A stretch of DNA of 64,000 bases from Lysobacterales bacterium (GTDB taxonomy: Bacteria; Pseudomonadota; Gammaproteobacteria; Xanthomonadales; SZUA-5), in assembly GCA_019187485.1 (NCBI GenBank), contig JABAQR010000030.1, forward strand, positions 1 to 64,000. The letters run 5' to 3'. Positions 1-64,000 of the stretch are shown piece by piece. The notes under the pieces are model-generated. The model made no database searches. It was not told where the DNA came from and saw only the letters and a list, made by a program, of their open reading frames with translations. Each line of letters opens with the position of its first letter. Position 1 is the first letter of the stretch. The position numbers and the translations under genes were made by a program.

Positions 1-2
1 CT

Positions 3-617
3 GCGGCCGCGGTCTTCGAAGACCCGCAGGCGACGCCAAGCGCGCCGGCTGCCAGTGCCCCGGCGGTTTCACCGGCGCAGGCGACTGCCCCCGCGGCGAG
101 CGCCGCCACCGCTCCCGCTGCGGTTGCCACAACCACGTCCGCACCGGCCGCGAGCCCCGCGCCCGCGACGTCCACGTCCGCCCAGACCGCGGTCGCCGCT
201 CCGCCCGCGTCGGCGGGCGCCGACATCGCCCCGGCACACGCTAGCCCGGCAGGCTGGATCTGGCCGACCCACGGCAAGGTGGTCGCGAGCTACGCCAGCG
301 GCGACCCGACGCGCCAAGGCATCGACATCGCCGGCGAACCCGGTCAGTCCGTGCGCGCCGCACGCGATGGCGAGGTCGTCTACAGCGGCGCCGGCCTGAT
401 CGGCTACGGTGAGCTCATCATCATCAAGCACTCACCGGAACTGCTGTCCGCCTACGGCCACAACCGCGTGCGCCTGGTCAAGGAGGGCAACAAGGTCAAG
501 TCCGGTCAGAAGATCGCCGAAATGGGCCGCAATGCCGCCAACCGCGTGCTGCTGCACTTCGAGGTGCGCAAGAACGGCAAGCCGGTGGACCCGCTGCCGC
601 TGTTGCCGAGCAGGTGA
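3..617 (+). CDS. nlpD: NlpD-like murein hydrolase activator, M23/LytM domain (5' end missing)
   Basis: The gene runs in from the left edge, so its start and any LysM domain are outside the window. What remains is an Ala/Pro/Thr-rich linker of about 85 residues followed by a LytM (peptidase M23) domain. The zinc-site histidine expected before GIDIAG is replaced (RQGIDIAG), as in E. coli NlpD, while SAYGHN and LLHFEVR are kept. NlpD is an outer-membrane lipoprotein that activates the amidase AmiC at the division septum rather than cutting peptidoglycan itself, and the degenerate site fits that role. The C-terminal PLPLLPSR resembles the NlpD ending. The gene is convergent with smpB. Family assignment is firm; lack of catalysis is inferred from the missing ligand. 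Confidence 0.85.
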   Translation, partial: AAAVFEDPQATPSAPAASAPAVSPAQATAPAASAATAPAAVATTTSAPAASPAPATSTSAQTAVAAPPASAGADIAPAHASPAGWIWPTHGKVVASYASGDPTRQGIDIAGEPGQSVRAARDGEVVYSGAGLIGYGELIIIKHSPELLSAYGHNRVRLVKEGNKVKSGQKIAEMGRNAANRVLLHFEVRKNGKPVDPLPLLPSR

Positions 618-846
618 CGGCACGAGGGCGCCTGGAAGGGACTGGCTTCAGGCATTTCATGGGTCCACGGCGACACCCGCCGCATCGTCCGGCGCTGGTG
701 CTTCCTCGGGGTTTGGCGAGTGGTGATGAGAGCACTCGGCGTTGCGAAGGCCGAAGCGTTGCAGGGTTCCTGGCACGGTCTGGCTTGAATCGATCGCGTG
801 TCCCGGAACGGATGGACAGGTTCCCGGGATCCGGGCGGCAAGACAG
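618..846. other. Convergent gap between nlpD and smpB
   Basis: This spacer separates the 3' ends of nlpD and smpB. It contains a small palindromic stretch around 821-836 (CCCGGGATCCGGG core) but no convincing T-run terminator, tRNA or small gene. tmRNA (ssrA), which often lies near smpB, was looked for and not seen. Confidence 0.5.
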
Positions 847-1329
847 TCACTTGTTGCGCTCACGCATGATCCGTGCCTTGTCGCGCTGCCAGTCGCGCTC
901 CTTTTCGGTGTCGCGCTTGTCGTGCTCTTTCTTGCCCTTCGCAAGGCCGAGCTCGACCTTCACATGCGGGCCTTTCCAGTACAGCGACAGCGGTACCACG
1001 GTGTAGCCCTTGCGCTCGACCGCGCCGATCAGGCGGTTCAGTTCGGCCTTGTGCAGCAACAGCTTGCGGTTGCGCATCTTGTCGGCGACCACATGCGTGG
1101 AGGCCGAGATCAGCGGGGTGATCTGGGCGCCGAACAGGAAGGCCTCGCCGTCCTTGAGCAGCGCATAGCTCTCGCCGAACTGGATGCGGCCGTCGCGCAG
1201 GCTCTTGACCTCCCAGCCCTGCAGCACGATGCCGGCTTCCATGCGTTCGTCGATGTGGTAGTCGAAGCGAGCGCGCTTGTTCACCGCGATGACTCCGCCG
1301 CGTGCGCTATCTTTGTTCTTCTTTCCCAT
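847..1329 (-). CDS. smpB: SsrA-binding protein SmpB
   Basis: SmpB binds tmRNA and brings it to stalled ribosomes for trans-translation. The 160-residue product has the family's usual length and hallmarks: [10 protein letters not shown] near the start, [11 protein letters not shown], the [15 protein letters not shown] segment, and a basic C-terminal tail with RDTEKERDW that enters the decoding centre. The start chosen is MGKKNKDS at 1329; the frame is open further upstream, but that part lacks family similarity. The start codon lies within CATG at 1327-1330, so this gene and the divergent ratA have essentially no intergenic space. Confidence 0.97.
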
Positions 1330-1342
1330 GATCTTGCGTTCG

Positions 1343-1843
1343 ATGCAGAGCCCACCATCTTCGCCCGATGCGGCCTTCGCTGCCAAGTCCGGTGCGGCGC
1401 GTTCGGAAGTGCGGGTTCAGCGTCGGGCGCTGGTGCCGTATCCGCGCGAACGCATGTACGCGCTGGTGGCGGATGTCGAGCGCTATCCGAATTGGTTCGA
1501 CTGGTGCACCGGTGCGCGAGTGCTGGCCAGAGAGCGGGCACGCGTCCAGGCCGAGCTGTCGGTGCGGATGGCCGGCATCGCGATGAGCTTCTCCACCGAC
1601 AACCTGGAGTCGCCTCCGGAACGCATCGATATCGCTCTGCTTTCCGGACCGTTCCGGCGCCTCTCGGGTCACTGGGCCTTCCAGTCGATCGGCGAGTCTG
1701 GCAGTCGCGTCGTCCTCGATCTTGGTTTCGAGGTCGGTTCCGGCCTGCTCGCCGGTGCGCTCGCCATTGGGTTCCGCCAAGTTGCGGATCGTATGGTCGA
1801 CGATTTCTGCCGGGTCGCGCGCATCGAGTCCGGGCGTGGCTGA
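1343..1843 (+). CDS. ratA: RatA / Coq10-like START-domain protein
   Basis: A protein of the polyketide cyclase/START-like fold (RatA, Coq10 family). Family features seen are [25 protein letters not shown] near the N-terminus, the [10 protein letters not shown] strand, and the C-terminal helix [20 protein letters not shown]. coli RatA was described as an inhibitor of 70S ribosome association, while Coq10 homologues bind ubiquinone; which applies here cannot be read from sequence. Two starts are possible: 1328, sharing CATG with the smpB start, or 1343 (MQSPPSS), taken here. Its 3' end overlaps rnfH by 8 bases, so the two are probably co-translated. Confidence 0.88.
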
Positions 1844-2108
1844 GCGCATCGTCGTGGAAGTGAGTTACGCGTTGCCGCAGCGGCAATGGCTGGTGCGCGT
1901 GGAACTCGCCGCCGGGTCCACGGCCGAACAGGCCTGGCAGGCTTCGGGGCTGGCCGAGCACGCGCCCGATCCACCCGATCTTGGGATTCATGGTCTGGCG
2001 TGCACGGCGGGCACTCCCTTGCGCGAGGGTGATCGCGTGGAAGCCTATCGTCCGCTGGTCTTTGATCCGAAGGAATCGCGCCGGCGTCGGGCCGTCAAAC
2101 GGATCTGA
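1836..2108 (+). CDS. rnfH: RnfH family protein (UPF0125, RatB)
   Basis: A small protein of about 90 residues of the ubiquitin-like RnfH family, usually found next to ratA as here. The GTG start at 1836 ([14 protein letters not shown]) gives the expected N-terminus and overlaps the ratA stop. Visible family features are VSYALPQRQ, the DLGIHGLACTAGTPLREGDRVEAYRPL segment (beta-grasp strands) and a basic tail RRRRAVKRI. The function is not established. It is convergent with bamE, 8 bases away. Confidence 0.9.
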   Translation: MAERIVVEVSYALPQRQWLVRVELAAGSTAEQAWQASGLAEHAPDPPDLGIHGLACTAGTPLREGDRVEAYRPLVFDPKESRRRRAVKRI

Positions 2109-2116
2109 AGCCGACG

Positions 2117-2491
2117 TCAACCCTGATCTTCATCCTCATCGCCGACCGGCGATTCTGGATCGCTGCCTTTGGCATGCACGCCCTTGCCGGGCTCGTAGTC
2201 GCCCTCGATCCGCACCAGCACGTTGTCGTCGAAGACTACCGTCAGGCGCTTCAGGTCGATCTCGCCTTCGCCATCCTTGTAGCTCGAGACATAGTCCCAG
2301 CGGTCGTCGTGGAAGGGGCTTTGCAGCGCAGGTGTGCCGAGCACCAGCATCACCTGACGCTTGGTCATGCCGGGTTTCAGCGCGTCCACCTGGTCGGTCT
2401 CGAGCAGGTTGCCCTGCTGCACGGACTGCTTGTAGAGCAGGCCGCACCCGGAGACGACGAGGGCCAGGAGCAGGGCAAGGATCGCGCGCAT
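2117..2491 (-). CDS. bamE: Outer membrane protein assembly factor BamE
   Basis: A lipoprotein of the beta-barrel assembly machinery. The 124-residue product begins with a lipoprotein signal (LVVSGC, modified Cys16), followed by LLYKQSVQQGN and the family signature LKPGMTKRQVMLVLGTP, and the FHDDRWDYV strand with the YKDGEGE turn. The C-terminus is acidic (DEDEDQG). It is divergent from fur across a 79-base gap, an arrangement known in pseudomonads and Xanthomonas (where the gene is called omlA), suggesting overlapping promoters. Confidence 0.96.
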   Translation of the reverse strand: MRAILALLLALVVSGCGLLYKQSVQQGNLLETDQVDALKPGMTKRQVMLVLGTPALQSPFHDDRWDYVSSYKDGEGEIDLKRLTVVFDDNVLVRIEGDYEPGKGVHAKGSDPESPVGDEDEDQG

Positions 2492-2570
2492 CGACAGTCC
2501 ATCGGCAACAGGAAGCGGTGGATAATACAGACGCAGGCCGAACCCAATCCCAACACGAGGTCAATTCCCA

Positions 2571-3002
2571 ATGCCGCATCGAGCCGAGCGAGTCGTCGAG
2601 AGCCAGGACCTGCGCAAGGTGGGCCTGAAGGTCACCCACCCGCGCATGCGCATCCTGGATATCCTCGGCAGCGCGCAGAAGAAGCACATGACGGCCGAGG
2701 ACGTCTACCGCGTGTTGCTGGAACAGGGGGATGACATTGGCCTGGCAACGGTCTACCGCGTGCTCAACCAATTCGAGGCCGCCGGCATCGTGGTGCGTCA
2801 CCACTTCGAAGGGGGCCAGTCGGTGTACGAACTCGATCAGGGCGGTCATCACGACCACATGGTCTGCATCGAGACCGGCAAGGTGATCGAGTTTCAGAAC
2901 GCAGAGATCGAAAGTTTGCAGCGCGAGATCGCGGAGAAGTACGGTTACGAACTGGAAGACCACAGCCTGGTGCTGTACGTGCGGCCAAAGAAAGCCCGCT
3001 GA
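2571..3002 (+). CDS. fur: Ferric uptake regulator Fur
   Basis: Iron-responsive repressor. The winged helix is seen in LKVTHPRMRILDILG and DIGLATVYRVLNQFEAAGIV, and the metal-binding segment in HHFEGGQSVYEL and GGHHDHMVC. The first CxxC of E. coli-type Fur is reduced to one cysteine (VCIETGK) and the second pair is absent, so the structural zinc site is not of the usual Cys4 type; this matches my recollection of xanthomonad Fur proteins (HMVDVDTGK). The ATG at 2571 gives MPHRAERVVESQDLRKVG; a shorter start nearer DLRKVG is possible. A -10-like GATAAT lies at 2521-2526, without a well-spaced -35. Confidence 0.96.
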   Translation: MPHRAERVVESQDLRKVGLKVTHPRMRILDILGSAQKKHMTAEDVYRVLLEQGDDIGLATVYRVLNQFEAAGIVVRHHFEGGQSVYELDQGGHHDHMVCIETGKVIEFQNAEIESLQREIAEKYGYELEDHSLVLYVRPKKAR

Positions 3003-3099
3003 GCGCGCTTGCGCTGCCGCGGGTCAAGGCACCGGCGGGCCGAGCGATTAGACTGAGGCCCACAGGCGCCCAGGCTTGGCGCCGTGGAGCTTCAGGCGC

Positions 3100-3657
3100 G
3101 TGGCGGAGGGCGGTCCCATCGCGGTGCAGTTGCGGCAGGCGCGCGGCGGCGATGCTGCAGCGCTGGACCGGCTGCTGCCGCTGATCTACGAGGAACTCAA
3201 GCGCATCGCGCGCGGGCTGATGCGCGCGGAGCGCTCGGACCACACCTTGCAGACGACCGCGCTGGTGCACGAGGCGTGGCTGCGCATGCGCGGCCAGGAC
3301 GCTGCGGAGAGCGGGGACCGGCTGTACTTTTTCAGCCTGGCGGCGACCATGATGCGGCGCGTGCTGGTCAATCACGCGCGCGACCGCGCCGCAGCCAAGC
3401 GCGGCGATGGCATCGAGCGGCTCAGCCTGTCCGCGGTGGAATCCATGGCGGCGGTCGAGTTCGACGTCATCGGCCTGCACGAGGCGCTCGAAGCGCTGGC
3501 GCGGCTGGACACGCGCCAGGCCAAAGTGGTCGAGATGAAGTTCTTCGCCGGCCTCGAGCTTTCGGAGATCGCCGAGCTCCTTGGCATCTCGCTGGCGACG
3601 GTCAAGCGCGACTGGAGCATGGCGCGCCTGTGGCTGTCGCGCGAGCTGTCGCCATGA
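3100..3657 (+). CDS. ECF-family sigma factor (TIGR02999-like) paired with a kinase
   Basis: An extracytoplasmic-function sigma factor of about 185 residues. Region 2 is seen in LLPLIYEELKRIARGLMR and YFFSLAATMMRRVLVNHARDR, and region 4 in LSEIAELLGISLATVKRDWSMARLWLSREL. The kinase-linked type is recognised from TLQTTALVHEAWLRM, typical of the ECF subfamily annotated TIGR02999. Its TGA overlaps the ATG of the kinase (ATGA at 3654-3657), implying coupled translation and a shared circuit. In Xanthomonas citri an analogous ECF/kinase pair (EcfK/PknS) controls a type VI secretion system; whether this pair does so is unknown. The start is uncertain: GTG 3100 is used, and TTG 3076 and GTG 3124 are in frame. 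Confidence 0.9.
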   Translation: MAEGGPIAVQLRQARGGDAAALDRLLPLIYEELKRIARGLMRAERSDHTLQTTALVHEAWLRMRGQDAAESGDRLYFFSLAATMMRRVLVNHARDRAAAKRGDGIERLSLSAVESMAAVEFDVIGLHEALEALARLDTRQAKVVEMKFFAGLELSEIAELLGISLATVKRDWSMARLWLSRELSP

Positions 3658-6422
3658 GTTCGCGGTCCGATCCGGACCAGTGGCGCCAGGTCCAAGCGGA
3701 GATCGACGTCCTGCTGGCGCTGCCGCCTGGCGGGCGTGCGCAGCGCCTCGCGGAAATCACGGCGCAATCGCCGCAACTGGCGGCGGAACTGGCGGAATTG
3801 CTGGCGCAGGCCGAAAGCCCCGCATTGCCCGAGGCGCTGCCGCCCACCGCCTTGGCGGCCTTCGACGAGGACTGCCGGGTCGGCCAGCGGATCGGTGCTT
3901 TCGCCATCGACGAACGCCTGGGCGAGGGCGGCAACGGCGTGGTCTACCGTGCGCATCGCGTCGGCGAATATGCGCAGACGGTCGCGATCAAACTGCTGCG
4001 CGGCGCGCGCATGGACGCCGCGGGTGCCCGGCGACTGGAACACGAGCGCGACATCCTGGCGCAACTGGACCACCCCGGGATCGTGCGCCTGGTCGACGCC
4101 GGCGTGGCCGACGATGGCCGGCCTTACCTCGCGCTCGAGTTCGTCGCCGGGCAGACGCTGGACGCCTGGCTCAGCTCGGCGCGCCCGGACATCCTGAAGC
4201 GGCTGTCGATCTTCGCGCGGGTGTGCGACGCAGTGGCGTACGCCCACCAGCGCCTGCTGGTCCATCGCGACATCAAGCCGGGCAACCTGATGATCGGCGC
4301 CGATGGCACGCCGAAACTGCTCGATTACGGCATCGCCCGGCTGCTCGACGAGGGCGCCGCGAGCACGCTGACACGCGACTACGGTTCCTCGCTGACGCCC
4401 GCCTATGCGGCACCGGAGCAGTTGCGCGCTGAGCCGGCGACCACCGCGACCGATGTTCATGGCCTCGGAATCATGCTGTTCGAGATGCTGTGCGGCACGC
4501 ACCCTTTTCTGCGCGACGGATGCCACGGCGAGAGCCTGCGCCAGGCGCTGATGCACACGGACGCGCCCTCGATCCTGCGCGAGCCCGGATTGCTGGCGAT
4601 GCCGCGCGCCTGGCGCACGGACCTTGACCGTATCGTCGCCATGGCGCTCGCCAAGGATCCGGGGCGGCGGCATGCCTCGGCGCGTGAACTGGCCGATGAC
4701 GTGCGCGCGGTGCTCGCCGGGCGACCCGTGCGCGCGCGCCGGGCCACGGCGGGCTATGTGCTGCGCCGCTTCGCCGGGCGCAACCGGGTGGCGGTCGCAT
4801 TGGTCGGCGCCAGCCTGCTGGGCCTGGTGTGCGCGAGCGCTCTGGCGCTGTGGCATGCGCGACAGGCGGACGAGGAGCGCGCGCTCGCCGAGCGACGTTT
4901 CGCGCAGGTCCACGCCTTCGCCAACACGGTGCTGTTCGACTACACCGAAGGCATCGCTGCGCTCGCCGGCTCCTTGCCGGTGCAGCGGCGGCTGGTCGCC
5001 GATTCGCTGCGGTACCTCGAGACCCTGCGCCAGGAGGTTGGCGACGACATGGGTCTGGTGCGCGACCTGGTTGCCGCGTACCTGAAGGTCGGGGACCTGC
5101 AGGGCAATCCCTACGGCCCGAACCTGGGCGACCTGGCCGGCGCCGCGATCAGCTACGGCCATGCCGAACGGCAGCTGCAGCGACTGGAGCAGTTGCATGA
5201 TGCGAGCGACGCCTGGCGCCTGCTGCGCGCGCGCCTGCATGCGCGCCAGGCGGAACTGAAGCACCAGGCCGGCGAACTCGCGGTCGCCCGCGCGCTGTTC
5301 GAGCAGTCGCTCGCGGAGTTCGCGGCGCTGCCGGAGGCGCTGCAGGCGCAGGTCGATGTGGTGGTGGAGCGCAGCCAGGTGCTCGATCACCACGGCGACC
5401 TGCTCGGCCGCGAAGGCGCCGCCTCGTTGAATCAGACCGAAGCCGCAAGCGCGCAGTGGACGCAGGCGCGCGCCCTGCGCGATGCCGCATTGCGGCTGCA
5501 TCCGCAGGATCCGCGACTGCGCTTCGGGCGTTACCAGAGCGAGTTGCGCGAGGCCGAGCAGGCCATCGGGCAGGGCGAGATGGACAAGGCAGAGGCCGCG
5601 CTCGGCATCGCCGAGGCGAGCATTTCGGCGCTGGTCCAGGCGCACCCGGACAACAGCATCTATCGCTACGAGCAGGCGCTGGTCTACTCGCGCCAGGTTC
5701 CGGTGCACGAGGCGCTGGGCCGGCTGGATGCGTCCGTCGATGCGGCATTGCGCGCATTCACCAGCACCGAGCAGATGCTGGCGCGCGATCCGGGCAACAG
5801 CATGCTGTGGCAGGCGGTGGCGGCCAGCGCCGGCTGGGCTGCACGCCAGTTGCTCAAGGCCAACCGTCCGGCCGAGGCCGTGCCGGTGGTGGCCCGCCAG
5901 ATCGAGGTGAACCGTCTGTGGGTCGATGCGGCGAAGGACAATCCGGAGGCGCGGTTTTCCCTGTCGCTGGCCCATCGGCGCCAGGGCGAGCTGCGCGAGG
6001 CGATGGGCGATCACGCCGGCGCCATCGCGAGTCACCGCGAGGCGCTGGCGCTGCAATCGACGCTGGTGGCGGTATCGCCGGACTTTGCGCTCGGGCATGC
6101 GCTGTCGCAGCGGCATCTGGGACGCAACCTGGCAGCCGTGGGTGAGCTGCTGCAGGCCCGCGAGGCGCTGCATTCGGCGGCCACGGCGATCGCCGTGCTG
6201 GTCCAGGCCGATCCGGAACTGGCCGGCTACCGCGACCACCTCGCGGAGACCTGGGCGCAACTGGCGGAAGCCTGCTGGCGCACGCCGGCCGACCCCGCGC
6301 AGGCGCGCGAGGCGGCGCAGGCGGCACTGTCGGCGTGGGACGAGCTGGCGCGCGATGAGGCGCTGTCGGTGCCCGCGGCCGCGCGTCGCGACGCGATCCG
6401 CGAGCGCCTGCAAAAAGAGTGA
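3654..6422 (+). CDS. Membrane Ser/Thr protein kinase with C-terminal TPR-like sensor region
   Basis: A 922-residue receptor-like kinase. An N-terminal alpha-helical segment precedes the Hanks-type kinase domain at about 80-350: glycine loop GEGGNG (90-95), lysine K113 in AIK, HRDIKPGN (D206), and DYG (224-226) where most kinases have DFG. The activation segment ends in APE (253-255). A single membrane span follows around residues 378-402, and the remaining roughly 520 residues are all-helical repeats resembling TPRs, predicted outside the cytoplasm. The gene starts inside the stop codon of the sigma factor, so the kinase probably senses a signal and activates it. The DYG change conserves the metal-binding Asp, so activity is expected. 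The ligand is unknown. Confidence 0.92.
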   Translation: MSSRSDPDQWRQVQAEIDVLLALPPGGRAQRLAEITAQSPQLAAELAELLAQAESPALPEALPPTALAAFDEDCRVGQRIGAFAIDERLGEGGNGVVYRAHRVGEYAQTVAIKLLRGARMDAAGARRLEHERDILAQLDHPGIVRLVDAGVADDGRPYLALEFVAGQTLDAWLSSARPDILKRLSIFARVCDAVAYAHQRLLVHRDIKPGNLMIGADGTPKLLDYGIARLLDEGAASTLTRDYGSSLTPAYAAPEQLRAEPATTATDVHGLGIMLFEMLCGTHPFLRDGCHGESLRQALMHTDAPSILREPGLLAMPRAWRTDLDRIVAMALAKDPGRRHASARELADDVRAVLAGRPVRARRATAGYVLRRFAGRNRVAVALVGASLLGLVCASALALWHARQADEERALAERRFAQVHAFANTVLFDYTEGIAALAGSLPVQRRLVADSLRYLETLRQEVGDDMGLVRDLVAAYLKVGDLQGNPYGPNLGDLAGAAISYGHAERQLQRLEQLHDASDAWRLLRARLHARQAELKHQAGELAVARALFEQSLAEFAALPEALQAQVDVVVERSQVLDHHGDLLGREGAASLNQTEAASAQWTQARALRDAALRLHPQDPRLRFGRYQSELREAEQAIGQGEMDKAEAALGIAEASISALVQAHPDNSIYRYEQALVYSRQVPVHEALGRLDASVDAALRAFTSTEQMLARDPGNSMLWQAVAASAGWAARQLLKANRPAEAVPVVARQIEVNRLWVDAAKDNPEARFSLSLAHRRQGELREAMGDHAGAIASHREALALQSTLVAVSPDFALGHALSQRHLGRNLAAVGELLQAREALHSAATAIAVLVQADPELAGYRDHLAETWAQLAEACWRTPADPAQAREAAQAALSAWDELARDEALSVPAAARRDAIRERLQKE

Positions 6423-6494
6423 GCCGTTTCGCTGCGGTTTCGTGCGTGTACCTGCAGACGACGCCATGGGCTGGCGTCAGAACAGGGGACCCAG

Positions 6495-7928
6495 ATGACG
6501 GCACACTCAGCGACGCGGATCCGCAACCGATCTTCCCGATGCCGTCCAGCGCAGGCTTTCGCGGTCGCGCTGGCGCTTTGCATCATGGCCTCGCAGGGCG
6601 GAGCACAGGGTGGGCCATGGAGCGCGCCGCAGGTGCTGCACGTGGCCAATCCACAGGAGGTAACTGAAGTCGATGCCGCGATCGACGATGCCGCCCGGAT
6701 CCAGGTGCTGCATGCCCGCTACACCACCTCACCGCCAACCCGCACGGTGTGGGCCTCGCAATGGACCGGCAGCGCGTGGACCGCGGCGCAGCGCCTCACG
6801 CCATCCGAGGATGCCTTGAACCCTGCGGTGGCGCTGGACCCGGTGAGTGGACAGGGCTACGCCACCTGGGGGGATTACGACGACACGCTGTTCACGACCA
6901 CCATCGCCGAGTCGCGCTTCGACGGCAACCAGTGGTTGCCGCAAGCCACACCTGCCTGGGGCACGCCGGGCGCCAGCTACGAGGGCTACAACATCCTGGC
7001 TGCCGACCGCATGGGCCGGGTCTTCGCGCTGTACCAGAAGTTCGTGGGCGGCCGCACGCGCGCGGCCGGCGCGGTACGCACCACCGGTGGCTGGAGCGCA
7101 GGCACCCTGCTGTCGAACCAGTCCGGTGAGGTGGCTTCGACTACCCCGGTGCTGGCCGTCAATGCCGCCGGCCTCGCGGCGGCGGCATGGGTCGACGTGG
7201 ATGTGGTCTCCGGCGAATCGCGCATGTACGTCGCGCTGGGCACGTCGGCCGCCTGGGGCGCACCGCAGCAGATGGCCTTCAACCCCAATGTCGACGCCGC
7301 GCTCCCGCGGGTCGCAGTGGCCGACAACGGCCAGGTATTCCTGGTCTGGTACGAGCCCGTCGGCGGCGTGATCTACCGCAGTTACTTCAGCCACTACGAC
7401 GGCAGCCAGTGGTCGGCCCCGGCGCGCCTGGATCACCTCAGTTCGAGCGCGCTGGCCGTGGATGTGGCCGTCGGTGCCGGTGGTGATGTCTGGGCGGTCT
7501 ACACCCAGGAAACCGACATCCCCGGCGCGGTCGGCCTGTGGGCGCGCCGCTGGACGGGCAGCGGATGGGCCGCCCCGGTGATGGTCAATACCGCCAGCCT
7601 GGGCTTTCTGCTCGGCAGCCACCGCGTGATGGTCGACCAGCACGGACGCGTACTCATCGTCTATTACGCATTCGACAGCTTCAGTACCTTCAAGACCGTC
7701 TACTACAGCTACTGGGACGGCAGCCAGTGGGAGGACTCCGTGGTCGACATCGGAGCCAACGGCTTCAACCGCCCGCAGAAAGTCGCCATGAACCGCAGCG
7801 GCCATGCGCTGGTGGTCTGGGACAACACGACGAGCACATCGCCAGCGGCTCTTCACGATCTGCGAGTCGCGCGCTTCACCCCGCCGCCGCCCGGGCCGAT
7901 GTTCGCCAGTGGTTTCGAGGGTCCGTGA
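6495..7928 (+). CDS. Exported protein with repeated W-x-G-x-x-W blades and FASGFE tail
   Basis: I do not recognise a named family. The 477-residue product has an arginine-rich N-terminus and a signal-peptide-like segment (AFAVALALCIMASQGGAQG). The body repeats short motifs of the kind WTGSAWTAAQ, FDGNQWLPQ, YDGSQWSAP, WTGSGWAAP and WDGSQWEDS, about every 50 residues, alternating with AxxxxGxxxAxW strands; this suggests a beta-propeller of the sialidase/BNR-like kind. The C-terminus is PPPPGPMFASGFEGP, close to the NLFANGFE end of the subtilase at 25215-27494. It follows the kinase by 72 bases with a good ribosome site (AGGGGA), so it may belong to the sigma factor/kinase regulon. Function unknown. 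Confidence 0.8.
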   Translation: MTAHSATRIRNRSSRCRPAQAFAVALALCIMASQGGAQGGPWSAPQVLHVANPQEVTEVDAAIDDAARIQVLHARYTTSPPTRTVWASQWTGSAWTAAQRLTPSEDALNPAVALDPVSGQGYATWGDYDDTLFTTTIAESRFDGNQWLPQATPAWGTPGASYEGYNILAADRMGRVFALYQKFVGGRTRAAGAVRTTGGWSAGTLLSNQSGEVASTTPVLAVNAAGLAAAAWVDVDVVSGESRMYVALGTSAAWGAPQQMAFNPNVDAALPRVAVADNGQVFLVWYEPVGGVIYRSYFSHYDGSQWSAPARLDHLSSSALAVDVAVGAGGDVWAVYTQETDIPGAVGLWARRWTGSGWAAPVMVNTASLGFLLGSHRVMVDQHGRVLIVYYAFDSFSTFKTVYYSYWDGSQWEDSVVDIGANGFNRPQKVAMNRSGHALVVWDNTTSTSPAALHDLRVARFTPPPPGPMFASGFEGP

Positions 7929-7939
7929 GCAGGAGCGAT

Positions 7940-8030
7940 GTTGGTTTCTGGTGTTGGTGTTGGAAAGAGCCGCGCGTCCGGCATCCGCGGCAAGCCGCTT
8001 TGACCAACACCAACAACCCACACCAACACC
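7940..8030. repeat. Inverted repeat with GGTGTT tandem arms (element A)
   Basis: The left arm at 7950-7963 is G/T-rich (GGTGTTGGTGTTGG) and is answered by the complementary CCAACACCAACA at 8004-8015 and CACCAACACC at 8021-8030. The loop is about 40 bases. It fills the convergent gap between the exported protein gene and recN, and may act as a terminator for one or both genes. It shares architecture but not sequence with elements B to J in this window. Confidence 0.75.
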
Positions 8031-8035
8031 GCTCT

Positions 8036-9703
8036 TCAGGCACTGAGGCGCTGCAGCAGATCCGTCGCGGCCGCGCGGGTGGCGGCGGTGATGTCCACGC
8101 CGCCGAGCATGCGCGCCAGTTCCTCGGCGCGCGCAGCGCTGTCGAGCAGGGTGACGGACGATTCGGTGACGGCGCCGCTGCTGGCCTTGCGGACGCGCAG
8201 GTGCTGGTGCGCGCAGGCGGCGACCTGGGGCAGGTGGGTGACGCACAGGACCTGGCGGCGCTGGCCGAGTTCGCGCAGCTTGCGCCCGACGATCTCGGCG
8301 ACGGCGCCGCCGATGCCGGAGTCGACCTCGTCGAAGACCAGCACCGGGGTGTCGTCGAGTGCGATGGTGGCGACCTTGATCGCCAGGCTGATGCGCGCCA
8401 GTTCGCCGCCCGAGGCCACCTTGCGCAGCGGGCGCGGTGGCATGCCGGGGTTGGCGGTGACCAGGAACTCGACGTCCTCGTCGCCGTCCGGGCGCGGGTC
8501 GCCGGTGTGCGACTCGAGCGCGCATTCGAAGCGTCCGCCGCCCATCCCGAGCTCCTGCATCAGGCGCGTGACTTCAGCGCCGAGGCGCGCGGCGGCGCTG
8601 CGGCGGCGCTCGCCCAACTGGCGTGCGCTGCGCTGGTAGTCCGCCAGCGCGGCGGCCTGTTCCGCTTCGAGTTGTGCCAGGCGCTCGCCCGCGCCCTCGG
8701 CGGCGGCGAGGCGCTGCTGGAGTTCCTCGCGCACGCCCTCGAGGTCGTGCAGGCCGACGCGATGCTTGCGCGCCAGCGCGTGCAGCCGGCCGAGGTCGCG
8801 CTCCAGTTCGCCGAGGCGCTCGGGATCGATGTCGATGGCTTCGCGCCGGCGGCGAATCAACCCGAGGGCCTCGTCGATCTGCACGCTGGCCGATTCGATC
8901 AGGCTGGCGGCCTCGCCGAGCGCGGCGTCGTAGCCCAGCAGTCGCGACAGCTCGTGGCCGGCATGGCCGAGCGCGCGGTCGACGCCGCCCTCGTCGCCGC
9001 CGAGAGACTCCTCCAGCCGCGCCAGGCCCTCGATCAGCTCGCCGGCATGCGCCAGCCGCTTGTGCTCGGTCTCCAGTTCGCGCAGACGCTCGGCGGTCGG
9101 GTTCGCCTGCTCCAGTTCGGCCAGCGCATGCCGCAGGAAATCGATCAGGTCGCTGCCATCGCGTGAGTTCCGCCGCAGTTCGTCGATGCCGTTGCCGAGC
9201 GCGCGCCAGCGCTCGGCGTGACTGCGCACACTGCGCCGCAGCGCGTCTTCCTGCGCGTACTGGTCGAGCAGATCCCGCTGGTGCGCGCATGCCAGCAGGG
9301 CCTGGTGCTCGTGCTGGCCGTGGATCTCGAGCAGCAGCGAGGCGAGTTCGCGCATCTGCTGCAAGGCGATGCCGCGACCATTGATGAAGGCGCGTGAGCC
9401 GCCATCGGCACGCACGACGCGCCGCAGCAGGCAGGCGCCTTCGTCGTCCAGCGCCTGTCGTTGCAGCCAGTCGCGCACCCCGGCGAGCGCGTCGAGCTCG
9501 AATTCGGCCGCGATCTCGGTACGCTCGGCCCCGCCACGTACCACGCCGCTGTCGGCGCGTCCGCCCGCCAGCAGCGACAGCGCGTCGACCAGGATCGACT
9601 TGCCGGCGCCGGTTTCGCCGGTGACCACCGTCAGCCCACCGGCGAAATCAAGATCGGCACGGCCGACCACGGCGAAGTCGCGGATGGACAAGGATTGCAG
9701 CAT
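8036..9703 (-). CDS. recN: DNA repair protein RecN
   Basis: An SMC-like ATPase acting in recombinational double-strand break repair. The 555-residue product starts at MLQSLSIRDFAVVG (ATG at 9703) and has Walker A GETGAGKS, a long central coiled coil, the signature region SGGELARISLAI, and Walker B LVFDEVDSGIGG. The length is normal for RecN. The open frame extends 84 bases upstream, but that part is unlike the family. It is divergent from hrcA, with element B in between. No LexA box was identified upstream. Confidence 0.97.
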   Translation of the reverse strand: MLQSLSIRDFAVVGRADLDFAGGLTVVTGETGAGKSILVDALSLLAGGRADSGVVRGGAERTEIAAEFELDALAGVRDWLQRQALDDEGACLLRRVVRADGGSRAFINGRGIALQQMRELASLLLEIHGQHEHQALLACAHQRDLLDQYAQEDALRRSVRSHAERWRALGNGIDELRRNSRDGSDLIDFLRHALAELEQANPTAERLRELETEHKRLAHAGELIEGLARLEESLGGDEGGVDRALGHAGHELSRLLGYDAALGEAASLIESASVQIDEALGLIRRRREAIDIDPERLGELERDLGRLHALARKHRVGLHDLEGVREELQQRLAAAEGAGERLAQLEAEQAAALADYQRSARQLGERRRSAAARLGAEVTRLMQELGMGGGRFECALESHTGDPRPDGDEDVEFLVTANPGMPPRPLRKVASGGELARISLAIKVATIALDDTPVLVFDEVDSGIGGAVAEIVGRKLRELGQRRQVLCVTHLPQVAACAHQHLRVRKASSGAVTESSVTLLDSAARAEELARMLGGVDITAATRAAATDLLQRLSA

Positions 9704-9788
9704 CGGCGTGCAAGAAGGCGTGCGAGGTCGGCGGAAATATGGCGGGGCGGCGATGCGCGGGCAAGCCGCGCGCTTCCCGAGAGCCATT

Positions 9789-9876
9789 CACGCGGAGACA
9801 ACGCGGAGATACGGAGAGCGCGGAGAAGGCAAGAGCTTCTGCCCAGGATTCGGCTTCTCTCCGCGCTCTCCGCGGC
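9789..9876. repeat. Inverted repeat with CGCGGAGA tandem arms (element B)
   Basis: The left arm (9789-9834) carries repeated ACGCGGAGA-like units; the right arm (9852-9876) is the complement. Positions 9812-9826 and 9858-9872 form a perfect 15-base inverted repeat. The loop is about 30 bases and is followed by CTTTGCGTCC (9876-9885), one unit of the nonamer family seen elsewhere. It lies between recN and hrcA, upstream of the proposed hrcA promoter. Confidence 0.85.
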
Positions 9877-9919
9877 TTTGCGTCCAATGATGGTCCGGAA
9901 CACGGGCGCAAGAGGCGCC

Positions 9920-9949
9920 CTTGACCCCGGCACGTCGCGCCCCCAGTGT
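9920..9949 (+). promoter_or_regulatory. Possible heat-shock (sigma-32) promoter for hrcA
   Basis: CTTGACC at 9920-9926 and CCCCAGTGT at 9941-9949, 14 bases apart, resemble the sigma-32 consensus CTTGAAA / CCCCATnT. Its position suits transcription of hrcA-grpE-dnaK-dnaJ and would put the transcript start near 9955, which favours the hrcA TTG start at 9978. No CIRCE element (TTAGCACTC-N9-GAGTGCTAA) was found upstream of hrcA or dnaK. Weak, by-eye match. Confidence 0.4.
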
Positions 9950-9977
9950 GTGGTGGCCTACCCACCCGACGAATGCC

Positions 9978-11006
9978 TTGCACGCCCTCGACGCCCGTGC
10001 CCGCAAGTTGCTGCACGATCTGATCGCGCGCTACATCGAGGCTGGCGAGCCGGTGGCGTCGGCGAAACTGGCGCGCGAGTGCGGCCTGGACCTGTCACCC
10101 GCGACCATCCGCAACATCCTCGCCGACCTCGAGGCCGGCGGCTTGATCCGCTCGCCGCACACCTCGGCCGGGCGGGTGCCGACGCCGCGCGGCTACCGGC
10201 TGTTCGTCGACTCGCTGATCGAGGTCGAGGAGCCGTCGAAGCCGCTGGTGGACAGCATCCAGGACCGCCTGCCGGCCGATGGCGCGCCCGACCAGGTGCT
10301 GCGCAGCGCCAGCCGGCTGCTGTCGGAGCTGACCGGCTGCGCCGGCATTGTCTCGGTGCCCCGTCGCGAGCGCCTGCCGCTGCACCACATCGATTTCGTG
10401 CAACTTGCGCCGCGGCGGCTGCTGGTGATCCTGGTGTTCGAGGACGGCCAGGTGCAGAACCGCCTGGTGCAGACCTCGCATCCCTTCGACGCGCATCAAC
10501 TCGAAGTCGCGGCGCGGCTGCTGAACGAGCAGTGCGCGGGGCAGTGCCTGTCGGCGGTGCAGGCACAACTGACGCGCGAGCTCGCGAACGCAGGCGCCGC
10601 GCTCGACACCGCCACCGGTGCCGTGGTCGAGGCGGCCGAGTCCGCCCTGCGCGTGCAACCCGAGGAACCGCTGCTGATTTCCGGCGAGCGGCGCCTGGCC
10701 GCGCACGCCGAGCTTGCCGACGTGCAGCGCCTGCGCGGCCTGTTCGAGGCCTTCGAACGCCAGCGTGATCTCCTCGAACTGGTCGAGAATGCGGTGCGTG
10801 CGGACGACGTGCGCCTGTACATTGGCGAGGAGTCCGGCTTCGAGCCCTTCGCTTCCTGCGCGCTGATCACGGCGCCCTATCGCCGCGACGGACGCCCGGT
10901 TGGCGTGCTCGGCGTCATCGGGCCGACCCGACTCGACTACCAGCGGGTGATCCCGGTGGTGCGAGCGACCGCGCAGGCGGTTGGCGCCGCCTTGAATCTG
11001 GCCTGA
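9978..11006 (+). CDS. hrcA: Heat-inducible transcription repressor HrcA
   Basis: HrcA represses class I heat-shock genes by binding CIRCE. Seen here are the winged-helix N-terminus (ARKLLHDLIARYIEAGEPVAS, LSPATIRNILADLEAGGLI, HTSAGRVPTPRGYRLFVD) and the C-terminal GAF-like dimerisation part (LYIGEESGFEPFASCALI, GVLGVIGPTRLDYQRVIPVV). It heads a run of grpE, dnaK and dnaJ. The start is uncertain: TTG at 9978 gives MHALDARARK, the usual beginning, while GTG 9948 or TTG 9921 would add residues without family similarity. No CIRCE was seen in the window, so its operator sites are unknown. Confidence 0.93.
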   Translation: MHALDARARKLLHDLIARYIEAGEPVASAKLARECGLDLSPATIRNILADLEAGGLIRSPHTSAGRVPTPRGYRLFVDSLIEVEEPSKPLVDSIQDRLPADGAPDQVLRSASRLLSELTGCAGIVSVPRRERLPLHHIDFVQLAPRRLLVILVFEDGQVQNRLVQTSHPFDAHQLEVAARLLNEQCAGQCLSAVQAQLTRELANAGAALDTATGAVVEAAESALRVQPEEPLLISGERRLAAHAELADVQRLRGLFEAFERQRDLLELVENAVRADDVRLYIGEESGFEPFASCALITAPYRRDGRPVGVLGVIGPTRLDYQRVIPVVRATAQAVGAALNLA

Positions 11007-11060
11007 TCGTCCCCAAGATTTCGCAATCCCTTGATTTCCATGAGTCGGGAGTGCCAACCC

Positions 11061-11579
11061 ATGCACGAATCCCAAGAGCAGGAGCGCGCGGAATCCGGCA
11101 TCGAGGCGGAAGGCTTCGGCCCCGCCGACAGTACCGAGGCGCTGCACCAGCGCATCATCGAGCTCGAAGCCGAACTGCTGCGCGAGCGTGCCGAGACCGA
11201 GAACCAGCGCAAACGCTGGTTGCGTGAGTTCGAGCAGGCCCGCAAGTTCGGTGTGGACAGACTACTGAACGATTTGTTGCCCGTGATCGACAGCCTGGAA
11301 CAGGGCCTCAAGGCCGCCGAGGCGCCAGGCACGAGTGCCGACAGCCTCAGGCAGGGCACCGAAATGACCTTGCGTCTGCTGCTGAAGGCCGCCGATGGTC
11401 ACGGTCTGGGCGTGGTCGATCCACAAGGCCAGGCATTCAACCCGGAACTGCACCAGGCGATGGGTGTGCAGCCCTCGACCGAGGTGCCGTCCGACCATGT
11501 GCTGCTGGTGCTGCAGAAGGGCTACCGCCTGCACGACCGTCTGGTGCGGCCGGCGCTGGTGATGGTCAGCCAGGGGTGA
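11061..11579 (+). CDS. grpE: Nucleotide exchange factor GrpE
   Basis: GrpE releases ADP from DnaK. The 172-residue product has an N-terminal coiled coil (ALHQRIIELEAELLRERAETENQRKRWLREFEQARKF region), followed by DLLPVIDSLEQGL and the C-terminal beta domain with GQAFNPELHQAMG and VLLVLQKGYRLHDRLVRPALVMVS. The ATG at 11061 is preceded by GGGAG at suitable spacing; starts at 11031 and 11040 are in frame but less likely. It lies 54 bases after hrcA and 212 bases before dnaK. Confidence 0.95.
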   Translation: MHESQEQERAESGIEAEGFGPADSTEALHQRIIELEAELLRERAETENQRKRWLREFEQARKFGVDRLLNDLLPVIDSLEQGLKAAEAPGTSADSLRQGTEMTLRLLLKAADGHGLGVVDPQGQAFNPELHQAMGVQPSTEVPSDHVLLVLQKGYRLHDRLVRPALVMVSQG

Positions 11580-11584
11580 CGGAG

Positions 11585-11715
11585 CCAAGGACGGGAGCGG
11601 GGCGGGGGCATGGGTACGCGCAGCGGCAAGGGCCATTCCTGCGGCGCGCCGGATGGCAGCGGCCTGCAACGACGCTGGTCCTCTGACCGCTGATCCGCTT
11701 CTCGCTCGCTCTTGG
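11585..11715. repeat. Degenerate inverted repeat between grpE and dnaK (element L)
   Basis: Positions 11585-11605 (starting CCAAGGACGGG) and 11695-11715 (ending CTCTTGG) are complementary at about 14 of 21 positions, with a purine-rich left arm and pyrimidine-rich right arm and a loop of about 90 bases. It looks like a decayed member of the tandem-arm elements found in the other gaps. On its own it would not be convincing. Confidence 0.4.
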
Positions 11716-11791
11716 ACCCACACAATCCGCCCCCACATCAGCCCGCAACCGGGGCCAGTCCCCAGAACGATTTCGAATGGAGGAGAGTTTC

Positions 11792-13708
<1,917 letters not shown>

Positions 13709-13727
13709 TCGTGCGGAAGTGTGCAAG

Positions 13728-13753
13728 GGCGCGCGGCCGGTGGGCCGCGCGCC
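13728..13753 (+). terminator. Strong GC hairpin downstream of dnaK
   Basis: An 11-base perfect stem (GGCGCGCGGCC at 13728-13738 with its complement at 13743-13753) and a 4-base loop, followed by TTGTCGTTT. It is terminator-like with an imperfect T-run, and would reduce read-through into dnaJ or protect the dnaK message end. Confidence 0.75.
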
Positions 13754-13772
13754 TTGTCGTTTCAGGCAAGTA

Positions 13773-13880
13773 GAGGAAAAAGGGAAATGGAAAAAGGAAA
13801 AAGGAAGGGCAGAAGCGGGGAGTCGCGACCTGGCGGCCTCTTCGCTTGCCCCTTTTCCCTTTTCCCTTTTCCTTTTTCCT
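13773..13880. repeat. Inverted repeat with GGAAAAAGG purine/pyrimidine arms (element C)
   Basis: The left arm (13773-13806) is an almost pure purine tract of GGAAAAA/GGGAAA units; the right arm (about 13850-13880) is CCTTTTTCC/TTTCCC units, its complement. The loop is about 45 bases. The right arm ends 8 bases before the dnaJ ATG, so the region where a Shine-Dalgarno would lie is pyrimidine-rich and could be paired with the left arm. It follows the dnaK hairpin. Confidence 0.85.
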
Positions 13881-13888
13881 GACGCTCC

Positions 13889-15010
13889 ATGTCCAAGCGC
13901 GACTACTACGAAACCCTCGGCGTCGCGAAGACCGCCAGCGAGGACGAGCTCAAGAAGGCTTTTCGACGCCTGGCGATGAAACTGCATCCGGATCGCAACC
14001 CGGACGACCCGCAGGCACAGGAGCACTTCAAGGAGGCCAAGGAGGCCTACGAAGTGCTATCGGATGCGCAGCAACGCGCGATCTACGACCGCCACGGACA
14101 TGCCGGTCTCGCCGGCGGCATGGGCGGGCGCGGTGGCGCCGGTGGACCGGATCTCGGCGACATTTTCGGCGACATTTTCGGCGACATCTTCGGTGGCGGT
14201 CGCGGCGGTCAGCGCCAGCGCCGCGGTGCCGACCTGCTGCACCGCATGACCCTCGAACTGGATGATGCGGTCCATGGCGTCGAGCGCGAAATCCGGGTGC
14301 CGACGCTGGTCGGATGTCACCACTGCGCCGGTTCGGGCTCGGCCGACGGCAAGCTGCACAACTGCAAGACCTGCCACGGCCACGGCCGCGTGCGCATGCA
14401 GAACGGCATCTTCTCGATCCAGCAGACCTGCCCGGCCTGTGCCGGCGCCGGCAAGACTTTCGTCAATCCGTGCACGCATTGCCACGGCGCTGGGCGTCTG
14501 GAGGAAGAGAAAGTCGTGCGGGTCAAGGTGCCTGCGGGGGTCGACCAGGGCGACCGCATCCGTCTCGGTGGAGAAGGACAGGCCGGTCCGGCCGGCGCCG
14601 GCGCCGGCGATCTCTACGTGGAGATCGAGGTGCGCGAGCACCCGATCTTCAAGCGCGACGGCGACGATTTGCACTGCGAGATCCCGATCCGGGTCACGAC
14701 CGCCGCACTCGGCGGCGAGCTGAAAGTGCCGACGCTGGACGGCAGTGCGATCCTGAAGATCCCCGAGGGCACCCAGTCCGGGAAGATTTTCCGCCTGCGC
14801 GGAAAGGGTGTGCAGTCGGTGCGTAGCAGCGGCAAGGGCGACCTCTTGTGCCGCGTCGCGGTCGAAACCCCGGTGAAGCTGACCGAGGAACAACGCGAAC
14901 TGCTCGCGCAACTGGAATCCACCTTCACCGGCGAGGATGCCGCGCACTCGCCGCGCTCCAGTTCCTGGCTCGACAGCGTCAAGGAATTCTTCGGGCGCAT
15001 CGGCGCCTGA
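13889..15010 (+). CDS. dnaJ: Co-chaperone DnaJ (Hsp40)
   Basis: A type I DnaJ of 373 residues. The J domain has [11 protein letters not shown] and the HPD motif ([10 protein letters not shown]), followed by a Gly-rich region ([24 protein letters not shown] split by repeats), and four zinc-finger CxxCxGxG units ([32 protein letters not shown]). The C-terminal domains include GDLYVEIEV and FRLRGKGV. It stimulates DnaK ATPase and binds unfolded clients. No Shine-Dalgarno is visible: the 30 bases upstream are the C/T-rich right arm of element C. Confidence 0.98.
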
Positions 15011-15095
15011 GCCTGTTCCTTGCGTGGGAAGGCAGGAGCGGAGCGGTCCGGCCAGCTTCCTCCATAATCGCGACATCTTCGCCGCCGGTGCTCGC

Positions 15096-15905
15096 ATGAA
15101 CTCCGAATCTTCGATCCGCATCGCCATCCATGGCGCCTCGGGACGCATGGGTCTGGAGGTGCTCAAGGCCGCCAATGCACGCAGCGACTGCGCGGTGGCG
15201 GCCGCGCTGGTGCGCGCCGCCTCGCCCTGGGTCGGCGAGGCGCTGGCCGGCGCACTGGGAGCCGGTGCACCGGATCTCGATTTCGTGTCGACGTTGGATC
15301 CGGACACGCCGGTCGACGCAATCGTCGATTTCTCGACGCCGGATGCGTTGGCGACGCCGTTGGCGATGGCCCTCGAGCGCCGTGTGGCGCTGATCTGTGG
15401 TACCACCGGTCTCAAGCAAACGCAGATCGATGCGCTGAAAGACGCTGCCGGTCGCATTCCCGTCCTGTGGAGCGCGAACTTCAGTCTGGGCATCGCGCTG
15501 CTGAAGCGGATGGCGGCGATGGCGGCATTGCAGCTCGGCCCGGAGTTCGAGGTCGAAATCCTCGAGGTTCACCATCGGCACAAACGCGATGCACCGTCGG
15601 GTACCGCACTGGCGCTCGGTCGGGCAATCGCCGACGCGCGGCGGGAGGCCTTCGAGGACATCGCCCGGTTCAGCCATTTCGGCAGTTCCGAACCCCGCCG
15701 TCGTGGCGACATCGGCTTCGCAGTGATGCGTGCCGCCGACGTGGTCGGTGAGCACACGGTGATGTTCGCTTCCGAAGGCGAACGCCTGGAACTGACCCAT
15801 CGCGCCAACTCGCGCTCGATCTTCGCCAGCGGTGCGGTGCGCAGTGCGGTCTGGCTGGCAAACCAGCCGCCGGGCTGGTACGACATCACCGATGTGCTGA
15901 GCTGA
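15096..15905 (+). CDS. dapB: 4-hydroxy-tetrahydrodipicolinate reductase
   Basis: DapB catalyses the NAD(P)H-dependent reduction step of lysine/diaminopimelate synthesis. The 269-residue product has the nucleotide-binding IAIHGASGRMG, the GTTGL loop, the catalytic HHRHKRDAPSGTA, and the ending HRANSRSIFASGAVR with WLANQPPGWY. The ATG at 15096 (MNSESSIRIAIHG) fits the family. It lies 85 bases after dnaJ in the same direction, an order I associate with xanthomonads. Confidence 0.97.
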   Translation: MNSESSIRIAIHGASGRMGLEVLKAANARSDCAVAAALVRAASPWVGEALAGALGAGAPDLDFVSTLDPDTPVDAIVDFSTPDALATPLAMALERRVALICGTTGLKQTQIDALKDAAGRIPVLWSANFSLGIALLKRMAAMAALQLGPEFEVEILEVHHRHKRDAPSGTALALGRAIADARREAFEDIARFSHFGSSEPRRRGDIGFAVMRAADVVGEHTVMFASEGERLELTHRANSRSIFASGAVRSAVWLANQPPGWYDITDVLS

Positions 15906-15922
15906 GGTCCGCCGTCGCTGGA

Positions 15923-16360
15923 CTACAGGTCGCGCACGTAGTGCACGCCGCGCGGATCGTAGCCCAGCCGCTGGTAGAAGCCGCGTGCGGATTCGTTGAC
16001 GGCATACGCGTCCAGCGTGACCTTGAGGCAACCGCTCTTGCGCGCGTGGATTTCCAGCCAGGCCATCAGCCGGGCACCGACGCCGTGGTGCTGCCAGTCG
16101 GGCAGGATCGCGACGTTTTCGACGTACAGCACCGGACCGGAAAACAGGTGTACGCGCTGGCCGAAACCAGCCATGCCGATCAGTCGTTCGTGGGCGTATG
16201 CGCCGACGCAGCGCCAGCCCTGCGCCAGCATCGGCGGAATCCGCGCGATCACGGTGGCCACCGGCAGGTCGGGCTCCAGCATCGCAAACAGCTCCGGCAG
16301 CCGCGGGTAGTCGCGGTCGGCGAAGGGTCGGACGGCAATCTCGAGTGTGGGGTCGTACAT
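15923..16360 (-). CDS. GNAT family N-acetyltransferase
   Basis: A 145-residue GNAT-fold enzyme. The acetyl-CoA-binding motif A is seen in VENVAILPDWQHHGVGARLMAWLE (QxxGxG/A type: QHHGVG), and the C-terminal part has KVTLDAYAVNESARGFYQRLGYD. The substrate cannot be predicted. The start at MYDPTLEIAVRPF (16360) is chosen because the fold begins there; the frame is open a little further. It converges with dapB, 17 bases apart. Confidence 0.85.
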   Translation of the reverse strand: MYDPTLEIAVRPFADRDYPRLPELFAMLEPDLPVATVIARIPPMLAQGWRCVGAYAHERLIGMAGFGQRVHLFSGPVLYVENVAILPDWQHHGVGARLMAWLEIHARKSGCLKVTLDAYAVNESARGFYQRLGYDPRGVHYVRDL

Positions 16361-16482
16361 GCATCGGGTCCGGGGGGAGCTCCGCTCGCAGCGCAAACGG
16401 CGTCCCTACAATGGCACGAACGCGGGCGCGATGGCGCACATCCGGGCTAGCATCCGCGCTCGATCCACGCCCGGAACCGTCG

Positions 16483-17628
16483 ATGCGCCTTGCCAGCAAG
16501 CTCCCCAAGGTTGGCACCACGATCTTCACGGTGATCTCGCAACTGGCCGCCGAGCACGGTGCGGTCAACCTCGGGCAGGGCTTCCCCGATTTCGAGGGTC
16601 CTGTGGCCCTGCACGAAGCGCTGCACCGGCATGTGCTGGCCGGCCGCAACCAATACGCGCCGATGAGCGGGGTCGCACCGCTGCGAAATGCGATCGCGGC
16701 CAAGACCGCGGCGCTGTACGGCCGCCGCGTGGATGCCGAGCGCGAGATCACCGTGACCAGCGGTGCCACCGAGGCGCTGTTCGCGGCGATCCACGCGGTG
16801 GTGCGCCCGGGCGACGAGGTGATCGTGCTCGACCCCTGCTACGACAGCTACGAACCGGCGATCGAGCTGGCCGGGGGCCGCGCGGTGCACATCCCGCTGC
16901 TGGCGCCGGACTTCGGGGTCGACTGGCAGCGCGTGCGCGACGCGATCGGCGCGCACACGCGGCTGATCATGATCAACACGCCGCACAACCCGACCGGCGC
17001 GATCTTGACGCGCGGCGATCTCGACACGCTGGCCGAGCTGATCCGCGACAGCGAGATCCTGGTGCTGGCGGATGAAGTCTACGAACACATCATCTTCGAC
17101 GGCCGTCGCCACGAAAGCGTGCTCGCGCACGCAGAGCTCGCCGAGCGCAGCTTCGCGGTCTCCAGCTTCGGCAAGACCTACCACATCACCGGCTGGAAGA
17201 TCGGCTACTGCGTGGCGCCGCCGACGCTGTCGGCGGAGTTTCGCAAGGTCCACCAGTACCTGACTTTCTGCAGCTTCCACGCGGCGCAACTGGCGCTCGC
17301 GGACTACCTCGTGGCCGACCCACAGCACTATCACGACCTGCCGAAGTTCTACCAGGTGCGCCGCGACCACTTCGCAAACGCCCTGTCGGCTTCGCGCTTC
17401 CGGCTGCTGCCGGTCGCGGGCACCTACTTTCAGCTCGCCGACTACTCGGCGATCAGCGAGGACGACGACGCGACCTTCTGCCGGCGCCTGATCGTCGATC
17501 ACGGCGTCGCCGCGATCCCGGTCTCGGCCTTCTACGAATCGCCGCCGGCGCAGCGCCTGGTGCGCTTCTGCTTCGCCAAGACCAGCGCGACCCTGGATGC
17601 CGCCGCGGAGCGTCTATGCGCGATCTGA
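16483..17628 (+). CDS. PLP-dependent methionine/glutamine aminotransferase (YbdL/MtnE-like)
   Basis: A fold-type I aminotransferase of 381 residues. Family marks are NLGQGFPDFEGP, GATEALFAAIHA, DPCYDSYEPAIELAGG, NTPHNPTGAIL, ADEVYEHIIFDG, and the PLP lysine in SSFGKTYHITGWKIGY. The resemblance is to methionine aminotransferase YbdL and kynurenine/glutamine transaminase K, which transaminate 2-keto-4-methylthiobutyrate using glutamine. The end overlaps the start of an omega-amidase by 13 bases, and that enzyme would remove the alpha-ketoglutaramate by-product, supporting a methionine salvage role. The ATG at 16483 gives MRLASKLPKVGTTIF, the usual start. Confidence 0.92.
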   Translation: MRLASKLPKVGTTIFTVISQLAAEHGAVNLGQGFPDFEGPVALHEALHRHVLAGRNQYAPMSGVAPLRNAIAAKTAALYGRRVDAEREITVTSGATEALFAAIHAVVRPGDEVIVLDPCYDSYEPAIELAGGRAVHIPLLAPDFGVDWQRVRDAIGAHTRLIMINTPHNPTGAILTRGDLDTLAELIRDSEILVLADEVYEHIIFDGRRHESVLAHAELAERSFAVSSFGKTYHITGWKIGYCVAPPTLSAEFRKVHQYLTFCSFHAAQLALADYLVADPQHYHDLPKFYQVRRDHFANALSASRFRLLPVAGTYFQLADYSAISEDDDATFCRRLIVDHGVAAIPVSAFYESPPAQRLVRFCFAKTSATLDAAAERLCAI

Positions 17629-18413
17629 ACATCGCCCTGGTGCAGCAAGCGACCGTCTGGCACGACGCGCGCGCCAACCGCGAGTTGTACGGCACGCGCA
17701 TCCTCGATCTCGCCGGTCGTGCCGACCTGATCGTGTTGCCGGAGACCTTCCTCTCGGGCTTTTCGAACGAGGCGATCGCGAACGCCGAGGGCATGGATGG
17801 TGCGAGCGTGCGCTGGCTCAGCGGCCTCGCGCGCGAGACCGGAGCGACGATCACCGGCAGCCTGGTCATGCGCACGGACGAACTTGCGGTCAACCGCCTG
17901 CTGTGGGCGCGTCCCGACGGCAGTATCGAGCACTACGACAAGCGCCATCTGTTCCGCATGGCCGGCGAACACCAGCGCTACGCCGGCGGCCGCGAGCGCC
18001 TGCTGGTCGAACTGCACGGCTGGCGCATCTGCCCATTGGTCTGCTACGACCTGCGCTTCCCGGTCTACATCCGCAATCGTTTCGACGCGGCCGCGCAGCG
18101 TCTGGACTACGATTTGCTGCTGTTCGTCGCCAACTGGCCGAGCCCGCGTCGGCACGCCTGGCGCACGCTGCTGCGCGCACGCGCGATCGAGAACCTCTGC
18201 TACTGCGTCGGTGTCAACCGTGTTGGCATCGACGGCAACCAGTTGCACTACGCCGGCGACAGCGTCGCACTGGATTTCCTCGGCGAGGCGATCGTCGAAC
18301 TCGGCAGCGAACCCGGCGTGATCACCGCCACGCTGTCCGCCGAACGCCTCGTCGCGCACCGCGAACGCTTCCCGGCCTGGCTGGACGCGGACGAGTTCGA
18401 GTTGCGGCTGTAG
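17616..18413 (+). CDS. Omega-amidase YafV/Nit2-like (carbon-nitrogen hydrolase)
   Basis: A 265-residue nitrilase-superfamily amidase. The Glu-Lys-Cys triad is visible: LPETFLSGF (Glu), HYDKRHLFRMAGEH (Lys), and LVCYDLRFPVY (Cys). The latter two and the length match YafV/Nit2, which hydrolyse alpha-ketoglutaramate or alpha-ketosuccinamate. It overlaps the aminotransferase gene by 13 bases, so the two enzymes are likely made together: glutamine transamination followed by irreversible deamidation. Confidence 0.93.
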   Translation: MRDLNIALVQQATVWHDARANRELYGTRILDLAGRADLIVLPETFLSGFSNEAIANAEGMDGASVRWLSGLARETGATITGSLVMRTDELAVNRLLWARPDGSIEHYDKRHLFRMAGEHQRYAGGRERLLVELHGWRICPLVCYDLRFPVYIRNRFDAAAQRLDYDLLLFVANWPSPRRHAWRTLLRARAIENLCYCVGVNRVGIDGNQLHYAGDSVALDFLGEAIVELGSEPGVITATLSAERLVAHRERFPAWLDADEFELRL

Positions 18414-18478
18414 TTTCCCGCCGCTCTGGTTGCGAAGTCCGCGCGGGGCGTGGCGTCGGAATGTGCCTCTCCATCCAT

Positions 18479-21136
18479 TCAGGCGGTCGAACGCGCGTGT
18501 TCGCGGCGGGCGACCAGGGCCTTGCGATCCGCAGGCGTCAGCGGACCGAGCGCCCACCAGCGCAGGTCGAGCGCTGCGCGCTCTTCCGCGGCAGCCGGTG
18601 TCATGCCGCTGGACATCCGCGCCGCGAGCTTCTCGACCTGCAGGTTCAGGCGCGCGGATTGCGAGCCGGCCGGCGACTCGACCCCGCCCAGGTGCTCGTA
18701 CTCGAGCAGCAGGCGTTCACCCAGCCGCGCCTGCTCGGCCGTCAGCGCTGCGCGATCCGCGCCGGAGCGCAGTCGTGCGAGGCGTTGCTCGAAGGCCTGC
18801 GCGTAGCGCGCATCGAGCGCACGCGCAGCGGTCTCGATCGCGTCGAGATCCACGGCCTCGCTGGCCAGCCAGGCGGGCTCCAGCGCGTCGATCCGCGCCG
18901 CCAGGTCCTCGACCGAACGCTCGCGGGCGCGCGCTTCGGCCTCGCGCCGGCGCGCCACCTGCTGCTGCGCCGCGACGAGCGCCTGTTCCCAGCCGCGCTC
19001 GAGTTCGCGTGGACGCGGCGCCTCGTTCCAGCCCGCGGACAGCGTGGCGATCTCGGCCTCGAGGTGGGCCGCATCGAGCTCGCCGGCCGCCAGCGACTGC
19101 AGCGAGGCGACCAGGGCCTGAGCGGCCTCGCGCTCGGATTCGCGACTGGCGTCGACCGCCTTCAGTTCTTCGTTGCGGCGTTCGAACAACGGGTCGACGA
19201 GCGCGCGGAACTCGCTCCACAGCGCCTGCTCGACTTTGGCGCCGGCCTTGCCCAGCGATTGCCAGCGCTTCTGCGCGGACTTCGCGAGGTCCAGCGCGTC
19301 GTCGAGTTCGGCATGCGCGAGCTGCCGGCGCAGTTGCGCGACGAGCTTGTGCTTCTCCTCGGCGATGCCGGCGAAGCGCTGGTCGATCGCCGCCGAGCAG
19401 GCTTCGATCCACTGCTTCAACCGGCGGCCGATCTCGCCGCGCTGGCGCGGATCGATCTCGTCGACCCGGCGCAAACGATCGCCCGCCTCGCGCTTGAGCG
19501 CGAGCAGGCTGGCAGTGTCGGCCGCAGCCTCCAGCCCGGCGCGGGCGCGTTCGAGGAAGGCGCCGATCTCCTCGCTGCGCCGGCCGCGCACTTCCTTGCG
19601 TTTTTCGAAATAGCCGCGCGCCGGCTCGAGCGCCTTGTGACAGAGGAAACGGAAGCGCCTGGCGAGGCCCGATTCGGCCGGCGGCGCCGCGCCTTCCGTG
19701 CGCTGGCCGGGATCGGCCTCGCTGTCGTCGATGCGTTTCCAGGCAAGCTTCAGTTCGGCGATCTTGTTGGCCAGCGCGTCCGGGTGCATGCCGGAGCCGA
19801 TCAATGCCTCGACCTCCTCGCACAGGCGCACGCGCAGCTTGTTGTCGGACCAGCGCTGCCATTGCGCCAGTTTCTCGATGCGTCCATCGAAGCCGGCGAG
19901 CCGGCGCGCGAGCGTCTGTTGCAGGTGGGCGTCGGCGACCGCCTCGAGTGCGCGACGACCCTGCGCTCGTGCGGTGCGCGCGGCCCCGAGCTGGCTCGCC
20001 TCGAGCGCCGCGTCGAGTGCGACGATCGCGTTCTCGACCGCGACTTTGGCCTGCGCGAGCGCGGCGGCGCGTGCATCGGCGGCGGCACGCAGCAGCTGCA
20101 GGCGCGCCTCGAAGCGCGTCGCGAGGGCCGCGTCGTCGGCTCCGCGCAGCGGCCGTCGCGCCCAGGTGGCTTGCCAGCGGCGCTCCAGCGCCTCGAGGTC
20201 TGCAACCGGCATCTCCGCGCCGGATTCGGCGCGATGCACCAGGTCGAGCAGCGCCGGATCCTCGTGGTGCACTTCCGGCTCGACGGGTGCCGCCACCGCC
20301 GCAGGCGGCGGCTCGGCCACCGCCGGCGCGGGCGTCGGCGCGACTGGCTCCTCGCCGATGCGTGCGATCGCCGCGATCGCCGCGCGCAGCATGCCGGTGG
20401 CACCGGCGAAGCGCTTGTCGAAGCGATCGTCGATGCGCTCGCGCAGCGAGGCGTACTCGCGCTCGGCATGAGCCAGTTGCGCATCCGCTTCGACGCCAGG
20501 GTGCCTGAGCTGCTGCTCGATGGCCACGCACAGCGCCTCGGCGCGCGCCAGCAGGCCGTCGAGCGCGCCGGCCTGCAACTGGCTCGCGTCCAGGCGCTCA
20601 CGGATCGCCTTGTACAAACGCTTGTCGCGGGTACGCGCCTGCTGCGCCAGCCGTTCCAGCGTGGCGCTCTGGTCGATGCGCGCCACCAGTTCCAGGCGCA
20701 GTCCCGGATCGGAGTCCTCGAGCACGCGTTCGGCGATGAAGCCCGGCCGCTTGCAGCGCTCCAGCGCGGCGCGCCGCAACTCCGCCTCGACGGCCTTCTT
20801 CGCCACGTGTTCGAGCATCGCCGGATCCTCCACCAGCCCGAGCGCGCGCAGGCGTTCGGCCAGCGGTGCGGCGCCGACCAGCAGGTCGAGCAGGCGCGTG
20901 CGTGCGCGCTCGCGCATCGAGGCCTCGCCGTCGTTGCTCATGCGGTCGGCGACCAGGGTCAGGTCGTCGATGCGTTCGAGCGCGGCGCGGCGCACGCGCA
21001 GCTCGGGATCGCCGCGCAGGATCTGCGGCAACTCGGCGAGCATCGCCGGGTGCTGGCCGGTGGCGACGGCCTCGGCGCGGCGCGCGGCGTCGCGCGATTG
21101 CCAGGCCGGACGGGACAACCACGAAAAAAGGCTCAT
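18479..21136 (-). CDS. DUF349 domain-containing protein
   Basis: An 885-residue, strongly charged, almost entirely helical protein with repeated segments of about 70 residues typical of DUF349 (for example ARRFRFLCHKALEPARGYFEKR, EQALWSEFRALVDPLFERRNEEL). The N-terminal part (MSLFSWLSRPAWQSRDAARRAEAV, LLGAAPLAERLRALGL-like helices) resembles HEAT-type repeats. Many coiled-coil stretches are expected. The function is unknown, though DUF349 proteins occur widely in proteobacteria and actinobacteria. The start at 21136 is chosen for MSLFSWL; the frame remains open upstream without similarity. Confidence 0.88.
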   Translation of the reverse strand: MSLFSWLSRPAWQSRDAARRAEAVATGQHPAMLAELPQILRGDPELRVRRAALERIDDLTLVADRMSNDGEASMRERARTRLLDLLVGAAPLAERLRALGLVEDPAMLEHVAKKAVEAELRRAALERCKRPGFIAERVLEDSDPGLRLELVARIDQSATLERLAQQARTRDKRLYKAIRERLDASQLQAGALDGLLARAEALCVAIEQQLRHPGVEADAQLAHAEREYASLRERIDDRFDKRFAGATGMLRAAIAAIARIGEEPVAPTPAPAVAEPPPAAVAAPVEPEVHHEDPALLDLVHRAESGAEMPVADLEALERRWQATWARRPLRGADDAALATRFEARLQLLRAAADARAAALAQAKVAVENAIVALDAALEASQLGAARTARAQGRRALEAVADAHLQQTLARRLAGFDGRIEKLAQWQRWSDNKLRVRLCEEVEALIGSGMHPDALANKIAELKLAWKRIDDSEADPGQRTEGAAPPAESGLARRFRFLCHKALEPARGYFEKRKEVRGRRSEEIGAFLERARAGLEAAADTASLLALKREAGDRLRRVDEIDPRQRGEIGRRLKQWIEACSAAIDQRFAGIAEEKHKLVAQLRRQLAHAELDDALDLAKSAQKRWQSLGKAGAKVEQALWSEFRALVDPLFERRNEELKAVDASRESEREAAQALVASLQSLAAGELDAAHLEAEIATLSAGWNEAPRPRELERGWEQALVAAQQQVARRREAEARARERSVEDLAARIDALEPAWLASEAVDLDAIETAARALDARYAQAFEQRLARLRSGADRAALTAEQARLGERLLLEYEHLGGVESPAGSQSARLNLQVEKLAARMSSGMTPAAAEERAALDLRWWALGPLTPADRKALVARREHARSTA

Positions 21137-21243
21137 TGGCGACGCTCTGTCTCGATCCAGGAAGGGACTGCCTGGCTCCGGATGCCGGAACCGGCGTGTC
21201 TGCATGTTTTCCACCGACGGCCTGTGCCCGTTCGCATGCCGAT

Positions 21244-22464
21244 TCAGCTCAGCCTGCGAACGAACTCGATGCCCGTCAGATAGACACCGATGCCGGTGCA
21301 GGCATTGGTCAGGAAAAATACCAGCAGGGTGCGCGCGACGCGGTTGCGCCACCAGCCGCTCCACTGCTTGACGTCGTCGCGCAGGGCCTCGAAGTCGGCC
21401 ACGCGCGGCTTGCGGATCCAGACCTCGGCGCCGGCGCTGAACATGCCGGCGGCGAGCGCCGGATGCAGCACCGTCAGCGGCGCCGACAGGAAGGCGGCGA
21501 CGATGCTGAGCGGATGGCCGCCGGCGAGCAGCGCGCCGAGCGCAGCGAAGCCACCGGTGGCGAGCACGTAGAAGGACAGCAGGTCGCGACCGACGTCCAG
21601 CCCCTGGCTGAAGCCCCAGGCGAAGCCGCCGACCAGCAGCGCGATGATCGCGTAGCCGAAGACCTTGCCCCAGATCCCGGGCGGCGGCAGCTTGCGCAGC
21701 TCCTCCAGCGGCTGGGTGTCTCCCGCGTCCTTGCCTTCGAGTGCCTGCGAAAGACCTTTCAGGTGCCCGGCGCCGACCACGGCGAGCACGCGCGCGCCGG
21801 GCTGGCTCTCGTCCTTGAGGCGGCGTGCCATGTAGCGGTCGCGTTCGACGATCAGCGCGTGGTGCAGCGGCTTGCTCTGGCGCGCGAACTCATCGAAGGT
21901 GTTGGTCAGGATGTCGCCCTGCTTGAGTTTCTCGACGTCTTCCTCGCTGATCTCGTCGCTGCTGATCGCGCTGGCGACGAGACCGCCAACGATGCTGAGC
22001 TTGTCGAGGAAGCCGACCGCCGCGTAGGCGCGCTTGAGGGTCAGGCCGACATCGCGATCGATCAGGCTCACCGGAATGCCGCGCGCGCGCGCTTCCACGC
22101 AGGCCGCCTTGAGCTCGGCGCCGGGCTCCACGCCGAACTGCTCGGCGAGCCGCCGCTGGTAGGCGCCGAGCGCGAGATTGGCGGCGAGCATGCCGGCCTT
22201 GCCGTCCCTGACGATCCGGAAGAGATCGACCTGGCGCCAGTCATCCGGCTGCATCAGCGAGTGGTGGCGGTGTTCGTCCAGTTCCACCGCCACCTGGTCG
22301 AAGGCACGCGTGTCGATCAGGTGGCGCACCGCGTCCACGCTCGCCTTCGACACGTGCGCGGTGCCGAGCAGCGTGTACGCGATGTCGCCGACCTGGAGTT
22401 CGATCAGCGGCTGGCCGTCGAAAGCGGCGTAGGGGGAAGTGTCGACTGTGGCTTCGGCGGACAT
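21244..22464 (-). CDS. TraB/PrgY family membrane protein
   Basis: A 406-residue protein of the TraB (pheromone shutdown, PrgY) family. The family begins with a Tiki-like domain whose signature GTAHVS is seen in YTLLGTAHVSKAS, followed by VAVELDEHR and the ARGIPVSLIDRDVGLTLKRA segment; VVGAGHLKG is the second conserved metal or histidine motif. The C-terminal half has several membrane segments (FGYAIIALLVGGFAWGF, FYVLATGGFAALGALLAGG, and TLLVFFLTNACTGIGVYL). Some relatives bind or cleave peptides; the substrate here is unknown. It stands alone between aguB and the DUF349 gene. Confidence 0.9.
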   Translation of the reverse strand: MSAEATVDTSPYAAFDGQPLIELQVGDIAYTLLGTAHVSKASVDAVRHLIDTRAFDQVAVELDEHRHHSLMQPDDWRQVDLFRIVRDGKAGMLAANLALGAYQRRLAEQFGVEPGAELKAACVEARARGIPVSLIDRDVGLTLKRAYAAVGFLDKLSIVGGLVASAISSDEISEEDVEKLKQGDILTNTFDEFARQSKPLHHALIVERDRYMARRLKDESQPGARVLAVVGAGHLKGLSQALEGKDAGDTQPLEELRKLPPPGIWGKVFGYAIIALLVGGFAWGFSQGLDVGRDLLSFYVLATGGFAALGALLAGGHPLSIVAAFLSAPLTVLHPALAAGMFSAGAEVWIRKPRVADFEALRDDVKQWSGWWRNRVARTLLVFFLTNACTGIGVYLTGIEFVRRLS

Positions 22465-22551
22465 GCGGCAGGCGGGAGACGGAGGTGTCCCCGTCGCGGA
22501 CGGGAGCGAGGCGCGCGAGGCTACACCGGCGCGGGGCGGGAAGCGATTCGC

Positions 22552-23442
22552 TCAGGGTGAGCGGAAGCGCCTCAACAGGTCGCCGTAGGCATCGATGCGG
22601 CGATCGCGCAGGAAGGGCCAGATGCGGCGCACGTCCTCGCTGCGGGCGAGGTCGATGTCAGCCAGCAGCAACTCGTCGTCGACCTCGCCGGCGCGTGCGA
22701 GCAGCTCGCCCTGCGGACCGGCGACGAAGCTCGTGCCCCAGAAGCGGATGCCGGGGCCGTGGCCGGTCGGATCGGACTCGTCGCCGACGCGGTTGCAGCT
22801 CAGCACCGGCAAGCCGTTGGCGACCGCATGCCCGCGCTGGCTCAGCACCCAGGCTTCCTGCTGGCGGCGCTGCTCGGCGTGCTCGTCGCGCGGATCCCAG
22901 CCGATCGCGGTCGGGTACAGCAGCATCTCGGCGCCGGCCAGCGCCATCAGCCGCGCGGCCTCGGGATACCACTGGTCCCAGCAGACCAGCACGCCGAGCC
23001 GACCGACCGCGGTGTCGATCGGTTCGAAGCCGAGGTCGCCCGGAGTGAAGTAGAACTTCTCCATGAAGCCCGGATCGTCCGGGATGTGCATCTTGCGATA
23101 GCGCCCGGCTATGCGGCCGTCGGCGTCGAAGACCACCGCGGTGTTGTGGTATAGCCCGGCGGCGCGGCGCTCGAACAGCGAGGACACCAGCACCACCGCG
23201 TGCGCCTGCGCCAGCGCCGCGAGGCGCTCGGTGCTCGGACCCGGGATCGGCTCCGCGCGCTCGAACTCGCGCACATCCTGGTGCTGGCAGAAGTAGGCGC
23301 CGTTGTGCAGTTCCTGCAGCAGCACCAGGCGCGCACCGGCAGCCGCGGCCTGGGCCACGCGCTCCTCGATGCGGGCGAGGTTCGCATGCGCGCTGCCGCG
23401 GTCGCGGTCCTGCACCAGCGCGACTCTCAGCGAGCTGCTCAC
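22552..23442 (-). CDS. aguB: N-carbamoylputrescine amidase
   Basis: A 296-residue nitrilase-superfamily enzyme converting N-carbamoylputrescine to putrescine, CO2 and ammonia. The triad is seen in LLQELHNGAYFCQ (Glu), YRKMHIPDDPGFMEKFYFTPGD (Lys) and LVCWDQWYPEAARLMAL (Cys). These match AguB rather than other amidases. The GTG start at 23442 overlaps the stop of the agmatine deiminase gene (GTGA), which confirms the pathway: agmatine to N-carbamoylputrescine to putrescine. Confidence 0.95.
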   Translation of the reverse strand: MSSSLRVALVQDRDRGSAHANLARIEERVAQAAAAGARLVLLQELHNGAYFCQHQDVREFERAEPIPGPSTERLAALAQAHAVVLVSSLFERRAAGLYHNTAVVFDADGRIAGRYRKMHIPDDPGFMEKFYFTPGDLGFEPIDTAVGRLGVLVCWDQWYPEAARLMALAGAEMLLYPTAIGWDPRDEHAEQRRQQEAWVLSQRGHAVANGLPVLSCNRVGDESDPTGHGPGIRFWGTSFVAGPQGELLARAGEVDDELLLADIDLARSEDVRRIWPFLRDRRIDAYGDLLRRFRSP

Positions 23443-24476
23443 GCGATCACTCCTTCGGGCAGTTGCATGGACAGGCAATGCAGGCTGCCGTTCTGCTCGA
23501 TCAGTGCACGGCAGGGCACGATCACGACATCGTGGTCGGGGAAGGCGGCCTGCAGCGCTTCGGCGGCGTCGAGGTCGGTGTCGACCTCGTAACCCGGCAT
23601 CAGCACGCCACCGTTGACGATCAGGAAATTCGCGTAGGACGCGGCGAGCCGGCGGCCGTCCTCGGCGTGGATCGCCGGCGCGAAGGGCAGCGGAAACAGC
23701 TCGTAAGGTGCGCGCTGGCGCGTGGTCAGCGCCTCGAGTTCGCCGGCCATGCGCTGCAGCGGCTCGTAGTGCGGATCCGACGGCGACTCGCAGGCCTGGT
23801 AGACGATGCGATCGGGCGCGGCGAAGCGGGCGAGGGTGTCGATGTGCGCGTCGGTATCGTCGCCGGCGAGTTCGCCGTGCGCGAGCCAGTGGAAGCGGTC
23901 GACCGCGAGCGTCTCGCGCAGGATCGATTCGACCTCGGCGCGCGACTTGCCCGGATGCCGGCGGGCGAGGCAGGTCCAGGTCGCGAGCAGCGTGCCCTGG
24001 CCGTCGCTCTCGATCGCGCCGCCCTCGAGCGCGAAGTCGACGCGCTGGCGCGCGATGTGCGCGAAGTCGGGCAGGGCGTTCAGCCCGGCCGGGATCGCGT
24101 CGTCGAGGCTGGCCTCGAACTTGTCGCCCCAGCCGGTGAAGCGGAAGTCGAGCCAGCGCGGTTTGCGGCCGTCGAGCAGCGTGATCGGGCCGGAGTCGCG
24201 CAGCCAGGTGTCGTCGTACGGCAGCTCGACCCAGTGCAGCCGACCCTCGAAGCGATCGAGACGCGTGCCGATGACGGCCTGCGCGCGCGCGCGGACGCGC
24301 TCGTCCGCGACGATCAGCCAGACATCCTCGAAGCCGAGGATCGCGTGGACCAGCTCGCGGTAGCAGCCCTCGACGGCCGCCAGGTTGGCGGCCCAGTCGG
24401 TCCCTTCATGCGGCCACGCCAGCAGGATCCCGGCCTGTGCTTCCCATTCGGCCGGCCAACGTGTCGCTGCCTTCAT
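23439..24476 (-). CDS. aguA: Agmatine deiminase
   Basis: A 345-residue guanidino-modifying enzyme that turns agmatine into N-carbamoylputrescine. Family features seen are WPAEWEAQAGILLAWPHEGTDW, DDTWLRDSGPIT, the catalytic histidine region HGELAGDDTDAHIDTLARF, and the catalytic cysteine in NGSLHCLSMQ. The ATG at 24476 overlaps the stop of the upstream small gene (ATGA), and the gene's own stop overlaps aguB. All three genes read leftwards as one unit. Length and motifs fit bacterial AguA. Confidence 0.95.
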   Translation of the reverse strand: MKAATRWPAEWEAQAGILLAWPHEGTDWAANLAAVEGCYRELVHAILGFEDVWLIVADERVRARAQAVIGTRLDRFEGRLHWVELPYDDTWLRDSGPITLLDGRKPRWLDFRFTGWGDKFEASLDDAIPAGLNALPDFAHIARQRVDFALEGGAIESDGQGTLLATWTCLARRHPGKSRAEVESILRETLAVDRFHWLAHGELAGDDTDAHIDTLARFAAPDRIVYQACESPSDPHYEPLQRMAGELEALTTRQRAPYELFPLPFAPAIHAEDGRRLAASYANFLIVNGGVLMPGYEVDTDLDAAEALQAAFPDHDVVIVPCRALIEQNGSLHCLSMQLPEGVIA

Positions 24477-24799
24477 CCTTTCGGCGGCACCGGCTTCGGG
24501 CCTTTCTCTTCGGCCATCGACTTGTTGACCACCGCGTTGACCACGTGGTCGTACTCGAAGTACACGGTGAAGGCCGGGTAGATCCAGCGCGAGATCGGCG
24601 GCTGGCCGACCGCGTCGCGCTTGCTCTCGGGCGCGCCGAACTGCGCCTCGACCGACGCCATCGAGGCGCCGGCACGCGGCAGCGTGCTCGCCTTGCTGCG
24701 TTCGATGCGCTGCACCAGCAGGGTGTCGGCGGAGGCATCGAGGCTTCCCAGCGACAGCGCCAGCGCGAGCGGAATCAGCAGGAACTTCATGGGCTTCAC
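24473..24799 (-). CDS. Small exported protein upstream of aguA
   Basis: A 108-residue product with a clear signal peptide (MKFLLIPLALALSLGSLDASA). The mature part has RAGASMASVEAQFGAPESKRDAVG and WIYPAFTVYFEYDHVVNAVV, which resembles the BamE/SmpA-like fold (G-x-x-x-x-x-V-x-x-x-x-G-x-P), but I know no assigned function. The GTG at 24799 sits 5 bases after GGAGG and is used; ATG 24790 is the alternative. Its stop overlaps the aguA start, so it is the first gene of the aguA-aguB unit. Confidence 0.8.
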   Translation of the reverse strand: MKPMKFLLIPLALALSLGSLDASADTLLVQRIERSKASTLPRAGASMASVEAQFGAPESKRDAVGQPPISRWIYPAFTVYFEYDHVVNAVVNKSMAEEKGPKPVPPKG

Positions 24800-24893
24800 G
24801 ACAACCTCCGGAGCGTCGCAGGGAAGGGTCGTAGCTTAACGCCTGCTTCGGAGCGACAGAAGGGGTGCCGCAACGCAATGTGACGCTGCAACG

Positions 24894-24916
24894 AAAAAGG
24901 CCGCCCGAAGGCGGCC
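24894..24916 (-). terminator. Rho-independent terminator of rpmJ
   Basis: Read on the minus strand: GGCCGCC, a TTCG tetraloop, GGCGGCC, then TTTTT. This is a textbook intrinsic terminator 26 bases after the rpmJ stop. Confidence 0.93.
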
Positions 24917-24942
24917 TCTTGCTGCGTCCTGGCGGACCCGCT

Positions 24943-25068
24943 TCAGCGCTGGCGCGCCTTGAAACGCGGATTGCTCTTGCAGATCACGAACACCTTGCCA
25001 CGGCGGCGCACCACCTTGCAGTCACGGTGACGCGACTTGGCCGACTTGAGCGAGGAAAGAACCTTCAT
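24943..25068 (-). CDS. rpmJ: 50S ribosomal protein L36, zinc-independent type
   Basis: A 41-residue, very basic protein: [20 protein letters not shown] at the start, with [16 protein letters not shown] at the end. Zinc-binding L36 has a Cys-x-x-Cys, a third Cys and a His; here the first Cys is His and the last His is Phe, so it is the C-minus (YkgO-like) type. It is a lone gene with its own terminator, away from the ribosomal protein operons. Whether a zinc-type paralogue exists elsewhere cannot be seen. The ATG at 25068 gives the canonical length. Confidence 0.96.
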
Positions 25069-25150
25069 GGCGCACCATCCCTGATGACTTGGCGAAAGCC
25101 CGCGATTGTAGACGCATCCGCTCGCGCAAATCAACGCATCGGAGCGACGG

Positions 25151-25169
25151 GTAGTGTCTCAGACACTAC
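25151..25169. repeat. 19-base perfect palindrome upstream of rpmJ
   Basis: GTAGTGTCT, a central C, then AGACACTAC. It lies 83 to 101 bases upstream of the rpmJ start and 9 bases from the 12-base hairpin that follows the subtilase gene. It could be an operator or part of a bidirectional terminator region. Confidence 0.6.
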
Positions 25170-25177
25170 CGAGCGGC

Positions 25178-25205
25178 GCGGCGGCACCCCAACGGGTGCC
25201 GCCGC
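25178..25205 (-). terminator. 12-base hairpin downstream of the subtilase gene
   Basis: A perfect 12-base GC-rich stem (25178-25189 with 25194-25205) and a 4-base loop, located 10 bases after the stop of the minus-strand protease gene. There is no T-run, so termination is likely but unproven. Confidence 0.65.
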
Positions 25206-25214
25206 CGCTGACGG

Positions 25215-27494
25215 TCATTCGAAGCCGTTGGCGAACAGGTTGTCGGTCACGGTTCCGCGGATGGCGACGCTCAGGCGAGCATCCGGGGCGGGCGGGTCGC
25301 TGTCGGGGGCACGCACCACGCTGTCGCGGAAAATCAAGTGGCCGAATGACGTCGTCGAGATGGTGTTGGCCAGCGTGACCGTGATGGTCACCGTCTGGGT
25401 TTCCGCAAGTCCACCGGCGAAGCCGAAGTTCGGAGGATCCACCGCGATCGTGGTTCCGGGTGGCGCCTGGTCGACGACCGCGACCCACTGCGTTGCGACC
25501 GTGCGGGTGTTGCGGAAGGTGCGCGTGAACGTGCACGAGTTGTTGCAACTGGTATGGCGCAGGCTCGGCAGGTTGAGGTCGCGCGGCTGGCCGCCGGTCG
25601 CCGGGTTGGCCGCGAGGAAGTTGGCGAAGGTCTCGTTCATGACCAGGCCCGCGCGCACGGCGACGCCGACAGCAACTCGACCATTGCCGACATCGTCCGC
25701 ATCCCAGGGGGCGAGCCCGGTGTCCTTGAGGCCGTCGAGCTTCGATGTCAGTTGCAGCGCGCTCTTGACTTCCTGCGGCGTCCAGGTGGGATGGGCTGCG
25801 CGCACCAGCGCGCCGGCGCCGGCGACGTGCGGGGCGGACATCGAGGTACCGGTGAGGAATCCGAACTGTCCGCCGGCATCCGACACCGCTGCGTAGATGT
25901 TGGTGCCGGGACCGGTGATGTCGGGTTTGGTGACGTCGAAGCTGTTGTTGGGTCCGCGCAGGCTGCTGGTGTTCAGCACGTCGGCGAAGTTCGGGTCGGT
26001 GAAGCGCTGGGTCGGCACCGTGATCGTCATCTGCGCGTTCGGGTTGGCGACCAGAAAGTTGCGCACGGCCAGTCCGGCGACGTCTCCGAACATGACGCCC
26101 GGCAACGAAGTGGCTGCCATGGAAATCGGCGGCCCGCCGACATTGTTGTAGAGGGCGATGCCGATCGCGCCGGCGTTTTGTGCGTTGGTGGATTTCTCGG
26201 TGAAATTGCAGCTGCCGCGCTGGATCAACGCGATCCGGCCGGTCATCGAGCCCGGGGCGAATCCGCCGCCTGCGGTGCAGCCCTGCTCGTTGCCGAGCAC
26301 CGATGCGACCGCCACCTGCGCCGTCGTCGTCGTCGAGTAGGCGGTAGCGCCGGCCTGCGAGGGCACATTCTGCGGTCCGCCGGCGATGTTGACTCCATTG
26401 CCATCGATGCGGTCGTGGGAGCTGTTGGCCACCGACATCACCCATGGACCGCGGTGATTGACGTTCCCGACGGGGTTGGTGATGGTGGCGCTGGTGTTGC
26501 CGGCAGACGCCGACACGAAGATGTCGGCGTTGACCATGTCGAGGAAGCCGCGGTCGTTGTCGGTCCACGGACTGCCGCCACCGGAGATCGAGAAGTTGAC
26601 GACATCGACGCCGTCGGCGATCGCGGCATCGATGCCGCGCAGGATGTCCGCACCCGGGCAGGAGTTGGTCGGACAGACCTTGTAATGGCGGATGCGCGCG
26701 CAGGGCGCGACACCGGAGATGTTGTAGCGCAAGGGCACCCCGACCACCATCAACGGCGTGGTCAGCGCGTTGCCGCCCGCGGTACTCGAGGTGTGCACGC
26801 CGTGACCGGTGGTGCCGGTGTCTTCGGGCTGGCCGCCGACGCAATTCGCCTGTCCACAATCGACGGCGCTGATCTGCTTGGGCAACAGCGCCGAAAACCC
26901 GCAGGCCGGGTCGTTCGCGAAAGAGGGGTGGTCGCTGTTGGCGCCGCCATCGAGCACACCGATGACGACATTCTCGCCGCGATTGGGCAGGCCGTTGGGC
27001 ATGCTCACGCCGCTCCAGACGCCGGGTGCACCGATCAGGGTCGGGCCGGCATCGGTGTCGATGTGTTGGATCTCTTCCTTGGTCACAGACACCACATCCG
27101 GCTGCGAACTCAGCCGTACGGCCTCGCTCTCGTCCAGCACCAGCGCGACGCCGCTGAAGGCGACTTCGTAGTTGTGGCGCAGCGCAATCGGGCGCTGCAG
27201 CAGGCCTTCGAAGCGCGCCAGGCGCTGCGCGTGCTGATCCTGCAAATGGACAGAGTAGGCCCGCGCACTGTCGGAGCGGGCGTCGAGGCGTCGAGCACCG
27301 GTCGCGGAGGGTGCCGTGGCTGCGAGTTGGCCGAGGCCGCCCTCGTAGTACAGCATTCCGGGCTCCGCGAAGCGCACGATGTATGTCGCCATCGGCGACT
27401 GCGTCGCCTTGTCCTGGGGGCTGGCAGCAAGCGAAAACGCAGGAACGAAAAAGGCGCCGGCGGCGGCCAGCGCAAGCACACGCATTGAATTCAT
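25215..27494 (-). CDS. Secreted S8 subtilisin-like protease with inserted PA domain and ANGFE tail
   Basis: A 759-residue exported subtilase. It has a signal peptide (residues 1-24), an I9-type inhibitor propeptide (about 35-145), and a catalytic domain with Asp182 (VIGVLDGG), His231 (TTGHGVHT; usually GHGTH), the oxyanion Asn333 (ASAGN) and Ser551 (GTSMSAPHVAG). A protease-associated domain is inserted around 400-480 (MTGRIALIQRGSCNFTEK). Fibronectin-like C-terminal strands follow, and the protein ends in TDNLFANGFE. It resembles plant-type subtilases with PA inserts found in secreted bacterial enzymes. The start is 27494 or 27485. The FANGFE tail parallels FASGFEGP of the 6495-7928 product and may be an export or anchoring tag. 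Confidence 0.93.
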   Translation of the reverse strand: MNSMRVLALAAAGAFFVPAFSLAASPQDKATQSPMATYIVRFAEPGMLYYEGGLGQLAATAPSATGARRLDARSDSARAYSVHLQDQHAQRLARFEGLLQRPIALRHNYEVAFSGVALVLDESEAVRLSSQPDVVSVTKEEIQHIDTDAGPTLIGAPGVWSGVSMPNGLPNRGENVVIGVLDGGANSDHPSFANDPACGFSALLPKQISAVDCGQANCVGGQPEDTGTTGHGVHTSSTAGGNALTTPLMVVGVPLRYNISGVAPCARIRHYKVCPTNSCPGADILRGIDAAIADGVDVVNFSISGGGSPWTDNDRGFLDMVNADIFVSASAGNTSATITNPVGNVNHRGPWVMSVANSSHDRIDGNGVNIAGGPQNVPSQAGATAYSTTTTAQVAVASVLGNEQGCTAGGGFAPGSMTGRIALIQRGSCNFTEKSTNAQNAGAIGIALYNNVGGPPISMAATSLPGVMFGDVAGLAVRNFLVANPNAQMTITVPTQRFTDPNFADVLNTSSLRGPNNSFDVTKPDITGPGTNIYAAVSDAGGQFGFLTGTSMSAPHVAGAGALVRAAHPTWTPQEVKSALQLTSKLDGLKDTGLAPWDADDVGNGRVAVGVAVRAGLVMNETFANFLAANPATGGQPRDLNLPSLRHTSCNNSCTFTRTFRNTRTVATQWVAVVDQAPPGTTIAVDPPNFGFAGGLAETQTVTITVTLANTISTTSFGHLIFRDSVVRAPDSDPPAPDARLSVAIRGTVTDNLFANGFE

Positions 27495-27611
27495 GGACTC
27501 CCCAACCCGAGACTGATGTGGACTGCGGCGCGGCCAGCGCGCGGCGGGCGGACTGTATAACACGCTGCACAGGGCGACAATGGCAGGCGCGGATCGGGAT
27601 GGGACATTCAG

Positions 27612-29507
27612 ATGAGCGGTAGCAGCGCTCCCTGGCGGGCAATCGGGACCGCGCTCTTGCTGATCGCCTGCGGGCTCCTGGTGTGGTCCGCGCGGAACAC
27701 GCTGCGCCAGCCGTCGGCCGCTCCGGTCGCCTACTCCGGCTCGCAGCCCTGCCAGGACTGCCACGCTGACCGCCACGCGAGCTGGCATCGCACCTTCCAC
27801 CGGACGATGACGCAGGAGGCGACCTCGGGCAGCGTGCTCGGGCGTTTCGATGGCGCGCCGATGAGCGCTTTCGGGGGTCTCACGCGGCCCGTGCGCGAGG
27901 GCGAGGGCCATGTTTTCGAGTACCTCGACCCGAGGACCGGACAGCCGATCGCGCGCCTGCCGGTGCAGCGCACGGTGGGCTCGCACCGCTACCAGCAGTA
28001 CCTGACGCGCGATCCGGACAGCGAAACCTGGTACCGGCTGCACTGGTTGTGGCATGTCGAGGAGCAGCGTTGGGTGCACATGAACGCGGCTTTCCTCGGC
28101 AGCGACGAAGCGCACTTCGACGCGCAGGTCACCACCTGGAATGCGAATTGCGTGTTCTGCCACAACACCGGACCCGAGCCACGCATCCGGAACCTCGACG
28201 CGCTGCGCGAGCGGGCGCGCGCCGGCGAGCGCTTCGATGTGCGTGCGGAAATGCGCTTCGACACCCGCGTGGCCGAACTCGGCATCGGCTGCGAAACCTG
28301 CCACGGCCCCGGCGGCGAGCACGTCGCGCGCATGCGCCGGCTGGACCTGCGCTGGACCGCACGGCTGTTCTCGGGTCTCGATCGCAGCATCGTCGATCCG
28401 CGCAGCCTGCCTGCGGCGCGCGCCAACGACATTTGCGGCGCCTGTCATGCCGGGCGCACGCTCGCGAGTGTCGAGGCGCTCGATCGCTGGCTCGACCAGG
28501 GTCCGGGCTTCCGTCCCGGCGACGAGCTCGTTGCGCACGTCGTGCCATTGTCGGCCGACACGCCGTCGCCGTCGGCGGCGGTGCCGGATGTCTACCGCAA
28601 TCGCTTCTGGGGCGACGGTTCCACCCGCCTGACCGCCTACGAATACCAGGGATTGCTGGCCAGCGCGTGCGCGCGTGCCGGCCTGCGTTGCATCGACTGC
28701 CACACGATGCACGGCGGAGATCCCGCGGGGATGCTGCCGGAGGCCAACCGCGGCGACGCGCCGTGCCTGCGCTGCCACCAGGCGCTGCGTGCGCGCGCGG
28801 CCGAACACAGCGGGCATCCGGCGGACTCGCCCGGCGCACGCTGCATGGGCTGCCACATGCCGCGCGCGGTCTACGGCGTCATGGACATCCATCGCAGCCA
28901 CGAAATCACTATCCCCGATGTCAGCCGCAGTCTCGCCGCCGGCAAACCGGATGCCTGCCTGAACTGCCATGCCGGCGAAGCGCCCGCATTCGCCTTGCGC
29001 GCGGACGCGGGCGAGACCCTGCCGGTGTTGCGCCAGGACGGCGCGGATCCACACCTCGCCGATGGCCTGGTCGCGCTGGTCGCCGGCGATCCGGTGCGCC
29101 AGGCGGTCGCTGCCTACGAGCTGGGCCGCGTGGAGCAGGCGCCAGGACGCGCGGAACTGCTGGTGCGGGCGGCCTGGCTGCTGGCGGCGCTCGACGACGA
29201 CCGGCCGGCGGTCCGGCGTTTCGCCTGGCGCTCGCTGCGGGCGATCGATGCCGGACTGGCGGGCACGCCGCACGCGCTCGGCCTGGCCGGCGCGCTGGCC
29301 GGCTTCGACTACACCGGCGAACCGGCGGCGCGCAGGTCCGCGGTGGCCGCGATCGCCGCCGGGTTCATGGCACTCGACAAGCGCGGCTGGCCGCGGCCCG
29401 CGGCTGCGACCGGGCTCGACGCGGAATACCGCCTCGACGCTGGCGTGCTGGCGACGCTGCGCGAACTCGGCGCGCGCAGCGACAAGCAGATCGACATCGG
29501 CGAATGA
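27612..29507 (+). CDS. Octaheme c-type cytochrome with N-terminal membrane anchor
   Basis: A 631-residue protein with one N-terminal membrane segment (AIGTALLLIACGLLVW) and eight CxxCH heme sites: CQDCH, CVFCH, CETCH, CGACH, CIDCH, CLRCH, CMGCH and CLNCH. The heme part resembles the cytochrome c554/multiheme group (CETCHGPGGEHVAR, CHTMHGGDP, CMGCHMPR). The last 150 residues have no heme and look like Ala/Leu-rich helical repeats (HEAT or TPR). It should sit on the periplasmic side and move electrons, but partner and substrate are unknown; hydroxylamine oxidoreductase-like or nitrite reductase roles are guesses. Its stop overlaps recJ (ATGA). Confidence 0.9.
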   Translation: MSGSSAPWRAIGTALLLIACGLLVWSARNTLRQPSAAPVAYSGSQPCQDCHADRHASWHRTFHRTMTQEATSGSVLGRFDGAPMSAFGGLTRPVREGEGHVFEYLDPRTGQPIARLPVQRTVGSHRYQQYLTRDPDSETWYRLHWLWHVEEQRWVHMNAAFLGSDEAHFDAQVTTWNANCVFCHNTGPEPRIRNLDALRERARAGERFDVRAEMRFDTRVAELGIGCETCHGPGGEHVARMRRLDLRWTARLFSGLDRSIVDPRSLPAARANDICGACHAGRTLASVEALDRWLDQGPGFRPGDELVAHVVPLSADTPSPSAAVPDVYRNRFWGDGSTRLTAYEYQGLLASACARAGLRCIDCHTMHGGDPAGMLPEANRGDAPCLRCHQALRARAAEHSGHPADSPGARCMGCHMPRAVYGVMDIHRSHEITIPDVSRSLAAGKPDACLNCHAGEAPAFALRADAGETLPVLRQDGADPHLADGLVALVAGDPVRQAVAAYELGRVEQAPGRAELLVRAAWLLAALDDDRPAVRRFAWRSLRAIDAGLAGTPHALGLAGALAGFDYTGEPAARRSAVAAIAAGFMALDKRGWPRPAAATGLDAEYRLDAGVLATLRELGARSDKQIDIGE

Positions 29508-31255
29508 AGGATCCAGTCTCCGCAGGCCCGACGGGCTCGCTCTCGATCCGCCAGCGCGCAGTCCCGGCCGCGGCAATTGCGCTGGAAACCGCGGTGCCGC
29601 CGCGCATCGCGCGCCTGCTGGCTGCGCGCGGCGTGGCCAGCGCGGGCGAGGTCGAACTCCGGCTCGCGGGACTGGCGCCGCTGCAGGGACTGGCGCCGCT
29701 GGACATCGCTGCGCGCCGGCTCGCCGACGCCATCGATGCGCGCGAGCGCATCCTCGTGGTCGGGGACTTCGACGCCGATGGCGCCACCGGCGCCGCGCTG
29801 GCGGCGCGCGGGCTGCGCGCGCTCGGCGCCGTCGACGTGCACTACGCGGTACCGGATCGCCAGCGCCACGGCTACGGGTTGTCGCCGCTGCTGGTCGGCG
29901 AGTTGCTGCCGCTGGCGCCGCAGGTGCTGGTCACCGTCGACCAGGGGACGTCCAGCCACGCCGGCATCGAGCGCGCGGTCGCGGCCGGCGTCGATGTGCT
30001 CGTGACCGACCATCATCTGCCTGGCGAATCGCTGCCGCCAGCGCTGGCGGTGGTCAACCCGAACCTGCAGCGTGGCCACGCGCATGCGGCGCTGGCGGGC
30101 GTCGGCGTGGTCTTCCACGTGCTGGCGGCGCTGCGCGCGGAACTCGCGCGGCGCCGCGGCGCGCCGCCGCCGGTGCAACTCGCCAGCCTGCTCGACCTGG
30201 TCGCGCTCGGCACGGTGGCCGACCTCGTGCCGCTCGACCACGCGAACCGCATCCTGGTGTCCGAGGGCTTGCGACGGATCCGCGCCGGGCGCGCCAGCGC
30301 CGGCCTCGCCGCGCTGATCGAAAGCGCCGGACGCGATCCGCGCCAGCTCGTCGCCGGCGACCTCGGCTTCCAGATCGGTCCGCGGCTGAATGCCGCAGGC
30401 CGGCTCGACGACATGACGCTCGGCATCCGCTGCCTGCTCAGCGAGGACGCCGACGCGGCACGCGCACTGGCGGCGCAACTGTCCGATCTCAACCACGAGC
30501 GCCGCGCGCTGCAGGCCGACATGGAGCGCGAGGCGGGCGCGATCGTCGAGGGCCTGCTGGCGCGCCGCGAGGGCGCGTTGCCGGCGGCGCTCGTGGTCGC
30601 CGATCCCGGCTGGCACGCCGGTGTCGTCGGCCTGGTCGCAAGCCGCCTGGTCGAGCGCCTGCACCGGCCGACGATCGCGCTCGCGCCGGTGGCGGAGGGT
30701 AGCAACGACTGGCGCGGATCAGGCCGCTCGATCGCCGGTTTCCACCTGCGCGACGCGCTGGTCGAACTCGATCGCCGCCATTCGGGGCTGCTGGACCGCT
30801 ACGGCGGACACGCAATGGCCGCGGGCCTGGCGATCGCCGGCGAACGGGTCGACGCGCTCGCGACCGCCTTCGAGACCGTGGTCGGCGATTTGCTCGACGA
30901 GGAAACGCTCGAGCGCGTCGTGTGGACCGACGGTCCGCTGGAGCCGAACGAGTACGCCCTCGAGCTGGCGCACGCGATCGAGGCCGCGGGGCCCTTCGGC
31001 CAGGCCTTCGCCGAGCCGCTGTTCGACAACGAGTTCGAACTGCTGGACCGGCGAGTGCTGAAGGGCAGGCACCTGAAGCTGCGGCTGCGTGCGCCCGGTC
31101 GCGCGCGCCCGGTCGATGCCATCTGGTTCGCGGCCCCGACCGCCTTCCTCGAGGACACGCCGGCGCGCCTGCGATTGCTGTACCAACTGGTGGTCGAGCG
31201 CTGGCAAGGGCTGGAGAGCGCGTGCGTGCAGGTGCGGCACGGCTTTGCGGCGTGA
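29504..31255 (+). CDS. recJ: Single-stranded-DNA-specific exonuclease RecJ
   Basis: A 583-residue DHH-family 5'-3' exonuclease. Motifs seen are VVGDFDADGATG (motif I), VTVDQGTSSHAGI (motif II region, where N-G is more common), LVTDHHLPG (DHH), GTVADLVPL, NAAGRLDDM, and the DHHA1 domain with GRSIAGFHLRDAL and YGGHAMAAG. It acts in RecF repair and mismatch repair. The ATG at 29504 lies within the stop of the cytochrome gene, so the two share a transcript. Slightly longer than E. coli RecJ (577). Confidence 0.96.
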   Translation: MKDPVSAGPTGSLSIRQRAVPAAAIALETAVPPRIARLLAARGVASAGEVELRLAGLAPLQGLAPLDIAARRLADAIDARERILVVGDFDADGATGAALAARGLRALGAVDVHYAVPDRQRHGYGLSPLLVGELLPLAPQVLVTVDQGTSSHAGIERAVAAGVDVLVTDHHLPGESLPPALAVVNPNLQRGHAHAALAGVGVVFHVLAALRAELARRRGAPPPVQLASLLDLVALGTVADLVPLDHANRILVSEGLRRIRAGRASAGLAALIESAGRDPRQLVAGDLGFQIGPRLNAAGRLDDMTLGIRCLLSEDADAARALAAQLSDLNHERRALQADMEREAGAIVEGLLARREGALPAALVVADPGWHAGVVGLVASRLVERLHRPTIALAPVAEGSNDWRGSGRSIAGFHLRDALVELDRRHSGLLDRYGGHAMAAGLAIAGERVDALATAFETVVGDLLDEETLERVVWTDGPLEPNEYALELAHAIEAAGPFGQAFAEPLFDNEFELLDRRVLKGRHLKLRLRAPGRARPVDAIWFAAPTAFLEDTPARLRLLYQLVVERWQGLESACVQVRHGFAA

Positions 31256-31409
31256 TCCGGCCCGCTGGTCGTGGGCGGCAATGCCCGCAAGTCCGAATCC
31301 TTGCGGAGGGCGAACGGTTGCTCCTGCCACCCACGCCCACTGCCCGACGAGTCCAATCCCGGTGACCCATGCGCTACCATTCCGGGTTCACCTTTTCGGA
31401 GCTGCACCA

Positions 31410-32505
31410 ATGGAAACGAATGCGCTCTCGGCGAAGCTCGCCGACCTGCGCCAGCGCGTCGATGCGCTGAGGGGGTTTCTTTGACTTCGACGTCAAGCAG
31501 GACCGGCTCGACGAAGTAAGCCGCGAACTCGAGGACCCGGAGGTCTGGAACAAGCCCGAACGCGCCCAGGAACTGGGCCGCGAACGGGCTCGCCTGGAAG
31601 CCACGGTGAAGAACCTCACCGAGCTGACCCAGGGGCTCGCCGACTGCGCCGACCTGCTCGAGATGATCATCGCCGAGAACGACGCCGCCTCACTGGCGAG
31701 CCTCGAGAAGGACGTTGTCGCCTACGAGGAACGGGTCGCGCGGATGGAATTCCAGCGCATGTTCGGCAACCCGATGGACTCGCATCCGGCCTATGTCGAC
31801 ATCCAGGCCGGCGCCGGGGGCACCGAGGCCCAGGACTGGGCCGAGATGCTGCTGCGCATGTACCTGCGCTGGTGCGAACGCAAGGGCTTCAACACCGAAC
31901 TGCTGGAAGTCAGCGCGGGAGACGTCGCCGGCATCAAGAGCGCGTCCCTGCGCGTGGACGGCGACTACGCCTTCGGCTGGCTGCGGACCGAGATCGGCGT
32001 GCACCGGCTGGTGCGCATTTCGCCTTTCGACTCGAACAAGCGCCGGCACACCAGCTTCGCCTCGGTGTTCGTCGCGCCGGAAGTCGATGATGATGTCCAG
32101 ATCGACATCAACCCGGCCGACTTGAAGACCGATGTCTACCGCTCCTCCGGTGCCGGCGGCCAGCACGTGAACAAGACCGAGTCGGCGGTGCGCATCACCC
32201 ACGCACCGAGCGGCGTGGTTGTCGCCTGCCAGACCGAGCGCAGCCAGCACGCGAACCGCGACCGTGCGATGAAGATGCTGAAGGCCAAGCTCTACGAGAT
32301 CGAGATGCAGAAACGCAACGCCGAGAAGGACCGCCTGGAAGCGACCAAGTCCGACATCGGCTGGGGCCACCAGATCCGCAGCTATGTGCTCGACGACGCC
32401 CGCATCAAGGACCTGCGCACCGGCGTCGAACGCCGCGACACCCAGGCCGTGCTCGACGGCGACCTCGACGATTACGTCGAGGCGAGCCTGAAGCAGGGGC
32501 TGTAA
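31410..32505 (+). CDS. prfB: Peptide chain release factor 2, programmed +1 frameshift
   Basis: RF2 terminates at UGA and UAA. The gene is in two frames: 24 codons from ATG 31410 to CTT at 31479-31481, an in-frame TGA (31482-31484), then +1 into the main frame from 31483 (GAC) to 32505, giving about 364 residues. The shift site is canonical (see 31470-31485). The main part has the SPF motif ([12 protein letters not shown]), which reads the stop codon, and GGQ ([17 protein letters not shown]) for hydrolysis. This is normal autoregulation, not a pseudogene. lysS follows, as in many gammaproteobacteria. Confidence 0.97.
31470..31485 (+). promoter_or_regulatory. prfB programmed +1 frameshift site
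   Basis: AGG GGG TTT CTT TGA C. A Shine-Dalgarno-like AGGGGG (31470-31475) stands just upstream of the slippery CTT followed by TGA and C. This matches the E. coli prfB site in layout. When RF2 is scarce, the ribosome shifts and makes RF2. Confidence 0.96.
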
Positions 32506-32545
32506 GGACATTGTGGGACCCACGGCTGCGCACGCGGCCTCAAGA

Positions 32546-32657
32546 GCAAAGGACGCAAAGGACGCAAAGGGAAAAAGCAAGGACGCAAAGGAAAGCGAAG
32601 GCCGATCCTGAACTCGCTCTTTTTGCGTCCTTCGCTCCCTTTGCGTACTTTGCGTGC
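32546..32657. repeat. Inverted repeat with GGACGCAAA tandem arms (element D)
   Basis: The left arm has GGACGCAAA at 32551-32559, 32560-32568 and 32581-32589; the right arm has TTTGCGTCC at 32622-32630 and variants TTTGCGTAC (32640-32648) and TTTGCGTGC (32649-32657). The gap between arms is about 20-30 bases. It lies between prfB and lysS, ending 56 bases before the lysS start. Confidence 0.88.
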
Positions 32658-32713
32658 AGCAACAGGCGCCGCGTCCGCAGCGACGGGCGGTGCACTACGA
32701 GGACCGTCACGGA

Positions 32714-34234
<1,521 letters not shown>

Positions 34235-34598
34235 AGCCCGCCGACCGGGGCCGCGCCTTGGCGCATCGAAACGGTAGCCAGCGGAGACAAAAAGCGCGAT
34301 GCTGGAGGTGTCCGGAATGCGAATTGCGACAATTGCGGATGCAGTGGATCAGCCAGCTCCCGGAACTGCCGCATGCGCTCCTGAACGGGCGTCACGGCCT
34401 GGGTGTCTGCCAGAGCCGGAATTCCGGCATCGGCGACCGGCAGGCGGTGACCGATGCGCGACGGCACTTCCGTCGGCACGGGCATCCATCCACCCGCAGC
34501 GCCAGGGAGGAGATGTGAAACCGGATCACGCTCGCGACTCCTTGATTTCATACGATCGCTTCATTAGAACAGCCGCCCGACGGCGGGAAGGGGCAGCC
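34235..34598. other. 364-base gap between lysS and the PilZ gene
   Basis: No gene, repeat or terminator is convincing. The 3' half becomes richer in A and T around 34541-34570, with a weak promoter-like pair (TTGATT at 34541-34546 and TTAGAA 16 bases later) suitable for the PilZ gene. A GTG at 34515 behind AGGGAGGAG could be a longer start for the PilZ gene. Confidence 0.4.
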
Positions 34599-34955
34599 AT
34601 GGGCCCGGCAGGACCGATGAATCCGAAGATCGGCAAGCGCCACCGGCGCATGCCGATCAATTCTGCTGTTCTGATGATGCGCGGCGACGAGTCCTGGACA
34701 TCCGACCTCATGGACATCTCCGCCACCGGAGTGATGGTCAAGCGTCCGGTCGACTGGATCGGTCAGCGCGGCGACCGCTTCGTACTCGACATGCTGTTCG
34801 GCGACGAGTTGAACATCCACGTTGAGGCGCGCGTCGCACGCATCAACGACGACGAGGTCGGATTCGTCTTCTCGCAGATTCCCTCGGACAAGGAAGCGCC
34901 GCTCTGGAATCTGCTGGGCGGCTACGCCGACAGCCTCGAAATCTGGTCGGACTAA
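34599..34955 (+). CDS. PilZ domain protein
   Basis: A single-domain PilZ protein of about 118 residues. The c-di-GMP-binding motifs are present: basic RxxxR as KRHRRMPIN, and D-x-S-x-x-G as DISATGVMV. The rest is the expected beta-barrel (FVLDMLFGDELNIHVEARVARINDDEVGFVF). It probably transmits c-di-GMP signals to a partner such as a motility or secretion machine; nothing nearby indicates which. The ATG at 34599 (after GGAAGGGG) is chosen; GTG 34515 behind a strong ribosome site would add 28 residues. Confidence 0.87.
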   Translation: MGPAGPMNPKIGKRHRRMPINSAVLMMRGDESWTSDLMDISATGVMVKRPVDWIGQRGDRFVLDMLFGDELNIHVEARVARINDDEVGFVFSQIPSDKEAPLWNLLGGYADSLEIWSD

Positions 34956-35039
34956 ACGCAGTTTGTGTGGCGAGGGACGGCCTTCCGCACGCGGGCGCCG
35001 TCGTGCCTCCGGCGTCTCCGAAGGAATGTCGCAGACTGC

Positions 35040-35498
35040 TCAGGCAAAAACGGTCAGCAGACGCCAGCCGTAGACGGCACCACCGCAGCCGACCAGCGCA
35101 AAACCGGCCGCCAAAGCCAGACCGAGTCGCCCGCGCCGCACCGCTGCTGGCCCGCGCAGCACCTGATGATCGCGCAGCAGGCGCGCTGCGGCGTGCGGGT
35201 AGCGCTGCTCGCGGATCACCGCCAGCGAGGCGCGACCGATCACAAAGGCGGTGATCGTACCGACGATCGCCAACAAGGCGAAGCTGCTGCTGGCCAGCCA
35301 CAGGAAGCGGTCGGTGGCGACCTCGGCGACGCCGCCGTCGACCTGAGCACGAATCGCGGCGATTTCGTGCTCGAACGCCGCAATCAGCGCAGCACCGCAG
35401 ATCGCCACCAGCAGCAACAGCCAGAAGGTGCGCCTGCGCTCGGCCGGATCGGCGCGGGCGATCTCCGGCGTCGGGCCGGATGGATTGGAATCGGGCAT
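35040..35498 (-). CDS. Small membrane protein of unknown function
   Basis: A 152-residue product with an acidic, polar N-terminus and three hydrophobic stretches ([41 protein letters not shown], and [20 protein letters not shown]). I recognise no family. It is divergent from the cbb3 oxidase operon, with the FNR box in the gap. The ATG at 35498 is taken; the frame is open 24 bases further upstream. Confidence 0.65.
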
Positions 35499-35639
35499 GC
35501 TCGTCCGTGCGGGCGTTGCCAAGGGTTACATCCGATCCTAGCCGCACCGTGAGCGGTCGGGTAACCGTTAAAACCCCGATCCGACGCGGTCGTCGGCTGA
35601 CAAGCGTGGCGCGCGTCGCGTGCTGCCGCTCGTGGTCGA

Positions 35640-35681
35640 TTGACTTGAGTCAAGCACGCTCGACGTCGATCCTTGAACAAT
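35640..35681 (+). promoter_or_regulatory. FNR/Anr box and class II promoter for ccoNOQP
   Basis: TTGACTTGAGTCAA at 35640-35653 is a full match to TTGAY-N4-RTCAA, the FNR/Anr site. A -10-like AACAAT lies at 35676-35681, exactly where it should be if the box is centred at -41.5 (start near 35688). This is the classical layout of an oxygen-limitation-activated promoter and fits the cbb3 oxidase genes that follow. Confidence 0.85.
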
Positions 35682-35722
35682 CCGCCCCCCCCGGCTGGTC
35701 CCGGGAATCCTGGAGCGCCCTC

Positions 35723-37141
35723 GTGGTCGAAACCTATAACGACAAGGTGGTGAAGCAATTCACCGTCATGACCGTGGTCTGGGGTGTCGTCGGCATGCTG
35801 GTCGGCGTGTTCATTGCAGCCCAGTTGGCCTGGCCGTGGCTCAATTTCGACCTCCCCTGGCTCAGCTACGGTCGTCTGCGCCCCTTGCACACCAACGCGG
35901 TGATCTTCGCCTTTGGCGGCTCCTCGCTGTTCGCCACCAGCTATTACATCGTGCAGCGTACCTGCCACGCGCGGCTGTTCTGCGACAAGCTGGCGGCCTT
36001 CACCTTCTGGGGTTGGCAGGCGGTGATCGTCGCAGTGGCCATCACCTATCCGCTCGGCATCACCCAAAGCAAGGAGTATGCCGAACCCGAGTGGCCGATC
36101 GATGTCCTGATCACGCTGGTTTGGGTCGCATACGGGGTGGTGTTCTTCGGCACCATCGCCCGTCGCAAGGTCGGGCACATCTACGTGGCCAACTGGTTCT
36201 TTGCCGCCTACATCATCACCATCGCATTGCTGCACATCGTCAACAACCTGGCGTTGCCGGTGTCCTGGACCAAGTCCTATGTGATCTATTCCGGCGCGGT
36301 CGACGCGATGGTGCAATGGTGGTACGGCCACAACGCGGTCGGGTTCTTCCTGACCGCGGGCTTCCTCGGGATGATGTACTACTTCGTGCCCAAGCAGGCG
36401 CAGCGCCCGGTCTATTCCTACCGCCTGTCGATCGTGCATTTCTGGGCGCTGATCGCGATCTACATGTGGGCGGGTCCGCACCACCTGCACTACACCGCGT
36501 TGCCCGACTGGGCGCAGTCGCTGGGCATGGTGTTCTCGTTGATCCTGCTGGCCCCGAGCTGGGGCGGCATGATCAACGGCATGATGACCCTCTCGGGCGT
36601 CTGGCACAAATTGCGCACCGACCCGATCCTGCGTTTCCTGATCGTATCCCTCTCCTTCTACGGAATGAGCACTTTCGAGGGACCGATGATGTCGATCAAG
36701 ACCGTCAACGCACTCAGTCACTACACCGACTGGACCATCGGCCACGTGCATGCCGGTGCGCTCGGCTGGGTGGCGATGATCATCATCGGCAGCATCTACT
36801 GCCTGTACCCACGGCTGCTGAAGCTGCCGGGCATGTACTCGACCCGCGCCATCGAGGTGCACTTCTGGGTGATGACCATCGGTGTGGTGCTGTACATCGC
36901 CTCGATGTGGATCGCCGGGGTCATGCAGGGCCTGATGTGGCGGGCCACCAATGCCGACGGTACGCTCGCCTACACCTTCGTCGAATCGCTGAAGTTGAGT
37001 TATCCGTACTACTACGTGCGCTTCCTCGGTGGCGTGCTGGTTCTGGCCGGCATGTTGCTGATGCTGTGGAATCTGTGGAAGACCGCCCAACAGGCGCGCG
37101 ATACGGCACCGATCGCCGTGATCGCCCCGGCCCACGCCTGA
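35723..37141 (+). CDS. ccoN: Cytochrome c oxidase cbb3-type subunit I
   Basis: The 472-residue catalytic subunit with about 12 membrane helices. Heme ligands are visible in [14 protein letters not shown] and in [12 protein letters not shown], and the CuB region in [12 protein letters not shown] with [15 protein letters not shown]. It reduces oxygen at high affinity using electrons from CcoO/CcoP and pumps protons. The GTG at 35723 with GGAG 7 bases before gives [13 protein letters not shown], the usual start. It is first in ccoN-O-Q-P-HP-ccoG. Confidence 0.97.
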
Positions 37142-37151
37142 GGAGCATCCG

Positions 37152-37820
37152 ATGAGCTTCAGTCACGAGAAATTCGAGAAGAACATCCTTCGGATGGGCA
37201 TCTGGGTGGCGATCGTCGTCAGTTTCGGTGGGCTGGCGCAGATCGTGCCGTTGATGTTCCAGGCGCAGGTGGTGGAGCCGTTGCCGGAGATGAAACCGAT
37301 CAATGCGCTGGAACTGGCCGGTCGCGAGGTCTACGTGCGCGAGGGTTGCTACAACTGTCATTCGCAGATGGTGCGTGCGCTGCGTGCGGAAACCGCCCGA
37401 TACGGACACCACTCGGTGGCGGGCGAATCGGTCTGGGATCATCCATTCCTGTGGGGTTCCAAGCGCACCGGACCCGATCTTGCGCGCGTTGGGGGCCGCT
37501 ACAGCGACGATTGGCAGCGCGTGCACCTCAACAATCCGCGTGATGTGGTGCCGGAGTCGAACATGCCGGGTTTCCCCTGGTTGTCCGACAATCTGATCGA
37601 TGCCGAGGATCTGGCGGCACGAATGCGTGCCTTGCGCGTCCTGGGCACGCCGTACACCGACGCCGACATCGATGGAGCCGCCGCAATGGTGCGGGACAAG
37701 ACCGAGATGGACGCGACGATCGCCTATCTGCAATCGCTCGGTCGATATGCGCCGAAGTTGCAACGGACGGAGGCGGGAGTCCGCGATTCGGCATCTGCTG
37801 CCACGGGGAGCGCACCGTGA
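37152..37820 (+). CDS. ccoO: Cytochrome c oxidase cbb3-type subunit II (monoheme)
   Basis: A 222-residue protein with an N-terminal membrane anchor ([22 protein letters not shown]), one heme site (GCYNCHSQ) and the distal methionine in SNMPGFPWL. It carries electrons from CcoP to CcoN. TGA overlaps the ccoQ GTG (GTGA). Confidence 0.97.
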
Positions 37821-37966
37821 GCCTGGGGAGCGCACTCGGAAGCATCACCGCCTTGCTGCTGGGGATTTTCGTCGGCATCGTCGTCTGGATCTACGGCTTC
37901 AAACGTGAGCGCGACTTCGAATCTGCCGCACGCATGCCGCTGGATGAGCAGGAGAGCCAGTCATGA
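37817..37966 (+). CDS. ccoQ: CcoQ, small subunit of cbb3 oxidase
   Basis: A 49-residue protein with a single membrane segment ([19 protein letters not shown]) and a charged C-terminus. It is placed between ccoO and ccoP, overlapping both (GTGA at its start, ATGA at its end), which identifies it. CcoQ stabilises the complex. GTG start. Confidence 0.93.
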
Positions 37967-38877
37967 GCGGTGTCTGGAGCGTCTACGTCATCGCACTGAC
38001 CTTGATCACGATCATCGGCAGTGTCTGGTTGTTGGCGATGACCGCGAGGCGACCACCGGGTAAGGAGGAAGAGACCACCGGTCACAGTTGGGACGGCGAT
38101 CTCACCGAATACAACAACCCGTTGCCGCGTTGGTGGCTGTGGTTGTTCGTCGGCACCGTGGTTTTTGCGGGCATCTACTTGACGTTCTATCCCGGTTTCG
38201 GTTCGGCGAGCGGCACGCTCGGCTGGACCCAGGAAGCCCAGTTGCGCGCCGAACAGCGACGGTACGACGAAATCGCGCGCCGGACCTACGCGAAGTTCGC
38301 CTCGCTGGACGTTGCGCAGATTGCAGGTAATGCCGAAGCGGTCAATCTCGGGCGCAACATCTTCGCCAACCACTGCGCCACCTGCCACGGTACCGACGCG
38401 CGCGGCGCCGTCGGCTTCCCGAACCTGACCGATGCCAGTTGGCAATGGGGCGGCGAGGCCGAGCAGATCCACCAGTCGATCCTCAACGGTCGCGTCGCGG
38501 CGATGCCGAGCTGGTCCGCCGTGCTCGGCCCCGAAGGCACGCCGCAAACTGTCGCCTACGTGCGCTCGCTGGCGGGCCTCGGCCACAACGCAACGGCTGC
38601 GGCTGCCGGCAAGGCACGTTACGACGGCGTGTGTGTCGCCTGCCACGGCGCCGACGGCAAGGGCAACCCGCTGATGGGCGCGCCGGACCTGACCGACTCC
38701 GCGTGGCTGTACGGCAGCAGCGAGGCGGCGATCACCGAGTCGTTGGTCAAGGGCCGCGCCGGACAGATGCCGGCGCACGGTCCGCTGCTGGGCGAGGACG
38801 CGGTGAAGGTGGTGGCCGCCTACGTGTACAGTTTGCGCAATGCCGCGCCTGTGGCACAAGGAGACGGAGCACACTGA
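37963..38877 (+). CDS. ccoP: Cytochrome c oxidase cbb3-type subunit III (diheme)
   Basis: A 304-residue membrane-anchored subunit: two membrane helices near the N-terminus flank the cytoplasmic loop (HSWDGDLTEYNNPLPRWWLW, the CcoP signature), followed by two c-type cytochrome domains with CATCH and CVACH and axial methionines (AAMPSWS, GQMPAHGP). It accepts electrons from soluble cytochromes. Its stop overlaps the next ATG (TGATG). Confidence 0.97.
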   Translation: MSGVWSVYVIALTLITIIGSVWLLAMTARRPPGKEEETTGHSWDGDLTEYNNPLPRWWLWLFVGTVVFAGIYLTFYPGFGSASGTLGWTQEAQLRAEQRRYDEIARRTYAKFASLDVAQIAGNAEAVNLGRNIFANHCATCHGTDARGAVGFPNLTDASWQWGGEAEQIHQSILNGRVAAMPSWSAVLGPEGTPQTVAYVRSLAGLGHNATAAAAGKARYDGVCVACHGADGKGNPLMGAPDLTDSAWLYGSSEAAITESLVKGRAGQMPAHGPLLGEDAVKVVAAYVYSLRNAAPVAQGDGAH

Positions 38878-39188
38878 TGGCGAACGAAGGCGCCGGGTCC
38901 GCCCGAATGGATGCTGCCGAGGTGGCTGGAGCGATGCCGCTGGTGCAGACGGTCGGCGCGGTGCTTTGGCCTTCTTTTTTTGCCGCATGCGTGGCAACGA
39001 TGGTGTTCTTCGGCTTCGTCGATCCCACCGAACTTGGCACCATCACCTTCCCGCAAGTGCAGGTCTCGCGCGAGTGGGGTTATACCCTCGGTTTCTTCAT
39101 GTTCTGGGCATGCACCTTCAGCAGCAGCCTGTTCACCTGGATCCTGCTGCGACCGCGAGCGGAAATCGATCGTCCGCAGCGCCGGTGA
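38877..39188 (+). CDS. Two-helix membrane protein in the cbb3 operon
   Basis: A 103-residue protein translationally coupled to ccoP (TGATG). It has two hydrophobic segments (VLWPSFFAACVATMVFFGFV and YTLGFFMFWACTFSSSLFTWILL) separated by a short polar loop (DPTELGTITFPQVQVSREWG). I know no name for it. It takes the place where ccoG or ccoH might be expected and could be an assembly factor. Its neighbours leave little doubt it is co-expressed. Confidence 0.8.
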   Translation: MANEGAGSARMDAAEVAGAMPLVQTVGAVLWPSFFAACVATMVFFGFVDPTELGTITFPQVQVSREWGYTLGFFMFWACTFSSSLFTWILLRPRAEIDRPQRR

Positions 39189-39219
39189 GGTTGGTTCCGA
39201 CGGATCCGAAAAAGCATAC

Positions 39220-39285
39220 TGACGCAAAGCAACCAGGGTTTTTTGCTTCGATCTTGCTTTGCGTATTTTTCTCCATTTTGCGTCA
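39220..39285. repeat. Inverted repeat with ACGCAAAGC arms (element E)
   Basis: ACGCAAAGCAA at 39222-39232 pairs perfectly with TTGCTTTGCGT at 39254-39264, and TGACGCAAA (39220-39228) can alternatively pair with TTTGCGTCA at 39277-39285. The two possible right arms make it switchable in principle. It lies between the small cbb3 gene and ccoG, ending 23 bases before the ccoG ATG. Confidence 0.75.
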
Positions 39286-39308
39286 AATGCCTTTGACCTG
39301 AACGAAGC

Positions 39309-40931
39309 ATGCAAGGCAAGCCCCTCCCCGTAGCTCTCAGGGTCATCGGCGACGACGATGGCGGCATGTATGCCGCGCACCGCAAGGTTTACCCGCGCGA
39401 GATCGATGGGCGTTTCCAGCGTTTGCGCATGGCGGCGGTTTTGTGGCTGCTCGGGATGTACTACGCATTCCCGTGGATCCAGTGGGAAGGGCGGCAGATG
39501 GTGCTGTTCGATCTGCCGGCGCGCAAGTTCTACATCCTTGGACTGGTATTCTGGCCACAGGACTTCTTCTATCTGGCTGCCTTGCTGATCCTGGCGGCAC
39601 TGAGTCTGTTCTTCTTCACTGCGCTGGCCGGCCGTCTGTGGTGCGGTTTCGCCTGCCCGCAGACCGTCTGGACCGAAGTATTCCTGTGGATGGAACGTTG
39701 GGTCGAGGGCGACCGCAATGCTCGGATACGACTCGATCGAGGGCCGTGGACCGCACGCAAATGGCGGATCAAGATCACCAAACAGTTCCTCTGGATCGGT
39801 TTTGCCCTGTGGACCGGATTCACCTTCGTGGGCTTCTTCACGCCGATCCGCGAACTCGGCGTCCACCTGCTTCATCTCGATCTCGGCGGCTGGGAGTGGT
39901 TCTGGTTCGGGTTCTACAGCTTCGCCACCTGGGGCAACGCCGGCCTGTTGCGCGAACAGGTCTGCAAGTACATGTGCCCCTACGCACGCTTCCAAGGGGC
40001 GATGATTGACAACGACACCCTGAACATCACCTACGACGAAGCCCGTGGTGAACCGCGCGGCGCGCGCAAGCGGGCGGTGAAGGGAGTGGCGGAGAGACGG
40101 GCACTGGAAGTGGGAGCGGGGCGGGAAGCAGGCACGGATCTGGAAACCGAAGGCCAGGACGCAAGCTCGAACGGACCGGCGGGTCGCAGTCTCGCGGAAG
40201 TGGTGGAGCAGGTCCGTCGGGAATCCGCGCCGCAGGAATCAGCGCCTCGACCTTCAGTTCCCGCATCCGCTTCTGCTTTTCCGACCCCACCCGAAATCAG
40301 GCAGCCTTCCGCCGCTTCCCTCGGCGACTGCATCGACTGCATGGCCTGTGTACTGGTCTGCCCGACCGGCATCGACATCCGCGATGGGCTGCAATACGAA
40401 TGCATTGGTTGCGCGGCGTGCATCGACGCCTGCGACGAGGTCATGGACAAGGTCGGCTATCCGCGCGGACTGGTGCGCTACAGCACCGAGCACGCGATGC
40501 GGGGTCAGCCGACGCGCCTGATCCGCAAGCGCATCGTGGTCTACGGGTTGCTGTTGCTGTGGATCGCGTTCGCGCTCGCGTACTCGCTGGTCACGCGCGT
40601 ACCCCTGATCGTCGACGTGATCCGTGATCGCGGCGATCTCTACCGGGAGAGCGCGGCCGGGCTGATCGAGAACAGCTATCAGCTCAAATTGATGAACAAG
40701 ACCGAGCGGACGCGCAGCTTCCAGATCAGTCTCGTCGAGCCTGCGGGTGTACACATCGTCGGCGCCACCGAGGTGGAAGTGCAGGGCGGAGCGATCCACA
40801 ACCTGGCGCTGACGCTTGCGGCCAAGCCTGGCGCTGTGCGGGGCATGGTGCCGGTGCGGCTGCGTATCGTCGCCAGCGACGACGCTGCGGTGCAAAGGCT
40901 GGAGCAGACGCGTTTCTTCGCGCCGCAGTAG
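39309..40931 (+). CDS. ccoG: Cytochrome c oxidase accessory protein CcoG, with internal insertion
   Basis: A 540-residue Fe-S membrane protein needed for cbb3 copper handling. Family parts are CGFACPQTVWTEVFLW, EQVCKYMCPYARFQ, and two Cys clusters CIDCMACVLVCPTGIDIR and ECIGCAACIDACDE, plus a C-terminal Ig-like domain. Between DEARGEPRGARKR and GDCIDCMAC there are about 75 extra residues (about 258-337), low in complexity (Ala, Glu, Pro, Ser). The insertion keeps the frame. Its DNA has a purine-rich left half and a pyrimidine-rich right half that are partly complementary (40122-40283). The usual neighbours ccoH, ccoI and ccoS are not here. Confidence 0.95.
   Translation: MQGKPLPVALRVIGDDDGGMYAAHRKVYPREIDGRFQRLRMAAVLWLLGMYYAFPWIQWEGRQMVLFDLPARKFYILGLVFWPQDFFYLAALLILAALSLFFFTALAGRLWCGFACPQTVWTEVFLWMERWVEGDRNARIRLDRGPWTARKWRIKITKQFLWIGFALWTGFTFVGFFTPIRELGVHLLHLDLGGWEWFWFGFYSFATWGNAGLLREQVCKYMCPYARFQGAMIDNDTLNITYDEARGEPRGARKRAVKGVAERRALEVGAGREAGTDLETEGQDASSNGPAGRSLAEVVEQVRRESAPQESAPRPSVPASASAFPTPPEIRQPSAASLGDCIDCMACVLVCPTGIDIRDGLQYECIGCAACIDACDEVMDKVGYPRGLVRYSTEHAMRGQPTRLIRKRIVVYGLLLLWIAFALAYSLVTRVPLIVDVIRDRGDLYRESAAGLIENSYQLKLMNKTERTRSFQISLVEPAGVHIVGATEVEVQGGAIHNLALTLAAKPGAVRGMVPVRLRIVASDDAAVQRLEQTRFFAPQ
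40122..40283. repeat. Imperfect inverted repeat inside ccoG (possible in-frame element)
   Basis: 40122-40152 (purine-rich) and 40251-40283 (pyrimidine-rich) are partly complementary, for example AGCAG with CTGCT, and 10 of 14 in the outer part. The repeat sits wholly within the extra ccoG segment, and its strand asymmetry is the same as in the intergenic elements. Confidence 0.4.
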
Positions 40932-41018
40932 TGGGCCACGCCGGTGCGTGCGGTCAATGCACGCGCAGGACACCGGATGCTGCAAGAATGGTGGCATCGC
41001 CCAGCGTCGGAGTCGCCC

Positions 41019-42134
41019 ATGCATCGAATCCCATGGCTGTTCCTGCTGGGCGCGCTCTCCTGCTGCGGGATGCGCGCGCAGGCGCCGGACCCGGTGCCCG
41101 CGCCATTCGTCGCGCTGGAACAGGGGCGTTTCGACGAGCCCTGGGCGATGGCCTTTCTTCCGGACGGACGTTTGCTGGTCAGTGAAAAGGCGGGTCGCCT
41201 GAAACTGCATCGGGCAGACGGCATGAGCACCGAGGTGACCGGGGTGCCGGCGGTGTCCTACGGCGGTCAAGGCGGTCTGGGCGATGTCGTGCTGCATCCG
41301 GATTACGCGGTGAACCAACTCGTCTATCTGAGCTGGGCGGAGGCGGGCGAGGGCGATACGCACGGCGCCGCGGTCGGCCGCGCCCGATTGCTGCTGGACG
41401 AGGCAGGCGGCGGCAGGCTCGCAGGGCTGGAGGTGATCTGGCGTCAGCACCCAAAAATCGAAGGCCGCGGCCACTACGGGCATCGCATTGCCTTCGGCGG
41501 CGATGGAATGCTCTATATCAGTTCGGGTGATCGCCAGCACTTCGATCCGGCACAGGACATGGCATCCAACCTCGGCAAGATCGTGCGCCTGTACGACGAC
41601 GGCCGGGTGCCGGAGGACAATCCTTACGCCGCCCAGGGCGGTATCGCCGCCCAGGTGTGGACCCTGGGTCATCGCAACCCGCTCGGCATCGGTTTCGATG
41701 CCCAGGGGCGCCTGTGGGAGATCGAGCACGGACCGGCCGGTGGCGACGAGTTCAACCTGATCGAAAAGGGCGCCAACTACGGCTATCCGATCGTGTCCAA
41801 CGGCAATCACTACGATGGCCGCGACATCCCGGACCATCCGACCCGCCCCGAGTTCAACGCACCGGAAATCAGCTGGACACCGGTGATCGCTCCCGGCAAC
41901 TTCATGTTCTACAGCGGTTCGATGTTCCCCGCCTGGAAGGACCATGCGTTGATCGCAGGACTCGCCTCCAAGGCGCTGGTGTGCGTAGAGATCGACGGCG
42001 AGCGCGCTCGCGAGATCGCCCGCTACGATCTGGGCGAACGTCTGCGCGAGATCGAACAGGGACCGGACGGCGCAATCTGGCTGCTCGAAGACGGTCGCAG
42101 CGCGCGCCTGCTGAAGCTGCTGCCGAAGGGCTGA
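41019..42134 (+). CDS. PQQ-dependent aldose sugar dehydrogenase (YliI-like)
   Basis: A 371-residue soluble beta-propeller enzyme of the YliI/Asd family, exported to the periplasm with a signal peptide (IPWLFLLGALSCC). Conserved parts are FDEPWAMAFLPDGRLLVSEKAGRL, GGQGGLGDVVLHPDY, GRGHYGHRIAFGGDGMLYISSGDR, NPLGIGFDAQGRLWEIEHGPAGGDEFNLI and NYGYPIVS. It oxidises aldoses using PQQ. The ATG at 41019 gives a clean signal peptide; the frame is open 75 bases upstream, without similarity. Confidence 0.92.
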   Translation: MHRIPWLFLLGALSCCGMRAQAPDPVPAPFVALEQGRFDEPWAMAFLPDGRLLVSEKAGRLKLHRADGMSTEVTGVPAVSYGGQGGLGDVVLHPDYAVNQLVYLSWAEAGEGDTHGAAVGRARLLLDEAGGGRLAGLEVIWRQHPKIEGRGHYGHRIAFGGDGMLYISSGDRQHFDPAQDMASNLGKIVRLYDDGRVPEDNPYAAQGGIAAQVWTLGHRNPLGIGFDAQGRLWEIEHGPAGGDEFNLIEKGANYGYPIVSNGNHYDGRDIPDHPTRPEFNAPEISWTPVIAPGNFMFYSGSMFPAWKDHALIAGLASKALVCVEIDGERAREIARYDLGERLREIEQGPDGAIWLLEDGRSARLLKLLPKG

Positions 42135-42138
42135 TGCG

Positions 42139-42549
42139 ATGGCGGTCGAAACGGCACCGCACGAGGGTGTCGGCGCTCAGCGCCGGCGCCTGTTCGCCGA
42201 GGCGATGAAACTGCAGATGAAGCTGTGGGTCGAGGCAGCACGCGACCTCGTCCTGAGTCCGATCGCTCTGCTGGCGGTGGTGCTCGACCTGGTGCTCGCG
42301 GGCAGGCAGACGCCGCGGCATTTCCAGCGCACCCTCGATTTCGGCCGACGCAGCGACCGCTGGATCGACCTGTGGGGCGCCGAACGCGCCCACGGCGGCG
42401 AGGTCGTCGATGGCCTGCTGGACGGTGTCGTGGAGGCGCTGCGCGATCCCGAGGCGGGTGTGCGCAGGGCGCGGGTGCTGCGACGCTGGGTCGAGCGTCA
42501 GGCGGTGCGTGCGCGTCGTCGAGTCGAGCGGCCGGCACCGCCGGGCTGA
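42139..42549 (+). CDS. Conserved hypothetical protein
   Basis: A 136-residue protein 4 bases downstream of the sugar dehydrogenase, so co-transcribed. It is Arg- and Ala-rich with one hydrophobic segment (LVLSPIALLAVVLDLVLAG) and a basic end. No family was recognised, and membrane association is likely. Confidence 0.6.
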   Translation: MAVETAPHEGVGAQRRRLFAEAMKLQMKLWVEAARDLVLSPIALLAVVLDLVLAGRQTPRHFQRTLDFGRRSDRWIDLWGAERAHGGEVVDGLLDGVVEALRDPEAGVRRARVLRRWVERQAVRARRRVERPAPPG

Positions 42550-42603
42550 TCGGAGCGACCAGGGTTTCGCCCTCGCGGTCGGGTTCGACGCGGCAGGCGT
42601 GTT

Positions 42604-43383
42604 TCAGTCCAGCGGTCGCCACGCGCTCGCGTCCAGCGTCTCGCGGTAGGCGTGCCAGGTCGCGTAGGCGAGCCAAGGCATCAGCAGCACCATCCCCAGG
42701 AACAGCGTCGCGAAGCCCAGCGCGGTCAGCAGGGCGATCAACAACCCCCACAGCAGCGTTGCGCCTTTGTTGCGCAACACCGCGTGTACGCTGGAGACGC
42801 AAGCGGTGACCATGTCGACATCGCGGTCGGCGATCATTGGCAGCGAAAAGGCCGCCGTTGCGAAAGTGAAGGCGGCGAAGACCGATCCCACTGCGGAGCC
42901 GATCGCAAGATATTCGACTAAACCCGACCGGTCGCCTGCCTGCACCGGCACGAACACGTTGACCATCATCCCGGCGCGCGACCACAGCAGCAGGATCACC
43001 AGTTGCGCCAACGCGAACACGCCGGCCTGACCGACCACCCGACGCGCCAGCACGAAGGAACTGACCAGCGTCGGTCGCCGACCTGCTTCGAGTTCTCGAC
43101 TGACGCAGTAGAGTCCCGCGGCGATCAGCGGCGCCACGAACACGAAGCCCGACAACAGCGCCGCAAGCAATGCGAAGCGGCCGAGTTGCCAGGCCAGCCA
43201 GGACACCAGCACGCTGACCATCGCGATCACGCCGCCGAACAGCAGCGAGAGCCCTGGCGCTGCACACAGGTCGCGCCAGCCGGCGGCGAGCCAGCGCAGC
43301 GGCGCGTGCAATTCCAGATCCCGGCACGGCACGACGAACGGACGTGCGTCCGCAGCATTCGAGGAGCCAGGATCGACCTGCAT
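42604..43383 (-). CDS. DUF2189 membrane protein
   Basis: A 259-residue protein with six predicted membrane helices. Family features are LRWLAAGWRDLCAAPGLSLLFGG at the start, SGFVFVAPLIAAGLYCVSRELEAG, and RDVDMVTACVSSVHAVLRNKGATLLWG. DUF2189 proteins are sometimes annotated as cytochrome c oxidase subunit-like, but their role is not known. The start is ATG 43383 (MQVDPGS) behind GGAGG; 43398 is an alternative. Confidence 0.88.
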   Translation of the reverse strand: MQVDPGSSNAADARPFVVPCRDLELHAPLRWLAAGWRDLCAAPGLSLLFGGVIAMVSVLVSWLAWQLGRFALLAALLSGFVFVAPLIAAGLYCVSRELEAGRRPTLVSSFVLARRVVGQAGVFALAQLVILLLWSRAGMMVNVFVPVQAGDRSGLVEYLAIGSAVGSVFAAFTFATAAFSLPMIADRDVDMVTACVSSVHAVLRNKGATLLWGLLIALLTALGFATLFLGMVLLMPWLAYATWHAYRETLDASAWRPLD

Positions 43384-43544
43384 GTTGCCTCCGACCATGG
43401 ATGCGCGGCAATGCTACGCCGCTGCGACCGGTGCCGAAGCGCGACGATACCCGGTTGCACCCCCGATGACCGCGGGCCACCGAACTGCTAGTCTGCGCGC
43501 CCTTTTCATGCCGACCACAGTGCCGGCTTCAACTGGAGAATGAC

Positions 43545-43673
43545 ATGGGTCGTGGCGACAAGCGCAGCCGCAAGGGCAAGATCTTCAAGGGTTCCTATGG
43601 CAACAGCCGCCTGCAGAAAGCGAAGAAGGCCGTCGCCCCGGTTGCGCCCGCAAAGACAGTTCGGAAGGGCTGA
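43545..43673 (+). CDS. 30S ribosomal protein THX
   Basis: A 42-residue, very basic protein: MGRGDKRSRKGKIFKGSYGN at its start. This is the THX family signature (GDKxxRKGKIxxGSYGxxR), a small subunit protein first found in Thermus. It is followed by an Ala/Pro/Lys tail. The ATG at 43545 has GGAG at suitable spacing, and there is a divergent gap to the DUF2189 gene. Confidence 0.92.
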   Translation: MGRGDKRSRKGKIFKGSYGNSRLQKAKKAVAPVAPAKTVRKG

Positions 43674-43708
43674 AGCGTAGCCAACGCAGGTACGTCGGCT
43701 TTCTGCGA

Positions 43709-44935
43709 TCAGTGGTGTTCCGGGCGGCTGTGGATGACGTTGCCGCCGGCCACCACTTCGCGCGCGAGCGTGCCGCCGATCCAGTAGCACAGCTCAGCCG
43801 GCGTTTCCGCATCCCAGCAGACGAAGTCCGCGCGTCGCCCTGGCGCGAGGCAACCGTGGGTGTCCGCGATTCCCAGCGCGCGTGCGGCGTGGCTGGTGAC
43901 GCCCGCCAGCGCTTCTTCGATAGTCAGGTCGAACAGGCCAATGGCCAGGCTCATCGCGGTCCGCAAGGACAGCAGCGGCGAGGTGCCGGGGTTGAGGTCG
44001 GTGGCAACCGCCATCGCTGCGCCGGCTGCGCGCAACTGCGCCACTGGCGGCTTGCGCGTCTCCTTCAGCACCAGGTAGGCGGCTGGCAGCAGGACCGCGA
44101 CGGTGCCGGCGCGCGCCAGCGCCGCGCAACCGGCGGCGTCGGTGTACTCCAGGTGATCCGCCGACAGCGCGCCGAATTCGGCCGCGAGCGCGGCACCCTG
44201 CTGGTCGCTCAGCTGGTCGGCGTGCAGCCGCAGCGGCAGGTTCAGCGCGCGCGCCGCGTTGAACAGCAGGCGCACTTCGTCGGCATGGAAGGCGATGCCC
44301 TCGTGATAGGCATCGACCGCGTCGACCAGGCCTTCGGCCGCGAGTTGCGGCAGCCACTCGGCGACCGCCGCGTGCACCCAGGCGGCGCGGTCGCCGGCAT
44401 CCGGCGGTAAGCTGTGCAGCGCCAGATAGGTGGTGCGCACGGTCAGCCCGAGCGAGCGCCCCAGGCGCCGCGCGACCTTCAGCATCTTGCGTTCCGATTC
44501 CAGGTCGAGCCCGTAACCGCTCTTGATCTCGATCGTGGTCACGCCGTCGGCGATCAGCTGCCGCGCGCGCGCGGCAGCCAGCGCGTAGAGCTCGTCGGCA
44601 CTCGCCGCACGGGTCGCACGCACGCTGCCGGCGATTCCGCCGCCGCGCGCGGCGATGTCGGCGTAGCTGACACCGCCCAGGCGCTGGCGGTACTCGTCGG
44701 CGCGCTGGCCGGCGAACACCAGGTGGGTGTGGCAGTCGATCAGGCCGGGCGTCACCAGCCCGTGGGCGAGCCGGCGCACTTCGCGCGCGAGCCGGGACGG
44801 CGCATCCGGAAGCTCGCTGGCCGGTCCGGAGTAGGCAATGCGCCCGCCCTGGCTGGCGAGCGCCGCATCCTCGACCAACGTTGGCGAGTTGCCGCCGGTC
44901 CACAGGCGCGGCGCGATCCACAGGCAATCCCACAT
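43709..44935 (-). CDS. hutI: Imidazolonepropionase
   Basis: A 408-residue amidohydrolase that opens the ring of imidazolone-5-propionate to formiminoglutamate in histidine degradation. The metal-binding HxH is in PGLIDCHTHLVFAG; IEIKSGYGLDLESERKML, LHADQLSDQQG, SADHLEYTD and VATDLNPGTSP are family motifs. The start is at MWDCLWIAPRLW (44935). It is divergent from hutF, with a 70-base gap; hutH, hutU and hutG are not in the window. Confidence 0.96.
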   Translation of the reverse strand: MWDCLWIAPRLWTGGNSPTLVEDAALASQGGRIAYSGPASELPDAPSRLAREVRRLAHGLVTPGLIDCHTHLVFAGQRADEYRQRLGGVSYADIAARGGGIAGSVRATRAASADELYALAAARARQLIADGVTTIEIKSGYGLDLESERKMLKVARRLGRSLGLTVRTTYLALHSLPPDAGDRAAWVHAAVAEWLPQLAAEGLVDAVDAYHEGIAFHADEVRLLFNAARALNLPLRLHADQLSDQQGAALAAEFGALSADHLEYTDAAGCAALARAGTVAVLLPAAYLVLKETRKPPVAQLRAAGAAMAVATDLNPGTSPLLSLRTAMSLAIGLFDLTIEEALAGVTSHAARALGIADTHGCLAPGRRADFVCWDAETPAELCYWIGGTLAREVVAGGNVIHSRPEHH

Positions 44936-45005
44936 CGTTCGGCTGGCTCCGTGGACGGTCGGTCTTCGACGTAGCATGCGGCGACGTCCTTACACGGGAT
45001 AGCAC

Positions 45006-46364
45006 ATGTTCGAGGGTCACTGCGACTACGCGCTGCTGCCGCAGGGCTGGCGTGCGAACGTGCGCCTGCGCGCCGGTGCCGATGGTCGCTGGGTCGAGGT
45101 CGCAGCCGACCAGGACCGCGAGGGTTTGCCGCGCCTCGGGCGCTGGGTGCTGCCGGGGATGCCGAACCTGCATTCGCACGCCTTCCAGCGCGCGATGGCC
45201 GGCGATGCCGAGCGCTACGGGCATCCGGACGACAGCTTCTGGAGCTGGCGCGAGGCGATGTATGCACACGCCGGGCGCATCGATCCCGATTCACTGCACG
45301 CGATCGCGCGCTGGCTGTACACCGAGATGCTGGAAGCGGGCTACACGCGCGTCTGCGAGTTCCACTACGTGCACCACCGGCCCGGCGGCGAGCGCTACGC
45401 ACCGCCCGCGGCGATGGCGCAGGCGCTCCTCGCCGCCGCGGACGAGGCCGGCATCGGCCTGACCCTGTTGCCGACCTTGTACCAGCGCGGCGGCCTGCGG
45501 GACGAAGCACTGGCGCCGCGGCAGTTGCGCTTCGGCTGCGGCAACGACGAATTCCTGTCCCTGTGCGCCGGGCTCGCGGCGCGCGCGGATGGCGCGCGCC
45601 TGCGCGTGGGCGCCGCGATCCACTCGCTGCGCGCGGTGTCCGGTGCCTCCTTGCAAGCCTTGCTCGGCGAGCCATTCTGGCGTGGCCGTCCGCTGCACAT
45701 CCACGTCGCCGAGCAGCGGATCGAGGTCGACGCATGCCTGGCGGTGCACGGGCGCCGGCCGATCGAACGACTCTTCGACCTGGTCGATGTCGATGCCCGC
45801 TGGTGCCTGGTGCACGCCACCCACGCAAGCGCCAGCGAACTGGATGCGATCGCACGCAGCGGCGCGGTGGTCGGCGTCTGCACCAGCACCGAGGCGAATC
45901 TTGGCGACGGGCTGTTCGATCTCGCTGGCCTGCGCGCGCGCGGCGGTGCCTGGGGCATCGGTTCGGACAGCCACATCGGCCTGGACCCGCGCGAGGAACT
46001 GCGCTGGCTGGAGTACCAGGCACGCCTGGCCAGCGGCCGTCGCACCGTGCTCGGAGGTCCGGCGCACGAGGATGTTGCGGCCAACCTGTGGCTGGAAGCG
46101 GTCCATGGCGGAGCGCGCGCCTGCGGCGCGGTTGTCGGCGGCCTGCGCCTCGGGGCCGATGCCGACTGGCTGGTGCTGGACGAAGACGACCCGGCGTTCG
46201 CCGGTGCCGGACCGGAGAATCTGCTCGGCCGCTGGCTGTTTGCACCGGCACGGTGGCCGCCGCTCGCGGTCGGCAGCGCGGGTCGCCTGCGTGTGATCGC
46301 CGGGCGGCACCTTGCGCACGATGCGCACGCGCGGGCCTGGCGGTCGACGCTCGCCAGGCTGTGA
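45006..46364 (+). CDS. hutF: Formimidoylglutamate deiminase
   Basis: A 452-residue amidohydrolase converting N-formimino-glutamate to N-formyl-glutamate, the first step of the two-step (HutF/HutG) ending of histidine breakdown. Metal ligands are in MPNLHSHAFQRAMAG, HIHVAEQ, LVHATHAS and GIGSDSHIGLDPREELRWLEY. HutF implies the formylglutamate route. It is divergent from hutI. No HutC operator was recognised in the gap. Confidence 0.95.
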   Translation: MFEGHCDYALLPQGWRANVRLRAGADGRWVEVAADQDREGLPRLGRWVLPGMPNLHSHAFQRAMAGDAERYGHPDDSFWSWREAMYAHAGRIDPDSLHAIARWLYTEMLEAGYTRVCEFHYVHHRPGGERYAPPAAMAQALLAAADEAGIGLTLLPTLYQRGGLRDEALAPRQLRFGCGNDEFLSLCAGLAARADGARLRVGAAIHSLRAVSGASLQALLGEPFWRGRPLHIHVAEQRIEVDACLAVHGRRPIERLFDLVDVDARWCLVHATHASASELDAIARSGAVVGVCTSTEANLGDGLFDLAGLRARGGAWGIGSDSHIGLDPREELRWLEYQARLASGRRTVLGGPAHEDVAANLWLEAVHGGARACGAVVGGLRLGADADWLVLDEDDPAFAGAGPENLLGRWLFAPARWPPLAVGSAGRLRVIAGRHLAHDAHARAWRSTLARL

Positions 46365-46458
46365 GTCGCACAGGGCCACCTTCTCAGACAGCATTCAGCG
46401 CGCGACTGCTGTAATTTCCGCCACGAGCCGGGCCGCGTGCCCCCACGGAGATCGTCGA

Positions 46459-47013
46459 ATGCGCACTCGCAGACTGTCCCTGGCCTGCCTGCTGGCGCCC
46501 GCCCTGGCCTGCGCGCAGGCTGGATACGGCCCGCCGGCCGAGTATCCCGGCGACGAAAACGTGCGCCTGGTGTATGCCGACGTGCTGCGCGTGGATCCGG
46601 TCTACGAGACCGTGCGCGTCAACGAACCGCGCGAGGAGTGCTACGACTCCGAGGTGTCGCGTCGCGGCGGCCGTTATGACAACACCAACACCGGCACCAT
46701 CGTCGGCGCGATCATCGGCGGTGCGCTCGGCAACCAGGTCGGCAAGGGTGATGGCCGGCGCGCAGCGACGGTCGCCGGGGCCGTGGTCGGCGGCGCGATC
46801 GGTCGCGAGGTCGACGCCAACGACAATCCCTCGCGCACGTACCGCGGCGTGGAGACGCGCTGCCGCGTGGTCGAGTCCGGCTACGACGAGCGCCGCATCG
46901 TCGGCTACGACGTCGAGTACCGCTACCGTGGCGAAGTGTTCTTCTCACGCTTGGGCTATGACCCGGGTGAGAAGCTGCGCGTGCGCGTGTCGGTGGAGCC
47001 GGCGGATCCGTGA
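46459..47013 (+). CDS. Glycine-zipper 2TM surface protein
   Basis: A 184-residue exported protein: signal peptide (LSLACLLAPALACAQA), then a central Gly-zipper segment (GTIVGAIIGGALGNQVGKGDGRRAATVAGAVVGGAIG split by polar residues), and a beta-rich C-terminus (RCRVVESGYDERRIVGYDVEYRYRGEVF). It resembles SlyB/17-kDa antigen-like outer-membrane proteins. The role is probably in the envelope. The ATG at 46459 follows GGAG. Confidence 0.85.
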   Translation: MRTRRLSLACLLAPALACAQAGYGPPAEYPGDENVRLVYADVLRVDPVYETVRVNEPREECYDSEVSRRGGRYDNTNTGTIVGAIIGGALGNQVGKGDGRRAATVAGAVVGGAIGREVDANDNPSRTYRGVETRCRVVESGYDERRIVGYDVEYRYRGEVFFSRLGYDPGEKLRVRVSVEPADP

Positions 47014-47060
47014 TGCTGCGCCCGGCCACACGCCGGGCCCAAACAGCATGGGTTCGCGAA

Positions 47061-47117
47061 GGACGCAAAGGACGCAAAGGACGCAAAGAAGCGCGCTGAC
47101 CGCCTTTCTTTGCGTCC
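47061..47117. repeat. Inverted repeat with GGACGCAAA tandem arms (element F)
   Basis: Three exact direct repeats of GGACGCAAA (47061-47069, 47070-47078, 47079-47087) are followed by TTTGCGTCC at 47109-47117 and a degenerate copy after it. The loop is about 21 bases. It lies between the glycine-zipper gene and serC, 160 bases before the serC start. Confidence 0.9.
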
Positions 47118-47277
47118 GTTGCGCTATTCGCGGACACAAGACTCCTGGCAAGAAGCCGGAAGCGGCGCGCTGAAGGCAATTCCCCGGCAGCCCAATTCAT
47201 TCGAATACACAAGCCTTCCGCCGTTTGCGGGTGCTCCACTATGCTGCGGCGCGTCAAGCCCTCTCTGGAGCTTTCGC

Positions 47278-48360
47278 GTGAGCCGTGCCTTCAACTTCAG
47301 CGCCGGTCCCGGCGCCTTGCCCGAACCCGTGCTGCGCCAGGCCCAGCAGGAGATGCTGGAGTGGCGTGACGCACGCGCGTCGGTGATGGAGATCAGCCAT
47401 CGCGACAAGGCCTTCATCGCGCTCGCCGAGAGCGCCGAAGCCAGCCTGCGCGAGATCCTGGCGATCCCGTCGAACTACAAGGTGCTGTTCCTGCAAGGCG
47501 GTGCCACCGCGCAATTCGCGCTCTTGCCGATGAACCTGGCCGCGCCCGACCAGGCCGCGGACTATGTGCTGACCGGTGCCTGGAGCGAGAAAGCCGCGAA
47601 GGAAGCGGAGACCCTGTGCACGGCGAAGGTGGCCGCGAGCAGCGCCGACGCGAACTTCACGACCGTTCCCGACGTCGCCGGCTGGACGCTCAGCGAGGGC
47701 GCCGCCTACTTGCACGTCACGCCGAACGAGACCATCCACGGCGTCGAGTTCTACGAGCTGCCGGAGCGGTCCGCGCCGGTGATCGCCGATGTCTCGAGCA
47801 CGATCCTGTCGCGCCCGCTCGACGTGTCGAAGTACGGCGTGCTGTACGCCGGCGCGCAGAAGAACATCGGCCCCTCGGGCATCACGGTGATGATCGTCCG
47901 CGAGGACCTGCTCGAGCGCAAGCCGCGTGCGCTGCCGCAGATCCTGTCCTACAAGGCGCATGCCGAGAACCAGTCGATGCTGAACACGCCGCCGACCTTC
48001 GGCTGGTATGTCGCCGCCCTGGTGTTCGATTGGGTCAAGGCGCAGGGTGGCCTCGCCGCGATCGGCGAGCGCAACCGGCGCAAGGCCGAAAAGCTGTACG
48101 CCGCGATCGACGGATCCGGTGGCTTCTACACCAACCAGGTGGACCCGCGTTACCGCTCGTGGATGAACGTGCCCTTCGTGCTGCCCGACGAGAAACTCGA
48201 TGCGCCCTTCCTCAAGGGCGCCGAGGCCGCGGGCATGCTCGGACTCAAGGGCCACCGCGCCGTCGGCGGCATGCGTGCCTCGATCTACAACGCCACCGGC
48301 GAGGCCGCGGTGGATGTGCTGATCGAGTACATGCGCGAGTTCCAGCGGAAGAACGGCTGA
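47278..48360 (+). CDS. serC: Phosphoserine aminotransferase
   Basis: A 360-residue PLP aminotransferase of serine and pyridoxine synthesis. Marks are FNFSAGPGALPEPVLRQAQ, LFLQGGATAQFA, YVLTGAWSEKAAKEA, SSTILSRPLDVSKYGVLYAGAQKNIGPSG (Lys with PLP; split here by motif) and GGMRASIYNA. The GTG at 47278 with GGAG 8 bases upstream gives VSRAFNFSAGP, matching the family start. It leads the block serC-serA-pheA. Confidence 0.95.
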   Translation: MSRAFNFSAGPGALPEPVLRQAQQEMLEWRDARASVMEISHRDKAFIALAESAEASLREILAIPSNYKVLFLQGGATAQFALLPMNLAAPDQAADYVLTGAWSEKAAKEAETLCTAKVAASSADANFTTVPDVAGWTLSEGAAYLHVTPNETIHGVEFYELPERSAPVIADVSSTILSRPLDVSKYGVLYAGAQKNIGPSGITVMIVREDLLERKPRALPQILSYKAHAENQSMLNTPPTFGWYVAALVFDWVKAQGGLAAIGERNRRKAEKLYAAIDGSGGFYTNQVDPRYRSWMNVPFVLPDEKLDAPFLKGAEAAGMLGLKGHRAVGGMRASIYNATGEAAVDVLIEYMREFQRKNG

Positions 48361-48370
48361 GAGCAGGAGC

Positions 48371-48460
48371 GGGGCGAGGGGCGAGGGGCAGGGGACCCGG
48401 ACTGCGGCACTGTCGGGTACCGCCGCGAGCTTGTCCCCCTGACCCTTGCCCCGCCTTTTT
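48371..48460. repeat. Inverted repeat with GGGGCGA arms and T-run (element G)
   Basis: The left arm 48371-48396 repeats GGGGCGA/GGGGCA units; the right arm 48433-48455 (ending in CCTTGCCCCGCC) is its complement. The T-run TTTTT at 48456-48460 follows at once, so it could work as an intrinsic terminator or attenuator between serC and serA. The loop is about 36 bases. Confidence 0.8.
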
Positions 48461-48494
48461 GCGACCAGTTCCCAGCTCTTCAGGACACCCCACG

Positions 48495-49658
48495 ATGTTC
48501 AAGATCCGCACCTACAACAAGATCTCCGTGACCGGCACCTCGCGGCTGCCGCAGGGACGCTACGAAATCGGCGACAAGCTGGAGCAGCCGGACGCGATCC
48601 TCGTGCGCTCGGCCGACCTGCACCAGGTTGAGGTCAACCCGGAACTGAAGGCAGTGGCGCGCGCTGGCGCCGGCACCAACAACGTGCCGGTGGCCGAGCT
48701 CAGCAAGCGCGGTGTCGTCGTGTTCAATGCGCCCGGTGCCAATGCCAACGCGGTCAAGGAGCTGGTGCTCGCCGGCATGCTGATGGCGGTGCGCAATCTG
48801 CGCGAGGCGACCGAGTTCGTGCGCGGGCTGGATCCGGCCGATCCCGAGCTCGAGCACAAAGTCGAGGACGGCAAGAAGCGCTTTGTCGGCTCCGAGGTGG
48901 TCGGGCGCACGCTCGGCGTGATCGGCCTCGGCGCGATCGGTGTGCGCGTCGCCAATGCCGCCAAGGGCATCGGCATGAAGGTGATCGGTTTCGATCCGCA
49001 CATGACGGTCGAAGGCGCCTGGCAGTTGTCCAGCGAGGTCGACAAGGCCGGCAGCCTGGGCGAAGTGCTCGCGGTCGCCGACTTCATCACCCTGCACGTG
49101 CCGCTGAATGCCGCAACCAGGGGCACCATCAACGCCGCCGCGCTGGCGCAGGCGAAGGACGGCCTCGTGGTGCTGAACTTCGCGCGCGAGGGCGTGGTCG
49201 ACGAGGATGCGGTGATCGCCGCGCTCGACAGCGGCAAGCTCGGTCACTATGTCACCGACTTCCCGACGCCGCGCACGATCGCGCACCCCAAGGTGGTCTC
49301 CTTCCCGCACCTCGGCGCCTCGACCGCCGAAGCCGAGGAGAACTGCGCGGTGATGGTCGCCGACCAGCTGCGCGACTACCTCGAGAACGGCAACATCACG
49401 AACGCGGTGAATTTCCCGAGCGTGCGCCTGCCGCGTGCCGGCGCGCAGCGCCTGACGGTCGCCAACCGCAACGTACCGAACATGATCGGCCAGCTCTCGC
49501 ACGTGCTCGGCGAGGCCGGCGCCAACATCGCCCAGATGCACAACGCCTCGCGCGGCGAACTCGCCTACAACATCCTCGACCTGGACCAGCCGATCGCCGC
49601 CGACGTGATCGCGAAGGTGCAGGGGATCGAGGGGATCCTCGCCGTTCGGGTGCTGTAA
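48495..49658 (+). CDS. serA: D-3-phosphoglycerate dehydrogenase
   Basis: A 387-residue SerA, the first step of serine synthesis. It has NAD-binding GVIGLGAIGVRVAN, catalytic Arg/Glu/His regions (AGAGTNNVPV, TLHVPLNAATRGTINA, PHLGASTAEAEEN) and a C-terminal ACT domain (NVPNMIGQLSHVLGEAGANIAQMHN) for serine feedback. The ATG at 48495 gives MFKIRTYNKISVTG. It is 134 bases after serC, separated by element G. Confidence 0.96.
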   Translation: MFKIRTYNKISVTGTSRLPQGRYEIGDKLEQPDAILVRSADLHQVEVNPELKAVARAGAGTNNVPVAELSKRGVVVFNAPGANANAVKELVLAGMLMAVRNLREATEFVRGLDPADPELEHKVEDGKKRFVGSEVVGRTLGVIGLGAIGVRVANAAKGIGMKVIGFDPHMTVEGAWQLSSEVDKAGSLGEVLAVADFITLHVPLNAATRGTINAAALAQAKDGLVVLNFAREGVVDEDAVIAALDSGKLGHYVTDFPTPRTIAHPKVVSFPHLGASTAEAEENCAVMVADQLRDYLENGNITNAVNFPSVRLPRAGAQRLTVANRNVPNMIGQLSHVLGEAGANIAQMHNASRGELAYNILDLDQPIAADVIAKVQGIEGILAVRVL

Positions 49659-49662
49659 AGGG

Positions 49663-49849
49663 CAGTGAGTAGTGAGTGGTGAGTAGTGAGTAACAGCCGG
49701 CGAGTCCGGCAGACTTCGGCTCCGCCGAAAGCGCGCTTGATCAAGGCATTGCTCGTGCCACTTTCGCTCACCAATGGGGAGTCATTTGCTCCAGCGGAGC
49801 CCACTCGCGGAGCGGCTCTTACTCACCACTCACTACTCACCACTCACTG
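49663..49849. repeat. Inverted repeat with GTGAGTR heptamer arms (element H)
   Basis: The left arm at 49663-49693 is made of about four GTGAGT(A/G) heptamers; the right arm at 49819-49849 is its reverse complement, 28 of 31 positions. The three mismatches are A/G variation in the seventh base of units. The loop is 125 bases and contains smaller hairpins, such as TTCGGC/GCCGAA and CTTGATCAAG (about 49724-49745). The right arm ends 3 bases before the pheA ATG, covering the ribosome-binding position. Confidence 0.92.
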
Positions 49850-49852
49850 ACA

Positions 49853-50956
49853 ATGCCCAAGAAGAAGCCGGACACCCTCCAAGTCTCGCTGAGCGACCTG
49901 CGCCAGCGCATCGACTCGGTCGACAAGCAGATCCAGGAGCTGATCGCCGAGCGGGCAGGTTATGCGCGCCAGGTCGGGATCGCCAAGGGGCCGCTGAAGG
50001 CGGCGATCGACTACTACCGGCCGGAGCGTGAGGCGCAGGTGCTGCGTGCGGTGGTCGACCGCAATACCGGGCCGCTGTCGAACGAAGAACTGCTGCGGGT
50101 CTTCCGCGAGCTCATGTCGGCCTGCCTCGCGCAGCAGAATCCGCTCAAGATCGCCTATCTCGGGCCGGAAGGGACCTTCAGCCAGAGCGCGGTGCAGAAG
50201 CATTTCGGGCATTCGGTGATCGCGATCCCGATGGCGAGCATCGAGGAGGTGTTCGCCGAGGTCGAGAACGGCAACGCCGATTTTGGCGTGGTGCCGGTCG
50301 AGAACTCGACCGAAGGCGGCGTGCACCACACCTTCGACATGTTCCACACCACACCGCTCAAGATCTGCGGCGAGATCGAGCTGCGTGTGCACCAGAACCT
50401 GCTGTCGCGCGCCGGCGACCTCGCACACATCGAGCGCGTCTACTCGCATGCGCAGTCGCTCGGCCAGTGCCGTGGCTGGCTGCGCCGGCACCTGCCGAAG
50501 GCCGAGCGCATCGCGGTGTCGAGCAATGCCGAAGCGGCGCGGCGCGCCCGCAACGCCGACGACGCCGCGGCGATCGCCGGCCTCGCCGCGGCGCAGGCCT
50601 ACGGCCTCAAGGTGCTCGCGCCGAACATCGAGGACCGGCCCGACAACACCACCCGCTTCCTGGTCATGGGCCGCGAGCTGTTCCCGCCGAGTGGCCACGA
50701 CAAGACCTCGCTGCTGCTGGCGGTCAGGGACCAGCCCGGTGCGCTTTACCAGTTGCTGACGCCGCTGGCGCAGCACGGCATCAGCATGACCCGCATCGAA
50801 TCGCGTCCGGCGCGCGGCGCGAAGTGGGAGTACGTGTTCTTCATCGACGTCGAGGGCCACATCGACGGCCCCGAACTGAAAGCCGCGCTCGCCGATCTCG
50901 GCCCGATCGCCGCGCAATTGAAGGTGTTGGGGGCGTATCCGGCGGCGATCGTGTGA
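49853..50956 (+). CDS. pheA: Bifunctional chorismate mutase/prephenate dehydratase (P-protein)
   Basis: A 367-residue enzyme of phenylalanine synthesis. It has an AroQ chorismate mutase (residues 10-90: LRQRIDSVDKQIQELIAERA), prephenate dehydratase (about 97-275: IAYLGPEGTFSQSAVQKHFG, VPVENSTEGGVHHT, NTTRFLVMG) and an ACT regulatory domain (DQPGALYQLLTPLAQHGISMTRIESRP). The length is normal. There is no Shine-Dalgarno: the bases before ATG 49853 are the right arm of element H. A phenylalanine-rich leader peptide was not found. Confidence 0.97.
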   Translation: MPKKKPDTLQVSLSDLRQRIDSVDKQIQELIAERAGYARQVGIAKGPLKAAIDYYRPEREAQVLRAVVDRNTGPLSNEELLRVFRELMSACLAQQNPLKIAYLGPEGTFSQSAVQKHFGHSVIAIPMASIEEVFAEVENGNADFGVVPVENSTEGGVHHTFDMFHTTPLKICGEIELRVHQNLLSRAGDLAHIERVYSHAQSLGQCRGWLRRHLPKAERIAVSSNAEAARRARNADDAAAIAGLAAAQAYGLKVLAPNIEDRPDNTTRFLVMGRELFPPSGHDKTSLLLAVRDQPGALYQLLTPLAQHGISMTRIESRPARGAKWEYVFFIDVEGHIDGPELKAALADLGPIAAQLKVLGAYPAAIV

Positions 50957-51000
50957 AAGCCTGGCGACACCTTACAATCACGCCGCACTGGAGATTCCGC

Positions 51001-51213
51001 ATGCAAACTGGGTACACCGCCGCGATCAAGCGGGACGGCGAATGGTGGATCGGGTGGATCGAAGAGATCCCCGGCGTCAACTGCCAGGAAGCCACACGCG
51101 AAGCATTGATCGAGTCGCTGCGCAGCACGCTTGCCGAAGCAATTGAGCTGAATCGCGAGCAGGCACGCGCCACGGCCGGCCAGGAGTTCGAAGAACTCGC
51201 GATCGCTCCATGA
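51001..51213 (+). CDS. hicB: HicB-family antitoxin
   Basis: A 70-residue protein with the partial RNase H-like HicB fold (MQTGYTAAIKRDGEWWIGWI, EIPGVNCQEATREALIESLRSTLAEAIEL). It ends without a recognisable DNA-binding domain, being shorter than two-domain HicB. Its stop overlaps the hicA start (ATGA at 51210-51213), typical of a toxin-antitoxin pair. It is embedded between pheA and hisC. Confidence 0.9.
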   Translation: MQTGYTAAIKRDGEWWIGWIEEIPGVNCQEATREALIESLRSTLAEAIELNREQARATAGQEFEELAIAP

Positions 51214-51395
51214 AGCGGCGCGATCTGATCGCGCACCTGCTGCGCCAGGACGGTCTGTTGCTGCGTGAAGGCGCGCGTCATTCCTGGTGGCACCACCCGC
51301 AGCTGCAGAAGCCCTCGGCGGTACCGCGTCACTCCGAGATCAACGACCATCTGGCGCGCAAGATCTGCAGGGATCTCGGCGTTCGGGAGCCTTGA
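51210..51395 (+). CDS. hicA: HicA-family mRNA interferase toxin
   Basis: A 61-residue dsRBD-like toxin of the HicA (YcfA) family: MKRRDLIAHLLRQDGLLLREGARHSWW at the start (shown in part), with the catalytic His in the GARHSWW segment; SAVPRHSEINDHLARKICRDLGV is the family's C-terminal signature. HicA cleaves mRNA, and HicB neutralises it. The 5' overlap with hicB and a single base before hisC (51397) put the pair inside the amino-acid operon. Confidence 0.92.
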   Translation: MKRRDLIAHLLRQDGLLLREGARHSWWHHPQLQKPSAVPRHSEINDHLARKICRDLGVREP

Positions 51396-51396
51396 C

Positions 51397-52524
51397 ATGC
51401 AGATCGAACAACTCGCCGCCCCCGGCGTCCAGCGCCTGACGGCCTACGATCCGGGCTACGACCCGGAAACCATCCGCCTGCAGCTCGGCTTGCCGCGGAT
51501 GCTGGAGCTCGGCTCCAACGAGAATGGCCATGGTCCCAGTGCGAGCGTGCTGGAACTGCTGCGCGGGCGGGATTTCGCCGATGCGATCCGCTATCCGGAT
51601 GCCGGCGGGCGCAAGCTGCGCTCGGCGATCGGGGCGCGCTGGGCGGTCGATCCCCGCGCGATCACGCTCGGCAATGGCTCGCACGAACTGCTGGTGCTGA
51701 TCGCCGAAACCTTCGTCGCACCCGGTGACGAAGTGGTGTTCCCGCAATACGGGTTCGCGGTGTTCAAGCTCGCGGCGATCGGGTCCGGCGGGCTGCCGGT
51801 GCAGGTGTCCGCGTTGCCGCGCAGCGGCGCGCAGCCGCTCGGCGCCGATCCCGAAGCGATGGCGCAGGCCCTGTCGTCGCGCACCAGGCTGGTCTACCTC
51901 GCCAACCCCAACAACCCGACTGGGACCTGGTGGGATCGCGCGACCCTCGCGCGCTTCCTGGTGCGCGTGCCGCACCACGCGGTGGTGGTGATCGACGAGG
52001 CTTACCGCGAATACGTGGACGAGCGCCTGGTTCCGGACGCAGTTGCGCTGCAGGACCTACACCCGCACGTGGTGGTCACGCGCACGTTCTCGAAGGCGCA
52101 TGGCCTCGCCGCGCTGCGCATCGGCTACGCGATCAGCAACCCGGCGCTCGCTTCCGTGCTCGAGCGAACGCGCCTCACCTTCAACGCCAATCTGTACGCG
52201 CAACGGGCCGCCACCGCGGCGATTGCGGACCGCGCGCACGTCGAACGCGTGCGCGCGGCAAATGCCGCCGAGCGCGAGAAACTGGCCGCAGGCCTGAAGT
52301 CGCTGGGCCTGTTCGTGTTCCCCTCGCAGGGCAACTTCGTGCTCGCGGACTTCGGCCGACCGGCCAAACCGGTCGAGGACGCGCTGTTGCGACGCGGCGC
52401 CATCGTGCGCCCGATGGGCGGCTACGGGCTGCCCAACTGCCTGCGCATCACCGTCGGCCTGCCCGAAGAGAATCGGGAATTTCTCGAACTCCTCGAAACC
52501 GTTCTGCGCGAGGACCTGGCATGA
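51397..52524 (+). CDS. hisC: Histidinol-phosphate/aromatic aminotransferase (HisC family)
   Basis: A 375-residue fold-type I aminotransferase: LELGSNENGHGPS at the start, GNGSHELLVLIAETF, YLANPNNPTGTWW, VVIDEAYREYVDE, and the PLP lysine in TRTFSKAHGLAALRIGY. In gammaproteobacteria a hisC-type gene between pheA and aroA often acts on aromatic keto acids or on histidinol phosphate; the sequence cannot decide. It overlaps aroA by ATGA (52521-52524). Confidence 0.9.
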   Translation: MQIEQLAAPGVQRLTAYDPGYDPETIRLQLGLPRMLELGSNENGHGPSASVLELLRGRDFADAIRYPDAGGRKLRSAIGARWAVDPRAITLGNGSHELLVLIAETFVAPGDEVVFPQYGFAVFKLAAIGSGGLPVQVSALPRSGAQPLGADPEAMAQALSSRTRLVYLANPNNPTGTWWDRATLARFLVRVPHHAVVVIDEAYREYVDERLVPDAVALQDLHPHVVVTRTFSKAHGLAALRIGYAISNPALASVLERTRLTFNANLYAQRAATAAIADRAHVERVRAANAAEREKLAAGLKSLGLFVFPSQGNFVLADFGRPAKPVEDALLRRGAIVRPMGGYGLPNCLRITVGLPEENREFLELLETVLREDLA

Positions 52525-53840
52525 GCGGATCCGCTGTCGAATATCGACTGCAGCCGGTCTCGCGCGTGGCCGGGCGGATCAGCGTGCCCGGCGACAAGTC
52601 GATCTCCCACCGCGCCGTCATGTTCGGCGCGCTCGCGCGCGGACGCACCGAGGTCAGCGGTTTCCTGCCCGGCGAGGACACCCTGCACACCGCGCAGATC
52701 CTGCGCCAGTTGGGAGTCGCGATCGAGCGATCCGCCGAGACCTCGCTGCGCATCGACGGGGTCGGCCTGCACGGCCTGCGCGCGAGTGCGCAAGTGCTCG
52801 ATTGCGGCAATGCCGGCACCGCGATGCGCCTGCTGGCCGGGCTGTTGTCCGGGCAGCGCTTCGCGAGCACCCTGGTCGGCGACGAATCGCTGTCGCGCCG
52901 GCCGATGCGCCGCGTCATGGATCCGTTGCTGCGGATGGGGGCGTGCATTGCCGGCACGCAGGCGGGTACCGCGCCGCTGCGCATCGAGCCGGCGGAAAAC
53001 CTCCGCGGCATCGACTACAACTGCCCGGTGGCGAGCGCGCAGATCAAGTCCTGTGTGCTGCTGGCCGGCCTCTACGCCGACGGCGAGACCGCGGTCACCG
53101 AACCCGCCGCGACCCGCGACTACACCGAGCGCATGCTCGCCGCGCTCGGCGCCGATGTGGTGGTCGATGGCCTCGCGATCCGCCTGCGCCCGGGCCGCGA
53201 ACTGCAGGCCCAGCCGATTTTCGTGCCCGGCGACTTCTCGTCCGCGGCTTTTTTCCTGGTCGCCGGCGCGATCGCCCCGACGGGCGAAATGCTCATCGAG
53301 AATGTCGGCCTGAATCCGCGCCGCACCGGCCTGCTGGATACCCTGGTCGAGATGGGTGCCGACATCGTGGTGCTCGACCGCCGCGAAATCGCCGGCGAAC
53401 CGGTCGGCGATCTGCGTGTGCGTGCCAGTGCGTTACGCGGCGTCGACGTGCCGGAAGCGCGCGTGCCCGATATGATCGACGAGTTTCCGGCCTTTGCGAT
53501 CGCCGCGGCCTGCGCCGCGGGGCGCAGCAGCGTGCGCGGCGCGCATGAGCTGCGGGTCAAGGAGAGCGACCGCATCGCCGCCACCGCGCGCGGCCTCGCG
53601 ACGCTCGGCGTCGAGGTCGAGGAATTCGAGGACGGCATGGCGATCGAGGGCAGGGCAGACTTCGGCGGCGGGCAGATCGACAGTCGCAGCGACCATCGCA
53701 TCGCAATGGCCTTCGCGGTCGCTTCGCTGCGCGCGCGCTCGGAAATCCGCATCCTCGACTGCGCGAACGTGGCGACCAGTTTCCCGGGCTTCCCGAAGCT
53801 GGCGGCAAGCGTCGGGCTGGACATTGGAGTCTTTGCATGA
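52521..53840 (+). CDS. aroA: 3-phosphoshikimate 1-carboxyvinyltransferase (EPSP synthase)
   Basis: A 439-residue EPSP synthase of the shikimate pathway. Motifs: VPGDKSISHRAVMFGALA, DCGNAGTAMRLLAGLL, MRRVMDPLLRMGA, and HELRVKESDRIAATARGL, with SDHRIAMAFAVA and the end ATSFPGF. DKSISHRA and the missing proline after GTAMR make it more like the class II (CP4-like) than the enterobacterial class I enzyme. It starts within the stop of hisC. Confidence 0.96.
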   Translation: MSGSAVEYRLQPVSRVAGRISVPGDKSISHRAVMFGALARGRTEVSGFLPGEDTLHTAQILRQLGVAIERSAETSLRIDGVGLHGLRASAQVLDCGNAGTAMRLLAGLLSGQRFASTLVGDESLSRRPMRRVMDPLLRMGACIAGTQAGTAPLRIEPAENLRGIDYNCPVASAQIKSCVLLAGLYADGETAVTEPAATRDYTERMLAALGADVVVDGLAIRLRPGRELQAQPIFVPGDFSSAAFFLVAGAIAPTGEMLIENVGLNPRRTGLLDTLVEMGADIVVLDRREIAGEPVGDLRVRASALRGVDVPEARVPDMIDEFPAFAIAAACAAGRSSVRGAHELRVKESDRIAATARGLATLGVEVEEFEDGMAIEGRADFGGGQIDSRSDHRIAMAFAVASLRARSEIRILDCANVATSFPGFPKLAASVGLDIGVFA

Positions 53841-53873
53841 CGCGCCACTTCGCTACCCGCAGGCGCTTTTTGG

Positions 53874-53944
53874 GTCCGCAAAGGACGCAAAGAACGCAAA
53901 GGAAGCCAAAGCCGTCTCCGCTCTTCTTTGCGTCCTTTGCGGAC
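53874..53944. repeat. Perfect 21-base inverted repeat with GGACGCAAA arms (element I)
   Basis: 53874-53894 and 53924-53944 are exact reverse complements over 21 bases, with a 29-base loop. The arms contain GCAAAGGACGCAAAG units, so they belong to the GGACGCAAA family of D and F. It lies in the 222-base gap between aroA and cmk. Confidence 0.95.
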
Positions 53945-54062
53945 AAATGCGCTTCGAATCAGTCCCTTGTCGGATGTTCGGGAGAGCGGGCACAACCCGC
54001 GGCCGAAGATCCCCGGGGTCGCAGGGTGAACCCGTTCCCACGATCGAGACGGGATTGCCGCG

Positions 54063-54743
54063 ATGGCTGACAGCGCCCCCGTCATCACCATCGACGGCCC
54101 CAGCGGCTCCGGCAAGGGCACGATCAGCCGGCTGGTGGCGCGCGCGCTCGGCTGGCATTTCCTGGATTCGGGCGCGCTCTACCGCGGCGTCGGCGTCGCC
54201 GCGCTGCGCGCCGGCATCGACCTTTCCGATGTCGAGGCCATGGCCCGGCTGGCGCTGGACGCCGACATCCGCTTCGAGGACCGCATCGACGGCGAGCCGC
54301 ATGTCTGGCTCGGGAGCGACGACATTTCCAGCGACATCCGCACCGAGGAAGCCGGCCAGGCCGCCTCGAAATCGGCGGCCCAGCCGGCCGTGCGTGCGGC
54401 GCTGCTGCAGAAGCAACGCGACTTCCAGCTGGCGCCGGGCCTGGTCGCCGATGGCCGCGACATGGGAACGATCGTGTTCCCCCAGGCAGAGCTGAAGGTC
54501 TTCCTGACCGCGAGCGCGGAAGAACGCGCCCGTCGCAGGCATAAACAGTTGAGCGAAAAGGGCGTTACGGCTATCCTACCGGCCCTTTTGCGCGAGATCG
54601 AGGAACGCGACCTGCGCGACCGCACGCGGTCGGTAGCTCCCCTCGTCCCCGCAGCGGATGCCCGCACCATCGATTCGACCAGCCAGTCGATCGAGGACGT
54701 GGTCCGCACCGTGCTCGACTGGGCAGCACCGCTGGCGCGCTGA
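54063..54743 (+). CDS. cmk: Cytidylate kinase
   Basis: A 226-residue CMP/dCMP kinase: P-loop GPSGSGKGT, FLDSGALYRGV, VADGRDMGTIVFP and the lid RARRRHKQL. It converts CMP to CDP in nucleotide supply. It precedes rpsA, the standard order cmk-rpsA-ihfB. The ATG at 54063 is used. Confidence 0.97.
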   Translation: MADSAPVITIDGPSGSGKGTISRLVARALGWHFLDSGALYRGVGVAALRAGIDLSDVEAMARLALDADIRFEDRIDGEPHVWLGSDDISSDIRTEEAGQAASKSAAQPAVRAALLQKQRDFQLAPGLVADGRDMGTIVFPQAELKVFLTASAEERARRRHKQLSEKGVTAILPALLREIEERDLRDRTRSVAPLVPAADARTIDSTSQSIEDVVRTVLDWAAPLAR

Positions 54744-54768
54744 CCCGTCTCCGGCAGAAGGGAACGGA

Positions 54769-54787
54769 CCCGGGAATCCTTCCCGGG
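54769..54787 (+). terminator. Small hairpin between cmk and rpsA
   Basis: CCCGGGA (54769-54775) and TCCCGGG (54781-54787) form a 7-base stem with a 5-base loop, 26 bases after the cmk stop. There is no T-run, so it is a weak terminator or processing site before rpsA. Confidence 0.5.
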
Positions 54788-54884
54788 AATCAACCACCTG
54801 CGCGGAGCAATCCGCACATCCCACAAAGGTGGACAGGCGTCGCCGGTTGCTGCCGGCACGCTGTCCGGTTTCCTGGAATCCAAC

Positions 54885-56549
54885 ATGACCGAAAGTTTTG
54901 CCGAACTGTTTGAACAGAGCGAGCGCATCAGCAAGCTCAAGCCGGGTGCCATCGTCACTGGCACCGTCGTGGAAATCCGCAGCGATGTCGTCATCGTCAA
55001 TGCGGGCCTGAAGTCCGAGGGCGTGGTGCCCATTGAGCAGTTCCGCAATGAAGCGGGCGAGCTCGAAGTGAACGTGGGCGACGAGGTCAAGGTCGCCCTC
55101 GATGCGCTGGAGGACGGTTTCGGCGAAACGCGCCTGTCGCGCGAGAAAGCCAAGCGCGCGATGGTGTGGGACGAGCTGGAAGACGCTCAATCCAAGGATC
55201 AGACCGTGGTCGGCCGCATCAGCGGCAAGGTCAAGGGCGGCTTCACCGTCGACATCAAGGACATCCGCGCCTTCCTGCCGGGCTCCCTGGTCGACGTGCG
55301 CCCGGTGCGCGACCCGGTCTACCTCGAGGGCAAGGACCTCGAGTTCAAGATCATCAAGCTGGATCGCAAGCGCAACAACGTCGTGGTCTCCCGCCGTGCG
55401 GTGGTCGAGAGCGAGTTCAGCGTCGAGCGCGAGCAGCTGATGGAGAAGCTGAAGGAAGGCGCGGTGCTGAAGGGTGTGGTCAAGAACTTGACCGACTACG
55501 GCGCCTTCGTGGACCTGGGTGGCATCGACGGCCTGCTGCACATCACCGACATGGCGTGGAAGCGCGTCCGTCATCCGTCCGAGGTGGTCAACGTCGGCGA
55601 CGAGATCGACGTGCGCGTACTGCGTTTCGACCGCGAGCGCAATCGCGTTTCGCTCGGCCTCAAGCAGCTCGGCGATGATCCGTGGGTCAACATCTCGCGC
55701 CGCTACCCGCAGAGCACGCGGCTGTTCGGCAAGGTTTCCAACGTCACCGAGTACGGCGCCTTCGTGGAGCTGGAGCCGGGCGTCGAGGGCCTGGTGCACG
55801 TCTCCGAGATGGATTGGACCAACAAGAACGTCAACCCGGCCAAGGTCGTCTCCATCGGCGACGAAACCGAGGTGATGGTGCTCGACATCGACGAGGAGCG
55901 TCGCCGCATCTCGCTCGGCATGAAGCAATGCACGAGCAATCCGTGGGAAGCCTTCGCCGGCGCCTTCAAGAAGGGCGACCGCGTCTCCGGCACGATCAAG
56001 TCGATCACCGACTTCGGCATCTTCGTCGGCCTCGACGGCGGCATCGACGGCCTGGTGCACCTCTCCGACATCTCCTGGCAGGGCACCGGCGAGGATCTCG
56101 TCCGCAACTTCCGCAAGGGCGAAGAGATCTCCGCGGTGGTGCTGGCGGTGGATCCGGAGCGCGAGCGCATCTCGCTCGGCATCAAGCAGCTCGAGCAGGA
56201 TCCTTTCGGCAGCTACATGGCGGCGCACCCGAAGGGCAGCATCGTCCATGGCGTCGTGCGCGAGGTCGATGCGCGCGGCGTGACCGTGGACCTGGCCGAC
56301 GGCGTGGAGGGCTACTTGCGCGCCTCGGACATCGCCAAGGAACGCGTCGACGACGCGGGCGCGCACTTCCGCGTGGGCGACAAGATCGAGGCCAAGTTCA
56401 CCGGCCTCGACCGTCGCGGCCGCACCCTGCAGCTGTCGATTCGTGCCAAGGAAGACGACGAGCTGGCGGATGCTCTCGAGGAGTACCACGCGAGTGCGGT
56501 GGGCACCACCAAGCTCGGCGCGCTGCTGAAGGAACAGTTGGGTCGTTGA
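54885..56549 (+). CDS. rpsA: 30S ribosomal protein S1
   Basis: A 554-residue S1 with six S1 RNA-binding repeats, for example [44 protein letters not shown] (in part), [23 protein letters not shown] (in part), and [22 protein letters not shown]. It recruits mRNA to the ribosome. Length and repeats are as expected. The leader (54744-54884) holds the small hairpin at 54769; no separate control site was recognised. Confidence 0.98.
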
Positions 56550-56556
56550 GCCCGAT

Positions 56557-56589
56557 GCAGCGGGCCGGGAGCGCATCCCGGCCCGCTGC
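56557..56589 (+). terminator. 14-base hairpin after rpsA
   Basis: GCAGCGGGCCGGGA (56557-56570), a 5-base loop, then its perfect complement (56576-56589), 8 bases after the rpsA stop. It has no T-run; it is probably a Rho-independent-like terminator or an mRNA stabiliser between rpsA and ihfB. Confidence 0.75.
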
Positions 56590-56717
56590 CCACGATTCCG
56601 CGAGCAAGCGCGGGCAGCCGCGCCGGCGCCATCGTTCCGGGCGTCTATCCCATAGCAGATTCCCGTTATGCCTCAACGTGTTAGTCTCGATGTCCACTGG
56701 ATGCACGGGGGAGGATT

Positions 56718-57026
56718 GTGACCAAGTCGGAACTGATTCTGGGACTGTCCGAGCGACAGGCGCATCTCGCCCAGCCCGATGTGGAGCTCGCGGTCAAGTC
56801 GATCATCGATCAGATGGCGGATTCGTTGTCGGGAGGATCGCGTATCGAGGTGCGCGGTTTCGGAAGTTTCTCGTTGCATTTTCGGCCGCCACGCCTGGGG
56901 CGTAACCCGAAAACCGGCAGTGTGGTTGCGCTCTCCGGGAAGTACGTGCCGCATTTCAAGCCCGGCAAGGAGCTGCGCGAGCGCGTCAATGCCGCCGCTC
57001 GCGCCGGCAAACCGCTCAAGACCTGA
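56718..57026 (+). CDS. ihfB: Integration host factor subunit beta
   Basis: A 102-residue DNA-bending protein: [42 protein letters not shown] with the conserved Pro of the arm, and [15 protein letters not shown]. The GTG start at 56718 is preceded by GGGGGAGGA. It pairs with IHF-alpha (not here). It follows rpsA in the usual way. Confidence 0.96.
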
Positions 57027-57037
57027 TTCCTGCGGCG

Positions 57038-57271
57038 ATGAAGTTTGCGGCTCGCGTTCTGCTGCTGCTCGCGCTCGGCCTGGTGCTGATGTTCGCGGCT
57101 TTCAATTCCGACATCGTGACCATTGACGCGCTGTTCGGCGGCATGACGCTGCCGCTGGGCGTAGCCCTGGTTGGCTTCTTCGCGCTTGGCAGCCTGGCCG
57201 GTGCGCTTGGTCTCTATCTCGCGGTGGTGCTGCGCCTGAAGCGCGAGCTGAAACGCGCGCGCGGAGTCTGA
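57038..57271 (+). CDS. lapA: LapA family membrane protein (DUF1049)
   Basis: A 77-residue protein with two membrane helices (VLLLLALGLVLMFAAFNSD and LGVALVGFFALGSLAGALGLYLAVVL in part). It is the usual partner of lapB, which it precedes by 4 bases, and modulates LpxC stability and LPS supply. It is downstream of ihfB by 11 bases. Confidence 0.92.
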   Translation: MKFAARVLLLLALGLVLMFAAFNSDIVTIDALFGGMTLPLGVALVGFFALGSLAGALGLYLAVVLRLKRELKRARGV

Positions 57272-57275
57272 CCCG

Positions 57276-58445
57276 GTGGGTCACGAGGCGCTCTGGCTGC
57301 TGTTGCCCATCGCAGCCTGGTCTGGCTGGCTGGCTGGCCGCCGCGGCGGCGAGCGCCGCAGCGGCGAACGTTTCTCGCGACTGTCGCAGACCTACTTCAG
57401 CGGTCTCAACTACCTGCTGAACGAGCAGCCGGACAAGGCGCTCGAAGTGTTCCTCAAGATTGCCGAACTCGACAGCGAAACTTTCGAAACGCAACTGGCT
57501 CTCGGCAATCTGTTCCGACGCCGCGGCGAGACCGACCGTGCGATCCGCCTGCATCAGGACTTGTATTCGCGCCCCAAACTCTCTGCCGAGCAGCGCATGA
57601 TCGCACTGCTGGAACTGGGTGAAGACTACATGCGCGCCGGGCTGCTTGATCGCGCCGAGGCGCTCTATACCGACCTGCTGGTGATCGATCGGCATGCCTC
57701 GGCCGCGCTGCGCCATCTGATCTCCATCTACCAGCAGGAACGCGACTGGAACCGTGCGATCGAGATGGCCGAACGTCTGCGCACCGCTTCGGGCGATACC
57801 ACCGGTTCGCTGATCGCGCAGTTTCACTGCGAACTCGCCGAGCAGGCGCGCGCGCGCGGCGATACCGACGAGGCGCGCCGACTGGCCCAACAAGCGCTTG
57901 CCGCCGATCCGCGCTGCGTGCGCGCGCATCTGCTGCTCGGTCGTCTTGCGTGCGCTGCCGGCAGCCACGAGCCGGCGATCCGGCACTTCGAGAAAGCCGC
58001 CGAGATCGATCCGGATTTCCTCTCCGAGATCCTCTCTGATCTGCTGCCGAGCTATGAAGCCCTCGTCCGGCCGGAACGCGCGCGCGCCTTCCTGGACCTG
58101 ATGATGCAGCGTGATCGCGGAGTCGCTGCGCTGCTGGCGCGCAGCGCGATGGTCGAAGGCGAGCAGGGCCGCAGCGAAGCGGTAGGTTTCCTGGCCGAGC
58201 ACTTGCATCAGCGCCCCTCGGTGCGTGGGGTTCTCAAAGTGGTCGACCTCTCCTTTCCGGACGAATCCGGCGAGCGCGCCGAGGCGATCGTCCTGATCCG
58301 GGAATTGCTGCACCGGTTGCTCGAACGCAAGCCCGGCTACCGCTGCAACCGCTGCGGCTTTTCGCCGCGCGCGCTGCACTGGCAATGCCCGAGCTGCAAG
58401 AGCTGGGGCAGCATCAAACCGGTGCATGGGGTGGCGGGGGAGTGA
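57276..58445 (+). CDS. lapB: Lipopolysaccharide assembly protein LapB (YciM)
   Basis: A 389-residue protein: N-terminal membrane anchor (ALWLLLPIAAWSGWLAG), TPR repeats (YFSGLNYLLNEQPDKALEVFLKI, LALGNLFRRRGETDRAIRLHQDL, and further units) and a C-terminal rubredoxin-like metal site (YRCNRCGF with WQCPSCKSWG). It regulates LpxC degradation by FtsH in LPS synthesis. GTG start at 57276. Confidence 0.95.
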   Translation: MGHEALWLLLPIAAWSGWLAGRRGGERRSGERFSRLSQTYFSGLNYLLNEQPDKALEVFLKIAELDSETFETQLALGNLFRRRGETDRAIRLHQDLYSRPKLSAEQRMIALLELGEDYMRAGLLDRAEALYTDLLVIDRHASAALRHLISIYQQERDWNRAIEMAERLRTASGDTTGSLIAQFHCELAEQARARGDTDEARRLAQQALAADPRCVRAHLLLGRLACAAGSHEPAIRHFEKAAEIDPDFLSEILSDLLPSYEALVRPERARAFLDLMMQRDRGVAALLARSAMVEGEQGRSEAVGFLAEHLHQRPSVRGVLKVVDLSFPDESGERAEAIVLIRELLHRLLERKPGYRCNRCGFSPRALHWQCPSCKSWGSIKPVHGVAGE

Positions 58446-58494
58446 GTTGCGACTCGTTTCGTGCAGCTCGCTCCGTTCTCGCCTGAAGAGCGTT

Positions 58495-58656
58495 TGACGC
58501 AAAGGATGCAAAGGTGAAACGTGCGAATGATGTAAAGGAAGGCATCTCGAGCGAGATCGGCACTGCGCGATCCGAGCGTCCGCTCGACCGCGCGTGTTAT
58601 CGAATCGCCTTGCTTTCCTTTGTGTTCTCCGCTTTACCTTGCGAGCTTTGCGTTCA
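58495..58656. repeat. Decayed GGACGCAAA-type inverted repeat (element J)
   Basis: Left: TGACGCAAAGGATGCAAAGG from 58495; right: fragments such as TTGCTTTCCTTTG and GAGCTTTGCGTTC (58610-58656). The arms are degenerate and the loop is long (about 100 bases). It lies between lapB and the glycosyltransferase gene. Confidence 0.5.
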
Positions 58657-58671
58657 GAACATGGCATTCCG

Positions 58672-59697
58672 ATGAGCGCGATCCTGTTCGGTATCGTCGC
58701 AGCCATCGTTTCCTGGCTGCTGACGCAACTGGCGATCGCCTACGCGCGCGGCGCGCGCATGCAGGATGCGCCGGCTGCGCGACGGATGCACGCGCAGCCG
58801 ACGGTGCGCGGAGCCGGCATCGGTTTCGTCGCAGTGATCGTCGCGGCCTGGGCTGGCCTGGGCTGGAGCATGGGTTGGGAGCATCCGCTCGGACGCTGGG
58901 CGCAGTGCGCGTCGCTGGCCTTGCTGCTGGTCGCGGTGGTGAGCTGGATCGATGATCGCCACGTCTTGCCGGCACTGCCGCGCCTGGCGGCGCACTTTCT
59001 CGCCGGCGGCCTGCTGCTGATCGGGGTCGCGCCCACGCTGTTCGAGCTCCCGTTGTCCGCGCTCGCGGCCGCGGCTGCGCTGCTGGCGATCGCCAGCACA
59101 ATCAACTTCTGGAATTTCGTCGACGGCATCGACGGTCTGGCTGCAAGCCAGGCGCTGGTCCTGAGCGCGATCCTGGCTGTGTTCGCCGTGCTCGCAGGCG
59201 ACACGCCCGCCGCATGGTTCGCCGCGATCACGGCCGGCGCGGTGCTGGGCTTCCTGCCCAGCAACTTCCCGCGTGCGCGCGCCTTCATGGGCGATGTCGG
59301 CAGCGCCAGTCTGGGCTGCATGGTCGCCGCGCTCGCGCTGCAACCGCGCGAAGCGCAGTGGCCGGCCTTGTGGCCGGCGCTCCTGCTGGCCGCACCGGTG
59401 TTGCTGGATGCCGGCCTGACACTCGCCTGGCGCATGCTCCGGCGCCGTCGGCGCTGGTGGTACACTGCGCATCGCGAGCATCTGTATCAATGGCTTGCGC
59501 GCAGCGGCTGGGGCCACACGCGCACCACGCTGGTCTGGCTGGCCTGCACTGCGGGCATCGCCGTCGTCGTCCTCCTGATCGGTCCCGAACGCCCGCAGAC
59601 TATGCTGACCGCCGTCATCGTCGTGTACCTGGTCGGCGCGCTTGGTTGGCGCCTGGCGCGCGACCGCACCCTCGCCGGCGCACGGAGACGCGCATGA
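58672..59697 (+). CDS. WecA/WbpL-like glycosyl-1-phosphate transferase (GT4/MraY family)
   Basis: A 341-residue multipass membrane enzyme that transfers a sugar phosphate to undecaprenyl phosphate, starting O-antigen or other surface polysaccharide repeat units. Family motifs: SWIDDRHVLPALPRL, NFWNFVDGIDGLAASQ, FMGDVGSASLG, and AHREHLYQWL. The resemblance to WbpL is supported by the WbpM homologue next to it (overlap ATGA). The ATG at 58672 is chosen after the low-complexity gap. Confidence 0.9.
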   Translation: MSAILFGIVAAIVSWLLTQLAIAYARGARMQDAPAARRMHAQPTVRGAGIGFVAVIVAAWAGLGWSMGWEHPLGRWAQCASLALLLVAVVSWIDDRHVLPALPRLAAHFLAGGLLLIGVAPTLFELPLSALAAAAALLAIASTINFWNFVDGIDGLAASQALVLSAILAVFAVLAGDTPAAWFAAITAGAVLGFLPSNFPRARAFMGDVGSASLGCMVAALALQPREAQWPALWPALLLAAPVLLDAGLTLAWRMLRRRRRWWYTAHREHLYQWLARSGWGHTRTTLVWLACTAGIAVVVLLIGPERPQTMLTAVIVVYLVGALGWRLARDRTLAGARRRA

Positions 59698-61583
59698 GCC
59701 GCGCCTTGCGCGCCTTCGTCGCACTGATCCACCCGCGCGCGGCGGTCGTGGGCCATGACCTCACGATGATCCTGATCGCCTGGTACCTGGCCAAGTCGAT
59801 CCGACTCTCTTTCGAAATCGACCCTTCGATCAGCGTGCTGACACCGGCCGAAGTGCTGTGCGTGCTCGCCATCCAGGGCAGCATTTTCTGGTCGACCGGT
59901 CTCTACAAGGGCCTGTGGCGCTTCGCCAGCCTGCCGGACCTGTGGAACATCGTGCGCGGCTCGCTACTGGGCGCGCTGACCATCGGGCTCGCGCTGTTCC
60001 TTTACGATCGCCTTGCGAACGTGCCGCGCAGCGTGTTGATCCTGTACCCACTGCTGATGACCGTGCTGCTGGGTCTGCCGCGGCTGGCTTATCGCTTCTG
60101 GAAGGACAGTCGGCTGGACTTCTACGAGCGTTCCTCACGCAAGCGGGTGCTCGTGCTGGGCGCGGAGCGCGCCGGCGAAATGCTGGTACGCGACCTGCGC
60201 GCGGAAGGGCAATACCTGCCGGTTGGCTTTCTCGACGACAACCGACTGCTGCGCGGCGCGCGCGTGCATGGCATCCCGGTGCTCGGGCGCATCGAAGAAC
60301 TGCGCGAACTGGCGCGCGAAGTCGCGGCCGACATGCTGCTGATCGCGATGCCGAGCGCGAGCACGGCGGAAATGCGACGCGTCGTGGAAATGTGCGAGGA
60401 GACCGGACTGCCCTTCCGCACGGTGCCGCGCTTGCAGGATGTGGTCGCCGGGCGCTCGGCGTTCAACGAACTCAAGGAAGTCGCGATCGAGGATCTGCTC
60501 GGTCGTGAGCCGGTACAGCTCGACTGGACCGCGATCCGCCAGGCGCTGTCCGGCAAGCGTGTGCTCGTGACCGGCGGCGGCGGCTCGATCGGTGCCGAGC
60601 TGTGTCGCCAGGTCGCGCGCCTCGGGGCGTCGGCGCTCGGCATTCTGGAGCAGTCCGAATACAACCTGTACCAGATCGAACGCCAGCTCCGGCGCGAGTT
60701 CCCGGACCTCGAGCTGGAGGCCGCACTCGGGGATGTGTGCGATCCCGCCACCTGCCGTCACGTCATGGAGACGCTGCGTCCGCAGGTGGTGTTCCACGCG
60801 GCTGCCTACAAGCATGTGCCGCTGTTGCAACAGCAGTTGCGCGAAGGCTTTCGCAACAACGTGCTCGGCACGCGTTCGATCGCGTTGGCAGCGGATGAGG
60901 CCGGGGTCGAGACCTTCGTGCTGATCTCCTCGGACAAGGCGGTCAACCCGGCGAATGTGATGGGCGCGACCAAGCGCATCGCCGAGATCTTCTGCCAGAA
61001 CCTGGCAAGGCGATCGCGCACACGCTTCCTGACGGTGCGCTTCGGCAATGTGCTGGATTCGGCCGGCAGCGTGGTGCCACTGTTCCGTGAGCAGATCCGC
61101 CAGGGCGGCCCGGTGACCGTGACGCATCCGGAAATCAGCCGCTACTTCATGACCATTCCGGAAGCCTGCCAGTTGATCCTGCAAGCGGCGACGCTGGGGC
61201 AGGGCGGCGAGATCTTCGCACTCGACATGGGCGAGCCGATCCAGATCCGCTACCTCGCCGAGCAGATGATCCGGCTCGCCGGCAAGCTGCCGGGGCAGGA
61301 CATCCAGATCGTCTACACCGGCCTGCGCGAGGGCGAAAAGCTGTTCGAGGAACTGTTCCACGAGCACGAGAGCTATCAGCAGACGCGCCACCAGAAGATC
61401 TTCCTCGCTCAGCACCGCTCGGTGAATCTGGATGAGCTCAGTCAGGCCTTGCATCAGGGCGAGGCCGCGGTGAAGCGTTACTCCACCGAGGAATTGCGCG
61501 AGATCCTGAGCCGATTCGTCCCGGAGTTTTCCGGACGACCAGCGAACGGAGACGAGAATGTTGTGCCGCTGAAGCGGGCGTAG
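59694..61583 (+). CDS. WbpM/PglF-like UDP-sugar 4,6-dehydratase, membrane-bound
   Basis: A 629-residue protein with four N-terminal membrane helices (about 1-130), a Rossmann-like linker (KRVLVLGAERAGEMLVRDL), and a C-terminal short-chain dehydrogenase domain with GGGGSIGAELCRQ, AAAYKHVPLLQQQ and SSDKAVNPANVMGATKR (SDK in place of YxxxK). It converts UDP-GlcNAc to a 4-keto-6-deoxy sugar, feeding QuiNAc/FucNAc synthesis. It overlaps the preceding transferase gene (ATGA). Confidence 0.94.
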   Translation: MSRALRAFVALIHPRAAVVGHDLTMILIAWYLAKSIRLSFEIDPSISVLTPAEVLCVLAIQGSIFWSTGLYKGLWRFASLPDLWNIVRGSLLGALTIGLALFLYDRLANVPRSVLILYPLLMTVLLGLPRLAYRFWKDSRLDFYERSSRKRVLVLGAERAGEMLVRDLRAEGQYLPVGFLDDNRLLRGARVHGIPVLGRIEELRELAREVAADMLLIAMPSASTAEMRRVVEMCEETGLPFRTVPRLQDVVAGRSAFNELKEVAIEDLLGREPVQLDWTAIRQALSGKRVLVTGGGGSIGAELCRQVARLGASALGILEQSEYNLYQIERQLRREFPDLELEAALGDVCDPATCRHVMETLRPQVVFHAAAYKHVPLLQQQLREGFRNNVLGTRSIALAADEAGVETFVLISSDKAVNPANVMGATKRIAEIFCQNLARRSRTRFLTVRFGNVLDSAGSVVPLFREQIRQGGPVTVTHPEISRYFMTIPEACQLILQAATLGQGGEIFALDMGEPIQIRYLAEQMIRLAGKLPGQDIQIVYTGLREGEKLFEELFHEHESYQQTRHQKIFLAQHRSVNLDELSQALHQGEAAVKRYSTEELREILSRFVPEFSGRPANGDENVVPLKRA

Positions 61584-61593
61584 CTGCAGGAAC

Positions 61594-61695
61594 AGGGGAA
61601 AGGCTCGCGTGTCGGAGCGCGGTCCCCAGGATTGCGATAAACCGTCCTTTCCCTCGCTCCGCTTTTGCCGGCTCCTCGCCCTTCCACCTTTCCCC
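61594..61695. repeat. Weak inverted repeat before galU (element K)
   Basis: GGGGAAAGG at 61595-61603 is complementary to CCTTTCCCC at 61687-61695; the region between is rich in C and T in its second half. This is the weakest member and could be chance in such a sequence. Confidence 0.3.
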
Positions 61696-61768
61696 GCTTC
61701 GCCAAACCCCGTGTCCGGTGCCCCGTGCCCCGCTATCCTCTCCCGGGTCTCCGTTTCGACGCCTGCCC

Positions 61769-62656
61769 ATGATTGCTCGCCTGCGCACCGTCGTCTTCCC
61801 CGTCGCCGGCCTTGGCACGCGCTTCCTGCCGGCCACCAAGGTGGTGCCCAAGGAAATGCTGCCATTGATGGACCGACCGCTGATCCAGTGGGCAGCCGAC
61901 GAAGCGGTGGCGGCCGGAGCGGATACGCTGGTGTTCGTCGTCAATCGCCACAAGCGCGCGATCAACGACCATTTCGACCTCGCCTTCGAACTGGAACAAC
62001 GCCTGGAGGCCGGCAACAAGACCGAGTTGCTGAAGGTGGTGCGCGAGATCCTGCCGCAGCAGGTGCGGCCGGTGTTCGTGCTGCAGAGCGAGGCGCGCGG
62101 CCTCGGCCATGCGGTGTTGTGCGCACGACCGGCGGTCGCCGAAGGCTCCTTCGGGGTGATTCTGCCGGACGACTTCATCGTCAACCGTGAGGGGCCCGGC
62201 GCCCTCGCGCAGATGGCGCAAGTGCAGGCCGAAATGGGCGGCAGCGTAGTCGCGGTCGAGCCGGTCGAATGGAAGGACACCGGCAAGTACGGCATCGTCG
62301 CCGGTGCCGAGGTCGGCGCCAGAGTTTCGCGCATCGACAGCATCGTCGAGAAACCGCGTCCCGACGTCGCACCGTCAAATCTCGCGGTGGTCGGACGCTA
62401 CGTTCTGGATACGCGCATTTTCGATCTGCTGGAACGCACCAAGCCCGGCGCCGGCGGCGAAATCCAGTTGACCGACGGCATCGCCGCGTTGCTGGCCGAA
62501 CAGCCGGTGCACGCCTACCGTTTCGATGGCGTGCGCTACGACTGCGGCACCAAGTTCGGTTATGTGCACGCGACGCTGCAACTGGCGCTGGACGATCCGG
62601 AGATCGGCGCTCAGGTGCGACGCCTGATGCAGGAACACAGACTCGCCGACACATGA
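61769..62656 (+). CDS. galU: UTP-glucose-1-phosphate uridylyltransferase
   Basis: A 295-residue UDP-glucose pyrophosphorylase: PVAGLGTRFLPATKVVPKEM, LPLMDRPLIQWAADEAV, EARGLGHAVLCARPAV, LPDDFIV, and EKPRPDVAPSNLAVVGRYVL. It makes UDP-glucose for polysaccharide and LPS. The ATG at 61769 (MIARLRTVVFP) is the family start. Overlaps the following gene (ATGA at 62653). Confidence 0.96.
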   Translation: MIARLRTVVFPVAGLGTRFLPATKVVPKEMLPLMDRPLIQWAADEAVAAGADTLVFVVNRHKRAINDHFDLAFELEQRLEAGNKTELLKVVREILPQQVRPVFVLQSEARGLGHAVLCARPAVAEGSFGVILPDDFIVNREGPGALAQMAQVQAEMGGSVVAVEPVEWKDTGKYGIVAGAEVGARVSRIDSIVEKPRPDVAPSNLAVVGRYVLDTRIFDLLERTKPGAGGEIQLTDGIAALLAEQPVHAYRFDGVRYDCGTKFGYVHATLQLALDDPEIGAQVRRLMQEHRLADT

Positions 62657-64000
62657 ATCGTGCCGCCTCACGCGGTCGCGGCCGCTGCTTGCTGTGGCTG
62701 CTGATCGCAGTTCTCGCCACGATTCCACGCCTGCATGCGGTCTTGCAGATGCCGGCCTTCGGCGATGAGATCTATTGGCTGGAGGATGGTCTTGAGGCGC
62801 TCCAGCGCTGGCAATCCCGTGGCAGTGCCGAGGATATCTGGGGCCCGCGGGTTCTGCGGCATCCAGGAACGCCGACCGCGTTGGCGGGCGGCCTGGCCGC
62901 GGCAACCCGCGATGCCAATCTGGATCGTGTGGCGGAGAACGAACGCATCCTGCTGACCGCAAGGCTGTCGGTGGTCTGGCTCGGCGTCCTCGGCTGCGTC
63001 GTGGTTGCGATGCTGGGAGCCCGGCTGTACGGCATCCGTGCCGGTGCGCTCGCCGGAATCATCCTGGCGCTTTCCCCGCATCACATCGCGAACAGCGCCT
63101 GGCTCCAGTGCGACGCGTCGTTGGCGACTTTCAGCATCGCTTCGGTGCTCGCACTGGCCGTGCATTTGCGCAACGGGAAACTGCGGTGGCTGCTCGCCTC
63201 TGCCGGGCTGGCTGGTCTGGCCATCAACTGCAAATGGACCGGGCTGCTCACGATCCCCCTCACCTTCGGCGCGATGGTCTTCCTGCGTTTGCGGGCGAGT
63301 GAATCCTGGCCGCGCGCCGTGGTCGACGGTGTGCGTCCATCGTTGTACTGGCTCGGCGTTGCGGTGTCGGTCCTGTACCTGACGTGGCCGCGGATGTGGT
63401 TCGATCCCTCCGAACTGTTCAAGACGATCCTCTGGGCCAAGGACGTCGGGGCATCACATCTGACCTTCTTCCAGGGCGAGATCACCGAATCGCCCGCGTG
63501 GTACTACTACTTCGTGGCGGTTCCGTTCAGCCTCAGCGAACTGGAGAGTCTGCTCCTGGCGGGAGCCGTGGCGGGGGCGGTGATCGCGGCCTTTCGGGGA
63601 CGATTGCGCATGAATCAGACGAGTTGCCTGCTGCTCGTCTGGATCTTCTTGTTCCTGCTGGCGATGACCTTGAGCGGCAAGAAACTCGGCGCGCGCTACG
63701 TGCTTCCGATCTGGCCGGCACTCGCTCTGCTGCTCGCGGCCTCAGTGCGAGCGGCCTATCGACGTCTGCGCCACCTCGCTCACATGCGCGCCTGCACGGC
63801 GACGGCGGCGCTTGCGGCAGGTTTGGCAGCCTGCGCCACTTTGGCGGCGACCGGCGGAAACTACCCGATACACGCCAACCGACTGCTTGGCGGTCTGCCG
63901 GCGATGGATCGATCGATCCTGATCGTGGGTGTTGCGGATCGCGAGGTCGCACGTTTTCTGGACACCCTGCCGGCGTCGGCAACCGTCCAGATCGCCGGCA
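62653..64000 (+). CDS. GT-C glycosyltransferase (GT39/ArnT/PMT-like), 3' end missing
   Basis: The frame is open from ATG 62653 to the window end, about 449 residues without a stop. It has many membrane helices (LLWLLIAVLATIPRL, RLSVVWLGVLGCVVVAMLGA, LYWLGVAVSVLYLTWP, LLLVWIFLFLLAMTLS, LPIWPALALLLAASVRAA) and the acidic DE motif of the first external loop (FGDEIYWLEDG), as in dolichol/undecaprenyl-phosphate-mannose and ArnT-type transferases. It probably modifies LPS or protein. It is coupled to galU by ATGA. The C-terminus is not visible. Confidence 0.82.
   Translation, partial: MNRAASRGRGRCLLWLLIAVLATIPRLHAVLQMPAFGDEIYWLEDGLEALQRWQSRGSAEDIWGPRVLRHPGTPTALAGGLAAATRDANLDRVAENERILLTARLSVVWLGVLGCVVVAMLGARLYGIRAGALAGIILALSPHHIANSAWLQCDASLATFSIASVLALAVHLRNGKLRWLLASAGLAGLAINCKWTGLLTIPLTFGAMVFLRLRASESWPRAVVDGVRPSLYWLGVAVSVLYLTWPRMWFDPSELFKTILWAKDVGASHLTFFQGEITESPAWYYYFVAVPFSLSELESLLLAGAVAGAVIAAFRGRLRMNQTSCLLLVWIFLFLLAMTLSGKKLGARYVLPIWPALALLLAASVRAAYRRLRHLAHMRACTATAALAAGLAACATLAATGGNYPIHANRLLGGLPAMDRSILIVGVADREVARFLDTLPASATVQIAG

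Follow-up and report, generated by a model that had tools for sequence, protein, structure and literature searches.

Element I, a perfect inverted repeat lying between aroA and cmk of a Lysobacterales bacterium, is probably a gene-less, MITE-like copy of an element that carries a GxxExxY gene, in an arrangement resembling that of REPIN/RAYT but without the RAYT. It lies in the window, i.e., the whole stretch of 64,000 nucleotides analyzed here (contig JABAQR010000030.1), and is an ordinary copy within its family. The evidence consists of arms shared between gene-less and gene-bearing elements, dispersal of the copies, a site that is empty in relatives, a link between arm type and GxxExxY within genomes, and conserved catalytic residues in the GxxExxY protein.

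Element I and its site in relatives

The left arm of Element I, GTCCGCAAAGGACGCAAAGAA, occupies positions 53874-53894 of the forward strand, and its exact reverse complement, the right arm, occupies 53924-53944 on the reverse strand, so that two arms of 21 nt enclose a gene-free loop of 29 nt (53895-53923). The pairs that flank the arms are mismatched, both outward (G/A) and inward (C/C). The arm is built of nonamer units of GTCCGC plus CGCAAAG, and the loop opens with a third unit, CGCAAAGGA; left arm and loop together read GCAAAGGAC GCAAAGAAC GCAAAGGAA. Coordinates and arm match thus bear out the perfect 21-base repeat, the 29-base loop, and the nonamer-like units of the original prediction. 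When the window was replaced by first-order Markov versions (40 of them), each contained on average 5.5 exact inverted repeats of 12 nt with a loop of at most 200 nt, from which a rough extrapolation puts the chance of an exact 21-nt repeat at the order of 1e-5, and Element I is therefore far above chance.

The aroA stop codon (53838-53840, forward strand) and cmk (54063-54743, forward strand; the frame matches cmk of relatives) are separated by a gap of 222 nt (53841-54062), of which approximately 53841-54047 is read as inserted. In all eight other genomes of the family, arms are absent upstream of cmk (1500 nt searched; 433 nt in G008). The aroA stop, which in relatives is the junction where cmk begins, overlaps the cmk start as ATGA in G005 and G001 and as GTGA in G002 (G001 and G002 from printed sequence), and in G003, G006, and G008 it falls at, or just within, the beginning of the cmk match; the spacing is 76 nt in G007 and 520 nt in G004. 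Because the two genes overlap or nearly touch in six of the eight relatives, an insertion appears to have pulled them apart here, and the 222-nt gap is, judging from this comparison, a lineage-specific insertion at the junction of aroA stop and cmk start. The orthologous site is occupied here and empty in 8/8 relatives, so the arms are recent on the species scale, which upholds one of three origins (recent formation, conversion between arms, or selection) that had been offered for their perfect identity.

Most of the gap looks like a single insertion, since Element I is paralogous to another element of the same genome (C4:83044) and a REP-like palindrome is present in the insertion's outer part. 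Positions 53852-54024 align as reverse complement to C4:83044 over 183 columns at 70% identity (E 1.2e-14 to 2e-14), and over the arms Element I is also related to C2:56756 and C44:629. The palindrome (54017-54039, reverse strand) resembles the outer parts of C2:56756 and C4:83044 and is the sole match to its pattern in the window, with a chance of 0.01 for a pattern that was itself derived from that place and its paralogues. Open frames that run across the arms on the reverse strand (53557-53946 and 53853-54542) encode peptides such as LCVLCVLCG and are likely sources of spurious gene calls.

A dispersed family and its gene-bearing form

A search of the 3.83-Mb genome of this bacterium for a 16-nt core of the arm gave 102 matches, and the reversed control gave none, which agrees with the earlier view of Element I as one member of a class. 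The full 21-nt arm, allowing at most one mismatch, was found in three of 41 genomes, with 21 copies (10 + 11) in the own genome, 19 in the congener G001, and 58 in G005, which belongs to another genus of the same family; the congener G002 has none. In the genome stretches that were read, 44 clusters of units were called, 16 of which contain an exact inverted repeat of at least 21 nt, the longest having 36. Element I is accordingly not the cleanest member of its class, as had been proposed, nor do its perfect arms mark a special copy, since both match the family consensus and those of 16/44 clusters are as long or longer; they are consistent with a fairly recent copy. At least 10 copies form one paralogous group with 71-91% identity over 159-278 columns in the pairwise matches listed, and these matches include sequence outside the arms, so the mobile unit may exceed the arms alone. 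Two further CGCAAAG elements of the same family, with imperfect arms, lie in the window at 32546-32655 and 47049-47138.

Among the 32 elements of the own genome for which both flanking genes were called, 29 lie between co-directional genes, two between convergent genes, and one between divergent genes, counts that stand without a baseline for this genome. Co-directional placement as a mark of operon targeting was considered and set aside, as the pair spanning GxxExxY loci in named genomes is co-directional in 41/52 cases vs 22/31 for neighboring pairs, which falls short of a clear excess.

The gene-bearing form is present in the own genome as an element (C5:7122-7600) in which arms surround an intact GxxExxY gene (PF13366, E 3.9e-39; TIGR04256, E 1.6e-40). 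It is located between carA and carB, with the carA stop overlapping the GxxExxY start. Its arms are of the same class as those of Element I, with different subtypes: GGTGGACGC in the gene-bearing element and GTCCGC in Element I. In G005 a GxxExxY gene likewise lies between carA and carB, and there the arms are of the GTCCGC type of Element I. In the congener G002, the same junction is occupied by a four-helix-bundle gene (PF05635) with GGGACCCG arms on either side, and flank sequence places PF05635 genes of G021, G030, and G010 there as well, the last without visible arms (score 10). Occupation of carA-carB by GxxExxY elements in some genomes and by PF05635 genes in others (L035, L258-L260, L100, L104, and L118) suggests a common insertion hotspot or a long-kept resident site. 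In the own genome (L035, 1931-3010) the last codons of carA fall inside the arm, giving the tail MEDAKDAKGREGRKVEAK, so that the element has rewritten the end of a host protein.

The arms of resident and dispersed elements behave differently. Among the 15 elements of the GTCCGC subfamily, the two arms of an element score 20.1 against each other vs 22.3 for arms of different elements, and the observed mean is equaled or exceeded in 4990 of 5000 permutations, so arm-to-arm conversion, the second of the proposed origins of the perfect arms, finds no support in this subfamily. Six elements of G005 likewise have own arms that are less alike than cross pairs (4984/5000). Over all 50 simple elements the own arms are slightly more alike (22.2 vs 20.1; 8/5000 permutations), which the subfamily ends can explain. 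At carA-carB, a junction at which the gene-bearing form occurs in many species, GxxExxY loci give 26.1 for own arms and 16.7 for arms of different species (0/10,000 permutations; 16 loci, 15 of them distinct, as L052 and L167 are the same contig), with some bias toward own pairs because the arm segments were selected by their own alignment; changes in spacers and ends are present in both arms there, for example in L177, L205, and L172. Since carA-carB arms change together and the GTCCGC subfamily lacks this effect, or rather reverses it, resident gene-bearing elements appear to keep their arms matched over the long term, and the arms of dispersed copies, by contrast, look as if each had been drawn independently from a family consensus.

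Arms and genes across phyla

GxxExxY, a widespread family with no assigned function, is rarely named in the full-text literature. It was found in 10 of the 41 relatives (17 matches) and in 32 of 200 genomes sampled from the phylum. In 36 of 46 such loci, an inverted repeat scoring at least 14 joins the two 250-nt flanks, compared with 29 of 358 mismatched pairs, in which left and right flanks come from different loci. In named genomes, the best 80 of at least 549 GxxExxY loci were scanned, and of the 71 with both 300-nt flanks, 56 pass the same score, vs 3/266 intervals displaced along these loci and 51/556 mismatched pairs; the other 15 score below 14. These loci come from Pseudomonadota, Bacteroidota, Cyanobacteria, Bacillota, Acidobacteriota, Planctomycetota, Verrucomicrobia, Chloroflexi (Anaerolineae), and others. 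Direct repeats of equal score occur at 23/71 of the named loci, as tandem or neighboring copies give direct repeats too. High direct-repeat scores of the flanks or extra arrays nearby at L049, L063, L187, L189, and L192 suggest neighboring or nested copies, L049 itself scoring low. Plasmids and phages were rejected as carriers, given the near absence of GxxExxY from their records (at E 1e-5, eight of 72,556 plasmid records and none of 50,697 phage records).

Genes of PF05635, an unrelated sequence family, show the same architecture, in that 27/32 loci pass the inverted-arm score, vs 1/116 shifted intervals and 8/310 mismatched pairs. The arms differ with the gene family. The unit period is 8-10 nt in 71 of 72 GxxExxY loci with a clear period (11 in the remaining one), and it is 7 nt in 20 of 26 PF05635 loci (6, 8, or 14 in the rest). 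The motif CRSRRAD occurs at least twice per arm in 35/36 and 38/56 GxxExxY loci, in 4/27 PF05635 loci, and in 6/458 control 52-mers; the exceptions that were inspected have arms of the ACAGGAT type.

Arm type is furthermore linked to the GxxExxY protein itself. Across 92 armed loci, arm similarity tracks protein identity (Mantel r 0.33, 0/1000 permutations), as it does among pairs with less than 50% protein identity (r 0.14, 0/1000), and common descent alone could produce part of this correlation. The array CGCAAAGGACGCAAAGGACG, with at most one mismatch, occurs in 7 of the 200 phylum genomes, and all seven genomes with the CGCAAAGGAC array are among the 32 carrying GxxExxY. Six of the seven belong to one family, in which 26 of 47 genomes, counted over both lists, have GxxExxY, and at this background rate the within-family chance of the overlap is about 0.02. 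For a forward test, whole-genome counts were made of three arm types known to flank GxxExxY genes: all 13 genomes with the pattern in the GxxExxY locus hold extra copies (totals of 7 to 168, with 1 to 4 in the locus), and both genomes with nearly matching arms (L170 and L177) hold copies, 7 and 5, respectively. Genomes whose GxxExxY gene has another arm type gave 0/6, 3/11, and 4/11, i.e., 7/28, and some of these may hold further GxxExxY genes. In G001, 19 arm copies are present yet there is no GxxExxY match, in an assembly that is 77% complete.

The GxxExxY protein and competing explanations

The GxxExxY protein combines the GxxExxY profile with a D...ExK active site, as in PD-(D/E)XK nucleases. 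D66, E76, and K78 are invariant in 15 proteins, as are D61, E71, and K73 in 36, and the structure model (pLDDT 93.9, pTM 0.86) has the PD-(D/E)XK nuclease fold. The nearest fold is that of Cas4 SSO0001 (Z 10.3, 3.3 A over 99 residues; Foldseek E 4.4e-4), followed by other restriction-endonuclease-like proteins and the archaeal Hjc junction resolvase 1gef, whose Z of 7.6 lies in the range below 8 that may signal a common fold alone. The likeness to Cas4/RecB-like and Hjc nucleases is one of fold only, as a search of PDB sequences with GxxExxY gave no match up to E 0.01. Hairpin arms would be a fitting substrate for a nuclease that acts on DNA that is branched or single-stranded.

These features lead to a possible mechanism. 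In the fuller element, an arm of 8-10-nt tandem units is followed by the GxxExxY gene and an inverted arm. The encoded PD-(D/E)XK protein would bind the tandem units of the arms, either as duplex or as an extruded hairpin or cruciform, and would make a cut at that place, with the result that DNA bearing arms is copied, or moves, to sites elsewhere. Copies would settle between genes of the same direction, in the present case at the overlapping aroA stop and cmk start, and those that have lost the gene would retain the arms and rely on the protein in trans, in the way that REPINs rely on RAYT. We infer the binding and cutting of arms by GxxExxY, and its role in the spread of copies, from the sequence patterns described above, and it is comparison between species that suggests movement of the elements.

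The strongest competitor, which we consider unlikely though worth weighing, assigns the making and spreading of arms to host processes, such as template switching at hairpins, RNase III-processed RNA, or recombination, and treats the GxxExxY and four-helix-bundle genes as cargo. Because PF05635 genes sit in the same architecture, the GxxExxY gene might indeed be a passenger, and the sharing even of the carA-carB junction by two unrelated gene families fits this. So do the carA-carB arms, which change together between species, a pattern expected if one arm is copied from the other, and the lack of target-site duplication: 5/62 gene-bearing loci have a 5-nt match, vs a cross-locus expectation of about 3.5, with element ends uncertain by a few bases. 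Nevertheless, both the length of the units and their motif vary with the gene family (8-10 vs mostly 7 nt, and the CRSRRAD counts), arm type tracks protein divergence and the resident gene, and the active-site residues of GxxExxY are kept, all of which speak for an active role of the GxxExxY protein.

Mobilization by a RAYT (Y1_Tnp) transposase, with Element I as a REP/BIME element, is much less probable still. In its favor, the copies are dispersed intergenic hairpins, and Element I shares the REP-like palindrome of its outer part with two paralogues. However, PF01797 has no match in the own genome, which is 99.5% complete, vs matches in 32 of the 41 sample genomes, so there is no resident RAYT at hand, and instead of single palindromes the arms consist of arrays of tandem units, which are linked to GxxExxY. 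A RAYT that was recently lost, or that was supplied earlier, is possible.

Very little speaks for a plain regulatory or terminator hairpin of an aroA-cmk operon beyond the strength of the predicted fold, the transcript of the 222-nt gap folding to -106 kcal/mol (z -4.6) with a 21-bp stem. No promoter-like site and no terminator-like combination of GC-rich stem, short loop, and T run was found in the gap, and in an Rfam search nothing came near the gathering score (best 25.4 bits vs 86); no tRNA genes were found in the window. Dozens of copies exist elsewhere in the genome, and comparison of the aroA-cmk gap across relatives, which had been suggested as a check, revealed no conserved repeat (0/8), so the outcome that would have favored a conserved regulatory hairpin did not occur. 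A side effect of the insertion on cmk expression is possible. Local microsatellite-like expansion of CGCAAAG with inversion and no mobility is the least credible explanation, for although the arms consist of tandem units in variable number, the paralogy of at least 10 copies extends past the arms, over about 160-280 nt with 71-91% identity, and some 200 nt are inserted where the genes of relatives overlap.

Relation to known systems

In REPIN/RAYT (and REP/BIME) systems, a gene present in few copies has palindromic termini that match those of numerous gene-less copies in the same genome. GxxExxY elements share this combination of a gene-bearing form and many gene-less copies, but their gene encodes a PD-(D/E)XK nuclease rather than a Y1 tyrosine transposase, their termini are arrays of 8-10-nt units, and the own genome lacks a Y1_Tnp match. 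Element I also resembles a MITE in being short, gene-less, and dispersed and in having inverted termini in common with a gene-bearing element. It differs from a classical MITE in that target-site duplication was not detected (at gene-bearing loci rather than at Element I itself) and its mobility is putative; moreover, we know of no DDE-type transposase for the GxxExxY parent element.

A further relation is to the intervening sequences (IVS) of 23S rRNA. The IVS of Coxiella burnetii, 428 nt long and called a selfish element, contains an S23p ORF and heptamer repeats (GACAGAT beside the ORF), has a terminal stem of 28 bp, and is excised by RNase III, and an origin via transposition is cited there as a proposal (PMC4990558). 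The likeness lies in a small element with one sense-strand ORF, a long terminal inverted repeat, and short tandem repeats near the ORF. GxxExxY elements differ in lying between protein genes rather than in rRNA, in encoding GxxExxY rather than S23p, and in their 8-10-nt units; Element I itself is no IVS, as it sits between aroA and cmk and not in 23S rRNA, and it has no S23p ORF. PF05635 elements between protein genes are closer kin of IVS than GxxExxY elements are. It is conceivable, though we hold it only tentatively, that elements with GxxExxY and those with PF05635 form two branches of a single unrecognized class of minimal mobile elements, in which inverted arrays of short tandem units surround one gene of about 120 codons or nothing. 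Such elements would move within transcribed operons without a known transposase, possibly via a DNA or RNA hairpin as intermediate, and the resident protein would determine how long the units are; the intervening sequences of 23S rRNA would then be the only members noticed so far.

In the full-text literature, a scope that leaves aside preprints and most subscription journals and so is not proof of novelty, no account of GxxExxY or PF05635 elements between protein genes was found. The name GxxExxY is incidental in PMC8934634, and a search with the letters of the Element I arm returned one unrelated paper only. The GxxExxY-linked class of small elements points to a poorly known kind of selfish DNA. 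If the preferred reading of Element I as a gene-less copy of a GxxExxY element is right, GxxExxY gains a role, dispersed tandem-unit hairpins in many phyla are explained and connected with the long-standing puzzle that rRNA intervening sequences pose, and overlapping operon junctions are seen to be pried apart by such insertions.

The window contains additional inverted arms of other types. At 49665-49848, arms of GTGAGTAGTGAGTGGTGAGTA enclose a 134-nt spacer, and this looks like a gene-less PF05635-type element, because the arm type matches that of a PF05635 gene of the own genome (L253, C6:13905). The inverted GGAAAAAGGG arms at 13767-13881 are similar to sequence flanking another own-genome PF05635 gene (L254, C57:15224), whose arm score is only 10 and which, judged by its flanks, sits between hslV and hslU. 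The inverted TTGGTGTTGG arms at 7933-8034 resemble the arms of L102, a PF05635 gene of the congener G001, and inverted arms of the CGCGGAGA type are found at 9801-9883, the unit also occurring beside a GxxExxY gene in G002 (L050).
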